Part shown: piece after piece, positions 1-64,000 of the stretch | Numbering within the stretch: the first letter of the stretch is position 1 | Layout of the letters: each line of letters opens with the position of its first letter | Assembly (NCBI RefSeq): GCF_964204645.1 | Contig: NC_134034.1 | Coordinates: 12,777,962-12,841,961 of the forward strand | From: Tubulanus polymorphus | Taxonomy: Eukaryota > Nemertea > Palaeonemertea > Tubulaniformes > Tubulanidae | Reading direction: 5' to 3' | Length of the DNA: 64,000 bases | The notes under the pieces: generated by a model | Seen by the model: only the letters and a program-made list of their open reading frames with translations | What the model was told of the DNA's origin: nothing | The model's database searches: none | Program-made: the position numbers and the translations under genes

Positions 1-287
1 CCTCTCATGATTCATTTTCAGTTGTAAATAAATCAGTGAAAATAAAACATTTAATGTAAATAATATCTTAGAATCTGTCTGTATCAATGCTGTTGTACAG
101 GGGTGTCCCAGGTTCGAACCCGCTTATTACTGATATTGATGCAGAGTGATCCTGATGCTGATTTGAGGATGTTCAGGGGTGTTCCGGGTTCGAACCAACT
201 AATTACTGATACTGATTCAGAGTAGTCTTGATGCTGAATAGAGGATGTACAGGGTTGCCAGAGAGGAAGGGATGTCAAGATTCTAAC

Positions 288-526
288 ATGATCGCCATCT
301 ATTGGAATTTGGCTGAACTGACTAGAAAGCTCTTACTTGTCTTACTGATTATTCTCTAATCCAATAAAATCACACTCGCCATCTGGTGGATATAACTATC
401 ATTAGAATGTAGTAGCATAGAAATCCACCAGATGGCGAGTGTGATTTCAACGCATTGAAGAAGAATCAGTGAGACGAATAAGAGCTATCTAGTCGGTTCT
501 GCCAAAATCCAATAGATGGCGATCAT
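288..526. mobile_element. Palindromic MITE-like element, family A copy 1
   Basis: The whole ~240 bp segment folds back on itself. The left end atgatcgccatctattgga is mirrored by tccaatagatggcgatcat at the right end. An inner gccatctggtggat pairs with atccaccagatggc. It has no coding capacity. A near-identical full copy lies at 1774-2011 and a right-half fragment at 2597-2668. Confidence 0.8.
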
Positions 527-846
527 AGTATCATCGATAAACTGGGTGTATGTCCCGGGTTCGAACCCAGTTATTACTGATACTGATTCAGAGTGATCCT
601 GGTGCTGAATAGAGGGTGTACAGGGGTATCCCGGGTTCAAAACCAGTACTGATACCGATTCAAAGTCGTCTTGATGCTGAATAGAGGATGTACAGGGGTG
701 TCTCGGGTTCGAACACAGTAATTACTGATACCGATTAAGAGTGTTCCTGGTGCTGAATTGAGGATGTATAGTGGTGTCCCGGGTTCGAAACCGGTATATT
801 GGTACTGACATAATGCTGATTAGAGGATGTACAAGGCGCATCCCGG

Positions 847-1023
847 CCGTACGGTGCTGCCGCTATGCTCATCGTTAGCGGGATTTTCGTGCACTAACGT
901 AAGTCAACTCTGGCAATCGACGTGCTGTCCAGTTATACTCCGTAACCCTCGCTTGCCAGAGTTGATCTACGATAGTGTACGAAAATCCCGCTAACAATCT
1001 GCATAGCGGCAGCACCATACGGT
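847..1023. mobile_element. Palindromic MITE-like element, family B copy 1
   Basis: A ~180 bp near-perfect inverted repeat begins ccgtacggtgctgccgcta and ends with the reverse complement. The inner arms gttagcgggattttcgt and caactctggcaa are also mirrored. Three more copies lie within the next 2.3 kb (2337-2512, 2819-2994, 3148-3313). Their flanks are also alike, so the copies were probably multiplied by segmental duplication of the field rather than by independent insertion. Confidence 0.8.
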
Positions 1024-1773
1024 AAAATGTTGATATCTTAAAAATAATTACTACTGATTCAGAGTGGTCCTGATGCTGAATAGAGGATGAACAGGAGCCA
1101 AGGTTCGAACCCAGTAATTACTGATACTGATTCAGAGTGGTCCCGATGCTGAATACAAGATGTAAACGGTTGTCCCGGATTCGAGCCCAGCTGTTCCAGA
1201 GTGGTCCTGATGCTGAATGGAGGATGTACAGCGGTGTCCCGGGTTTGAACCCAGTTATTACTGATACTGATTCAGAGTGGTCCCGATGCTGAATAGAGGA
1301 TGTACAGGGGTGTCCGGGTTAGAACCTAGTAATTACTGATACTGATTGAGAGTCCTGTGCTATTAAGAGGGTGTACTGAGTTGTCCCGGGTTAATGATGA
1401 TACTGATTCAGAGTGGTCTTGATGCTGAATAGAGGATGTACAGGGGAGTCCCGAGTTCGAGTTCGAATCAAGTAATTACTGATACTGATTCAGAGTGGTC
1501 CTGATGCTGAATAGAGGATGTACAGGGGTGTCCCGGGTTCGAAACCAGTAATTACTGATACCGATTCAGAGTGGTCCGGATGCTGAATAGAGGATATACA
1601 GGGGTGTCCGGGTTAGAACCTAGTAATTACTGATACTGATTGAGAGTCCTGTGCTATTAAGAGGGTGTACTGAGTTGTCCCGGGTTAATGATGATACTGA
1701 TTCAGAGTGGTCTTGATGCTGAATAGAGGATGTACAGGGTTGCCAGAGAGGAAGGGATGTCAAGATTTCTAAC

Positions 1774-2011
1774 GTGATCGCCATCTATTGGAATTTGTCT
1801 GAACTGACTAGATAGCTCTTACTTGTCTTACTGATTCTCTTTAATCCGTTAAAATCACACTCGCCATCTGGTGGATATAACTATCATTAGACTGTAGCAG
1901 CATAGAAATCCACCAGATGGCGAGTGTGATTTCAACGCATTGAAGAAGAGTCAGTGAGACGAATAAGAGCTATCTAGTCGGTTCTGCCAAGATCCAATAG
2001 ATGGCGATCAT
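1774..2011. mobile_element. Palindromic MITE-like element, family A copy 2
   Basis: Same foldback structure as the element at 288-526, with a few substitutions, and with the same flanking sequence on the left (gttgccagagaggaaggga). Shared flanks indicate duplication of a larger block. Confidence 0.8.
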
Positions 2012-2336
2012 AGTATCATTGATAAATTAGGCGGATGTCCCGGGTTCGAACCCAGTTATTACTGATACTAGTTCAGAGTGACACTAATGCTGAAAAGAGG
2101 ATGTACAGGGGTGTCCCGGGTTCAAACAGTAATTACTGATACAATGGTTCAGAGTACTAGTCTTGATGCTGAATAGAGGATGTACAGGTGTGTCCCGGGT
2201 TTGAACCTAGTAATCACTGATACTAATTCAGTGGTCCTGATGCTGAATTGAGGATGTACAGGGGTATCCCGGGTTCGAAACCGGTATATTGGTACTGACA
2301 TGATGCTTATTAGAGGATGTACAAGGCGTGTCCCGG

Positions 2337-2512
2337 CCGTACGGTGCTGCCGCTATGCTCATCGTTAGCGGGATTTTCGTACACTAACTTAAGTCAACTC
2401 TGGCAATCGACGTGCTCTTCAGTCATACTCCGTAACCCTCGCTTGCCAGAGTTGATTTACGTTAGTGTATGAAAATCCCGCTAACAATGAGCATAGCGGC
2501 AGCACCGTACGT
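2337..2512. mobile_element. Palindromic MITE-like element, family B copy 2
   Basis: Inverted repeat equivalent to 847-1023, with both arms intact. It lies directly after the same gaaaccggtatattggtac flank seen at the other copies. Confidence 0.8.
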
Positions 2513-2596
2513 TGAAATGTTGATATCTTATGTTGATATTTCCTCCATATACCATGGGAATGGTTGGAGTGTAATAAATATTCGTATTCGTATTCA

Positions 2597-2668
2597 TTGA
2601 AGAAGAGTCAGTGAGACGAGTAAGAGCTATCTAGTCGGTTCTGCCAAGATCCAATAGATGGCGATCAT
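2597..2668. mobile_element. Fragment of family A element
   Basis: Only the right arm of the family A palindrome is present, from the attgaagaagagtcagtgag segment to the gatcat end. The left arm is missing. Confidence 0.7.
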
Positions 2669-2818
2669 AGTATCATTGATAAACTAGGCGGATGTCCCGG
2701 GTTCGAACCCAGTTATTACCCATACTGAATTGAGGATGTACAGGGGTGTACCAGGTTCGAAACCGGTATATTGGTACTGACATGATGCTTATTAGAGGAT
2801 GTGCAAGGCGTGTCCCGG

Positions 2819-2994
2819 CCGTACGGTGCTGCCGCTATGCCCATCGTTAGCGGGATTTTCGTACACTAACTTAAGTCAACTCTGGCAATCAACGTGTTCT
2901 CCAGTTATACTCCGTAACCCTCGCTTGCCAGAGTTGATTTACGTTAGTGTATGAAAATCCCGCTAACAATGAGCGTAGCGGCAGCACCGTACGG
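2819..2994. mobile_element. Palindromic MITE-like element, family B copy 3
   Basis: Inverted repeat of the same family as 847-1023, with ccgtacggtgctgcc at both ends in opposite orientation. Confidence 0.8.
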
Positions 2995-3147
2995 TGAAAT
3001 GTTGATCTCTTAAGAAAAAGTAATTACTGATACTGATTCAGAGTGATCCTGATGCTGAATAGAGGACAAACAGGGGTGTCCCGGGTTCGAAACCGGTATA
3101 TTGGTACTGACATGATGCTGATTAGAGGATGTACAGGGCGCGTTCGG

Positions 3148-3313
3148 CCGTACGGTGCTGCCGCTATGCTCATCGTTAGCGGGATTTTCATACACTAACT
3201 TAAGTCAACTCTGGCAATCGACGTGCAGTCCCGTAACCCTAGCCTGCCAGAGTTTATTTCTGTTAGTGTATGAAAATCCCGCTAACAATCTGCATAGCGG
3301 CAGCACCGTACGG
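3148..3313. mobile_element. Palindromic MITE-like element, family B copy 4
   Basis: Fourth family B copy. The centre is slightly shortened relative to the others and the arms are intact. Confidence 0.75.
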
Positions 3314-3480
3314 TAAAATGTTGATATCTTAAAGGTGATACTGGTTCAGAGTGATCGCTCCTGATGCTGGATAGAGGACGACAGGAGCACGGGTTCGAAC
3401 CCAGTGATCACTGATACTGATTCAGAGTGGTCCTGATGCTGAATAGACGATGTACAGGGTGTCACGGAAACTAGACTCGT

Positions 3481-5220
3481 CAGTATAAGAAGTTTGGACA
3501 CCGATGGGTCCCACCCAGTTCATCCTCTAGGCTCTATTCAGTAACACGGCGAACGTGATCGGTATTGCGAATAAGGTTCGAACCCGGGACGCCCCTATCC
3601 ATCGTCTAGATGATTCATCACGAGCGCCCGATTGTCAGAAAACGAACGATAAAACACTGATTGTGAATAATTTGTATAAAAGGAATGTATTTTATCAGTA
3701 ATAATTAAATCTGGTGCTAAATACAATAAGTACAACAGCATACTTCATACAATCTGTATATACGTTTTTATATACATCTAGTTTTGTATTCATTGTTTTA
3801 AAAACGGGACCAACAATGAATACGGTTGTAAATCGTATCCATTTCAAACAATAGTCGATTTTTCGCATATTACTTGCAGTTCTGATATGTTTACTTCGAG
3901 AAGTTTTTTCTTATCTTCGAAATTAAAAATATTCGCCATTTTCGGAACAAAAACAAAAAGTTTTTTTTGTTCTCGTATTAGAATAAAGGAAAAAAATACT
4001 TTCTTTCATTTTTTTCTATCTTCTAAACTAAAAACCCTATGGATTTGTTAACACTATTGTTAATCTACTGAAGGCTAAGTTTCGCAAGCGAGAGACATTT
4101 TTCCGAGTCAAAATTCGTATCATAGCACAATATGTAACACATTAATCTGAATGGCAGACGATGTACACGTGTCTCCCCCTACAGGACGTTCTAGAATAAT
4201 TAATAATATATGATGAATAATATGAATTGATGCAGACCGTCAGACTCGATTGTTCAATAGAACCATGTCCTGAGTAACATACGAATCTAGGTTAGTGAAA
4301 TACCAGTTACCGGTTTCATTGAATATCAACGTAGACCATAGATGATCAAAGTTACCCCTAGGGCTAAAATCTTCGCCCAGGGCCCGGTTTTATAGACCAG
4401 ACCCAGTTCCACAGTTGTGAGTTAGAGTTGACTCTGAGTTAAAGTTAGTTCATTTTCAATGACTTAACCCAGGGTCAAATCTTAACTCAGAACTGTGGAA
4501 CTGGACCCTGGTATCAAAGTTACTGCTAGGGTTAAATCTTCAACCTGGACTTGGTTTTATGGACCAGGTATCAAAGTTACCCCTAGGGTCCAATCTTCAA
4601 CCAGGGATAGACTGAGTATCGAAGTTACCCCTAGGAATTGTTAACCCGATGACGACCACCATAGTAACAATGAGAGACCATGGTAAAGTCTGATAAATTT
4701 CACAAAGTTCCCAGCGTGCCCCAGATATCAATGAAACTCAGTTCTGTGGTTTTATAAAACCAGGGCCGTCCCCCGGAAACTAGATTTGCATGGAATGTTT
4801 GTATAAATGGTAGCAGTATATTTCTATATCGAATAGTCGGAGGTTATTCTAGTTTTTAGCTGCTCTAAAGACTGTGAACTAAAAAGCGATGACGCAATTC
4901 GTTCTATTTTCACTCTTAATCACTAGAGGGCACTGTTAACACCATTAACGCAATACATTTAAACCTTATAGTACGGATTGTAAGAGAGCGCACTTCAGAG
5001 CGATGTAGAATTTACCAAACAAACAACAAATGATTTGTGTGACTCTTTTGAGGATTAGGGATCATTACAATTGTTACAATATGATAGTACACAGGTTAAC
5101 CTTCTCTCCCCGAACGGGAGGCAGGCGATTGAGCACCGTAGAGGACCCTCGCGATTCAAATAAGCTTCTTCATTTTAACTACAGATAATAACACAGAATT
5201 GGCCTAAAGGTAGGGGACAC
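3481..5220. other. Intergenic DNA with one small foldback element
   Basis: No exon with splice sites and sustained coding frame is visible. The segment 4401-4511 is a foldback element (family C): cccagttccacagttgtgag at the left and a gaactgtggaactgga end at the right. Related copies lie at 42492-42597 and 54267-54369. Around it, several short cctagggttaa/ccaggtatcaaagttacc-type segments repeat irregularly. Confidence 0.6.
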
Positions 5221-5584
5221 GAGCGTATTTTTTCGCCCGATCGCGACGATTAAATCCGCCAGCAAATTCGCCGACGAATTTATACGCCCGATACGAGCAC
5301 ACGTAGCGATCAAACCGAAATTCAGTCAGCGACCGGCACTTAGTGGGAGAGAGTTAACGAATCACATGATATCAACAATGCATCCTATTGGTTGATAAAA
5401 ATGGATCGCTGCGGGCAGACGGGCGAATCGATCGCCGGCGTAAATAATCGGGCAAAAATATCAAACATGTTTGATACGGGCGATTCGCCGGGCGATCGAG
5501 TCGGCCCCCGTGACCGGACACACAAGCGAATTTTTCGGGCGATTTATAAATTTGCCGCGATCAGGCGAAAAAATACGCTCGCAG
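5221..5584. mobile_element. MITE with ~25 bp terminal inverted repeats
   Basis: The left end gagcgtattttttcgcccga is mirrored at the right end by a cgaaaaaatacgctc terminus. The interior is rich in cgatcg and gggcga words and holds no convincing ORF. The 73-codon ORF through it lacks any protein-like features. Confidence 0.7.
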
Positions 5585-5659
5585 AACAGAGTCGGCGCGA
5601 CATGGCAAAATAAAGGTGTGAAAATCTACTGAATATGAAAATATGTGTTCATAGAATAC

Positions 5660-5757
5660 GCATGTGGGCTACGAGGGAGGTAGGGAGGAGAGGGCGGTAG
5701 GGAGGAGAGGGAGGGAGGGAGGAGAGGGAGGGAGGGAGGAGAGGGAGGTAGGGAGGC
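5660..5757. repeat. Purine-rich (gggagga)n repeat
   Basis: Low-complexity ggagggagggaggagag tract. It lies beyond the stop codon of the GALNT gene (minus strand), where it would be in the 3' untranslated region or just downstream. Confidence 0.8.
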
Positions 5758-6011
5758 AAAATCGGTGAATTTTGCTTCACAAGGAGGAAATCGAGGGAAA
5801 AAACCTACAGAAAAAATTTTTGGTGACAAAAAAATGATATTCAACACTCGTAAAAGTTTCTCGGTGGTTTTTTTTTTTGGTTTTGAAAAGTGAAAATTCT
5901 TCGTTCGAACATCTAACGATAATGAGAAGGATGAAAATGATGACAGAGTCGGTGCGAGCGGTGAAGATGACGACGATGATGAAGACAGGTCTCTTTCGAT
6001 GTGATCAGCGA

Positions 6012-9000
6012 TCATCTCGCTTTCGTCCAATCCATATCCGTTAATATCCACTTTTGAGAAGGGCTCGTATCACTGCACAAAGCTGAAAATAACAGGGCCA
6101 TCAAATATTGACAATCAGGGAACTACATAACTTTGGGAATGAGTTCAGAATCAGGGAACTATGTAGGGTTGGAACTCGAGTTGACAATCAGGGAACTATG
6201 TAGCTTTGGGACTGACTTTGCTCAGGGAACTCCGTGGCTTTTGGACCGAGTTCAGAATCAGGGAACTACGTAACTATGTAGCTTTGAGACTGAGTTTAGA
6301 ATCAGGGAACTCAGTAGGGTTGGAACTTGAGTTGACAATCAGGGAACTACGTAATTTTGGGACGGAGTTTAGAATCAGGGAACTCGGTAGCTTTGGGACC
6401 GAGCTTAGAATCAGGGAACTCGGTAGCTTTGGGACTGACTTTGCTCAGGGAACTACGTAACTTTGGGGCTGAGTTCAGAATCAGGGAACTTGGTAAGGTT
6501 GGAACTTGAGTTGACAATCAGCGAACTCTGTAGCTTTGGAACAAACTTTAAAATCAGGGAACTCTGTAGCTTTGGGACGGAGTTGAGAATCAGGGAACTT
6601 CGTTGCTTTGGGACGGAGTTTAGAATCAGGGAACTCGGTAGGGTTGGAACTTGAGTTGACAATCAGAGAACTCTGTAGCTTTGGAACAAACTTTAAAATC
6701 AGGGAACTCTGTAACTTTGGGACTGAGCTTAGAATCAGGGAACTTCGTTGCTTTGGGACGGAGTTTAGAATCAGGGAACTATGTAGCTTTGGGACTGACT
6801 TTGCTCAGGGAACTCTGTGGCTTTTGGACCGAGTTCAGAATCAGGGAACTATGTAGCTTTGGGACTGATTTCAGAATCAGGGAACTCTAACTTTGCGACT
6901 GAGCTTAGAATCAGGGAACTTCGTTGCTTTGGGACGGAGTTGAGAATCAGTTAACTCAGTAGCGTTGGGACGGAGTTGAGAATGAGTTAACTCAGTAGCG
7001 TTGGGACTAAGATGAAGTTTAATATTAGTATGATATATTTACCCATAGTAGGTGAATCTCTATCTGAAGGTGAAGCTTTATCAAGGCACTGATTACTGTG
7101 AACGTGTTTTAAAGTTAAACTCTGAAAATAAAAACAGAAATACTAAAATATAACAGTCATCAATGAAGCAAAGAAATATGACGTGACAACACTGGACCAA
7201 CCGAAAGATTGAAAGCAGTCAAAATTCTACAATTAAGGACTTTATTTCAAACTGTTCTGAGTCTAAACTGAAGTGAGAATTGTGGAGTCCTGTGATTTTG
7301 GAATCCATCTGCTGCTGTTGGAAAGAGATATGTTGTGGAGCCCTATAACCGGCATCCATCTGCTGCTGTTGAAGAGAGAGATACCGGTATGTTGTGGAGC
7401 CCTATAACCGGCACCCGTCTGCTGCTGTTGAAGAGAGAGATGATGTGGAGCCCTATAACCGGCACCCGTCTGCTGCTGTCGAAGAGAGAGATATGTTGTG
7501 GAGCCCTATAACCGGCATCCGTTTGCTACTGTCGAAGAGAGAGATATGTTGTGGAGCCCTATAACCGGCATCCGTCTGCTGCTGTCGAAGAGAGAGATAT
7601 GTTGTGGAGCCCTATAACCGGCACCCGTCTGCTGCTGTCGAAGAGAGAGATATGTTGTGGAGCCCTATAACCGGCATCCGTTTGCTACTGTCGAAGAGAG
7701 AGATATGTTGTGGAGCCCTATAACCGGCATCCGTCTGCTGCTGTCGAAGAGAGAGATATGTTGTGGAGCCCTATAACCGGCACCCGTCTGCTGCTGTCGA
7801 AGAGAGAGATATGTTGTGGAGCCCTATAACCGGCATCCGTCTGCTGCTGTTGAAGAGAGAGGTATGTTTACCTGTTTATCATACTCCCACAGTTGATTTC
7901 CACCTAAACCGTGACAGGTGATCATTTTAACTGGACCGCCGAACGCTGCAACATCTAAACATAAATCATCGCTTTGTATTGCCTTCTTCTTCGTGTATGA
8001 GAATACCTATACATAGAGAAATACATAGAGAATACCTGTACATCGAGAAATACATTGAGAATACCTGTACATAGAGAAATACATTGAGAATACCTGTACA
8101 TAGAGAAATACATTGAGAATACCTGTACATCGAGAAATACATTGAGAATACCTGTACATCGAGAAATACATTGAGAATACCTGTACATCGAGAAATACAT
8201 TGAGAATACCTGTACATCGAGAAATACATTGAGAATATGTAGAGAAATACTAGACTCAGATAGCAACACTCACTTTAGCATGGTGTCTACTGAGCCACAT
8301 GCTAACAACTTATCATGGCAAATTCATAATTCACTAATGAACCTTAAAATGCAGTCGCATATTTTCAGGACATATTTCGAACATCGTAAATTGACAACAA
8401 TGACCGGTCAACAATGAATCGACCAGTATCCGAGCGGTCAATAATGAATTGATGAGTTACACACCGGTCAACAATGAATTGACCAGTAACCGACCGGTCA
8501 ACAATGAATCGACCAGTATCCGAGTGGTCAATAATGAATTGATGAGTAACACACCAGTTAGTGACAACTGTTGAGTAATAGATTGAACATACCTGATTGC
8601 CTCCCATGCCGTGACACGAAACTAATCCAACTTTCTCCGTGTTCTTACGACCCATACTGTCTAAACATTGACCAGATTCCTGATTCTTTACCTAAAATTC
8701 AATCAATTATATAACGATTCATCTCAAGATTCATCACAATTCTCTCTTCTTAATTATTAAATCCTAAAAACAAACTCTTCAGTGTCTGAATGTGCACACT
8801 TCATAAATGGTGAAAGCTTAGAGGGGGAGGCTGGATCTAAGCTGCTGTCTGAAGGGGTGGTCCCAAGCTGCTGATTGTCTGAAGGGGTGGTTCCAAGCTG
8901 CTGATTGTCTGAAGGGGTGGTTCCAAGCTGCTGAAGGGGTGGTTTTATTCCGATGTTAGCACCACCGTACAGCGGGTGGGAGTGTTTGCACCACGGTACT

Positions 9001-12000
9001 CACCTCGCCTAAAGAGAAATAATCTAAAGGCATCTGAGATTCTGGGTAGATATTCTCCAGATACCATTTAAAATCATGACATTGAAGTTTGTCTCGTAGT
9101 TTCTTACGTTCCGAGACATCTCCATAATCAACGCTCTTAACACCTGCAAATTACAAACAAATCAACACTTTTAACACCTATGGCGATCAACACTCTAAAC
9201 ACCTGTGAATAACAACTATTATGTAAGAGTAAATCTTCCTCTTCTGGTTATTGGTAGTTAACTGAGGATTGAACTGTTCTCAGCAGACGTACGCTCAGTT
9301 CTCAGCAGACGTACGCTCAGTTCTCAGCAGACGCACGTTCAGTTCTCAGCAGACATACGCTCAGTTCTCAGCAGACGCATGCTCAGCTCTCAGCAGACGT
9401 ACGCTCAGTTCTCAGCAGACGTACGCTCAGTTCTCAGCAGACGCACGCTCAGCTCTCAGCAGACGTACACTCAGTTCTCAGCAGACGCGCACTCAGTGCT
9501 CACCAGACATACACTCAGTTCTCAGCAGACGTACAGTCAGTTCTCAGCAGACGCACGCTCAGTTCTCAGCAGACGCGCACTCAGTGCTCACCAGACGCGC
9601 ACTCAGTGCTCACCAGACATACACTCAGTTCTCAGCAGACGCACGCTCAGTTCTCAGACAAGCACACTATTCTCAATGTTAGGTTTTCATTTAAACGATA
9701 AAACATTTACCTGGATTAATTTTATAATAAAACTCCTTCCATTCGTCCATCCAAACTTCCGCTAATCTCGCGTTGTTTTTATTGATTATTTTCACCGTTC
9801 CCCCGGGAAACGAATACGGAGACGCCTTACGGAAAACATGGCCGACGTGCGAACACGTTCCGATCAACAACGTTCCGTGACACATCCAAATACGAAACGA
9901 CATTTCCAGATTCTCGCCGCCCCAAATATCCATCCCTTTATCGTACGATCCGATCTCGTAGAAAAAGTTACGTTCGATCGAGAATAAACCGCCGGCCATT
10001 GTTGGAGTTCGGGCGGGAACGCTGCGGTCGCCAGAGCGACGATCCATCTCTCTCTGCGGTATCGGGTACCAGCGGAAATTCAGCTTCCAATTGAACCCGC
10101 CCCACGTCATGTCGGAACCGGCGATGTACTCGAACGTATCGTCACTGATCACATCTATAATCGGACAAACGACTGACTTCCTGCAAAATACAGTCAAATA
10201 CATCATCAAATACATCATCAAATACATCATCAAATACATCATCAAATACATCATCAAATAGATGGGTGAATACACAATACACACCAATCAAATACACCAA
10301 TCAATTACGTATTCTTAACCATTAATAATAATCAAATATATCAGAAATGAAAACACTTTTTCAAGATGGATCATTATGGACTTCTGGAGTCGGGTCCCTG
10401 TTGTCTAGGGAGCACTTTTACCTGGCATCTAGCGAGCATTTGTTTATCATCAAACCAATGCAGGACCTTTGAGAATATTATGTCTTATAGGTTAAAGGTG
10501 GTTCAAAATGAATAATCAAAGGAAAATCCTGGTCAGAAAGATATTGGTTCCTTAATAATTGAGGCCCCCGTTTCCCGAGGGGTTTGAGGGGTGAAGGGGT
10601 TCATACCTATCTTTATGTATTTCAGCTAATAATGGTTCTAACCAACCTTCAGCGCATTCACAATGTGAATCTAGGAATGTAATCACTTTACCTTTCGCGC
10701 GACTAGCACCTAGAAATAAAAACAATGCTATCAATATTCGTTGTTCTCATGGTGCCCCCTAGTGTGTATACGACACACTGCTAGCAGCGCCCCTAGCGGT
10801 TGATACTAACCTTTTAATCGAGCTCTGATCAGACCACTGCGTACACCCATTCTTACAACATAAACTGGGACGGAAAGTTCGGATACAAAATCTTCTAATT
10901 GTTTACCTAAATGTTCTATAAACAGACAGAGACTGGGATCAGTTCAATTCCCTGAGGCAGAACCCCCCTCTCCCTCCCCCTCCCTCCCTTTTCAAATACA
11001 TACGTTTTTCACTAGCGTCGTCTACTAGTATAATTTCTCGTATAAGTTTCCGCGGCGACCGATTGATAACACTAAAAACCGTACGAATCAGCGTACTCCA
11101 AGCCTCGTTATGGAATACGATCACTACGCTCGTATCAGGTAAAACATCAGCAGACGGATAAACTTTCTCTTTACATCTAAACACAATAATACAATACATC
11201 ACGCCGGAGCCAACCACTGAGGTATCTTACATCCAGGAGACACTCTGCTGATATATCTGATACTATTGGAGCAGCCCCACATATATATCTGATGTCCCTG
11301 GAGCCACCAACTGAACTCAAATATCCTCGAGCCACCACTCATGTTTCTGATACCTTTGGAGCAGCCCCACTGATATATCTGCTGTCCTGAAGCCACCCAC
11401 TCATGTATCTGATACCTTTGGAGCAGCCCCACTGATATATCTGCTGTCCTGAAGCCACCCACTCATGTATCTGATATCCTGGAGCCACCCTCTATTGTAT
11501 CTGATGCCCTTGGAGCTAACCAACTGATATATCTGCTGTACTGAAGCCACCCTCTATGTATCTGATATCCTGGAGCCACCCACTGATATCCTGGGAGCCA
11601 CCTGTAATGAATCTATGTACTCATGGAGCCACCCCTGTTTGAAATGAACCAGTTAGGAAGCCGGACCTAGTTGTGAGTTAAACTTACTGTGCCATCCTGA
11701 CATCAGCTAGCGTTCTATTCAATGAGATCATATCGCTTGCCATTATATTAAACTGATTGATTTTAAATTTCTCTTTCATCTCTTTTTGTTTTTCAGCTGG
11801 AATGTGAACAGCTTTTCCGTATTCACCCGCTCCTTCTTTCTCTACCATACCTGAAATAATAAATACAACTATAATCGCAGTACGCGCGCGGTGGTGGCAA
11901 CTATTCCCAGACGCGTACGTCGTTTTCTCTGACTTGATCTGCTAACAATCGGATCAATTTACACGGTCAGGGTCTTATGACATAAACAGAAACGTGATTT

Positions 12001-13637
12001 CACGCGCGATCTTGCAATCTCAACAAATTTCCCTGTTTGACTTTTCCCTGATTTTAGCTTATAATTTCCAGACTATTCCCCTGATTCCCTGGTAAGTGGC
12101 GCCACCGTATAGCAGTAACCAGGTCATCCATCGGGAGCGAGATGACCTAATTATAAGGCGCGTTCACACAACAATGCTCAAAGTGACTCAATCCGGAACC
12201 ACGGTTGTTATTCAAATGCAATAATTTTACCCATGCTAAAAATCGGCTCGGGCCCGATCCAACGTTTTTGGTCGGGCAAAACGAGCCCCGGGCCCATTCG
12301 GCACCCGTGTAAACAGTTTTGCTCGTGTGCATCGCGGCTTATGTACCGTAAATAATTCTATATACAACCGCGTGTTGATGTAAGTATATGATACGCCTCG
12401 TGATGTTTAGATTTGAAAACCTCTTCAGGGTATTTTTCATAAAACAGGTTCGATATTAATAACAGCGTGAGCACCCACAGGGGATGGGGAGAGGGGAGGT
12501 TGATTATAAGGGTGGTATACACAGCCTGAAGGGGGGAGGGGGGAAGGTTGTACACTGTTTGGTTAGAATAACTGAGCAGCTGTTAGTACGACACAGTGTA
12601 TATACGTAGCTGCAGTATAAACTGAATTAAAAAAAAAGGTCGATCCGTTATTAGGAAAAGCTGAAGCCTTGTAACCGCGGTGTCTTATCTAACCGAATTA
12701 AACAGATTATGAATGATCGTTGCTATGGTAATGAAACAGTCGAAATTGTTACGTACCGCGTCTATGGCGTCCGACTTAAACGACAATATACAATGAAATA
12801 TATCAGTCAAAATAAATATGAGGGGGCGAGAGAGGGGTCAGTTGCCAAAAAGTTGGTTAAAATAACCGATGGATAATAAATAGTGTAGAAACAATGAGCC
12901 TTTAATTGTCACAAAGGTCAACTGTTTACTGGTTAACTGGTTAACTCTGACCTACTTTGCAGCAATTTGCACCTGTTGTATTGATAAACTCAAATATCTA
13001 TTCTACCTGTCTATCTATCAGTTACTGCTGAACCCTAATAAGACGGTTTATGACTCTGAAACGTACACGTGCTGCGTGGTTCATGGTTTCACTAGGATTT
13101 GAACCCACAACCGCTCAACCTCTCAGGCCACGTGAACTATTACCATGTGTTAATACTATAAATTGTATATTCAATGACATAATTTGTCACCTATAAAAAC
13201 AGATTTGGGTTTACGGGGTTGGGGTTTAGAGTGCGAACAACAAATCGAGATGTCCGCCGTGGCGGCCATATTGGGAGAACGAGAAAACAAATTTCTGATT
13301 ATAGGTTTGACCCATAGCTACCAACTGTCAATAAAGTCGCTCGTTACTCGAAGAGCGCTAACAACAAATTCAAGATGGCCGCCGTGTCACTTCGGTGAAA
13401 TGATAATTACTAATATATCTCACCTTTTGGTAGTAATTTCTGTAGGAAGCTGCCTCCGCCGCCAGCAGGGGGCGCTTTATTACCGCCGGCGATGGCCGCG
13501 TTGTTGTTATTGTTGCACGACGACGGCGAACAGTCGGTGTAATACATGATGACGACGACGTCGATCAGGAACCAGACGAGAGACGTCGCGATTATCACTT
13601 TACAATACTGCGGCCGTACGAAATACCGCAGCGCCAT
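6012..13637 (-). CDS. GALNT1: Polypeptide N-acetylgalactosaminyltransferase, GALNT1/13 type
   Basis: Golgi type II membrane enzyme that transfers GalNAc from UDP-GalNAc to Ser/Thr, starting mucin-type O-glycans. I place eleven coding exons: 13424-13637, 11688-11850, 11004-11176, 10811-10915, 10607-10709, 9711-10180, 9004-9143, 8593-8691, 7872-8006, 7043-7121, 6012-6082. All have GT/AG ends and consistent phase, giving 583 residues (vertebrate GALNT1 is ~560). Exon 1 encodes a short cytoplasmic tail and the anchor [19 protein letters not shown]. Exons 3-6 hold the catalytic domain, with [20 protein letters not shown], the metal-binding LDSHCEC (DxH), the Gal/GalNAc-T motif [11 protein letters not shown] and HVGHVFR. 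Exons 7-11 encode the ricin-type lectin domain with three QCLD/CLD repeats, CHGMGGNQ and [13 protein letters not shown], ending SPSQKW. The last exon is only 71 nt and was found by phase and by the QxW motif. Assignment to the GALNT1/13 clade rests on remembered family similarity. Confidence 0.93.
6110..7010. repeat. Minisatellite in GALNT intron 10
   Basis: About 25 units of ~36 bp built on 'atcagggaactcggtagct' and 'ttgggactgagtttagaa' with many variants. It fills almost the whole intron between the exons at 7043-7121 and 6012-6082. Several ORFs run through it in multiple frames only because the unit length is a multiple of three. Confidence 0.9.
7300..7863. repeat. Minisatellite in GALNT intron 9
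   Basis: About ten units of ~55-60 bp containing ccctataaccggcatccg, ctgctgctgtcgaag and agagagatatgttgtgg. The last unit ends at about intron position +6 of the donor of the exon 7872-8006, so the array touches the splice site. Confidence 0.9.
8007..8236. repeat. 29 bp array copying the GALNT exon 9 acceptor
   Basis: On the transcribed (minus) strand, the exon 7872-8006 starts after ..tatag with GTATTCTC. Upstream lie seven further 29 bp units, each carrying an acceptor-like tacag followed by GTATTCTC, plus the proximal unit and a decayed distal unit. The array is therefore made of the intron/exon junction itself. Confidence 0.9.
8395..8545. repeat. Short tandem repeat in GALNT intron 8
   Basis: About 2.5 units of ~58 bp containing ggtcaacaatgaatcgacca and ggtcaataatgaattgatga, between the exons at 8593-8691 and 7872-8006. 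Confidence 0.8.
8825..8945. repeat. Short tandem repeat in GALNT intron 7
   Basis: Units of roughly 30 bp with tgctgattgtctgaaggggt and ggttccaagc, four to five copies with length variation. Confidence 0.8.
9268..9660. repeat. 22 bp minisatellite in GALNT intron 6
   Basis: About 17 to 18 copies of a 22 bp unit with core ttctcagcagacgtacgctc, including a variant gtgctcaccagac. It reads open in several plus-strand frames, giving Ser/Gln/Ala-rich ORFs that I treat as artefacts. Confidence 0.9.
10196..10262. repeat. (catcaaata) short repeat in GALNT intron 5
   Basis: Six copies of a 12 bp tacatcatcaaa unit, starting 15 bp upstream (minus strand) of the exon 9711-10180 acceptor. Confidence 0.85.
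11215..11600. repeat. Minisatellite in GALNT intron 2
   Basis: Diverged units of ~60 bp containing atgtatctgatacctttgga, gcagccccactgatatatct and gctgtcctgaagccaccc, between the exons at 11688-11850 and 11004-11176. Confidence 0.85.
13060..13145 (-). repeat. tRNA-derived SINE-like fragment
   Basis: On the minus strand it reads gttcacgtggcctgagaggt, then gagcggttgtgggttcaaatcc and ctagtgaaacc. This is a tRNA-like B-box/T-arm. A related copy, in plus orientation, lies at 44085-44165. It cannot form a full tRNA cloverleaf as far as I can see, so I call a SINE fragment and not a tRNA gene. Confidence 0.5.
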
Positions 13638-14589
13638 CTTTACTCCGTCTGCTGAAACAACAACGATACAATATTACGTAACTTAAACTTACAAAATTAA
13701 TACCTTGTTTTTCCGAGCTTAAATATTGACCAGGTTCCATTGTCGAGACTTAAATCCAATTATTGGTTATGTCTGGTGTTCATTTCCTGTTAAGACTGGA
13801 CTTAAGTTGTTAGATTGAGTATAGACCTAAGATCGTCTTAGACTGGACTCAAGTCCGTCTTAGACTGGACTCAAGTCTAAGCCATGACTATAGAACTGCA
13901 ACCTTTAGAAATGAACTGATTACGAATAATCATAGCGATTTATGAAAGCGACCCGGCCGTTTACTAGAAACAAGGTACGATATTCTTAAACATCTTTACC
14001 TGGCGACTACCAACACAATAAAAAAAAAAAAAAACAAAAAAAAACAAATTCAATTTACTGTGTTAGAATTAGTTCATCCTTGAAAAGTCCGCCTCCTCTC
14101 TCTCCTCTCTCTCTCTATAGAAACTGATTCGAATTCGAAACCGGCAGTTTCAGGCTCACTGTTTACTGCAATGACTCGTGCACATGTGAAAATGACACAT
14201 TTACGTTAATTTGACAGTGAAAGTAGCGATACGAGTTAATACTGGTTTATTGACACACGTGTGACCCCCCTCCCTCATATCTATCACACGTGTTGCACCC
14301 CCCTCTCTTCTCTTACCGTTGAGTAAACATTAATAATGAAATGAATCAATTCTCTTTCAAGCGCACATAATAATAATACCAGTATTTATTGGCAGATGTA
14401 ACAATAAACTCTGTGGTCTGTGGCAAGTCACTTGAAAACAAACTGAATTATCAAACTTTTTCCGCAGCCTCAGCAGAATTTCTATATATCCTTGGATCGG
14501 GTCCCGGTTCGGTGTTTAGATTTTAAACATCGCAACTTTAGTCGGTTCAAACTGGAGAACACGGGCCAGTAGCTCTGGTTTACAGCTTT
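13638..14589. other. 5' leader intron of GALNT, first part
   Basis: A tttcag sits 14 nt before the GALNT start codon on the minus strand, so the ATG exon may be spliced to a leader exon near 16.6 kb. The interval holds a partial copy of the family G foldback (13795-13905), an A-rich run near 14020 and (ct)n near 14095. I see no coding exon. Confidence 0.5.
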
Positions 14590-15415
14590 AGCTTTAACAC
14601 CACCAATAAAACACCATTTTGGTTCTATAACCAATCTAACAACTTAAAACCAGTTTAAGCTCTTTTTAGTTCTATAACCAATCTAACAACTTAAGACCAG
14701 TCTTAACTCATTTTGGTTCTATAACCAATCTAACAACTTAAAACCAGTTTAAGCTCTTTTTAGTTCTATAACCGATCTAACAACTTAAGACCAGTCTAAG
14801 CTCATTTTGGTTCTATTACCAATCTTACAACTTAAGACCAGTCTAAACTCAGTTTGGTTCTATAACCAATCTAACAACTTAAAACCAGTTTAAGCTCATC
14901 TTGGTTCTATAACCAATCTAACAACTTAAAACCAGTTTAAGCTCTTTTTAGTTCTATAACCAATCTAACAACTTAAGACCAGTCTTAACTCATTTTGGTT
15001 CTATAACCAATCTAACAACTTAAGACCAGTCTAAACTCATCTTGGTTCTATAACCAATCTAACAACTTAAGACCAGTCTAAGCTCATCTTGGTTCTATAA
15101 CCAATCTAACAACTTAAAACCAGTTTAAGCTCTTTTTAGTTCTATAACCAATCTAACAACTTAAGACCAGTCTTAACTCATTTTGGTTCTATAACCAATC
15201 TAACAACTTAAAACCAGTTTAAGCTCTTTTTAGTTCTATAACCGATCTAACAACTTAAGACCAGTCTAAGCTCATTTTGGTTCTATGACCAATCTAACAA
15301 CTTAAGACCAGTCTAAACTCATTTTGGTTCTATAACCAATCTAACAACTTAAAGATCAGTCTAAAGTCATTTTGGTTCTTTAACCAATCCGAACAACCTA
15401 AGACCAGTCTAAAAT
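14590..15415. repeat. ~47 bp satellite derived from a MITE interior
   Basis: About 17 tandem units with ttctataaccaatctaacaa, cttaagaccagtctaa and a variable end. Two unit types alternate: cagtttaagctctttttag and cagtcttaactcattttgg. The unit matches the interior of the dispersed family G foldback elements at 62973-63112 and 34571-34727, so the array looks like a secondary amplification of part of that element. Confidence 0.85.
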
Positions 15416-16110
15416 CAAGAGCTGTCAGACACTGTCCCTGCTGTAAGAAGCCGCGTCCGAGAGAAATCAATAATCTGAACCCCAGTTGGATGTCACTTGA
15501 ATCGGGGATTTAGATGAATGTATTACAGATCCACGGGGATTTATCCACATCGATCCACACTGATCCACAGTAATCTTACGGCTATTAATTATACATCTAA
15601 ATCATCCCCGAAGGCGATGCGAGTAATAAACAATTAAACCAAGGTTTCATCGTGGTCGGATGTACTGAACAGCATCAGCCACGGCTAGTAGCCCGTAGGT
15701 ACTCATCATCATCATCATCATCATCAAAATCACGGACAGAAGGTCTGGTGGTGGGCTATTGGTGTCCGGCTCGTTTGTTCTGGTTCAGGTACTGTTCATT
15801 GTTTGGACACCAATCTAGGGCCGGATGAAGAAGCTCATTTCGAGGAACTTGTCACATCTCGAAACGTCACTTCGACGTCAAAAAAGGCAATATCAAACAC
15901 ACTTGCGCACTGAAATACGGCAATTTTTTTCAGTTTGAAGATTTGAATGATGGATTTACACAAGTCCTCCCTGCCTCGCAATCAGTTCATTATTTAACCC
16001 AATAATTATTCAATTCGACGTAGGTCTATACATTTCTAAGATAAAATTTGCTATCAAATTACATACACGCAGAGTCAATCAAGTTGTCAGTTTATTAAAT
16101 GTGACATAAG
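15416..16110. other. Unassigned sequence with an (atc)n run
   Basis: A short (tca)n microsatellite at 15703-15726 is the only repeat I can name. I see no exon. Confidence 0.5.
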
Positions 16111-16545
16111 ATGGGGATGGGAGGGGAGGAGATGGGGAGGAGAGGGGAGTCGATCTCCAGTGATTGTATCTAATTAGAGATAACTTCCCACTCCCCACTC
16201 CACTCCTATTTCCCCTACCCACTCTGCTCTCCCCTCTTCTCTCCTCCCCCTCTTATCGCCCCTCCCCCTCCAGCTCCCCTCTCCCTTTATCCCCTGCCTC
16301 TCCACTCGTATTTCCCTACCCACTCTCCTCTCCAACTCCCCTCTCCTCCCCCACTTATCGCCTCTCCCCTCCAGCTCCCCTCTCTCTCCTTTTATCCCTT
16401 GCCTCTCCACTCCTATTTCCCCCTCACCACTCTCTCCTCTCCTCTCCCATTCTATCACCCCTCCTCCCAACTCCCTGTTTCCCTCCCTGCTTTCCACTCC
16501 TATTTCCCCCTCACCACTCTCTCCACTCCTATTTCCCACGCTAGT
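16110..16545. repeat. Pyrimidine-rich degenerate array
   Basis: Strand-asymmetric C/T-rich DNA with recurring ccactcctatttccccctcac and ctctcctcccc words, after a purine-rich stretch at 16110-16150. ORFs through it are Pro/Ser/Leu-rich on one strand and Gly/Arg/Glu-rich on the other, which is expected from composition alone. Confidence 0.8.
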
Positions 16546-16595
16546 ACACGCACCTACTCACCGACTGTGTGATATTAAAACTATTCGACACTTAC

Positions 16596-16685
16596 CTCTC
16601 AACAAACGACAACAAGGTCGAGGTCACTGTCTCTCTATCTCTCTCCGCTCGAGCTCTTAACAAACTATATATTTAATATAAATAT
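16596..16685 (-). promoter_or_regulatory. Candidate GALNT leader exon and TATA-like promoter
   Basis: On the minus strand a near-consensus donor, gagag|gtaagt, lies at 16596/16595. It is preceded by a GC-richer stretch with gagctcgagcggagagagat and, just upstream (about 16663-16680), by a ttaaatatatagttt TATA-like sequence. Together with the acceptor 14 nt before the GALNT start codon this suggests a noncoding first exon. Transcript data would be needed to prove it, so confidence is modest. Confidence 0.4.
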
Positions 16686-16689
16686 TACA

Positions 16690-19340
16690 CCGAAGATGAT
16701 ATATTTCGCGGGGTTATTGTTGCCGTATCCATGACGACTATACAGTACAAACGTAGAACGGCGAACTGAAACGAAGAATGAATTAAATTCTAAGGGTTTT
16801 AGCTTTCTTTAAGCGCAAAATTTGACAGTAGAAAATAGAAAAAAAAAACCTACGGAACAGTTCCATACGCTTTGATATCTTTCTTAAATTCCATACTGAT
16901 AAAAAATGTTTAACGCTCTACGCGAGGAATTTTATCAGAGATAAGAATTCGATAAACATGGTTATTTAAATTTGTAGAGATAGATAATAAACATTCGACA
17001 AATACTCAACACATATAAAACGGTCTCATCAGTCTATTGACATTAAAAAAACCGAACTGAATCTAACAGTCAGTCCATAGGGCCTAATAAATATATTAAA
17101 TAAAACATCTAAAAGACACCCAGCCCTCGGGCGTCAGACTATCGTCACCCCGCCCTCGGGCCCTTCAATCACGAATATATACGAAAGAACTGTGAATAGT
17201 GACACATCACAAACAGACAACGAGAGACGCACAATTCTCGTAACAGGGGCATCGCGCGGAAATAGAGAAGCGTCTCATTCACTGACGATTGTTTATTAGA
17301 ATAACATTCTACTGTTAGTTGAATTTTTAAAATTAGCTCAGGAAAATATTTACGAAAACTGATTTTTTAATGTTTTTAGGATGATATTATGATTAAAAAA
17401 GGTACCACACACGACTTAAAACTAGGCCTATTGGCTCTCTAGGCTAAGCCCGCAGACCCCTGCCCTAGCCTACACCACTGTCGGCTATAGCCGAGGTGGA
17501 CAACCAATCATTGCAATATTAACAGAAACATCAGGGCTCTCATCTACCCTGAACCCCTAGCCAACCAGTCATACCATCCAACAATACCCCCGCGCCCGGC
17601 CCAAGGCATATCCATTCCACCCACCCCTCGCTCGGCCCTGGGGGACCCTCCACCATCAGAGCCTAAATAACCTGCATTACAATTAAACACATACAGGTCC
17701 AGTTAATATAAATATCTATTGAAGCCAAGCTCTAGTCAAATCTCGGGGAGAAGCGGCCCTAGGGCCGGATTTATGTAAATCACGCCAGCCCAAACCTTCG
17801 TCCTCGCAATTAAATTTTATTGAATTCAACAATAACATGTTGAATTTGTTCAGTTTTCGACTGGAAATAAATCTGTTCCCGAGTTCTCATTTTCATCGGA
17901 TTGAATTCATTCAGATTAAAGAATTGACTGATTACCTGTAACTGACGGTTTTATATCCAACAGACCACATTTAGTAGGAGGAACGAATCCTATTACCCGA
18001 TCCAATGTGACAGGTAGTGGTGAGAGTCGGGTAGCACTAAATACCGCTCTAAACCTTTATAAACCACACAAATGAAATCATCCCAGCAGAAATACATACA
18101 TTCGAACATAACCGCGATATTATAAAAATATTGAATTTCATGAATTTTTCTTTATCATTCTAGCGTGAGATAAGATATCATTAATAAATTCCAAATTGTA
18201 AAAGACAAATGTCGCTTACGTGTTCTCATAGATGGCGCATGTGAATGTGGCTCGATTGTAAAACTCGGTCGATTCCAGAATTGTGACAGTTCAGATAAGT
18301 TCCAATAGATGGTGAACATATCGTTGCGAGCAAAATGGGACCACAAAAACGAGGGGTCGGGTCCTCTTCCAGAACATTGTCATTGGACAGACATGTTTAC
18401 CGATGCACGGGAGATTCCCGCGGCACAGTACCAGTAGTACCGGTACCCATACCTCAGTCATCTTCTTCACCCGTCAAGGGATCTTGAACCCACTAAGCTA
18501 AAGCAGTTACCGGAGCGATATCGGACCCCGGCAAGCGAGGATGCACTCTCTAGTCATCCTCGCTTGCCAGTGGTTCAGTAGACTGGTTGCCAGTCCCATT
18601 CTAACTGTAGGTAGAAACCGGCAACCAGTCTAGTGCGGGGTCGTTCGAGAACTATTTTGTTAATGCGCTTTCACGCATGTTGCAGGAGCGTTGCCTAAAT
18701 ACTTGGCAACCATTCTAACTGATCTAAAGAACATTTAACGCCCATCTTTTAGATGGGCTAGGTGCATATCAAACTATGGCTGCATGAGAAATATTTTAAA
18801 CCGACCGTCACCTAAATTGATGTTAATTACCAAACGAGCCGGACACTAGCCTCAACAGGCCTCCATAAGTCCGCGATATTGATGATGATGTTCTCGGCCG
18901 TGCTACACACACGTGTGCGCCACAAGACTCGCTGCGATCTGTGCGTGTAGTGAAAAGCGCCTCGTGCGTGACCTAGTAAACGGTTTCCTGGGAACAGCTA
19001 CCGATTCAACTGCCAGGGCCAAATTCGGTTTTCGTATCTAGTTGACTAGTGGTCGAATGCGCTTGATTTTCGAGATTATAGTTCCGACCAGGGAAGTGTG
19101 ATGAGACACTTCCTCATCACACTTCCCTGTTCCGACTAACGGACATTCGGTTTCGTTTAGTTCGACTATAGTCTCGACTAACTCAGATAACCGAAAGTGG
19201 CCCTGGGTTCGTGAAAATGATTCACGGGCCGGCCGCGAAAAGCAGTTAATTTTATAGCAAGGCAGTGAAATGGGGGTGTTACTAAAAACATGCGCTACTA
19301 AAACGAAGACCTATGCACTTTGGGGTATTAGAACTATGCA
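16690..19340. other. Intergenic DNA with small hairpins
   Basis: I see no supported gene. Short inverted repeats stand out: 18532-18575 (ggcaagcgaggatg mirrored by catcctcgcttgcc), 18577-18630 (actggttgcc and ggcaaccagt), and 19083-19125 (a perfect 17 bp stem). They resemble tiny MITE remnants. Confidence 0.5.
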
Positions 19341-19343
19341 TGA

Positions 19344-22300
19344 CTAAAAAGAAGTCAGAAGATACTCGAAATCATCACTTGAGGCGCTCTGTACCACCTC
19401 TGTCGGAAACGTTAATTGCCTGGTCGGTTTTCTCGGGTGCATATAGTTTTCGTTTTTAGTAGTGCTTCGTTTTAGTAACACTTGTTGAAACGAATGACAA
19501 ATTTCAAAATCAATCATATTTATTCTCATACAACAATTATACAAAATACCAGGTTTGTGCTCGAGGAATTATAATGTAAGCTCCTCAAACACGTGGACTT
19601 TCAAAAACAATTAGTCCAACCACCATAGGCGTATAAACTATAAACGAGAGTTTATACGCCCATGGTCCAACCATAGACTCTAAAACAGAAAAGTCTATGG
19701 CCCAACCATGGACTCTTAAACTGTAAAAGTCCATGGCTCCCCGCACTAAAACCAGAGATAAACCTGGCCAAATACTCTGGAAAGCGTAGGATTAAGTAAT
19801 CTGATTTACATTCTTACATCATTTTATTTTCACATCATATTATTAACTTTTAGCTTATTTTCTCAAATTCTAATAGTAATTTTATTTCTATTACTATGTA
19901 TGAAATTGTACTAACTTAAAACAAAGTTACATGTTAGGTATTTAGAAGTCTTTATCTACGATACATTTCCACTGCAGCTGATTTATACAATTTACATCGA
20001 TAGGAAAATGACAAAAATACACAAAGAATTATAAACTTTGATCCATAAAAAAAATTGGACTTGTCTGAAAGTCTAAGATTATGAATTTGACAATTCATGA
20101 GGTCAATGTAACCGACACTTTGTTATATTTCATGAAATATGAATCTATCATCGTCAACTTTTCAAATGACATCGATTGAGGACATCTCATTTATCAACAA
20201 AAAGCTCAACTTTATTCGATAGGACCTTAATAAATCAATGTTTTATGAACAATTGACATGAACATGTCATTTTATCTCCACAACAACAATTATACCTAAA
20301 TGACAGGTAATGATGTACTGGAGGAAGTGCGTCAGCCATTTACAAAAACGTGACCTGTATTTCAAAAAAAATCTCCAACATAAAAACATTATAACCGGAG
20401 ATAAAACCTCAAATTCAATCTGGAAAGCGTAAGATATGATTTAATTTTCATTAAAATTATTTTACAAGATAGCTAGTTTTGCCACCTTTGCCTTGTCTTT
20501 AAGAGGTTTCAAGACATTATCAAATTGGTTATTTTCTCAAATGTTACATTTAATGCAAAGTATTTTGGAGGTATTCTCTTCTATGCATTCAGCAAGAGTA
20601 TATGAATCGAGTATATAAATATTGTTCAACTTCCAATTTGAATAGAGCTAGGGCAATTACTAATAACTAATGGCTTTGCTACAAATAAGTTAAGATTCAA
20701 TAACTAACTTTTTGAGGTGCTTCTTGTGCAGATATTTCAGTACCCATGTAGACATCGATAAACCATGGTTTTAGTCCATAGCTAGCATAATCTACTGATT
20801 AATACTGTTCATATATCCTCATTTATCAAGAGACTGCTCCTCTATTTTGCTACTCTATTTTCCATAAGGGCCTTAATGAAAATAGTATTTTATGAAGCAT
20901 TGATGAGCACCACAGTATGAATGACGAAACATGTATATCATTTTATTCTTACACAACAATTATACCCCGCTAAATGAGTTATTTAAAAAAACAGTTCAAC
21001 ATAAAACCTACAAATTCGCTCACTCTGGAAAGCGTAAGGTAAACTAACTAATCTTAGTTACTACAAGAAAACTAAAAACATTGTCAAAAATTTCCTCGTC
21101 GTAGAGATTTCTTTCATTTTCAACTAGCTCATTTCACAAATGTTACATTTGAAACAAAGCAGGGTCTGATTTAAGCACTAGTCCAATTGCCCGGGACAAG
21201 TAATTTTCATTAGGGCATGTAGGTTATCACAATCACTCGTCCACCGGGCTTGTGTAATTCTATATCTCAAAGCTTTTATCCCACTCGATGTAAGGGAAGA
21301 TTGTGCAAGTTGATTTTTGAGGGGGGCAGTGATATTACATATGCCTGTCCCAAGGTCAAGTGGCATTTATTCCTTAGATCAAACCCTGCAAACTATCTAT
21401 TATAAAGGTTTTTCTTCGTGATAATTTAAGATAAATCGAGTATTTTCATATAAATATGGTTTGACTGACGAAGCTACGGCAACTTCTTAATTTGTATTAT
21501 TCAACTTGACAGTAGATATTAATACAACTCTATATAAAGATCAGAAATTCTTCTTAACCAGATATTACAGGCCCCACACAGACGTGGTTAAACTGATAAT
21601 CTAAACAAAGCTAGGACAATTGACCAATTAGCACTGTATCCTGGAGTTAGCCTATCAAGAAACTGCTCCTTCTATTCTATGTTCCCGCTAATTAAATCAG
21701 TATTTTATGAACCACTGAAAAGCACCACAGTGAAATTGTTGCTATAGAAATTAACAACTAAAAAGTTTCAACATGAATGATGAAAATGTACATCGTTTTA
21801 TTCACACAATAATATCTTAAACGAGGAATCATTCAGGCGCGGATCTAGGGAGGGGGCCCGGGCCCCACTCCTTCTTTTAAGTGAAGGTCGCAAAAATTAA
21901 TCCCTTTGTTTTAGTTTATCAGCAGCAGAAAAGGGGAAGTATTATTCATGAATTCTTGCCTCAGAATGTAGGAAATGGCCCCAAAACAGAGTTAAATTTC
22001 AAAAAATTTCTGACCCCCGCAGGGGCTTCGCGCCCGAGGCGCAAAGCGTAGGAACGTCTCGCGCCTACGACACTCGTTGCCAATAAAGTATCATCATAGC
22101 TACATTTATTAGGTGCCCCCCCTAAATTGGGCTCTAGATCCGCCCCTGTCATTATGCAAGTTTCTAATTTCCAAACATGCGTTATGTATTACGATAACAG
22201 TCTCCAACATAGAGCATTAAAACTAGAGATGGAACACACAGATTCACTCTGGAAATCTAAGTATCCACTAATCATTACTTTCAAAACTAGAAACCTAGAA
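19344..22300. repeat. Diverged ~700 bp tandem duplications
   Basis: About four diverged copies of a block recur with period near 700 bp. Landmarks are catttta ttctcacacaacaattat near 19510, 20265, 20935 and 21785; ctggaaagcgtaagg near 19780, 20420, 21025 and (decayed) 22245; and tattttatgaac..attga near 20240, 20890 and 21705. On the minus strand the first landmark contains AATAAAA, so the ancestral block may have held a transcript 3' end. Reading frames are short and not conserved among copies. Confidence 0.6.
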
Positions 22301-22587
22301 AACTAGAATTTTGCCTACTTTGCCCTGACTTAAAGATGTCCAAGCACCTTGGCATTAAATACTAAGTATTCTGATGTTCTTTTCTGTCAGCTTCGAAAAC
22401 ATCAACATAATCATACAATCGGTAACTAATCAATAACATCAATAACTTAAGTTTATAGCTGTTTTACATTCTTTCTAAAAAGTAAAATGTATGTACCAGA
22501 TTTTAGATAGTAAGTCTACCCCAGTATAACGATCAACAGTCACAGCAGTGATTGAGCGCGGCTAGTTGAAAGGACGGGTCGATCTTT

Positions 22588-22720
22588 CATCACAGTTATT
22601 CAAAGCATTCTATCATATCAGTTATTTTCTTTAAGTGTGTTCGATTTAGTTAAGGTTTATGGTTATTTGTTTTGTTCATTACAATAACTGAGTCCGATAG
22701 AATGCTTTGAATAACAACAG
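22588..22720. mobile_element. Small inverted-repeat element
   Basis: A perfect 19 bp inverted pair, gttattcaaagcattctat and atagaatgctttgaataac, encloses about 95 bp of AT-rich DNA. This is consistent with a short MITE. No coding capacity. Confidence 0.6.
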
Positions 22721-23058
22721 AAAAGATCTCGGGTTTTCGCTATACTTAGGGAAGGTTGTTCGATAAATGAAGAACCTTGTTTATAAATATTTGAAAAAAT
22801 GCCTTTTCATGTAAATAGAATATTAATTTGTTGATGTTTCTATTGTTGTTTATTATTTTCATCTTTTTTTTAGTATTATCTATTTATGTATGTACTTGTA
22901 TTTTGTATTATTTTCTACTTATTATTTATTGGGTTTTTTTTATTTATTTTTTTATTAATTTATGTACTTGTAGTTTGTATTATGTATTATTTAAACTCCT
23001 CTATTTACAACTGCAGGCATTTTTTCACTGTAAAGTTTCTGGGCCCATTTTAGAAAAG

Positions 23059-23300
23059 CACTACCGATTCACTGCCACTCCTTGATAATCATTATACACC
23101 CAATTTGAAGCTAAGTGATTATTCACGAGAGCCATCTCGTGATATGGATTTACCCATTACAATAAAAGAAGTTCAAACAGCTATAAACAATGTTAAAACG
23201 TTAAAAATTAGTCCTAGCTATAACTTTATGCCTTGTTATTCTTAGCTTTACCTCTCAAATGTAAATAATGGTCTCCTTTCAAATAAAGCTTTTGATTTCA
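23059..23300 (+). mobile_element. Non-LTR retrotransposon remnant (reverse transcriptase N-terminal part)
   Basis: One plus-strand frame reads a degenerate segment with LPLLDNHYTPNL, then MDLPITIKEVQTAINNVKTL and SPSYNF. This resembles the segment just before the fingers of LINE reverse transcriptases (typically EVxxAIxxLKxxKAPGxDxI). It stops at 23247 and is followed by an A/T-rich tail with aataaagctttt. It is a 5'- and 3'-truncated dead fragment. Confidence 0.6.
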
Positions 23301-24120
23301 AATACATAGCTATGATCATCTAACAGATTGATGGAGGCTCAAAGTTAAAACTCGATGTGAAAATCGACATATACGATTCAATTGTGAAATCAGTTACATG
23401 GGCCTTCGAAAATATATATCCATCAAATAAATACATCTACAATTCAGCAAATACTTAATATTTGTACATCAAACACTGGCCTAACGTTATGTTCTATGTT
23501 TCCTAACTATGTGATACCTACACGGACAAATAGCCATAGTTGACTATGTTTAACTATGGTAAAGTTTAAAGATTAAACTCACAATATATCTCAGCTTAGG
23601 AGTTAACTCAACAGACCTGCAGCCCAAACAAGGCGCTCGACGCGACCATTTACCCCTAGTGACTAACCTAACTTGACTTCTCTATCGACCAAGGATCGAA
23701 TACCAATATCGTGAATTAATGGAGCTTCGCTTTTATTACTCTCACATTGCATTAAACATTATGAAATAATTTCCTTGAAAACACTATATCAGACTGGTTT
23801 GAGAAAGGGTGATCAGTAAAAAAATCAATACTTTACGACAGAAATCCGCTGTTGTCTTTGCCGCTCCTGGATCTCAGTGTTTATAAAGATGCACTATTGT
23901 TTATGCTGCTCCTAATAAGATACACTATTGTCTTTGCTGCTTTTAAAACAGTGCTTATCCTGAATCGGTGTTTATGAGATAATCCATGAGCTTTGTCGCT
24001 CGAATCAGTGTTTATAAGATTCACTATAGTCTCTGCTGCTCCTGATAAAATATTTTATAGAAATCAACAACTGTTTGTAGAAGAATCCATCGTTGAGTGA
24101 TTAATCCGTTGATGGCTCCT
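23301..24120. other. Intergenic DNA with short degenerate repeats
   Basis: From about 23835 to 24060, four diverged copies of a ~60 bp unit with tgtttataag, cactattgtctttgctgct recur. No exon is supported. Confidence 0.5.
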
Positions 24121-24179
24121 CAACTTCTAATCTGGGCTTCTGCAGTTTTCATCAGCAAATGGGTCAATCAGTATTCATC

Positions 24180-27100
24180 TACTTGTAGATTTTCTGATGA
24201 GTAGTTGATCTCAAGCTGGGTTTTTTCTCATAGTTGATATTAAGCTGCAATAATTAAAAGAAGATATCCTGTAATGACCAAATATTTCAATAAGAATTAA
24301 TCGTAATAATTTCATGTATATCAAGTTACCTTTTATGATTGCTGGGTTTGTTATCGGCGATTATCTTATTAGTTGATTGGTTAATGAGTTCGATCCTAGT
24401 TGGCTGTGCACCGTTCAAGTTGGTCGATTTTGGACGAGTAGTTGTTCTCAAACTTGGTTTTTTTCGCATAGTTGAAATTTAGCTGCAATGATCAAAAGAA
24501 GATATCCTTTAATGACAAAATATTTCAATAAGAATTAATCGTAATAATTCCTTGAATATCAAGTTACCTTTTATGATTGCTGGTTTCATTATCAGCGATT
24601 AACTTATTAGTTGATTGGTAAATGAGTTCGATTCTGTTGGCCTCATCTGTGCGCCGTTCAAGTTGGTCGATTTTGGACGAGTAGTTGATCTCAAGCTGGG
24701 TTTTTTCTGATAGTTGAAATTTAGCTGCAATGATTAAAAGAAGATATCCTGTAATGACAAAATATTTCAATAAGAATTAATCATAATAATTCCATGTATA
24801 TCAAGTTACCTTTTATGATTGCTTGGTTTGTTATCGGCGTGGATCATCTAAAGTTTATGGGTTAATGAGTTCGATTCTGTTGGCCCCATCTGTGCGCTGT
24901 TCAAGTTGGTCGATTTTGGACGAGTAGTTGATCTCAAACTGGGTTTTTCCGCATAGTTGAAATTTAGCTGCAATGATTAAAAGAAGATATCCTGTAATGA
25001 CAAAATATTTCAATAAGAATTAATCGTAATCATTCCATGTATATCAAGTTACCTTTTATGATTGCTGGTTTCATTATCGGCGATTATCTTATTAGTTGAT
25101 TGGTTAATGAGTTCGATCCTAGTTGGCTGTGCGCCGTTCAAGTTGGTCGATTTTGGACGAGTAGTTGATCTCAAACTGGGTTTCTTCTTATAGTTGAAAT
25201 TTAGCTGCAATGATTAAAAGAAGATATCCTTTAATGACAAAATATTTCAATAAGAATTAATCGTAATAATTCCATGTATATCAAGTTACCTTTTATGATG
25301 GCTGGTTTCATTATCGGTGTGGATCATCAAAAGTTGGTGGGTTAATGAGTTCGATTCTGTTGGCCTCATCTGTGCGCTGTTCAAGTTGGTCGATTTTGGA
25401 CGAGTAGTTGTTCTCAAACTGGGTTTTTTCGCATAGTTGAAATTTAGCTGCAATGATCAAAAGAAGATATTCTGTATTGACAAAATATTTCAATAAGAAT
25501 TAATCGTAATAATTCCATGTATATCAAGTTACCTTTTATGATTGCTGGTTTCATTATCGGCGATTATCTTGTTGATTGGTTAATGAGTTCGATCGTAGTT
25601 GGCTGTGCGCTGTTCAAGTTGGTCGATTTTGGACGAGTAGTTGATCTCAAGCTGGGTTTTTTCTTATAGTTGAAATTTAGCTGCAATGATTAAAAGAAGA
25701 TATTCTGTAATGACAAAATATTTCAATAAGAATTAATCGTAATAATTTCATGTATATCAAGTTACCTTTTATGATTGCTGGTTTCATTATCGGCGATTAT
25801 CTTATTAGTTGATTGGTTAATGAGTTCGATCCTAGTTGGCTGTTCGCTGTTCCAGTTGGTCGATTTTGGACGAGTAGTTGATCTCAAACTGGGTTTTTCC
25901 GCATAGTTGAAATTTAGCTGCAATGATTAAAAGAAGATATCCTGTAATGACAAAATATTTCAATAAGAATTAATCGTAATAATTCCATGTATATCAAGTT
26001 ACCTTTTATGACTGCTGGGTTCATTATCGGTGTGGATCATCAAAAGTTGGTGGGTTAATGAGTCCGATTCTGTTGGCCTCATCTGTGCGCTGTTCAAGTT
26101 GGTCGATTTTGGACGAGTAGTTGTTCTCAAACTGGGTTTTTTGGCATAGTTGAAATTTAGCTGCAATGATCAAAATAAGATATTCTGTATTGACAAAATA
26201 TTTCAATAAGAATTAATCGTAATAATTCCATGCATATCAAGTTACCTTTTATGATGGCTGGTTTCATTATCGGCGATTATCTTGTTGATTGGTTAATGAG
26301 TTCGATCGTAGTTGGCTGTGCGCTGTTCAAGTTGGTCGATTTTGGACAAGTAGTTGATCTCAAGCTGGGTTTTTTCTTATAGTTGAAATTTAGCTGCAAT
26401 GATCAAAAGAAGATGTCCTTTAATGACAAAATATTTCAATAAGAATTAATCGTAATAATTCCATGTATATCAAGTTACCTTTTATGATTGCTTGGTTCGT
26501 TATCGGCGTGGATCATCTAACGTTTGTGGGTTAATGAGTTCGATTCTGTTGGCCTCATCTGTGCGCTGTTCAAGTTGGTCGATTTTGGACGAGTAGTTGT
26601 TCTCAAACTGGGTTTTTTCTTATAGTTGAAATTTAGCTGCAATGATTAAAAGAAGATATCCTGTAATGACAAAATATTTCAATAAGAATTAATCGTAATA
26701 ATTTCATGTATATCAAGTTACCTTTTATGATTGCTGGTTTCATTATCAGCGATTATCTTATTAGTTGATTGGTTAATGAGTTCGATTCTGTCGGCCCCAT
26801 CTGTGCGCTGTTCAAGTTGGTCGATTTTGGACAAGTAGTTGTTCTCAAACTGGGTTTTTTCGCATAGTTGAAATTTAGCTGCAATGATCAAAAGAAGATG
26901 TCCTTTAATGACAAAATATTTCAATAAGAATTAATCGTAATAATTTCATGTATATCAAGTTACCTTTTATGATTGCTGGTTTCATTATCAGCGATTATCT
27001 TATTAGTTGATTGGTTAATGAGTTCGATTCTGTTGGCCCCATATGTGCGCCGTTCAAGTTGGTCGATTTTGGTCGAGTAGTTGTTCTCAAACTTGGTTTT

Positions 27101-27350
27101 TCCGCATAGTTGAAATTTAGCTGCAATGATTAAAAGAAGATATCCTGTAATGACAAAATATTTCAATAAGAATTAATCGTAATAATTTCATGTTTATCAA
27201 GTTACCTTTTATGATTACTTGGTTTGTTATCGGTGTGGATCATCTAAAGTTGGTGGGTTAATGAGTTCGATTCTGTTGGCCTCATCTGTGCGCTGTTCAA
27301 GTAAGTCGATTTTGGGCGATAGTATACTAAGTTACCTTTTCTGATTGCCG
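24180..27350 (-). repeat. Array of ~13 exon-like ~240 bp units
   Basis: Each unit, on the minus strand, has an acceptor-like ttttaatcattgcag, an ~155 nt stretch that can encode a coiled-coil-like peptide (core SSKIDQLEQRTDEANRIEL), and a donor-like cataaaag|gtaactt, then ~85 bp of AT-rich spacer. Units begin near 24321, 24560, 24801, 25046, 25281, 25525, 25760, 26000, 26240, 26475, 26715, 26957 and 27200, with a decayed unit at the left edge. Two 3' halves alternate (one ending STNKIIADNETSNHKR, the other NPPTFDDPHR and a stop). Several units have 5- or 4-nt deletions or in-frame stops, so most are not coding in a common frame. I treat the array as an amplified exon/intron segment, probably nonfunctional. 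Confidence 0.7.
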
Positions 27351-27379
27351 GGTTCATTATCGGTGAGGTCTCCTAAGTT

Positions 27380-27610
27380 TGTAGTCTAATTTTACATATC
27401 TTTTGTTGTTTTTTCTGTGTAAATAGTCCGAAAGTTTACAATGTTTGAATTTTGTCTAATTTTACATTTCTTTGCTCTTTTTTTCGTGTAAATAGTCCGA
27501 AAGTTTACAAGGTTTAAGAGAATTTTGTCTAAGTTTTACATATCTTTGGTCTTTTTTTTCATGTAAATAGTCCGAAAGTTTACAAGGTCGTAATTTTGTC
27601 TAATTTAAAT
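27380..27610. repeat. Three-copy ~75 bp repeat
   Basis: Three tandem copies of a unit with gtctaattttacatatcttt, ttttttcgtgtaaatag and tccgaaagtttacaa. Immediately to the right (27640-27725) is an ~85 bp segment, aaatcggaaatcgaagtaca..., that recurs at 34510-34590. Confidence 0.75.
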
Positions 27611-30600
27611 TTTTTTTGTAGTTTTAAGTTTTTTCAAAATCGGAAATCGAAGTACAGATATAGTTGTGTGATCGGCGGTCGATTTCACATAGATTTCTTT
27701 TTCTTTAAATCCGAGGAGCGCATAATTGGGAAATTCGGTTCCAGTTTATTCAATTAATCTTCCAACCAGTCTGAACCGGCAAGCGACTGATTGGGGTCAA
27801 TTAAGTTGACTGCCTATTTTAATACATCGAGATTTGGAATATCTATATTACAAGGTTGAAGATCATTTTTTACATTTTATGAATAGTTGATTACTGGGTA
27901 GTAGTATAGCTGAAAAAAAAAGAGCAGAATCTTGTGAGCAGAAAATCCTTTCGAATATCACTGATCATAATTAACGTGTCAATTCATATGTATATAAGAT
28001 CAGCAATGTGGACCGGTACGTAGATTTTGATAATAGTCAATTATTAAACAATATCTATATGAAATTCAACTCATATCGTAATTCATCTATATTTTAGATA
28101 TCTAAGCAACGGTTGATTGTTATAGTTTAAAAACAATTCGACTAAAGCATCTTTAGTCATCTCTAGGAATACCAGAGTCACAACAAATTTAGTAATGCAT
28201 AATAAATCTTATCAAATTGTTTTTGTACTGTTTCTATCTTCAGAGATTCTTGATGTTTTTCTTTCTTGGGTGCTAAACACTCAGTGACCAGTAGGCTTTT
28301 ACTGAAACCCAGGCCCATCCTACTAAGTGCAAACCTGCTAGTAATAATGCCCTAAATACATTTCAATTGTCAGTTAAACCTTGTTCGTATTATCAAATTA
28401 ACTTCATCGTCAATTAATAAACTTTAAGAGATTTGTTTTCTACCCATAGGTGGTGACATCTGTGCCCAGTGAATGTTATTCTAATCCATTCCAGTAATTC
28501 TAAATATCGCTCCTAATATATACAATGATCTTGTAATTATGATGATATAACTAACTGTGCGCTGCCAGCATTGATCCTGGTCAACATGGTTCTACAGATT
28601 TAAGAAACCTTGAATCATTCCAACGCCTTGACAAATCCAGAATTCTGCAAAGCCTTAAAAGATTCAATAAATCCCACGCCTAAGAGACAGAGTTTAAACA
28701 CACCCTGTTTTTTTTAGATATCAACCAATTAGATTAAACAGTTTTCTTATCAACCCCTACGGTTTAGATTTGAGCACTTTTACCTTATATGAAGATGCTG
28801 AATTAATCTTTATCTTAGATGCCTAATCACCCAATTAATTTCCTAGCTATAATTAAAATTGTCTCTTAAAATTTTATACGGGGCTTGATATTTCTACATG
28901 ACAAGAATTTCAGATCTGGTTTCGATTGATCACTATTTCAAAATGCTTATTTTGCATAAGAGCTTTTGATATCTAGTTTGACGAATACAGAATTCCCCAA
29001 AACCTAACTGATTCAACAGATCCCACACACATGTCGCCCAGTTATGACGCAGGTGACATTGCACGATACAGTCGTCTCATCCACTGCACTATTATTTAAA
29101 TAATTTTCACTTATATATATTACATTGAATTAATTTTAATTAATCTTCTAGATATCTAAGTGATCTGTTAATTAGTGATCATACTAGCTACATTTTAAGT
29201 GGTAAATTAGAAATTCCCTTAAAGCCGAATTGCTATATAATCTTTATTTCCCTTTTATAGTAGTACACTGTGTATAAGGACCGAAAGACCTTGTTATAAC
29301 CGGACCTCCCTGGTGCGGTGCAAGACATTATGCTAGAAAATAGTTTGAAGGAGAGGGGTTAGTAAAAGAGAGCTATTAGCAAGAGGAATAAGACCTAAGT
29401 TTAGGATATCCTGTCAGAATAAGGCTCTCAATCTGATATACACAGTGAAATTGAAATATTCTCCCTTCCAAATTCAGGAATGTATTTGTGCACGTACAGA
29501 TTTGTTTTATCTCCCTTCGATCGGAAGTAAATCAGCGTGAAATGATTTTGGCAATAGGCCTATGTATCAAAACTAATACAGCTGTATTTAGATATCATAT
29601 AGTAATACATTTATGAGTAATTCACCTTTGATTCTAATTGTCAGTTAAACAATATCTATTATGCGTAACTTGACACACAGTATGGCTTTTAGATGAATCA
29701 GTTAGGTTTAGGTAAATTTTGGCAATTGTGAAGGACATGACCAGTTGCCATAAGCACGGCAGTTGGAGATGTAAATACTGATCAGTCGATGAGACTGATT
29801 CAGATGTGCTTATACATATATCAGCTATATTTAAATTTTCAATTTTACTACATTTATATTATGGACCTGTATTACATACCGGATAAAAAGTTTTTGATCT
29901 TAGAAATATTGAATTCATCTTTATTGTGGATCTAAGCCATTGGTTAATGAGCAATTTTTCCTAGCTTTAAATGATAATTGTCAGTTAAATAATAATCATA
30001 GCGCAAAACAAGGCACAGAGTGTGGCTTTCGGGAATGATTTGAACCGCTTAAAGCTTTGTTTTATTCTAGATTTGTCAAAGCGCTGAGACCTAATCACAG
30101 TTTCTGAAAGACCCGCAGTCCATAGTTTTCCCCATATATATTACACCAGATCTCGATAGAGCCCTAGACACTATTTTATACATCTTTCCCCCAGAAATTC
30201 ATTAATGCAATGGGTAAAGCAGCACATAATATACACTGTAAAGTGCCTGAATGTTTATAAATGACATATGTATCAATATATCATTTGTAAAAAAATCTAT
30301 CAACTGACGATAAAGTTTAATTGATATATATCTTTACAAGTAAAGCCAGCCTTAATGTATATGGGCCCCTAAAATATCTACACCAGAAGAATTTTTCATC
30401 AAGCATTATAAGATATTGAATGATTGCTAATATCTAAGCGATTAGTTAATTAGTAAATTGTCCTATCTATATCTTGATTGTCAGTTAAACAATAGTCATA
30501 TGAGGCCTGAAATATCTACGGTACATTCGAAAAATTTCAAATGTCACATAAGATATTGAATTTACCTTAATTTTACATTACTTACAAAATCTTTTAATCA

Positions 30601-30780
30601 ATAACTGACCAATCTACATTTTAATTACGAGACCAAAGAATATTTAAAGGACGTCACTCAATCATTTCGTCTAATATTCTAAATATTCAAGCAATCATTG
30701 CCTAGCTATATTTCAATTTACTACCGGCCACAGAGCTTCAATAAAGTAGTGCGGAGATGGTGAGCTTGACCAGCGTCTCT
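27611..30780. other. AT-rich DNA with old diverged duplications
   Basis: Recurring landmarks suggest decayed tandem duplication. attgtcagttaaac occurs near 28369, 29639, 29987 and 30478. taagngattngttaattag followed by ctagctatattt occurs near 28825, 29160, 29935, 30435 and 30695. The stretch 27940-28000 also resembles the spacer of the 24-27 kb array. I find no exon with conserved frame. Confidence 0.5.
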
Positions 30781-31072
30781 ATCCTCTCCAGCGCCTATGC
30801 ATTCTAACCCAGATATGAAGAATCAACTTAGCTTTATGTCTGTATGCATTCCTGTTGCCATGCAGGATGAGGTCAAGACTGCCAGGTTCGGTTGCGGCAG
30901 GTCTTTGGTGGTCCTTCAAGGTGGAGTCTTTTGTGGGCACTTCTGGTGGGCAGATTTTAGATGGGCCTTTCCGGATTAACCTGAAATGAGTAAAAGAACA
31001 ATATTCTGTAGTTACACAATCCTTTTCGTATCACTCATCGTAATTTACATGTGTATCAACTTAACTTTCAAT

Positions 31073-31155
31073 ATTGCTGAATTCAGTGTTCTTTTTTTCG
31101 GCATCCTCTTCGTTGTAGTCGCCTTCAGCATCTTCTTCTTCATCTTGGGAGTCCT
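31073..31155 (-). other. Exon-like acidic segment related to the 24-27 kb array
   Basis: On the minus strand, tttaatttcag precedes an open segment reading DSQDEEEDAEGDYNEEDAEK and ending near SNIE, followed by a possible donor gttaagt. The following ~95 bp aligns by eye with the spacer of the 24-27 kb array units. It may be a diverged ancestral exon of the amplified segment. I could not join it in frame to any neighbour, and an antisense ORF (30986-31183, plus) encodes two hydrophobic stretches, so coding is unproven. Confidence 0.3.
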
Positions 31156-31195
31156 GAAATTAAAAAAAAGAGAAGAGCGATGAAAACCTGGTACG

Positions 31196-31400
31196 GAACA
31201 AAACTAATGTTCGAAAGCTTTACAGCTCTCCGTCGCCGGTCACATGCCCAGAACACCAGACAAAGAGCCAGCCAGGAATATACTGCCCTCTACACGCCCT
31301 CACACAGAACGCGAAAACCAGGATGACAACGCCTCACATTCCCCATCTAACTGCAGGATGTACTGGGCGACGTCAGTAACTGACACACCTGTAAAATTGC
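31196..31400 (+). mobile_element. Retroelement C-terminal remnant, plus copy
   Basis: Frame-shifted plus-strand reading gives KTNVRK, then an AGHMPRTPDKEPAR-like segment and CPLHAL..NAKTRMTTPH. This resembles the end of LINE reverse transcriptases (RxxLxxAGHxxRMPDxRxP). An inverted copy lies at 31805-31990. Both are broken by frameshifts. Confidence 0.5.
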
Positions 31401-31439
31401 ACGAAACACAAATAGTGCAGTACAACCAGCTTGACCGGG

Positions 31440-31800
31440 TTGAGATTCAGGATCTCAACTAGCACCCAAAAGCGTGACAAGAGACTTCATCCACTGACCG
31501 AGGTTATCACAAGGACACAATGAAACTAGCACTCACAAGCCGACGAGAGACTTCATCCACTGACCGAGGTTATCACAAGGACACAATGAAAACTAGCACT
31601 CAAACTAGAAATCAAAGAGCGTGACAGTAGAATCATCCCTCAGCCGACTCAGAATACCAGAAACAAAGAGCGTGACAGTAGAATCATCCCCCATCCGGGT
31701 GGTCGCAAGGACACAATGAATGCTAGTAGCGTGACAATCCAGTATAACCGCTCCATTTGTTTCCCGCGCAATCCCACAGATATGCCCGTCATTGACATCA
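31440..31800. repeat. Short repeats between inverted retroelement remnants
   Basis: gagacttcatccactgaccg, aggttatcacaaggacacaa and agcgtgacagtagaatcatc each recur two or three times. The block fills the loop between the two inverted remnants. Confidence 0.7.
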
Positions 31801-31804
31801 CTCA

Positions 31805-31990
31805 GCACACTTTGTAGATAGGTGGGGGCAGTGAGGCCTCGTCATCCTAGTTTTCGTGTTCCGTATGAGGGCGTGTAGAGGGCAGAATTTCCTGACCGAC
31901 TCTTTGTCTGACATCCTCGACACATGACCGGCGAAGGAGAGCTGACGCTTTCGGACATTAGTTTTGTTCCAGCAAACGTTGAAATTCGAC
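31805..31990 (-). mobile_element. Retroelement C-terminal remnant, minus copy
   Basis: The minus strand reads KTNVRKRQLSFAGHVSRMSD, then KESVRKFCPLHAL and TKTRMTRPH. The RQLxxAGHxxRM signature is typical of the region after the reverse transcriptase in non-LTR elements. It is the better preserved partner of the plus copy at 31196. Confidence 0.55.
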
Positions 31991-32059
31991 AGAGAAATCG
32001 GCCCTGAAAAATAAAACGGGTTAGAACCTGGAAAAAAGAACGGATTAATAAACACGGAA

Positions 32060-32193
32060 CAGTACAGGACAGTACGAAGACGAACAGTAACACATAAAAC
32101 ATGAAGACGTCGTTCCTCAGGAAGCAGGAACAGGAGCGGGAGCAGGAGCGCAGCGAAGATCGCCAGGAGGAGAATCCACGGTAGCATGTTCAC
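32060..32193 (-). CDS. Possible signal-peptide-bearing first exon
   Basis: An ATG on the minus strand begins a strongly hydrophobic stretch, MLPWILLLAIFAALLLPLLF, followed by PEERR, which would serve as a signal peptide or anchor. Downstream acceptors (ttttttccag and ttttatttttcag near 32007-32030) lead into a short open segment reading ADFSVEFQRLLEQN before a stop. I could not identify a homologous family or a clear donor, and the open frame runs into the retroelement remnant. This may be a small secreted peptide gene, a broken gene, or chance. Confidence 0.22.
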
Positions 32194-32229
32194 AGTGTGA
32201 GTGTGCAGAGGTGAATGAGGCCTATGCTT

Positions 32230-33870
32230 GTGTACACGTGGTCAGCCGGTGACGTATTCAATAGCGCGTGTCAGAATGATATCAACAACTCTGAAAAACC
32301 GCAATTGTGTCTCTCTATCGTTGAATGGGTTTACATTATGAAAGGTTCCACCGCCGGGTTGAATACACGCCAGTAGTCAGCTGAACAATATAGTGGAGGT
32401 ACTGAATAAAGGTCATGAAATAAATTACTTGATTCCCAACAGCTACCTCCGAATTTATTAGCCGCCGCCTGTTTTTTTCCTGCTAGAATATTCTGGAAAA
32501 ATTTATAAATTTATACCGACCGATAGCTCTTCAGTTAAAGATTCACACCAACACAGGTCTTCATTAGAATCCGCGTAAACATTTACTAATGAAATTAGTT
32601 TATTAGTCATGCACCCCGAGATAACTAACTCACACCATGCACGAGGAAAGCGGTCTATTTGAGTCATTGGGGAAAACCCACTAATTAGTGGTATTAATAC
32701 CATGTATTCATGATTAATCATCATTCATGCTGTTATCACAGAATCCCGTCAATCGACAGATTTATAAAAACTCCTTGATTCAATTGAGGGGAGACAGGTT
32801 TTTTAATTACTTGGAGCACCGATCCTCTGAAATTCCAGGTCGAAATTCTCAAAAACTTCATGCTAATTATCACTCATAATTTGAAAAAAAACCAAATTGT
32901 TTTCTTTAATTTCGATACTGAATTAAACGCCGTACATCATCATGTAAATTTAGGAAAGTCCATATTAGAATTTCGTTTCTTGTTCCAATCTACTCTTATC
33001 CCATTTTTGATTTTGGTCAAAGAGTATGGCGGAATCAAATCATGTGTACAGGGCACCGTAACAACGACTGCTATTCAGCAGACTACCTTGACGGGTGAAG
33101 ATGGATTGTCCATCAATAATGAGAAGGGGAAGTAAATTCGAGGTCCTGCCAGTAATCCGCGTCCGGTCCATGACTCCGTATGTCAATTCAAAAAAACATC
33201 AAGACTTTATTGCCACAAAACAATATTCGTAAATAAAGTTTTTCGGTCAGGAAGAATTGAGTGAGTGGGTTTTTTGATAGCAACTTAAATACTTAAATCA
33301 CGGAATTAACCACCTGGCTCAAAGTGTACTGTCTGTCAACACCCCGGCCCCTTCTTAGCCCCTGCCGGCGAACTCGGCTGCTGGGGCTGCGGCCAAGGGG
33401 CGCAGAGCAGAGGGGTGGCTGGGGAGGGATGGATCTGGTCGGTGCCGAGAATCTATGGTGGTTCCCTTCTTTTCGCAAACCCAGCGTTAGGCTACACGCC
33501 CGGGCGGGTGGGTCCGCGACACATAAGGCGCCCCGTCAGTCAGTGCGCGGGCCAGAGATCAACACGTGCGATCATAGACTATAGTCTGAATACCTGTCAT
33601 TGTAACCTGTTCCCTCTCTGTGGGAATTTGGAAGGATGGCTAGGTACTATCTCATTCAATACCTGCGCTAGTTAGTTACGTAATCATTGGTGGTGAGCTT
33701 TTTATAATCGGATGAGCTTATACCAACGTTAGGGATGACAACCGGGCCAAAACACGGTTGAAAAAAGTAACACTTCAAAAATATACTTTCTGTTCACTTC
33801 AGTCCACAGTCTTAATTCATTCACTACGACCACTTCGATTTCATCCGTTTGAATTGTTCATATATTTGTA
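32230..33870. other. Upstream region of RPP25 without a recognised gene
   Basis: No coding exon is supported. The GC-rich segment 33335-33575 (cggccccttcttagcccctg, ggggctgcggccaaggggcg) contrasts sharply with its AT-rich surroundings. It could be a CpG-rich promoter piece or a repeat fragment. The 5' noncoding exon of RPP25 should lie somewhere here. Confidence 0.4.
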
Positions 33871-33871
33871 G

Positions 33872-35910
33872 TGGATTATTACGTAAAAGGAGAAGTGAAG
33901 GAACTGGAGGAGGAGGAGACGGCGGGACTGCCCGGGTTAAACACGACCACAAACACTATTCATATGTATGTGAAATACGGCTCTAAAATACGTAACCTAA
34001 TAGCGTATTCACTCAATAGAATGAAGGTCAGCGATCGGATTATAATAATCTGTTAATCCGTCCGCATCGCGGGATAATCCGTCTTAATCCTCTCTGATTT
34101 AAACGCGTTTTTGTTTCTAGGAAACCGATGTCGCTCAAATCACGTGGAACGGAATCGGAAAATCTGTCGCTAAAACGATAAACTGTGCTGAGATTCTCGC
34201 TGATAAACTGAAGGTGCGTTTACCCGGGAGACCGCGTCCTGCTGGACCGCGCAGCCTGGAAGCACTAGGGGAGGGGGGAGGGGTCAGTGCAATTGTGTAC
34301 TGTAATGCTTAATGTATATGAAAGAATGGCCGATTTTGCGTACAGAGGGCGAGGGGGGGTTGAAAAATTCAAATTTTATGCGTATGTAATAAATGAATGA
34401 TCCCTTAAATAGAGATTGCCCTCTTATTTGGTTGGTATAGGTTTGTATTGATTCGGTGTCCTTTGCAAACCGGCAACCTGCTAGGAGTGAAAAAGAGGGT
34501 TTGATTTTGAAATCGGAAATCAAAGTACAGATATAGTTGTGTGATCGGTGGTCCAGTTCGGCATAATTTTTAACTTAAACCCAGGAGCCAGTTGCATAGT
34601 CGTGGCTCAAGTCTTGTCTTGAATCTTAAGACTGGTCTTAAGTTGTAAGATTGGCTATAGAACTAAGTTGGTCTTAGACTGGTCTTAAGTCTAAGCCATG
34701 ACTTTGCAACCGGCCCCTGGGACTAACTCTTGTCCCTCAAGTTAAAGTTAATACTGGAGTCTATAAAAGCTGGTCCTTGGTTTTGAAGTTAAAACTGGTG
34801 CTTTTTAACTTCTCGAATCCGATTCAATATTCTATTTCTATTTTCAGTTGCATCAAGTCCGAAAATTCAAAGTTTTGAGGTAAAAATTCGAACAGTTCGA
34901 AAATCTCATCAAATTCGGGCACATTTTTCGCGAATAATTCAAACGATATTTTGTGTATTTGAAGGATTGAAGAATATTGGGAGCCGACGATAGAAGGCTT
35001 GGATCGACTAAAGGTGAATCGAGATATTCCAGCAGTAACTATACTCCTCACTAAAATACAACTTACTCCCGAACAAAAAAGGTATTTCATCCGATTAAAC
35101 CGAGTTTAAGTACGAGCCTAAACTCTGGAATATGTAAGAATATTCGATTTTAAATTGCGCAGGGCTGGAGACAGTGACACGTTCGAGGAGTGGTGGATGA
35201 ATCGACTTCACGAGGCTCGTTTAATACGCAGACAATTAGCCGGAGATATCGTCGACGACAACGAACAACAATCAATCGTCGCTACGGAAACTAAAACTAA
35301 AAATACCCGACATCGAAAAGATTCCTCGACGAATAATAGACAATCGGCAAAAAATAAACATTCCGATCGGACTATAGATGGCGCTACTCGTTTGGATCGA
35401 GGAGACTCGAACGTTGAAGGCGATAGTGATAGAACGTTGAATACCGCGGAGGACGGGAGTAGAGTGGGGGACCAGAGCAGGGGGGAGCAGGGCTGGGGGG
35501 AGCAGGGCTGGGGGGAACAGGGCAGGGGAGATCGGGGTAGAGGTGGCCAAGGTAAAGGAGGGGAGCACGGGAGAGGGAGGGGTCAAACAGGCCTATCTCG
35601 TAGGGGAGGTCCAGGCAGCAGGGGAGGGAGAGGTCCAGGCAGTAGGGGTGGGGGTGGTCCAGGCAGTAGGGGAGGGGGAGGTTCAGCCAGTAGGGGAGGG
35701 GAAGGTCCAGGCAGCAGGGGAGGGAGAGGTCCACGCAATAGGGGTGGAGGTGGTCCAGGCAGTAGGGGAGGGGGAGGTTCAGCCAGTAGGGGAGGGGAAG
35801 GTCCAGGCAGCAGGGGAAGAAGAGGTCCACACAGTAGGGGTGGGACTGGTCCAGGCCGCAGGGGAGGGGGAGGTTCGGGTAGTAGGGAAGAGAGTGGTGG
35901 AATGGGATGA
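33872..35910 (+). CDS. RPP25: Ribonuclease P/MRP subunit p25-like (Alba) with RG-rich tail
   Basis: Alba-superfamily RNA-binding subunit, expected to pair with POP7/RPP20 on the P3 stem of RNase P and MRP RNAs in nucleus/nucleolus. Exons: 33872-34026, 34121-34213, 34848-34879, 34965-35081, 35163-35910, all GT/AG and in phase; about 381 residues, longer than the 163-199 of human paralogues. Visible motifs are MYVKYGSKIRNLIAYSLNRM, WNGIGKSVAKTINCAEIL, LHQVRKFK and DIPAVTILLTK. The first codon appears split: the exon starts with TG after ttgtag, so the A must come from an upstream leader exon; MDYY then matches the N-terminus of RPP25L as I recall it. The last ~130 residues are Gly/Arg repeats (8-residue GPGSRGGG/GSASRGGE units), unlike vertebrate proteins. 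Confidence 0.85.
34270..34412. repeat. Dispersed repeat in RPP25 intron 2 (inverted copy at 36700)
   Basis: About 140 bp here (gtgcaattgtgtactgtaat, then gcgtacagagggcgaggggg and gttgaaaaattcaaatttta) recurs in inverse orientation at 36700-36838. The two copies flank the 3' half of RPP25 and the terminal exon of the dynein gene. Confidence 0.75.
34571..34727. mobile_element. Family G foldback element in RPP25 intron 2
   Basis: The ends aggagccagttgcatagtcatgg-like and ccatgactttgcaaccggcccctgg mirror one another. The interior carries the tcttaagttgtaagattggc segment. It belongs to the same family as 62973-63112. Confidence 0.7.
35600..35880 (+). repeat. 24 bp coding repeat of the RPP25 tail
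   Basis: About 12 units of 24 nt (ggtccaggcagtaggggagg plus gggga) lie in frame inside the last RPP25 exon. They encode GPGSRGGG-type octapeptides. Every fourth unit is GSASRGGE, giving a higher-order period of 96 nt, i.e. 32 residues. Confidence 0.9.
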
Positions 35911-36003
35911 GAAAGAATTGAGGGATAAACATGTACATGTGACCTCATTTATACATGCACATGTAAAATGTCAGTATTTAATAATCATTGAATTCATTGA
36001 TGC

Positions 36004-36010
36004 AATAAAA
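36004..36010 (+). terminator. Poly(A) signal of RPP25
   Basis: AATAAA (in tgcaataaaatag) lies ~95 nt after the RPP25 stop codon and ~300 bp before the stop codon of the convergent dynein gene. It fits the end of a short 3' untranslated region. Confidence 0.55.
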
Positions 36011-36306
36011 TAGTTTATATTTCAACGATGCTTTTAGAGTTTGTTACATTCTCATCTCAAAAGGAAGCAGCACGCAACCTGTTGGTCATTGTGTAAACTA
36101 ATAATTCATACGAACAACAAAAAATAGTTGAAAAATCTTTTTCTTTTATCACAGCAAAACGTTTGTCAATAATTTAAAATATCTGTAAATAATGGATGGA
36201 TTTTCATTTTCTAGAGTTAATTTCAGTAGTTAATTAACTAATTAATATTATACAGCAGTTTAAACTTGTTTCTGGACGGAATCAATATCTGTTACAAAAA
36301 AATAGT

Positions 36307-39300
36307 TCATAATTTGACCACTAGGTGGACATTTTTTGGGATCCACCAATCTGCGGTTTTTTCGCACGGTAAATCGAGGTGCATTATGGGATCACTACCG
36401 TTGGAATCGTTTAAATAAACGGGGCATTGTAACGTTTCTATGGTATCAGTGGTTACCACGGTTTCTGATTGAGTCGTATCTATCGGTTTCAACCAAACGA
36501 TCGGCATCCGTTGAGAAATGTGACGTCTGCTGTCGTCGTCGTGGTGATCGGTAAGAGTTGAATTCGTAGAATCCCACGAGGCGTGTCTGACGAGTAGGTC
36601 CGGGAGGTAAACGCCACACGGTGGAGGGCGGCTCGGCTCGTCACTGTTAAACGGCAAAAACTATCAAATATAAAAAAATACAATACAGGATTAGGGATCA
36701 TTTATTGCGTACGCATAAAATTTGAATTTTTCAACCCCCCCTCCCCCTCTGTACGCAAAATTGGACATTTTTTCATATACACTAAGCATTACAGTACGCA
36801 ATTGCACCGACCCCTCCCCTAATGTGTACGTAATAAGTACAGGGCTGCCAACCTCTGAAAACTGCTATCAGTAACAAATTGAATTTTTTTCAGTAACATT
36901 TCATTGAAATATGAAAGAAAATGTTCATATCAATCAGTAATCAACAGCAAGACCCCCAGCTTTCATATTTCTGTGATGCATCAAACAAATCGAATCAGTA
37001 TTTTTCATTATAAAAGAGTAACAAATACTGAAAATCAGGAACTGTTGTCAGCGCTGAGAGTAGCCTGCGTACACGAGGTGGAGCTGCTTTAGATAATGAG
37101 CGCCCTCTATAGTAATACCTGTTGAACTAGTTTGAGATTGTGTACGTCACAGTAATGAGTAACAGCGTGGTGTTGTAAGATAGTCTGTATAAACTGCTCC
37201 GGTCGATTGAAAACCGGTAATCTGTACAGAACGATAGAATCCGTCTGCTCGATGTAACTCTTCATCGTCTGTCGTCTGCTCGCTATCAGATTCAACCAAT
37301 CCGTCAACGTTTCCCCGGTAACCGAGCTATCCCGTTGCCACGCCGACGGTATGGTATTTGTCGATATAGAACGCCACATTTCAACGAGTTGCGGAGTTAG
37401 TGCACCGTCGCCACGGATACCGCTAATAATCGATTCTAAATCGGCCTGCAGTCGATTCTGTTGCCGTTGGAAACGTTCGACTTCGTGATGGAAGAATATT
37501 TCCATCGGGTTGAAAGCGAGGCTGTTTGTCGCCGGTAGCGATGGTAATTTTAGAACGGACTGTAAGTGATGCTCGAGTATTCGTATGTTAGCTGAATGAG
37601 GCTGAACGGTCTCACCTCCACCTCCGCTCTCAACATCGTTTACAACACCTTCAACTGTCAGTAAATCATCAATCAAACACCTACAACATTAATCACACAC
37701 ATTCTTTAATATCAGACACCCACAATGTACATAGATAATATTCGCTGCTGGACTGGAACAAACTGGGTTCAGAACTATGGAACTGGCTGCCGAACTGTGG
37801 AACTGGGTCTGAACTGTGCAACTAGGTTCAGAACTGCGGAACTGGCTGCCGAGTTAAAGAACTGGGTCTGAACTGTGGAACTGGATTCAGAACTGTGGAA
37901 CTGGCTCAGCTGCCGAGTTGTGGAACTGGGTCTGAACTGTGGAACTAGGTTCAGAACTGCGGAACTGGCTGCCGAGTTATAGAACTGGGTCTGAACTGTG
38001 GAACTGGATTCAGAACTGTGGAACCGGCTGCCGAGTTATAGAACTGGGTCTGAACTGTGGAACTGGGTTCAGAATTGTGGAAGTGGGACCAGAACTATGT
38101 ATCTGGACCCAGAACTTGGGAACTGGAACCAGAACCGTGAAACTGGATTCAGAACTGTGGAACTGGGTCCAGAACTGCGGAACTGGGTTCAGAACTGTGC
38201 AACTAGGTTCAGAACTGTAGAACTTGGTTCAGAACTGTATAGAACTGGATCATGTAAGCAATAAATACACCCGCAATGTATACTGTACAAACCTGCTGTT
38301 AGCAGCCGTGTGTAACGAATCGACCAATGAATGAGCACCTAACATTTGACCAGTCACAGACGACAGCTCATCCAGTTTATTGATTATTACGTCTTTACGT
38401 TCGTGATCTAAAGCTAACCACAACGAGGTCATATCATTCTTACCAAACGACGCCTAGAAATTAAAATACATTTATTACACGCATAATCAACCGTAATCAG
38501 TGTCTCCGGGTTTTAATCCGGGTTTAAATTACCTGGTTATGATCGGATTTAAACACGACGTTCAGTAATAACTGTAACAGCGAGTCGACGCCGCAGCGAT
38601 CAGCCTTGTTCTGACACAGTCCGCCGTACGTCGCCGTGACGATCGTTTTCAGCCCGAAACACGTCTGCTCCCTCGTCATCACCGTTAGCAACGCGTTTAA
38701 ACTCGTCTCGATCTCTTTATACGTCCAGCCAGGCGTCTGCTCATATATGGCGCTAGCGCCCGTGTAGTTCTGACGATGTACGAGAACGGAATGTAACAAT
38801 ACAAGCAGTTTCTTCAGCCAATCAGCGTCGCTCAACTGTAAATATATTTCACCAAATTCTTCAAAGGTTTCGGACTCAATCTTTATAATCGGCCAAACTT
38901 GGTATTCCACCCAAATCCCTGGGGCTGCAGTTGCTCAAAAGTCGGTTAAAGTTAATCAGTGAATAGTTGACAATTGAAAGTTCATTGTTACCGTGGTATT
39001 TATCCGCCAGTTACCGGTATCTTTAACCAACTTATCAGCAACTGGCCCTATATTACTCAAATTTAGTTAATTTGCGATTAAAATATTATGTTCAGTCATC
39101 GGAGCGGGCGACTGCAAGCTTCGACCAATTTCTGTCCACGGTCTGCAATGCTCTGCGGGGACAGGTGGTTGTAATAATCTCCTAACAGATGCTGAATATA
39201 TTTCAGGTAGGAGATGCGGTGTCTACCGGGACGTCGTTTACCAACCCTCCTCCCTGACTCCTCAAACCGTTAAAGATGCGTACGTCAAGTTTGAATACTA

Positions 39301-39436
39301 ACCCATTGATCGCGCGGATACAAAGCGTTCCATTGATCTGTGATTTTACCGACCGCGTCGTAACATTTATCGATCGTTGATTTAATGTTTCCTCTCAATT
39401 CGCACGTCACCTTCAAACTATACTCGATCAATACAC
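36307..39436 (-). CDS. DNHD1: Dynein-like: C-terminal region
   Basis: Exons: 39303-39436, 38533-38880, 38293-38453, 37119-37680, 36307-36660. Dynein landmarks remain: [19 protein letters not shown] (dynein KxTxEPPKGLRxNL), [35 protein letters not shown] (YGGRVTDxxDxR), [16 protein letters not shown], and the last strand [17 protein letters not shown] ending VHLVVKL. The acceptor of 38533-38880 (ataaag before att) fits phase but has a weak pyrimidine tract. The alternative site at 38920, abutting a family E element, breaks frame with the upstream exon as I have drawn it. The final exon contains a His/Asp-rich loop ([10 protein letters not shown]). No clear AATAAA was found for this gene. Confidence 0.82.
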
Positions 39437-42400
39437 CTTTAAAAAGAAATAAAATAAAATCCAAAATCAATCACAGGCCTGGGTTCGGGTTACTCGAAAG
39501 TTGGCTAGAGATAACTGGTGGACCAATCCAGTGGTTATAATGCAATTTCAATTGTCACTATACCAATTATCCAAACTCTTACCAACTTTTGAGCAACTGT
39601 GAGTTCAAGTTTTAAAACATATTTTCAATAGTTTCCGCGATAAAACAAATATCTATAACGCTCGTAGTCTCATACCTGGTATGATTTCTACTCGAGAGTC
39701 TGATTTCGTTGTAATCCAAAGTCTAAACGTTGATTTCACTTCTAAATCACTGGTCTCCGATTGATCTAAAACTTCCTGCAAATTCAAACAAAGTTCTTAT
39801 CATTCAAAACAGTCAAGTCTCGATTCTAAAGATACCCAACAGCCCTGACCCTGCCTCGGACACCTACCCCTGGCTCTGACACCCACCCCTGATGCTGACT
39901 CTGACAACCACCCCTGACTCTGACCCTGCACAGATATATACCTGAAGAATTTCGACGGATTCTTGCGACCATTTTTCAACCAGATGAGCATTCTGCAAGA
40001 CCAGCCAATCACCAGCCTTCATACAACGTTTCAACCTATCGGCCACGAGTTGCATTTGAACATCGGAGCCTAAGTTCATCACGTGAACTCTTCTAAACAT
40101 CTGACAATCTTTACTCAATTCATTCAATGATTCTGTTAAATTCCTGGATAAAACTCCTAGAAAAAATTGAAATACCAGAAAAACATCAGCTATCGGGTTA
40201 ATACTAAATTTACACTTTCCGAGGGATCAGTGATATTTTTCCATCAGTGAGACCAGCAAATGAAATTCTGTCCAGAGTTGGTGTCAAATACTGAGTAAGA
40301 GTTTGTGAAATACAGTAGACTCTGTCTCTTACTGCGGTAAAGTTGAGACTGGTAAAATACTACCCCGAGTTGGTGTCAAATACTGAGTAAGAGTTTGTGA
40401 AATACAGTAGACTCTGTCTCTTACTGCGGTAAAGTTGAAACTGGTAAAATTCTACCCCGAGTTGGTATCAAATACTGAGTAAGAGTTTATGAAATACAGT
40501 AGACTCTGTCTCTTACTGCGGTAAAGTTGAGACTGGTAAAATTCTACCCCAAGTTGATGTCTAATACTGAGTAAGAGTTTGTAAAATACAGTAGACTCTG
40601 TCTCTAACTGTGGTAAAGTTAAGACTGGTAAAATTCTACCCCAAGTTGGTGTCAAATACTGAGTAAGAGTTTGTGAAATACAGTAGACTCTGTCTCTTAC
40701 TGCGGTAAAGTTGAGACCGGTAAAATTCTACCCCGAGTTGGTGTCAAAATACTGAGTAAGAGTTTGTGAAATACAGTAGACTCTGTCTCTTACTGCGGTA
40801 AAGTTGACACCGGTAAAATTCTACCCAGAGTTGGTGTCAAATACCGAGTAAGAGTTTGTGATGTACAGTAGACTCTGTCTCTTACTGCGGTAAAGTTAAG
40901 ACTGGTAAAATTCTACCCCGAGTTGGTGTCAAATACTGAGTAAGAGTTTATGAAATACAGTAGACTCTGTCTCTTACTGCGGTAAAGTTGAGACTGGTAA
41001 AATTCTACCCCGAGTTGGTGTCAAATACTGAGTAAGAGTTTATGAAATACATTAGACTCTATCTCTAACTGCGGTAAAGTTGAGACTGGTAAAATTCTAC
41101 CCCAAGTTGATGTCTAATACTGAGTAAGAGTTTGTAAAATACAGTAGACTCTGTCTCTTACTGCGGTTAAAGTTGAGACTGGTAAAATCCTACCCCGAGT
41201 TGGTGTCAAATACTGAGTAAGAGTTTGTGAAATACAGTAGACTCTGTCTCTTACTGCGGTAAAGTTGAGACTGGTAAAATTCTACCCCGAGTTGGTATCA
41301 AATACTGAGTAAGAGTTTGTGAAGTGGGCACATACCTGCATTAGTAGTAGAAGCAGACGGCAGTACGAGTATAACTGGTGTATACGATGAACTGTTCACA
41401 TACGCATCGTGCAAATCTAACTGAGCATCGTGACCTTCACTGATTTCACCGAGTTCCTGCAAGGTCAACGCTTCACAAACCTCGACAAACTACAATTAAC
41501 AGAAAAACACTTCGTCAAAAATCCAGTTCCATCGATGAAATTTGAGGTCGTTCGATTTGATTTGAAAACAATCCGTACCTTTTCGCTGTAGGCGCACCTC
41601 CAAATTAAACATTTCTGAATCGTAGTCAATCCAAAAAACTGATCGTCCGGCAATGGATTCATCAGCGAGACTGGCAACTGAAAATATACACGGATAGTGA
41701 TGATGTCATAGGTGGATTAACGGGGGCGGCCATATTGTATTATTGATACTTTACTTTGAAATATTCGCGCCATTGTTTTTGATTTTCGTGTAATGAATCT
41801 TGTAATTTGTCAAACGCGGGTAGAATTTCTCTCAATCCCTCGCATTGTGACCACGCCTACAACACACGAACACAAACAAACTAAAACAAACCATCAGCTT
41901 TTAGAGAAATCTCGTAGATGTTTGGACCCTGCATGTGAAATGACAATCTTCGAACAGCCCTCCTCCTCGTATGGGTTTCATAATGAATGGTCCCTTTTGA
42001 TGTAAAAATGTGGATTGACCCTATCTATTATCTATTTGATTCAAGAATGAAAACTTGACAAAAATGAAATTGATTTCAAGCTTTTGGATCTAAAATCAAT
42101 AATGAGTTAATCAGTAAATGTATAAATTTTGCATAGATTTGAATACATTTGCATTAATTAACATAAACTTAGAATATGATTATGAATGATGAATTTGTAA
42201 GTGTATATATTACCTCAGTCGTCATCCACGAGGGCTTCATGAAGAGATCCGAACCTCGCGAGGTCTCGGCCGCCCGAATGAAAACCTCGTATTCCGCGCG
42301 AGTCATCGATTTATTCGACAATAACAACTCGAGCGTCAACAGAATCGGAAACAGCCTCGAATGCGATTCAAACATCATCGCGTTTACGTAACGACTGATA

Positions 42401-45400
42401 TTACTGAGCAGAGCGTTTATCAGTTCACAACAACGAGCTTTCACATCACCTACAGTAGAAACAAAATTAGAATAAATTTTAATCCTGCATGGATCCAGTT
42501 CCGCAGTTTTAAGTTTAATTTAACTCTTAAGAGTTGAAAATGATCTGATTTTAACTCGGAGTTAACTCCTCACTCACTATACTGTGGAACTGGACCGTGC
42601 TCACAACTAGCTACATTCTAACAACTCCTCTCACTGCTCACAACTCATTTCAGTTTCATTTCCTTCAATCAGATCTTATCTATGCTCATCTTGACCTCGA
42701 GGCAGACATCCTCCCCTAAACATGGGTTCCCACAGATAAACCCAGCACCCTATCAATCCCCCCAGTGAGCCCTCTCCACGAGAATGAAATTTCCATTCAC
42801 ATGATCTCCCCAATTTACTTCTTCTCTCATAACTTTGGTGATTCTCACCGGGGTCCACAGGGGCGGATCCAGGATCCAGACCCCAGTTGCTCAAAGGTTG
42901 GTTAGAGTTAACCAGTGGATAGTTGACATAGTGACAATTAAAAGTTCATTGTTTCTATGGTATTTATCCACTGGTTATCTTTAACCAACTTTTGAGCAAC
43001 TCGCCCCAGGATAACTAGTGACACTTGTAAATACGCCCATCAAATTTTCTTAGTGCCCTTTTTCATTTTGGTGCATTTCATTGTGGACTGTACGCTTGAT
43101 ATAGTCTTATTGGGACGTGACCAGCCCTTCAAAACTGGCCTCTTGGTTCGCCCCTGGTCCGGCGCTACAACTCACCTGATAAACCTTTTCCTCTCTGATG
43201 CGAAGAAACGGTTTCCGTAAATATCTGTTTAAACCGTTTTAACCGTGTGTAATAAAACGGGTTTAGCATCTCGAGACGTTTGATCACGCCGTAAGCCGTC
43301 GTCGCGGTTTCAATCAATCGTAAATACGGCCGAACTTTCGACTCGAGTTCCCGCACGTTCGAATTCGTATCGGATAAAATCAGTTCGTTTTTAGCCAATC
43401 GTTCGCGACATTCGTTCAAATCGTCGAGCAACGTGTCGTCTGCTAATAACGACGTCTGCAGATCCACAATTTTACTCTTGATCTTTTCCTGAAAAAATAA
43501 AAACTCGATCTAAATTCATTAATAATAACTTTTTATTTTCCCTCGAATTACAACACGATTATACATACAAAATCATATAAAAGAATACAAGGGTTACAAC
43601 TGTTATATATAAGTGTCATCATGGGCGCATAGACTAGTGTTAAGGTCTAGTCTATACGAGTCTATCATTCAAGAATGAATCCTAATCACGCTTTAATTCA
43701 GTATGTCGAAAACCGCAGCGTATTGATGGAATTAGTTTTTATCTTTAATGAAAGATGGCAGCACTTGTCGAACAGTGAAATGTAGATAACTAATGATACA
43801 CCGCACCACGGTGTAGACGCACTATAGCGGTCGGTATTCCCGTTATTCAGCACGCTTGGATGGAATTTTTTGAAATTTCAAAATTATCTCCAGCATTTTC
43901 AGGTATTAATTAGTCAGCACTGAAAGGGTTGACTTAAGGCGCTTATTACATAAATTACATTAAACAAATTTCTGGGTTTAATGAATCAATTGAAACTGAC
44001 GAATCTAAATTAGACAGATTTTCTGACTATGATAGCGAAGGTTCTATTTCCCGATTGTCTCCCCCGGTAAACCCGGTGTCCTGTCATGTGGCATATGGTG
44101 GATAACGGTATTTGACTCACAACCGATAGGTTGAGGGTTTCGAATCCTAGTGAAACCATGTTATTCAGGCAGGACATATATCAGTGCCGGTCGACTCACT
44201 GATTTAACGACAAAAGTTTAAAAATCTTCAATATGATGAAGTGACCAGTAACCGAATGAATTATTGAATTTTTTTACCTGTTCGCCTTGAATGTTCGTTC
44301 GTTGATTGAATATTTCCGTTTCGTACGAGCGAAGTTGAGCCTCGTATTCGGGACGTTCGTAGCTCATCGTTTCCATCCACAGCCAGTTCGCTAACCCTTC
44401 CTCGTTCATCGATAGATCGATTAGAATCAGTTTATTCAACGTTAAACCGTTCGACTCGACGCCAGCACGTCCTACAAAAACATTCACCAGACGCTTCAGT
44501 CAACGATAGATGTAAAATGAATGAATACCGGTATATGCTCTACAAGGATCTAATTATCACTTAACTTTAAGAGCTGTCTAACAGACAGATGGATGGACAG
44601 ACAGACAGACAGGCAGACAGACAGGCTGACTTACCCTGCAGTGTAAGAGCTGTCTAACAGACAGATGGATGGACAGACAGACAGACAGGCAGACAGACAG
44701 GCTGACTTACCCTGCAGTGTAAGAGCTGTCTAACAGACAGATGGATGGATGGACAGACTTACCCTGCAGTGTAAGAGCTGTCTAACAGACGGATGGATGG
44801 ACAGACAGACAGACTGACTTACCTTGCAGTGTAAGAGCTGTCTAACAAACGGATGGACAGACAGACAGACAGACAGACAGATAGACAGATAGACTTACCC
44901 TGCAGCGTAAGAGGTGTTGACATACTGAGATACAATCTGAAATTCTCATGATATTTGATTTGTCGCGTTGATATTTTGATAGTTTTTGTTCCGTCTGCTT
45001 CTGTTTGATATTGTTTATGAATTAAACTCTGATAAACGACGTCCAGTGGTTTCCTCTCTATATTCGTTATCAGTAACGCGTAACCTAGCAACACAACAAT
45101 CGATATTAGACGAGCTGCTCTGATTGGCTAATCGGTACACCGATGATGTCATAAATGGTTACCTTTAGATACGGCCTGTTCGACGTAATCGTCTAGAAGT
45201 TTATCGGTCGATTTAACGACTCTTACGCCATCTATTGGCGGTTTTAGTACCGGCCGATCGTCGCTACGAGGCGTAAACAAACTCTCGATATCGAACACGT
45301 GATTCACAGCCGTAAAATCATCGATACTCGAGAATTTCGATATTCCTCGAGATATCGTCGATAACTGACTGTAAAAATATCGAAATATTTATCAAAGATC

Positions 45401-48400
45401 ACATCTATAACATTTATTAATTGTGTTTTAATTTAGAGTTCATGGATATTTCACATAAAGTTAAAACATCAATGGTTCCTGTTGGAACTGTTGTATCTGA
45501 TGTTGTGTAAATACAGATTGAACGCAAATATAGTTATGAAAAATGATAAGAATTGTTCAACGAACCTTCTATAAGTCGGTTGTAAAGTGACCTCGTCAGT
45601 TCTTGCCGTCGGTATTTCAACTGTTTCTTCATTTGCTGCGGAAACAAAAACCATTTTCTAAACATAGAATCTTAAAACGACCAGTGACCTGTAGAGCCTC
45701 TAGGCTTTCACTGCTTCCTTCACTTTTGTCACTATTATATGTTGTATTTCCTTAATATAAGTTTAACCCTTACAGTGCATCTACACCGCAGTGCAGTGTA
45801 TGAATCAGTGATGGATTTTGCTAGTACACCACACTGCGGTGTATTGATGTAATTAGTAATTATCTCTCTTGAAAGATGGCAGCACCTTTCAAACATAGTG
45901 AAATAGTAATCACTGATGATACACCGCGCCGGGTTGTAGACGCACTATAGTGGTATTCCCGTTATTCAACACACTAGGGTGGAATTTTTGAAAATTTTCA
46001 AATTATCTCCAGCACTATAGGCTATTAATTAGTCAGCGCTGAAAGGGTTATTGAATAATAAATTATTATTATCATCATTATTAACTTTCCTATGTAATTT
46101 TCTAATATCATATTCTAGTGTTTTTCTGGATAAAATAAAAGGATTTTCCGTACAGATTTCTGTATTCGTCGAAAACTTACTGATCTCAGAACTGCTACCG
46201 TCGGATTCAGACTCTACGGCGTCGCCCTCTATATCGCGACCGCGTAACAATCGTACGTACTGTTCGCCGAGATTCTCCGGATCGATCAACAACGTCCAAC
46301 AATGTCGACAGTTATCGGCAGACGTACGCATCGTCAGTATATTCTGAACGGTTCTCAGATCGGTCGGTAGGTGGCGCTTATACCAGTCGCCCTGTTCTTC
46401 GAACGAACTCAAAATCTCTTCCAAACAGAAATTATCCCGTATTCGTAGGTAATTTTGGTCGGCGGAATTTCTACCTCCCATCGACGACGCTTTCGAATAG
46501 AAAATAAACAAAACTTATCAATCTAATCCATCAGAGACCCCAAACACCTGACCATCCAGAGTTAGACAATCTATAATCCATCAAACACCCCCAAACACTC
46601 CTGTCCATCCAGAGTTTGTAGAATACTGAGATGAAGTCCTGAATGTCTGTCTATGGAGGTGCACGTTGCAGGATGCAAGCTAAGAGGGTGTTGGGTCCAC
46701 TAGGTCCAGTGTTTACAACGCCTTTGATATGGGCCCTAGTTGCTCTAAATTCAGAGAGGGTCCCTGGTCCCTGGGTAGGGTGGCCACTTTCCTCTAATTA
46801 ACAAATTTCCTGAGTTTTCCCTGATTAAAACATGTTATGAAACAAAATTCTCCGCAAGTGAATCAAGAGAAATTTCTAGGTTAAAAATGTTACAATTCAT
46901 TCATTTTTCAGTGAATCACGTATTGATAAAGAAACAAGTGGTCAATAGCATCCAAATAACCTTTTCCAGCAGGTTTTTTGCAAAATTTGTCAAACTCCTT
47001 GGGTTTTCCCATGATTTTTTACGAGATTTTTCCGATTCCCCGAGATTTCAGTGACGATGCTGCTGGGAGTGAGAATTTCAGGGTTGTTGAGACACTTACC
47101 TGAACTGCTGGAGTATTGTTTAATGGGAGTACCGATGTTCGGGTTTTCCCCGGCAGGAAGCGATGTAACAGATTCGGCGATGAAACATCGAGTTTGAAAT
47201 ACGCGGTCGATCTTCGACGTAACGTACGTTCCGCGACCCGTCGTTTCCATGGCGACGTCGAATATACCCGATTTACAGCGTTCCAACCAATCGTTCAATA
47301 ATCTATTTATAGAATCAGAGATAGCGATAAATTCTCGTTCTTCCGTTTATTTCGAAATTCAAATTTCAAAAATTAAATTTTCGTTACCTGAGTCGGTATT
47401 GATTATTTAACGGACCGAAGTAGCAGACGATCGCGGCAGACAACAACGCGTCGCCGTGTAAACTGTTTAATTTACGTTTCGACAGTTTACGATCCGTCTG
47501 CCATCTTTGTTTCTCTACAGCCATATTATCCATTACATTCACCGCTTCCGATATCTTATTTTCAATTGCCTACAAAACAATCAGAACGCAGCTCGCGGAT
47601 TGTACAGAATTCTAAAACTGATCGAGGAAGATTTTAACACCGAGCAAGTTTCAGGATTGATCTCTACTGTTCTGGAATTCTCTTCAGGCACATATTCTGT
47701 TAACCTGATAGAAGCGGCCGGTAGAGAGTTTGTAATCTGTAAACCCGATAGAAGCGGCCGGTAGAGAGTTTGTAATCTGTAAACCCGATAGAAGCGGCCG
47801 GTAGAGAGTTTGTAATCTGTAAACCTGATAGAAGCGGCCGGTAGAGAGTTTGTAATCTGTAAACCTGATAGAAGCGGCCGGTAGAGAGTTTGTAATCTGT
47901 AAACTCGATAGAAGCGGCCGGTAGAGAGTTTGTAATCTGTAAACCTGATAGTAGCGGCCGGTAGAGAGTTTGTTATCTGTAAACCCGATAGAAGCGACCG
48001 GTAGAGAGTTTGTAATCCGGAATTGCTACTCCTAAACCACAATATGCTCTGTCAAAACCTGCCCTGGTCTGATCATCTTGTGTCTATAGCCAACTTAAGA
48101 CTGATCCTGAAGCCAGCAATTATTTTTAGTTTAAATCGAGAATGATTTATACCTGTATTTGTCTTTCTATTGTCTTTGCGTGTTTAAAAGCCTCCGAATG
48201 TTCCTCAATCTGCGACTCTAATTCCTTCTTCTTATTACCGGCTGAAATTCGTTTCTGGGTCAGAACGATCTGTGCCTACAACGAACAACAACTTGTGTAA
48301 CACCTGACAACCTAAATACGTGACTCCCTAAATACGTGACTCCCTAAACACCTGACCCCCTAAATACCTGACCCCCTAAACACCTGACCCCCTAAACACC

Positions 48401-50740
48401 TGACCCCCTAAACACCTGACCCCCCTAAATACCTGACCCCCTAAACACCTGACCCCCCTAAACACCTGACAAACTAAACACCTGACAAACTAAACAGAAA
48501 TCAGAACCCAGGCCCACTAGCGTTGTATCTCATTGGGCTCTAAGTATCTGTTTCTTAGTTGATAATGGAAACTTTAGGGATGAACAATCAGCGGGGCCGA
48601 GTTGCACAGTTATCGCTTACATCTAAGACACAAACCCTAGATCGATGAGAGTCCGGCAGCTTCCCTGCCATTTCCAGAGAGGTGGTTCTCTCATTCATTC
48701 CCCCCAGAGAGGTGGTTCTCTCATTCGACCCCCCCTCCTAATAACGATATTCACAAATCAATCGCACGAACCTTTTTAGCCTCGGATTCGGCATCCATCA
48801 ATTTCGCCAGCCTCGGTTTCATTCCGCGGAAGATCGTCGCATAACGATAAATAGCTTTAATCCAGTGACATAGCAACGACGTCGCTAGGCTGATAGAACG
48901 GATTTTATCCGAATCGAACAACGGGTTTTCCACGTACGACGTCAAACCTTCGTAAACGTCGTCCGACATTTTATCTTTGTCGTAAAACTGTAGGTCGTTG
49001 AAGAAACTGTCTTTCAATAAAAGCAGTTTTGCTTCTTCCCAACTGGAAAAACAAAATACACATTGAATCAATTCATTATCAACAAATAATTGTATATTAT
49101 GCATTTTGTATGTACATAATTGTTAACTATTCTTTAATGATGAAATAAACTTTACATTACATTGTGAACAAATTACAGAATTAATAGATCTAGTATTACA
49201 TTGTTACCAGGACCCAGTTTCACAAAACAGTTAAACTCAAATTTTTGGTGTAATTGCAATTGATTACTTCATGTTTTCGATGAGGACAACAATTCAAACT
49301 TAACTGTTTTAGGATTAAACTTTTTCGTGAAACTGGGCCAAGAGGTTGATTTCATCATAGACCAGCAGGGGCTGCAGTCGCTCAAAAGTTGGTTAAAGAT
49401 AACAAACGGACAAATATCATAGTAACAATGGATTTTTGATTGTCACTATGTCAACGTTTATGGTGCGAATGCCTGTCTTTGAAACCGGACACTGGACTCA
49501 AGTTGAACTTGGACCAGGTGCCAGTTGGTCAAAAGTTGCCTAGTGAGTTAACCATTGAATAGTTGACATAGTGACAATTAAAAGTTCATTGTTACTACGG
49601 TATTCATCTGCTGGTTATCTTTAACCAACTGGCCCCCCTGGTTTCTTAAATGAACCGATGAGCAACAACTCTTAATTTCAAAAATTTATCTATCAAACTT
49701 ACTTTTGTGGTTTATTGAACATTAAGCAGACGGCATCTAAAACGACCCTGACCCCGTGCGGAGGAGAGGGGAACGATTTGATTTCGGCGATCGCTTCTTT
49801 ACTCAGACTTTCAAGAGCTTCCAGAGCTGCGTAATAAATCGGGTTGATCTAAAAATGACATCAAAAACAATCTTCAGGAATAGAATATTCATTAAAAATT
49901 CCTCTCAAAATATCACCTCGAATCATAAACACAAAATCAATGGGATAGAACACTAATAATACAAAGAATTCGGCAATATTTCCATGAGCTGATGGACCAG
50001 TATTGCTTAAGATTTCTTGCGCAGTATTGCTGAATATGACTAGTAAGATTTTGTCAAAACGTCGCAATTGATTCAAGTCAAATTGTTAACAAACAAAAGA
50101 AAAGCCATAAATAAATCTAGAAGAGTTTGTGTGAACTGTGTCTAGAAAGAGGAACAGACCTTGTCAAACAGATCTGCCATGAGGGGGGGAGGTGTAAACA
50201 GACCTTGTCAAACAGATCTGCAATAGGGGAGGGAGGTGTAAACAGACCTTGTCAAATTCGGCTTGTGCTTTTTTCTTCAGATCAGCCATCGGACCGAGTA
50301 AACCGCTGATTTGTCCTTCCTCTTGTTTACACGATTCTAACGCCGTCACGTACGCCGATTTGTGTTTCTCGACCGATTTCACTTTGTCGTCGACGACGCT
50401 CATCGCCGAGCGATATTTCGGCATCAGTTTGTCGACCTCCGTCTGGTGTTTGGCGATTCGCTCTTCTGCTTTCTTCACTCGATCCAACGCGGCGTCGTGT
50501 CTCATTATATTCATCTACAATTAGTGTTACATTTATTACATGCACCATCAACAGTTTTCCACAATTGTCCACGATTCCGCCAGCGACTCAAAAGTTAAAT
50601 CATTGGAAAATGAACTAAAAGATCGAGTTAATGAAGTAATTAAATCATGATGAGACGAAAAGATACACATTATCCGTGTACGATGATAACGAGAGAAATC
50701 CCACAATAACGAAGCCAAAACGAGAAACTTGAATAGAAGA

Positions 50741-50836
<96 letters not shown>

Positions 50837-53800
50837 CGCATGATGATTCACGCCTGATATGGCTAATAGTCTTTAGCCGAAACGTTACGCAAATATATAT
50901 ATACTCTTCTATTCAAGTTTCAAATTTCAAATTTCACACCAGGGATCAAACCCGGGTCTCGTACGTAGAAAGCAAGCGCGCTAACCAGTGGGCCAATGGA
51001 ACTAATCCACTGGGCCAGTGACTAATCCACTGGGCCAGTAGTTATACAACTTGTTGTCATATATTCATAACATTATCGCAATCACTCGATCCTAATTGAT
51101 TCAACTGTTATTTCACTGACTCTCGTCAAACTGAACTGGATATTTTTCCGCAGAAAGTTTTTCCCGAGCGCTGTGTTCACGCTCCGTCTTTGCCCAGCTG
51201 GGACCGAATGAAACTGATAACTATGGAACTAGATGCGGGATATTTTTCCGCAGAAAGTTTTCCCGAGCGCTGTGTTCACGCTCCGTCTTTGCCCAGCCGG
51301 GACCGAATGAAAATTACTTACGTTTTCGGTCTGCGTGATCTGCCTCGCGATGACGTCGATAATTTCGGTGAATTCCTCGTAAATCAACGGCGAATAGAAA
51401 CAGGAAAAGGGCAGACGATGTTTGAACTGATCGGTAACGGCAGCAGACGCCGAATTATGAATATAAACCATCGCTTCAGACAGACGATCGAGCTGAACGT
51501 GCGGAACAGACTTTAACGCATTCTACAATACAAATAACGCAAACTTTTCATTAGATCGAGATTTTGCCTCAAAAAGAGAGAAGTTTGAACATCAATAATT
51601 CTAGAACCAGTACAACAATTATCAGTTAAGATTTGACAGGATCCTGTAGGCTTGCTTCTGCTTGTAGGTCATCATTAAAAATCTAATTCTTATACAAATA
51701 TAAGTTAGAACATCTCAGGACTTGGATGATCGTTGTATCGTTAAAACTAGTTAATTTCTAATGTTTGAACGATCCAAATGTTAGAACGATGAACAGTTGA
51801 TGAACTGGATCCCAAAGCAGCTACGGTATTCGTGAAAGCCGATGGTTTTTGTTTTGTACCTTTTCCATCAGCCATGTTTTAGCTGTGAACTGTAATTCAG
51901 TCGGCGTCCACGGTCGGTAGATGTCGATATTGTGACAATATTTGAATAACGCCGGATATTTAGCCATTTCCGAGTGAGAAATTCTAGGAGTTGAATCTAC
52001 AAAAAATGCAATATATTTACGTGTGAATAAAGCTCGATTCCTGGGAGAGCAACAACTGAAAGGGTACCAGAAACAGAGGTTGTTGGGCTCCTCAAAATCC
52101 AAGTTCATCTCAGGGATCATTTGCTAAATAGTTGGTTTAAGTAAACCGTTCGGTAAATATCATGAAATCTATAAAGTTTTGATTTTAACTACGTCGACTA
52201 CCCTCTGGATTACTACAACCATCCTATGAGTAAGTATGGTCGCCTACTTAAGATATATCTTCCCGATATCTACCAATGAAATAAATAACAAATATAATCC
52301 CTATTTTAAAAGATCTGAAAAAATATATTTTCCCAAAAGTTATTTCTTGCAGCCCTTTCTGCAGGGGAGTCCGAGCATCAGATATCTACCCAGGAGGGGG
52401 AGTGCGAGTATCAGATATCTACCCAGGAGGGGGAGTGCGAGCATCAGATATTTACCCAGGAGGGGGGAGATGTTTAACTGGTCTGGGGGGGGGGGGGAGG
52501 TTGCACTTACCGCTGTTGTTAATTGTATAACTCAAACAGAAGATGAAATGTACGTTATGTCTGACGCGTTGACTGAATTTATCGAACGCCTGCAGAACTT
52601 TATCGAATCGTTTTGTCTGTCCGGGAAACATTTGACTGATGATCGCGTGTTCTTCTTTATCTGTGTAACCGCACGGCAATTCACCTGTTACAATACAAAA
52701 CAATCATTACTTTACATCTCCTCAACCCTCAACCCTCACTGAGGGTATCACTATAGCAGATTCCCCAACCCTCACTCACTGTGGGTATCGCTATAGCAGA
52801 TTCCTCAACCTTCCCTCACTGAAGGGGTATCGCTATAGCAGATTCCTCAACCTTCCCTCACTGTGGGTATCACTATAGCAGATTCCTCAACCCTCACTCA
52901 CTGTGGGTATCGCTATAGCAGATTCCTCAACCTTCCCTCACTGAAGGGGTATCACTATAGCAGATTCCCCAACCCTCACTCACTGTGGGTATCGCTATAG
53001 CAGATTCCTCAACCTTCCCTCACTGAAGGGGTATCGCTATAGCAGATTCCTCAACCTTCCCTCACTGTGGGTATCGCTATAGCAGATTCCTCAACCTTCC
53101 CTCACTGATGGTATCACTATAGCAGATTTTACCTTCCACCCATTATGTTTCATTCGAGGTATTTTCATAAATCCACCAGTTTCAGGCTGCTTACTCCGGT
53201 TTCTCAAGTTTTAAGAGAATTTCACCGAAATTCATTTGGAAAAACCCATTATTTTTCTGGGGCCAGTTTTATAGACTGGCATCAAACTTAAACCTGGGGG
53301 TTTTACTCAAATCATTTTCAATTGAGTTAACCCCTGGGCTTATAAGTTGAAACCAGTCAATAAAACCGGGCCCTGATTCTAAACTCTGTGAAATATTCAG
53401 CCCCGTGTACGGCACAATTTACTGCATTAGGTCCAAAGCTTCCTAAAGATCACATTGAGTCTAAAACCAGATGGGTTGTAATTACTCAGAATCGCTATAG
53501 ATGGCGGCACTGTAACCCCTTACCTGATGTCATAATATGAACGGCTTCTTTCAGACAGTCGTCTCCGAGGGCGTCGGATACGATTATTACTCCCGGTTTA
53601 CCGTGTAATCCAGCGTTTAGGAAACATTGTTTCGTCATTTCTCTGAACACCGTCAGGTTACCGTCGACGTTCGTCTGCGATTTCGGTTCGAACACTTTAC
53701 ACTTAGCGATGAACGCGGCCATTTTAACCAGAGTCGAACGACCCGACATTCCTCGCACGCCGAACAATACGGCGTTTCCAGCGTTACCCGTCTGCAACGC

Positions 53801-56800
53801 CTGTAAATAATCAATTCAAAAATATTCTTAACCTCAACGTCAAATCGCTTAAATCCAATAATGATCATAAATATTGTGAAATTGGTTTTTTAAGTTGTTA
53901 GATTTAACTATAGACATTGTTCCCACAGTTATATGAATTCAAAATTCCAAAGTTTTTCCCAAGTATTTCATGGATGATTTTCAATTTTCCAAAATGGAAA
54001 TGAACAGATATCGTCATGCAACAGTCAACATTTTAGCGGTGATCTGCTAAGAATCATATCAAATCAAAACAGTCTGATTTGCAATCTAGCGATCTTAACA
54101 ACTCTCTCCGATTCTTATAAAGAAAAGAATATTCTGGACTTTTCCCTGATTCCCAGGTTAAGTGTGGCCACCCTGCGATAGTCAAATACATAAGACGCGA
54201 CCGAAACTGTTTGATTTTAAAACGTGATCTAGCAATCTCAAATTCCCCGACTTTAACCTGATCTCCTGGACCCAGTTCCACAGTTGTAAGTTAAGATTTG
54301 ACTCATTGAAAATGAACTAATTTAAATTCAGAGTTCACACTAACTCAGAACTGTGGAACTGGATCCTGGTTTGTGGCCACCCTGTGAGATAGACTCCCCT
54401 TACGGTAAGTTCACTAGAATTGAATAAAATGAAATGTAACGTCTGCTGCACACGTACCAGTATTCTACTGATACGAGCTATACGAACGACTGCTCGACTG
54501 AAGAACGCGAGATTCAGATTCTGTTTCGTGCCTTCGTTATAGACTTTTAAACACGTGACGAGAGCTTGTTGTAAGAGGTTTTCAGACACTTCGGCGTAAC
54601 CTGAAAACATACAAATAATCATTAAACATTTTACACATTACAGCCACTAAACTGTAGAGAAGGACCCTGTTCTACTGGTTGAGTTTACTACGAGTAATTA
54701 AGATATTTTAACCAGAGTGGCTGATACAAAGGGACATCGGTAACAAGTTGTACACGTGTACTTAATATCATTTCATTTTTTAAAACATAATCCAATTTAT
54801 CAAATCAAACTGACATAAGATATAAAAGAAAGAAACCTTTCATGATGCGGGAATAACCCATTATGGGCAGGTTGATCATCATTTCATTGAAATATGAGAG
54901 AAAATTATCAAATTAATCAGTTAACAAGTAAGACCCTTAGTTACAACTGTCTCTTTTCTTGAGAGGGAATACTGAAATTCAGAAGCACAGCAGCTCTGAC
55001 TAACTCTGAATAACTGTGGACAGTGGTACTGGGGTCCTGGGTATTGAAAATGTTACCTTTTTCAATGTGACGCCCGGTTTTATCACCGTGAACGCCGAGG
55101 AAATATCTCGAGAAAATGAAATCCGTCAATTCTTCGTCGGGATCTTTTATCTACGATAAAAAACAAATATAGACCTTTAATCAATGATAAATCCCTACAA
55201 CCTGTCAGTTCCACTGAGCTATAGTTACATTAACATACGACATATATCTTACAGTGAAAATATGAACTGTAGATTGGTATCAGTAAAACTAGAACGAACC
55301 TGATCAATAGAGAACAGTGGACCGGTGAACCAGTCAAATTGACTATCCGGACTGGTTCCGGCTGCGCTCTTAAAACTGATTCCTTTCTGTAGTTGTTTAT
55401 TGCGAGACAATCGGCCGGTAGAACTACCCCTTACACCGGAACCGGCTGCAAACTTTCTATCTGTAAATCAAACAATTTCAATCATAATCTCAGCTTCTTA
55501 GAATCGTAAGAATTTCTGGAACCCTGAGTAAGTGAACCCATGAGGCCCCTTCTGTGAGTAAAACCCCTGAAGGGCTGTGTCTGAATAACCCCCTGAGGGA
55601 GTAAACCCGTTAGGGGCTATGTCTGAGTGACCCCTCTGAGGGAGGAAGTAAACCCTCAGGGGCTGTGAGGGAGTTAATTCCTCAGGGGCTGTGTCTGAGT
55701 GACCCCTCTGAGGGAGTAAACCTTCTCAGAGGCTGTGAGTGACCCCCCTAAGGGAGTATGCCCCTCAGGGGCTGTGCGTGTGAGCGAACTAATTACCTTT
55801 TTGTGCTTGAATTTTCTTCTGTACTTCACGATACAGTTTAGTATCAACAGTAGTCATTGAATGAGAGCCTGAAAATATGCATCAATATTCCTTATACTGT
55901 AACAGGTACATGTAACATGTAACAGGTACATGTAACATGTAACAGGTACATGTGACATATAACAGGTATGTGTGACATGTAACAGGTACATGTGACATGT
56001 AACAGGTACATGTAACATGTACATGTTGATACTGACATGTGATACGGACCTGTTACTGTACCGGTGTAGAACGATTCACTCGACGACGAATCGCTGGAAT
56101 CTGCTGCTTCATCATCTTCCGTAGCGACGGTCATAGCGACGGATGTAGCAGTCGTCATAGCGGCAGCAGACGCTACAGACAGACCGCTTTCATGTTCTAT
56201 AAATACAATTCAAAGTAATCATGAATTCAACTACAGTTTACTGATGCCAGATCCATCCATTCTTTGCATAAATTATAGAATTATTTGCATAAATTATAGA
56301 ATATTCCAAATAAGGAAAATTGTCTGCTTACCCATATTTTGATTGTGAAGTGCCGATTCTGTGAGGTTCGCAGGTTTCTTCGTTGCGCTTGGTGATCGTG
56401 TTTTAGTAGTTGATTTAGCGTTGAATTGAACGCTCCTGACGGGACTCCCTGCGGCAGACGCGCGTCTGGGAATCCCCCCTCCACTGGCTGACGACCGTCC
56501 GGCAGGAATTCCCTCTACACTCGTCGTCACCTCCACCGGACTCTCAACGCCGTCGCAAGTCGGTGTCGTCTGTTGTTGTAACGTCTGCTCGATGATTGGT
56601 GGAGATTGTTGCGATTTTGAACTGCTGCTTAGCGACGAACTTACTAGAAATATCAAATAACAAGAGACTTGAAGATGGTGGATTATTTAATTTCTAGTTT
56701 GCAGAGAACACGATGAGTTTAAAGGGGATAATTCTGATTAGGTTGGCTCCCAGGAAAGGAAGGATACTGTGGATTATTTCACTTCTAGTTTGCAGAGTGC

Positions 56801-59800
56801 ACAGAGAGAGTTTTAAGGTTTTAATTCTGATAAGGGTGGCTCCGAGGAGAGGGAGGGTAGTTTACCTCTAGTCTGAGATGCTGCTGAAGAGGGTGGCTCC
56901 GTGCTGCCCGGACCGCGGCTGGACGGATGTTTCTCAATTGCCGTTGTAACGATCTGATCGACAGACGGTAATTCAGCCGGAGTACACGGCGTACTCAAAC
57001 GAGTATCCGTGGAAACCGTACTCAATTTATCGGGACTCTGTTGCGCGGCGCTGCGGATCTGCAAAAAAACACCCAACACTAACAACAGTTCGTTCAAATA
57101 AACGTGATTTCCGAAAACCGGGAAAAAAATGAAAATTGTTTTACCGTTTCGGTAGCGATGAATGAATTTTCTTCTTTAATTCCGGACATCAGTCGAGAAC
57201 GACTTCGATCGCCGTCGTCTGTCGAACACAAATCATTCAACACAACGTCGTTTAACAATTTACCGAACGAAGTCTTATCTGAAATGAAATGAAGAGAAAC
57301 TGATTTTTACACGGAAACAGCCGAAACATGTTTATCTCAATGATGTCTGTGTTTACAAATGGATGAGACTCATGTTTCCTCTGATATTTTGCTCTTTATT
57401 TTTTAGGAATACACATTAATAGACAGCATTTTTTTAAGTCATGTTAAGAAATTAAAGCTAAATTTAGCAAAATAACACAGAACCAGAGATTTCGAATGAA
57501 AAATATTTCTTTTTACAAATTGCAGTGGCGAAAACAACAGCAATAACTTCCTGAATACCATTTTTTTCTACCATATTTTCGACAAAATTGGTAATTGACT
57601 GCGACAATCAAAATCTCTTCCAATGCGGTTTCATTCGTTGATAAATAAACTCAACCGACGCAATGGCGTCTGCTCCTAGTTACCGGTATTTACCTTCATC
57701 GGAGACGAGTCGATCGTAGAACGTTCTCGTGATCTCGTGACAGCACAGACGCACGACCGATCGCATCATCGGCGGTTTATTATCGGACAATAGATCACCG
57801 CTGGAAACGCTACCACTGCCTTTATTACTCTCTAGAAAATCAATCACGCATCGATAACAATTTCAGATATAGACCTCATTTAACTTAATCCGGATACTGA
57901 AGTCTGATTACTTCAAGATTTTTTAGAATAGTATCAACTTTAACTAAATGATTTCTTAGTTTCATTTCTCAACCTATGAAATGCAACTTAGGAAATCGCG
58001 GAGAAATTAAAACATCCAAAATACTGCGGCCACCAGGATTAGAACTCATTAATAAATTGCTGAGACAAAATAGTGACTGACTTCAAGATAAAGTGAGAAT
58101 TACCGTAGACCTTGGGTAGAGAGTTCAAACAGTTGAAAATCCAAAAAAGCAAAATCTCAAATATCTACTCATTAGAAAATGAGATTTGTTCTGATTTTGC
58201 TTCTATGGATTTCAAAAGTAAGAACTGGTCTATCAAACCAACTCTGTGATCACGAACATAAGCCCTATGAAATTTTTCAGTTATACCGGTAAGTAAGATA
58301 ACGACTCACTGGAGGTTTTCTTGCTCGGTTTAGATTTCAGCGGGCTGCCTCCGCCTGCTAGCCCGGGTGTTGCCCGCGGTGACAATAGAAGCATGCCTCG
58401 TACGATATGAGATAGGTCGTGCAATGTGAATATATAATGAGGGTTAACGGGTGAAGGTCGAAACTTCAAACGTACGCATTCGTACATATCCAGTACCGTT
58501 TTAAACATTGCCTGAAATCAATGAAATTATGTTCGATATAACAATGTGATTCCTATCAGACTGGGCTGTCTGTCACAATGGGGTCTCGGTTGTACTGCAT
58601 AACTAGGCCCCAGGGCCCAGTTTCACAAAAAAGTTTAAATCAAATTTTTGATGAAATTGCTAATGATTATTTCATATCTTCAATGAGGACAATTCAAACT
58701 TAACCGTTTTTGGCTTAAACTTTTTCATGGGCCCTGGGGCCTAGTTATATACGGTACAACCGAGGCCCCATTGTGACAGACCTCGGGCCTAGCTCACCCT
58801 GGAGTGAGTGTGGAAACAAAAAATTCTAAAATCTACAAATTCTTTAAAATCATGCATCGTGTTCTAACAGTGTTTTAAAACATGCAAATCTTCTTACGGT
58901 TTTTAAACAAATTTCTCGCGTGAAAATTTTACCAAAAATTCCAAATAAAAACATGCAGCGAAAGCTATAAATAATAAACTATTAAAGGCTTTCGATGAAT
59001 TTTAAAATTTAGCCCGCTATAAAGCGAAAGGTTACGTAGGGGAGATCTGACCTTCGAGAGTTCGTTCGTGTGCTCCAGAGCGTAGGTCGGGAATTCGTGT
59101 AACCACGACGACAGCATCTTGCCGTAAATTCCGTGCAACGATTCGTCGCTAGGCGTCGTCATGTTGATCGTTACGAACAGACGCGATAATCTCGGCGATA
59201 TCGGACGATTACTTAATCCTAATCCACTTCCTGTAAAACGAACAAGGGTTAATCATACTCTCGGACGGACACGGGTTACCCGGGTAACTATAACCATAGG
59301 CGTCCCCAGGAATTTTCACAGCCAAGCACAATGTGTTGTGTTTGGTGGACCTACCCCAAAAAACTTTTTGAAAATTGGCTTTAGAAACGTTTTACAGGCT
59401 CTAAATGAATCATTTAGAGGTAAAAGACTTTAGTCAAATTGGCAAGAAAAATCTTGAACATTGCAAGTAACATAGTAACTTGAGAAGTTAGCTATCTCGA
59501 AAAGGGGATGCGTCCGCTACCCTCTCACCCCTCTTGGGGACGCCTATGATAACCATAGCGATACAAACCGGCGTATTGTTGACACGTCCAACTGAGCAGG
59601 AGTTGAATTTCGGGAGATTCGGTAAATAGTTTGCGCTGATAATCGTAAACGGATCTCGTCGATGCGATGCTCCTGACCGCTTCTAACGTCGGCTGAATTC
59701 CTACGTCGAAAAAAATCATTTACGATTTATAACAATATTCGACAGTTGAACGTTTTTGAAGTTCGAAAAAATTTGTCCACAATTTTGTTACCGCGTCGTT

Positions 59801-62800
59801 CGTCGTAAGAGGTCATATGAAGGTCGTCGAGTACGAACAGTAGATTGTTGGGTATTTTCGCCGCTGTAGCCGTGGTAACATTAGGAGCGGCGTTACCGGC
59901 AGACGAGCGTTTGTTGCGTAATTCACCGACGTGTCTCATCAGACCGTTACGTAGTTTCTCAGGGGTGAACGAATCGGTCGAACAAACGAATCTACAACCG
60001 CCTGCATTCTTAGGTACAATTACACTCTACATAATACAATACAAATACATAATCAATATCAGCGCCCTCTACCGGTGACCTTACAAATTGAGACCTCAAC
60101 AAGCCTTGCTTCAACAAGCTTGTACTTTTGTGGCCTCATCCAAGATTTGACTCTGTCAGAGGTCTCATGTAAAGATTTCTTATTCTGAGCGTGTGCGGCC
60201 TCATCAAGTTTAAAGCCCTAACCTCATCAGGTTCTGAGGTTTCATCAAGGGTTTTAGCCTCTACCTGAGGCTGAAAAGATTGGTGGCTCCAATGTCAACC
60301 ACTTCCATCTGACACAGTCTCCAGTTTATGAGTTCGTTATACATCAGTGAAATTCACAGTCAGGAATCCACAGTCAGGCCTCGATTCAGAGAAAGTTTCT
60401 AAAACTTTGTAATTCTTTAAGACTGGCAGCTGCTAGTACAAAGACATACCTGGCAGCAGCTAGTAATTAGACACGTACCTGGCAGCAGCTAGTAACTAGA
60501 CACGTACCTGGCAGCAGCTAGTAACTAGACACGTACCTGACAGCAGCTAGTAACTAGACACGTACCTGGCAGCAGCTAGTAACTAGACACATACCTGGCA
60601 GCAGCTAGTAACTAGACACGTACCATGCAGCAGCTAGTAACTAGACACGTACCTGGCAGCAGCTAGTAACTAGACACGTACCTGGCAGCAGCTAGTAACT
60701 AGACACGTACCTGGCAGCAGCTAGTAACTAGACACGTACCTGGCAGCAGCTAGTAACTAGACACGTACCTGGCAGCAGCTAGTAACTAGACACGTACCAT
60801 GCAGCAGCTAGTAACTAGACACGTACCTGGCAGCAGCTAGTAACTAGACACATACCTGGCAGCAGCTAGTAACTAGACACGTACCTGTAAGAGTGAAGAT
60901 TTCCCGACTCCCGGAGCACCGGTCAGTAAAACCTGCTGATTACTTGACACCAGTAAATCCATTATATACACATAACGCTCCAACTGTCGATGAGAAACAT
61001 AATGAGTTACCAGAGATTGACTCCATTACACTGAATAAGGATTTAATTTGAGTCATTAATTAAAGAGTCACCAGAGATTGACTCCATTACATCGAATAAG
61101 GTTTGAATTTGAGTCATAATTTAAAGAGTCACCAGAGATTGACTCCATTACAATGCATAAGGATTGAATTTGAGTCATCAGTTAAAGAGTCACCAGAGAT
61201 TGACTCCATTACAGTGCATAAGGGTTGAATTTGAGTCATCGATTACCTCGGGAGTCATCAGATATTGGATGCCGACATTTTTCGGTTTCGTTTCGACTTT
61301 CGTCCATCTGACGAGCGAACCTGATTTCATATCAACGCAATAATCGAACACCGACCCGTCGTCGGGGACAACAACGCGATGAGCGTCGCGAAACATTGTC
61401 TGACGAACGAAATGATCGAATTTCTCGACGCAACTGGAAAAATTTCAAACGAGTTCATTTGATTTTGAATTTGTATCGAAAAGCAAGGGTCACATCTGTA
61501 AAGACCTAGGGGCCAGGGCCCAGTTTCACGAAAAAGTTTAAGCCTAAGACGGTTAAGTTTGAATTGTTGTCCTCATTGAAAACATGAAGTAACCAATAGC
61601 AATTACACCAAAAATTTGAGTTAACTTTTTTGTGAAACTGGGGCCAGTTGCTCAAAAGTTGGTTAAAGATAACCGGCTGACATATACCATAGTAACAATG
61701 AACTTTTCATTGTCACTATGCCAACTATTCACTGGTTAACTCTAACCAACTTTTAACCAACTGGCCTCGGACTTAGATTAAATTCTGTCTTAGGCCACCT
61801 TTTTTTCTATAGACCAGCTAACAATTTACAATCAATGAAGGATTTAGGAGTACCGCGGCCAAACTTCCAAAGTTCATAGCTTAGATTTAAGACCAGTATT
61901 AAGACTATCTTAACTGTATATCCAATATTACAGTACAAGGGACCAAGGGACCAGTTTTAAGAGTCATTTTTGGACTGAGATCATTTTTGGACTGAATTAA
62001 CAACTGCTCTGGCGTCTGCAGTTGCTCAAAAGTCAAAAATTGATGATTTCAAAAACTGAACTAATTTGAAAGTTATTTTCGGACTGAGATCATTTTTGCA
62101 CTGAATTAACGACTGTGCCCCCCCCCTGGCATTTGCAGTTACTCGAAATTCAAAAATCGTTGATTTCAATAGTCGCCATGTCGGTTATAAACTAAACTAA
62201 TTGTTACCTCTCGTGAAGTTGACCTCCGAATCCCCAGATAAACGCGTACGTGAAAAGCGCTTTCACCGAGTTGATATAATTAGGGAAGTTTTCCTCTATG
62301 ATCGCGCTCGATTGACTGCTCTGATAGCTGCGAGCGCTCCGCGACGAGTTACGCCCTCCACCTCCGCTCTGAGACGACCTCGGTCGTAACCGCGACGCCG
62401 CACTACCAGCGGCGGTATTGTTATCCGATTCAAACTGAGCTACAAACAAAAATACCGAACACACAGAAAATCATGACGTCTGAAAGTTAAGTTAACCCTT
62501 TCAGTGCGTCTACACCGCAGTGCAGTGTATAAATCAGTGATAGATTTTGGTACTACACTGCGCCGCGGTGTAGACGCAATATAGTGGTAATCCCGTTATT
62601 CAACACACTAGGGTGGAATTTTTCAAAATCTTCAAATAATCTCGAGCACTATAGGGTCAGCACTGAAAGGGTCAAGTCAAGTTAAGATTTAAGAACGACT
62701 CGAACCTTTTCTTTGCATTTGTTTTTCGAGTTCGTCCCGCAATAGATAACGTTCCATCAGCGCCGACAATATCTTCAACGTCGCCGACACCTGATGAATA

Positions 62801-64000
62801 CCGGGCGTAGCCGCCGTAACAGTCCGTCCGTCCGATAGTGATAACGAACATTCTGCGTCGATGAACGCGAGAGTTTTAGCGAAAACTCGTAAACACAACT
62901 CCTGAATTACGCGTAAACTGTAAAAACATTCGTCAATATTATTCATTAAGTTAGCAGGGTTCGCAAGACCTGGGGCCGGTTGCGTAGTCATGGCTTAGAC
63001 TTAAGACCAGTCTAAGACCAACTTAGTTCTACAGCCAATCTAACAACTTAAGACCAGTCTTAAGATTTAAGAACACTTTTTGACTTAAGTCATGACTGTG
63101 CAACTGGCCCCTGGTTTTATAGACTGTATTAACCCGGGGCGGTTAACTGAATTCATTTTCACTTGAGTTAGACCCCGGGTCAAAGTTTAAACCCCGTTTA
63201 TAAAACAAGCCCGGTTTCCTAGACTGGGTTTGTAAGTAATCCCTAGGGGTAATCCTTAATCCGTGTAACAACCCCCGTAGTAACAATGAGAAACCATGGT
63301 TATAACTGACGAATTTCAAAATGTTCCCAGGGACTATTTTTCTTCCACATCTATGAAACCCAGCCTAGGATTACAAAGCTGCCAAACTCTGGAAATGATT
63401 TTTTAAAAGGGGTATTTCATCAATGTGTTAAACTTGTTTGAACACTGACCACGATGACGTAAGCAGGTATCTATTTTTAGCCGGAGTACACCACGATTCT
63501 ACCAACGACTTCCAACTGTTAGCGGCGCCATCTATATGTATAACTTGTGACTTAGCGACGATCGCCGGTGAAGCGTTTTCTAAAGTCGACGTTTCAAAAA
63601 TTAAACTGATTGAATCTGAAAAACAACGCGAGACAGATATATATTACTGATCCTGTTCTTCTCTTGCTCGAATCTTGAGGAATACTGGTCAACGAATCTT
63701 GCGGAATACTGGTCAATGAATCTTGAGGAAGACTGGTCAACAAATCTTCTAAAATACTGGTCAACCAATTTTGAGGAAGATTGGTCAAGGAATCTCAAGG
63801 TATACTGGTCAAGGTATCTCAAGGTATATAGGTCAAGGAATCTCCAGGTATACTGGTCAAGATATCTCAACGTAAACTGGTCAAGGAATCTCCAGGTATA
63901 CTGGTCAAGGAATCTCCAGGTATACAGGTCAATAGGCTCAAGGTGAAGTTAGTTTTTACCTTGTAGAACGACGGTTGATCCGTTCGGTAATTTCAATCTT
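36307..64000 (-). CDS. DNHD1: Divergent dynein heavy chain, DNHD1-like (5' part beyond window)
   Basis: 46 exons with matching phases encode about 2,940 residues from the end of AAA2 to the C-terminus; the N-terminal tail, linker and AAA1 lie beyond 64000. Domain order is dynein-like: AAA2 end, AAA3 with P-loop GAPGVGKS and Walker [10 protein letters not shown], a long low-complexity insertion, AAA4 with an altered P-loop, stalk coiled coils with microtubule-binding domain, AAA5, AAA6 and the C-terminal region. Exons are listed under the sub-entries. DNHD1 is chosen by elimination: the degenerate AAA4 P-loop and the insertion do not fit DNAH1-17, DYNC1H1 or DYNC2H1 as I know them. In mammals DNHD1 is linked to sperm flagellum formation. 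A lineage-specific divergent axonemal chain is the alternative. Confidence 0.8.
36700..36838. repeat. Inverted copy of the 34270 repeat in the last dynein intron
   Basis: Reverse complement of the segment in RPP25 intron 2, with matching gttgaaaaattcaaatttta and gtgcaattgcgtactgtaat words. Located between dynein exons 37119-37680 and 36307-36660. Confidence 0.75.
37745..38245. repeat. Minisatellite of MITE terminal sequence
   Basis: About 28 copies of a ~17-19 bp unit, ggttcagaactgtggaactg, with variants. The unit equals the end of the family C foldback elements (for example aactcagaactgtggaactgg at 54345). It fills the intron between exons 38293-38453 and 37119-37680. Confidence 0.85.
38926..39052. 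mobile_element. Family E foldback element
   Basis: gcagttgctcaaaagtcggt at the left is mirrored by accaacttatcagcaactggcc at the right, with a centre of gttgacaattgaaagttcat. Further copies lie at 39478-39600, 42886-43008, 49520-49638 and 61640-61766, with a fragment at 49372-49480, all in introns of the same gene. Confidence 0.7.
39676..47302 (-). CDS. DNHD1: Dynein-like: AAA5 and AAA6
   Basis: Exons: 47100-47302, 46181-46489, 45566-45635, 45163-45368, 44899-45084, 44278-44471, 43176-43488, 42214-42449, 41755-41856, 41579-41677, 41336-41489, 39942-40156, 39676-39775. AAA5 carries [18 protein letters not shown] (canonical PLMIDPQxQAxxWI) and [14 protein letters not shown]. The exon 45163-45368 adds an extra Ser/Asp-rich loop. 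The AAA5-AAA6 helices include [20 protein letters not shown]6 has [12 protein letters not shown] where dyneins read PLIFILSPGADP, then [32 protein letters not shown] and FRLWITTKS. The junction at 44899 is bordered by the microexon-like array described in the findings. Confidence 0.83.
40240..41330. repeat. ~92 bp minisatellite, about 12 copies
   Basis: Units contain aatactgagtaagagtttgt, gaaatacagtagactctgtc and tcttactgcggtaaagttga. The array occupies the intron between exons 41336-41489 and 39942-40156, and begins ~18 nt inside the donor of 41336-41489. Confidence 0.9.
42492..42597. mobile_element. Family C foldback element
   Basis: Terminal ccagttccgcagttttaag and tactgtggaactggacc are mirrored. 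Intron copy of the family at 4401-4511. Confidence 0.65.
42886..43008. mobile_element. Family E foldback element
   Basis: agttgctcaaaggttggtta at the left is mirrored by taaccaacttttgagcaact at the right; centre gttgacatagtgacaatta. Intronic. Confidence 0.75.
43696..43936. mobile_element. Truncated piggyBac-like MITE
   Basis: Shares acaccgc..ggtgtagacgcactatag, attcccgttattca and the right end cagcactgaaagggtt with the elements at 45767-46049 and 62496-62673. The left terminus is missing. Confidence 0.6.
44085..44165 (+). repeat. tRNA-derived SINE-like fragment
   Basis: catgtggcatatggtggata resembles an A box and gagggtttcgaatcctagtg a B box with one inserted base. It is related to the minus-strand copy at 13060-13145. 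The fragment is intronic. Confidence 0.5.
44575..44898. repeat. Array copying the end of exon 44899-45084 and its donor
   Basis: Four ~60-78 bp units (a decayed fifth at the left) each hold, on the minus strand, gttagacag, ctcttacactgcagg and gtaagtc, separated by (tgtc)n. The real exon ends ctcttacgctgcagg|gtaagtc. The exon-like 15-mers lie at 44823-44837, 44763-44777, 44711-44725 and 44635-44649. Confidence 0.9.
45767..46049. mobile_element. piggyBac-like MITE
   Basis: Left end TTAACCCTTACAGTGC and right end GCGCTGAAAGGGTTA are mirrored, with a second mirrored set inside (cagtgcagtgta, acaccgc). CCCTTT termini next to TTAA recall piggyBac elements. About 280 bp, no transposase, intronic. 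Confidence 0.6.
47388..50514 (-). CDS. DNHD1: Dynein-like: stalk and microtubule-binding domain
   Basis: Exons: 50248-50514, 49703-49848, 48772-49042, 48153-48275, 47388-47569. Coiled coil 1 begins [19 protein letters not shown]. The microtubule-binding head reads [20 protein letters not shown], then [13 protein letters not shown] and [36 protein letters not shown] and [16 protein letters not shown] lead into coiled coil 2. The strand exit [20 protein letters not shown] matches the dynein GDxLLAAAFxSYxGPF segment at the start of AAA5. Length and order match ordinary dyneins, so a microtubule-binding stalk is probably retained. Confidence 0.83.
47690..48020. repeat. ~40 bp minisatellite, 8 copies
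   Basis: Units contain gatagaagcggccggtagag and agtttgtaatctgtaaacc. Located in the intron between exons 48153-48275 and 47388-47569. Confidence 0.9.
48305..48495. repeat. ~17 bp short tandem repeat
   Basis: About eleven copies of cacctgaccccctaaa with small changes, in the intron between exons 48772-49042 and 48153-48275. Confidence 0.85.
49210..49343. mobile_element. Family F foldback element
   Basis: cccagtttcacaaaacagtt is mirrored by aactttttcgtgaaactggg. Copies also at 58613-58745 and 61514-61642. Confidence 0.7.
49520..49638. mobile_element. Family E foldback element
   Basis: gccagttggtcaaaagttgc is mirrored by ggttatctttaaccaactggc. Intronic; neighbours a decayed copy at 49372-49480. 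Confidence 0.65.
50152..50247. repeat. Short array copying the donor of exon 50248-50514
   Basis: The real exon ends tttgacaag|gtctgtttac on the minus strand. Two downstream units repeat tttgacaag|gtctgtt, with exon-like 14-mers at 50214-50227 and 50160-50173, each also preceded by an acceptor-like ..gcag. Confidence 0.85.
50728..50922. repeat. Inverted repeat around an (AT)n tract
   Basis: (AT)n runs from about 50742 to 50834. The flank aaacttgaatagaagagtat on the left is mirrored by atactcttctattcaagttt on the right (about 50898-50920). Between tract and right arm lies gcctgatatggctaatagtc then tttagccgaaacgttacgc, a hairpin with GGCTAA/TTAGCC arms followed by GAAAC. Confidence 0.75.
50936..51003 (-). 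repeat. tRNA-derived SINE head
   Basis: The minus strand reads ggcccactggttagcgcgct, then tgctttctacgtacgagacc and cgggtttgatccctggtg. These are A-box-like and B-box-like tRNA promoter blocks at normal spacing. The T arm is intact but the acceptor stem does not pair, so I do not call a functional tRNA gene. Confidence 0.6.
51128..51312. repeat. ~105 bp duplication at a donor
   Basis: ggatatttttccgcagaaag, cgagcgctgtgttcacgctc and cgtctttgcccagcngggac occur twice in tandem. The proximal copy begins ~10 nt inside the donor of exon 51322-51522. Confidence 0.85.
51322..55150 (-). CDS. DNHD1: Dynein-like: AAA4
   Basis: Exons: 55057-55150, 54458-54600, 53524-53800, 52511-52684, 51860-51996, 51322-51522. 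The AAA4 nucleotide site reads [20 protein letters not shown] where dyneins usually have GVGGSGRQSLTRLA-like sequence, so one residue is inserted and the loop is altered. [19 protein letters not shown] follows as in dyneins, then [15 protein letters not shown] in place of the Walker B/FLFSDTQI segment. Later motifs are [16 protein letters not shown] (canonical RVRxNLHVVLCMSP) and the [13 protein letters not shown] segment before the stalk. Nucleotide binding at AAA4 is therefore doubtful, though arginine in place of lysine occurs in some normal AAA4 loops. Confidence 0.8.
52360..52470. repeat. ~37 bp short tandem repeat
   Basis: Three copies of gagcatcagatatctaccca followed by ggagggggagtgc, near the donor of exon 52511-52684, ending in a G-run at 52486-52497. 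Confidence 0.85.
52725..53130. repeat. ~50 bp minisatellite, about 9 copies
   Basis: Units contain gggtatcgctatagcagatt and cctcaaccttccctcactg. Intron between exons 53524-53800 and 52511-52684. Confidence 0.9.
53264..53377. mobile_element. Family H foldback element
   Basis: ccagttttatagactggcat is mirrored by accagtcaataaaaccggg. A second copy lies at 63114-63212. Confidence 0.65.
54267..54369. mobile_element. Family C foldback element
   Basis: ggacccagttccacagttgt is mirrored by gaactgtggaactggatcc; centre attgaaaatgaactaattt. Intronic. Confidence 0.75.
55300..57278 (-). CDS. DNHD1: Dynein-like: low-complexity insertion between AAA3 and AAA4
   Basis: Exons: 57145-57278, 56866-57058, 56332-56643, 56050-56196, 55797-55868, 55300-55460. 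Together they encode ~340 residues rich in Ser, Thr, Pro, Ala and Gln, for example [15 protein letters not shown] and [16 protein letters not shown], with basic Pro-Ser patches ([11 protein letters not shown]). The insertion sits between the [11 protein letters not shown] end of AAA3 and the [13 protein letters not shown] start of AAA4, where ordinary dyneins run on directly. All six exons keep phase, and five of the six internal junctions are phase 1. That pattern would allow cassette skipping of 56866-57058 through 55797-55868 in some combinations. No known domain is visible, and the segment is probably disordered. Confidence 0.75.
55545..55785. repeat. Degenerate ~45 bp tandem repeat
   Basis: ctgagggagtaaaccctcag, gggctgtgtctgagtgaccc recur with many indels in the intron between exons 55797-55868 and 55300-55460. 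Confidence 0.8.
55900..56040. repeat. gtaacaggtacatgt repeat
   Basis: Six to seven copies of an ~19 bp unit, gtaacaggtacatgtgacat, ending ten bases short of the donor of exon 56050-56196. Confidence 0.85.
56660..56900. repeat. ~100 bp tandem unit running out of an exon
   Basis: On the minus strand the end of exon 56866-57058 reads ggagccaccctcttcag..tctcagactagag|gtaaac. Two intronic units repeat ggagccacccttatcagaat and tctgcaaactagaagtgaaa. The repeat thus begins inside the exon and includes its donor. Confidence 0.6.
57694..64000 (-). CDS. DNHD1: Dynein-like: end of AAA2 and AAA3
   Basis: Exons: 63960-64000, 63450-63615, 62706-62917, 62208-62439, 61247-61433, 60885-60983, 59792-60026, 59554-59700, 59052-59230, 58310-58511, 57694-57831. 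AAA2 remnants read [12 protein letters not shown], then [20 protein letters not shown] and SWKSLVESW, equivalent to the FEVxDLxxASPATVSRxGM segment of dyneins. AAA3 starts with [11 protein letters not shown], has the [12 protein letters not shown] insert, P-loop [15 protein letters not shown], Walker B FVLDDLHM and a sensor-like [19 protein letters not shown]. The AAA3 lid reads [15 protein letters not shown], with [17 protein letters not shown] after it. A Ser/Arg/Gly-rich loop (exon 62208-62439) precedes AAA3. AAA3 seems able to bind nucleotide: lysine and aspartates are present, while the usual second Gly-Thr becomes Gly-Val. Confidence 0.82.
58613..58745. mobile_element. Family F foldback element
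   Basis: cccagtttcacaaaaaagtt is mirrored by aactttttcatgggccct. A surrounding outer inverted pair (tgtcacaatggggtctcggt and aggccccattgtgaca) suggests nested insertion in another foldback. Confidence 0.7.
60450..60884. repeat. 29 bp array copying a dynein donor site
   Basis: Fifteen 29 bp units follow the donor of exon 60885-60983. On the minus strand each reads ccag|gtacgtgtctagttac and then tagctgctg. The real donor is acag|gtacgtgtctag. Two units carry catg in place of ccag and two carry gtatgt. Confidence 0.95.
61010..61240. repeat. ~73 bp repeat adjoining a donor
   Basis: Three to four copies of agagtcaccagagattgact, ccattacantgcataagg and tttgaatttgagtcat. The first copy starts about five bases inside the donor of exon 61247-61433. 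Confidence 0.85.
61514..61766. mobile_element. Adjacent family F and family E foldback elements
   Basis: 61514-61642 is family F (cccagtttcacgaaaaagtt and aacttttttgtgaaactggg). 61640-61766 is family E (agttgctcaaaagttggtta and aaccaacttttaaccaact). They abut with a few shared bases. Confidence 0.75.
62496..62673. mobile_element. piggyBac-like MITE, short form
   Basis: TTAACCCTTTCAGTGC at the left and GCACTGAAAGGGTCAA at the right are mirrored. The interior is a deleted version of 45767-46049. Confidence 0.65.
62973..63212. mobile_element. Adjacent family G and family H foldback elements
   Basis: 62973-63112 (family G): ggggccggttgcgtagtcat and atgactgtgcaactggcccc are mirrored; its interior matches the 14.6-15.4 kb satellite. 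63114-63212 (family H): ggttttatagactgtattaa and the gtttataaaacaagcccgg end. Confidence 0.7.
63660..63940. repeat. ~24 bp minisatellite next to the window edge
   Basis: About eleven copies of a unit with ggtcaaggaatctccaggta and tact, in the intron between exons 63960-64000 and 63450-63615. ORFs in several frames are artefacts of the period. Confidence 0.9.

Follow-up and report, generated by a model that had tools for sequence, protein, structure and literature searches.

We asked whether a short tandem repeat that carries a splice site with it supplies a gene with working microexons. The question is raised by a minus-strand gene in the 64,000-nt stretch of DNA analysed here (the window), where an initial annotation proposed that a dynein exon is followed by four 15-nt units, that each of these could be spliced as a cassette, and that repeat number would therefore directly set microexon number. 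Our gene model identifies the gene as a dynein heavy chain, and its three typed exon sets match the Pfam families AAA_9, AAA_7 with Dynein_AAA_lid, and AAA_8. The exon in question (44899-45084, minus strand), which was defined by sequence, gene model, Pfam and structure comparison, belongs to the AAA_9 region and has an upstream phase of 1. Read off the sequence, it ends in CTCTTACGCTGCAGG followed by the 5′ splice site GTAAGTC, just as had been stated. Compared with solved structures, the first exon set matched 30 distinct sequences, mostly named dynein heavy chains with DNAH6 as the best, and the matches include both axonemal chains and cytoplasmic dynein 2. The intron position falls in the loop after the FRLYL strand, where the encoded protein and DNAH6 differ in length. 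The earlier placement of this loop in AAA5 agrees with the Pfam AAA_9 assignment of the spliced region, AAA_9 being what we take to be the AAA5 module of dynein. The expected partner of the 44899 donor is the next large dynein exon (44278-44471, minus strand; gene model and splice-site scoring), whose acceptor TTTTTGTAG is accompanied by branch-like motifs. An exact pattern search of the whole genome found no genomic copy of the 44899/44471 junction, a result that is not informative either way on splicing.

The 5′ splice site of this exon is spanned by a minisatellite at 44568-44898 (minus strand; sequence, TRF and alignment), which consists of four full extra units and a broken fifth boundary ending in a CTCTTA direct repeat at 44568-44573. 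The range first proposed, 44575-44899, was mostly right, and the array is slightly longer, reaching that broken boundary. The four units are found at exactly the coordinates given in the initial annotation, and each is built of TTAGACAG, a 15-mer and GTAAGTC. Copy 1 (CTCTTACACTGCAAG) lies at 44823-44837, with an acceptor-like ACAG before it and GTAAGTC after it, and copies 2, 3 and 4 (each CTCTTACACTGCAGG) lie at 44763-44777, 44711-44725 and 44635-44649, respectively (all minus strand; sequence and splice-site scoring). ACAG on the 5′ side and GTAAGTC on the 3′ side flank all four 15-mers, and the units hold 15 nt of exon end, the donor and the start of the intron, making the array a tandem repeat across an exon-intron boundary. 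Homology and position support the view that the 15-mers are copies of the exon end, but they are near-copies with substitutions and not exact ones: base 8 is G in the exon and A in all four copies (ACG to ACA), and copy 1 additionally has CAA where the exon has CAG. Both substitutions are synonymous in the frame of the exon.

TRF reports the repeat well over threshold, with a best row at 44568-44758 (76-bp unit, 98% match, score 368), overlapping rows of periods 52, 60 and 76 within 44568-44872, and 4- and 12-bp rows besides. When the exon end and the four copies of the one haplotype are aligned, length change is restricted to the TGTC/CCAT tract, the copies show one base difference in all over GTTAGACAG, the 15-mer and GTAAGTC, and units 3 and 4 are identical across 85 aligned columns. 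The exact 22-mer of copies 2-4 has three matches in the genome (267.8 Mb, 77 contigs), all at this locus, so it is not a dispersed element. A search with Rfam at gathering scores gave no match within the 64-kb window.

The alignment also points to how the array began. The stretch shared by exon and copies opens with CTCTTA, and a CTCTTA also closes the last unit, beyond which the intron has diverged; at the broken fifth boundary, GACAG/CTCTTAAAGTTAAG, this closing CTCTTA is the one at 44568-44573. Because the array is bounded by this direct repeat, it probably arose by tandem duplication. We infer that a CTCTTA in the exon end and another in the intron would have served as the direct repeats between which the duplication took place, and that the copied segment reached from the exon's final 15 nt across the 5′ splice site to the intronic GTTAGACAG. 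Later growth would have brought the array to four extra units, with slippage altering the length of the TGTC/CCAT tract. The single base difference among the four copies indicates that the array is young, and the retained splice motifs thus need recency alone and are no sign of selection. We conclude, with a probability of roughly 85%, that 44568-44898 is a mirage-type minisatellite across an exon-intron boundary whose copies are passive and most likely not working exons. As to splicing, we infer that the 44899 donor would most likely be joined to the 44471 acceptor, with the extra donors and weak acceptors mostly ignored.

Mirages are known from amphioxus, where exon-intron boundaries of Adh3 and of the globins BflGb6 and BflGb9 are duplicated in tandem in a minisatellite-like way (PMC3087553), and TnC has also been named as a mirage gene (PMC3902484). 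In the first report, AG and GT signals are present on many but not all of the repeats, one array has six and three units in two haplotypes, and Adh3 data together with globin RT-PCR suggest that regular splicing is undisturbed (PMC3087553). The dynein array shares with these the boundary-spanning units, the copied AG and GT signals found on many mirage repeats, the varied unit length and an exon portion in each unit; it differs in that its exon portion is only 15 nt and in that it is known here from the DNA of one haplotype alone. If its copies are passive, it brings one more gene into the mirage class. The authors who described mirages propose that the exon portion of a repeat may later become a real exon (PMC3087553). 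Their proposal partly anticipates the microexon idea, and it is the short exon portion that makes each dynein unit look like a microexon. In intron gain by tandem genomic duplication, the new intron reportedly arises inside an exon, whereas the dynein copies lie within an existing intron; what is alike is the tandem duplication that copies splice-site-like sequence (PMC4974935). In lancelet PGBD5, repeats of 60 bp and 108 bp abut 5′ splice sites; an exon had been predicted inside them, which the authors excluded (PMC3902484). There too arrays start at the 5′ splice site and an extra exon is predicted inside them, but the PGBD5 units are longer and the predicted exon larger, at 57 residues (PMC3902484). 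Regulated microexons share the size class (27 nt or less) but are expressed exons, whereas the dynein copies are known from DNA and have a weak acceptor context (PMC8378409). Titles and abstract openings among the literature matches listed for microexons and tandem arrays contain no such case.

Could each copy nevertheless be spliced as a cassette, as first proposed? The coding arithmetic holds: a copy is 15 nt long, enters in phase 1, contains no stop and on translation adds ALTLQ in frame. The splice signals bear out less of the claim. Scored with weights that follow a general metazoan consensus, and ranked among the 84 acceptors and 84 donors of exons that are themselves ab initio predictions, the copied donors are strong (92nd-98th percentile) and the ACAG acceptors weak (10th-17th percentile). 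TTAG, 4 nt upstream of ACAG, scores higher (29th-39th percentile) and its use would yield an exon of 19 nt that shifts the frame. One of the four copies has a yTnAy motif at -15 to -47, compared with 59 of the gene's 84 predicted acceptors. Use of the copies as recursive or zero-length exons was also considered and set aside, copies 2-4 reading CAGGGTAAGT and not AG/GT.

The spacing of the units bears on the claim that repeat number sets microexon number. The distance from the exon to copy 1 is 61 nt, followed by 45, 37 and 61 nt between successive copies. The smallest introns that the ab initio exons predict in the gene are 49 (doubtful), 75, 77 and 78 nt (n = 83), introns under 40 nt being beyond the reach of both gene models. 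At other dynein loci the smallest is 74 nt (n = 56, from overlapping loci with some introns counted twice), under a model that accepted introns down to 30 nt, though it probably merged small exons or passed over them; on C3 near 4.80 Mb, profile matches lie 27-93 nt apart, most of them overlapping in the profile, and intron lengths there are uncertain. With a minimum intron of 70 or 74 nt, five of the 16 inclusion patterns are possible (none, copy 2, copy 3, copy 4, and copies 2 and 4 together), and none of the five includes neighbouring units jointly. Because most predicted introns are longer than these spacings, microexon number cannot be a simple function of unit number, and this part of the initial annotation conflicts with the spacing.

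Our first gene model did place small exons in the array. Its best path used TTAG to build three 19-nt exons (44823-44841, 44711-44729 and 44635-44653), which sum to 57 nt, in frame, and come with introns of 57, 93 and 57 nt; they are among six exons of 10-19 nt that this model placed within arrays. Since tiny exons were also modelled in arrays at 60.4-60.9 kb and 40.3-41.3 kb, we treated the 19-nt exons as an effect of strong copied donors and discarded them along with the other tiny exons modelled in repeats. The filtered model dropped 18 of 102 predicted exons (<60 nt, repeat-rich or with a non-positive coding score).

Two further arrays of the same gene each span a 5′ splice site. One, at 50153-50256 (minus strand; sequence, scoring and translation), is made of 44-bp units such as TTGCAG/ATCTGTTTGACAAG/GTCTGTT and has cassette-like copies of 14 nt at 50204-50217 and 50160-50173 (minus strand), which by scoring and translation break the frame. 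Its acceptors, at the 90th and 67th percentile, are stronger than those of the 44568-44898 array, and thus a microexon signature arises without a coding role. The other, at 60423-60887 (minus strand; sequence, gene model and scoring), has a 29-bp unit, follows directly on a P-loop exon at 60885-60983, and contains 15 extra donor-like sites with a score of at least 5, mostly CAG/GTACGT. The AG/GT sites in it could in principle serve as acceptor and donor at once.

To estimate what chance would yield, we simulated 56,448 tandem duplications, placing them at 5′ splice sites predicted in the gene itself. Of these, 26.1% created a cassette whose acceptor equalled or exceeded that of copy 2 in strength, and 8.4% an in-frame open cassette of that strength. 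An AG exactly at the junction was seen in 6.2% and a junction acceptor of copy-2 strength in 1.26%, while the exact layout (a junction acceptor of that strength, in frame and open) was reached in 0.45%. The precise layout is therefore uncommon by chance, and in-frame microexon look-alikes are not. In all three splice-site-spanning arrays, acceptors that equal or exceed this strength precede copied donors by 14-29 nt (in the 29-bp array, in seven of the eight copies listed), and this excess, three of three arrays against 26% per simulated duplication, is unexplained.

These results set the terms on which other explanations can be weighed. The low chance of the exact layout, the excess of such acceptors before copied donors, the strong copied donors, the synonymous nature of the substitutions and the modelled 19-nt exons all count against regarding the copies as passive. 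If the copies were instead real cassette microexons, adding ALTLQ to the AAA_9 region in the loop that follows FRLYL, singly or as non-adjacent pairs, their open 15-nt phase-1 frame and high-ranking donors would be accounted for, insertion would fall in a loop already unlike that of DNAH6 in length, and copies 2, 3 and 4 singly or copies 2 and 4 together would be feasible if an intron needs at least 74 nt. The ab initio model, too, picked tiny exons here, although as 19-nt exons through TTAG. That TTAG would cause a frameshift per copy, however, while the ACAG acceptors are weak, three of the four copies lack yTnAy, the spacings are too short for inclusion of neighbours, and the second array's 14-nt copies break the frame in spite of stronger acceptors. 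We judge this explanation improbable. Cassette use of the copies is thus possible but unlikely, and their rare inclusion could conceivably occur on sequence grounds. An extended form of the idea would make the array a coding VNTR whose effect comes by way of splicing: 15-nt units, alone or in non-adjacent combination, would be included at a low level, giving zero to two ALTLQ insertions according to the unit number of the individual, and the 5′-splice-site minisatellites of the gene would keep yielding trial microexons. We hold this, too, to be a long shot.

The extra donors could also act without any microexon, either as alternative 5′ splice sites giving regulated non-productive transcripts or as decoys that bind U1. 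All four rank high among the gene's donors, extension of the exon to them brings a premature stop in four of four cases, and another array of the gene has 15 donor-like sites of its own. Set against this, the unit alignment gives no sign of conservation beyond recent copying, and the amphioxus mirages were reported to leave splicing undisturbed (PMC3087553, PMC3902484); we give such a role little credence. It is highly improbable that misassembly of a repetitive tract, by collapse or by expansion, produced the array. The identity of units 3 and 4 over 85 columns would fit such an error, but the sequence and length of the tract vary among the other units, and there are many arrays nearby with units of various kinds. 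A passive minisatellite of the mirage type is accordingly our preferred explanation. If it is correct, splice-site minisatellites can pass for tiny exons, both to readers and to gene predictors, ours among them; if the copies were used, they would offer a direct route from repeat number to protein isoform.

Beyond this array, intronic arrays in the gene are found near 5′ splice sites more often than expected, which is a new finding here. In the gene as counted (minus strand, window positions 36000-64000 and sequence beyond the window), 41 arrays occupy 36 of 83 predicted introns and make up 29% of intron bases. Fifteen of the 41 have their start no more than 20 nt from a 5′ splice site, where 5.8 would be expected, and none of 5000 random placements reaches 15. 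The null places arrays at random within the same introns and leaves out constraint on the 3′ ends of introns, a factor that by itself would shift arrays 5′-ward. The excess depends on the cut-off: 5 arrays against 1.1 expected start within 3 nt, 5 against 3.1 within 10 nt (P = 0.18), 18 against 8.0 within 30 nt and 25 against 14.1 within 60 nt. At 3′ splice sites there is no excess, with 4 arrays against 5.8 expected within 20 nt and 9 against 14.0 within 60 nt. The 44568-44898 array starts at 26 nt by TRF and so is not among the 15. A test made independent of exons agrees, with a donor scoring at least 8 near the transcription-upstream edge of 8 of 42 arrays and near the downstream edge of 2; the corresponding counts on the opposite strand are 0 and 0. 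This clustering raises the possibility that tandem duplication is seeded by the exon-intron boundary itself. Other dynein loci contribute seven array rows in 15 partly overlapping 3-kb loci, three of the rows being intronic and two of these the same array, and with so few arrays there the bias is established for one gene only.

The gene sits in repeat-rich DNA. The window and the next 40 kb contain 77 arrays covering 22,335 of 104,000 nt, compared with 21 arrays covering 3,523 of 200,000 nt in a stretch of another contig, which is apparently gene-poor (four exons passed a filter of 75 nt and 25 bits there, as against 60 nt and 15 bits for the window and its 40 kb). Merged, the arrays of the window (positions 1-64000) number 46, a very high density of minisatellites. 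The contig around the window is 14.3 Mb long and ends about 1.5 Mb away. The window also holds a 243-bp tandem array at 24199-27323, with about 13 copies at 89% match.
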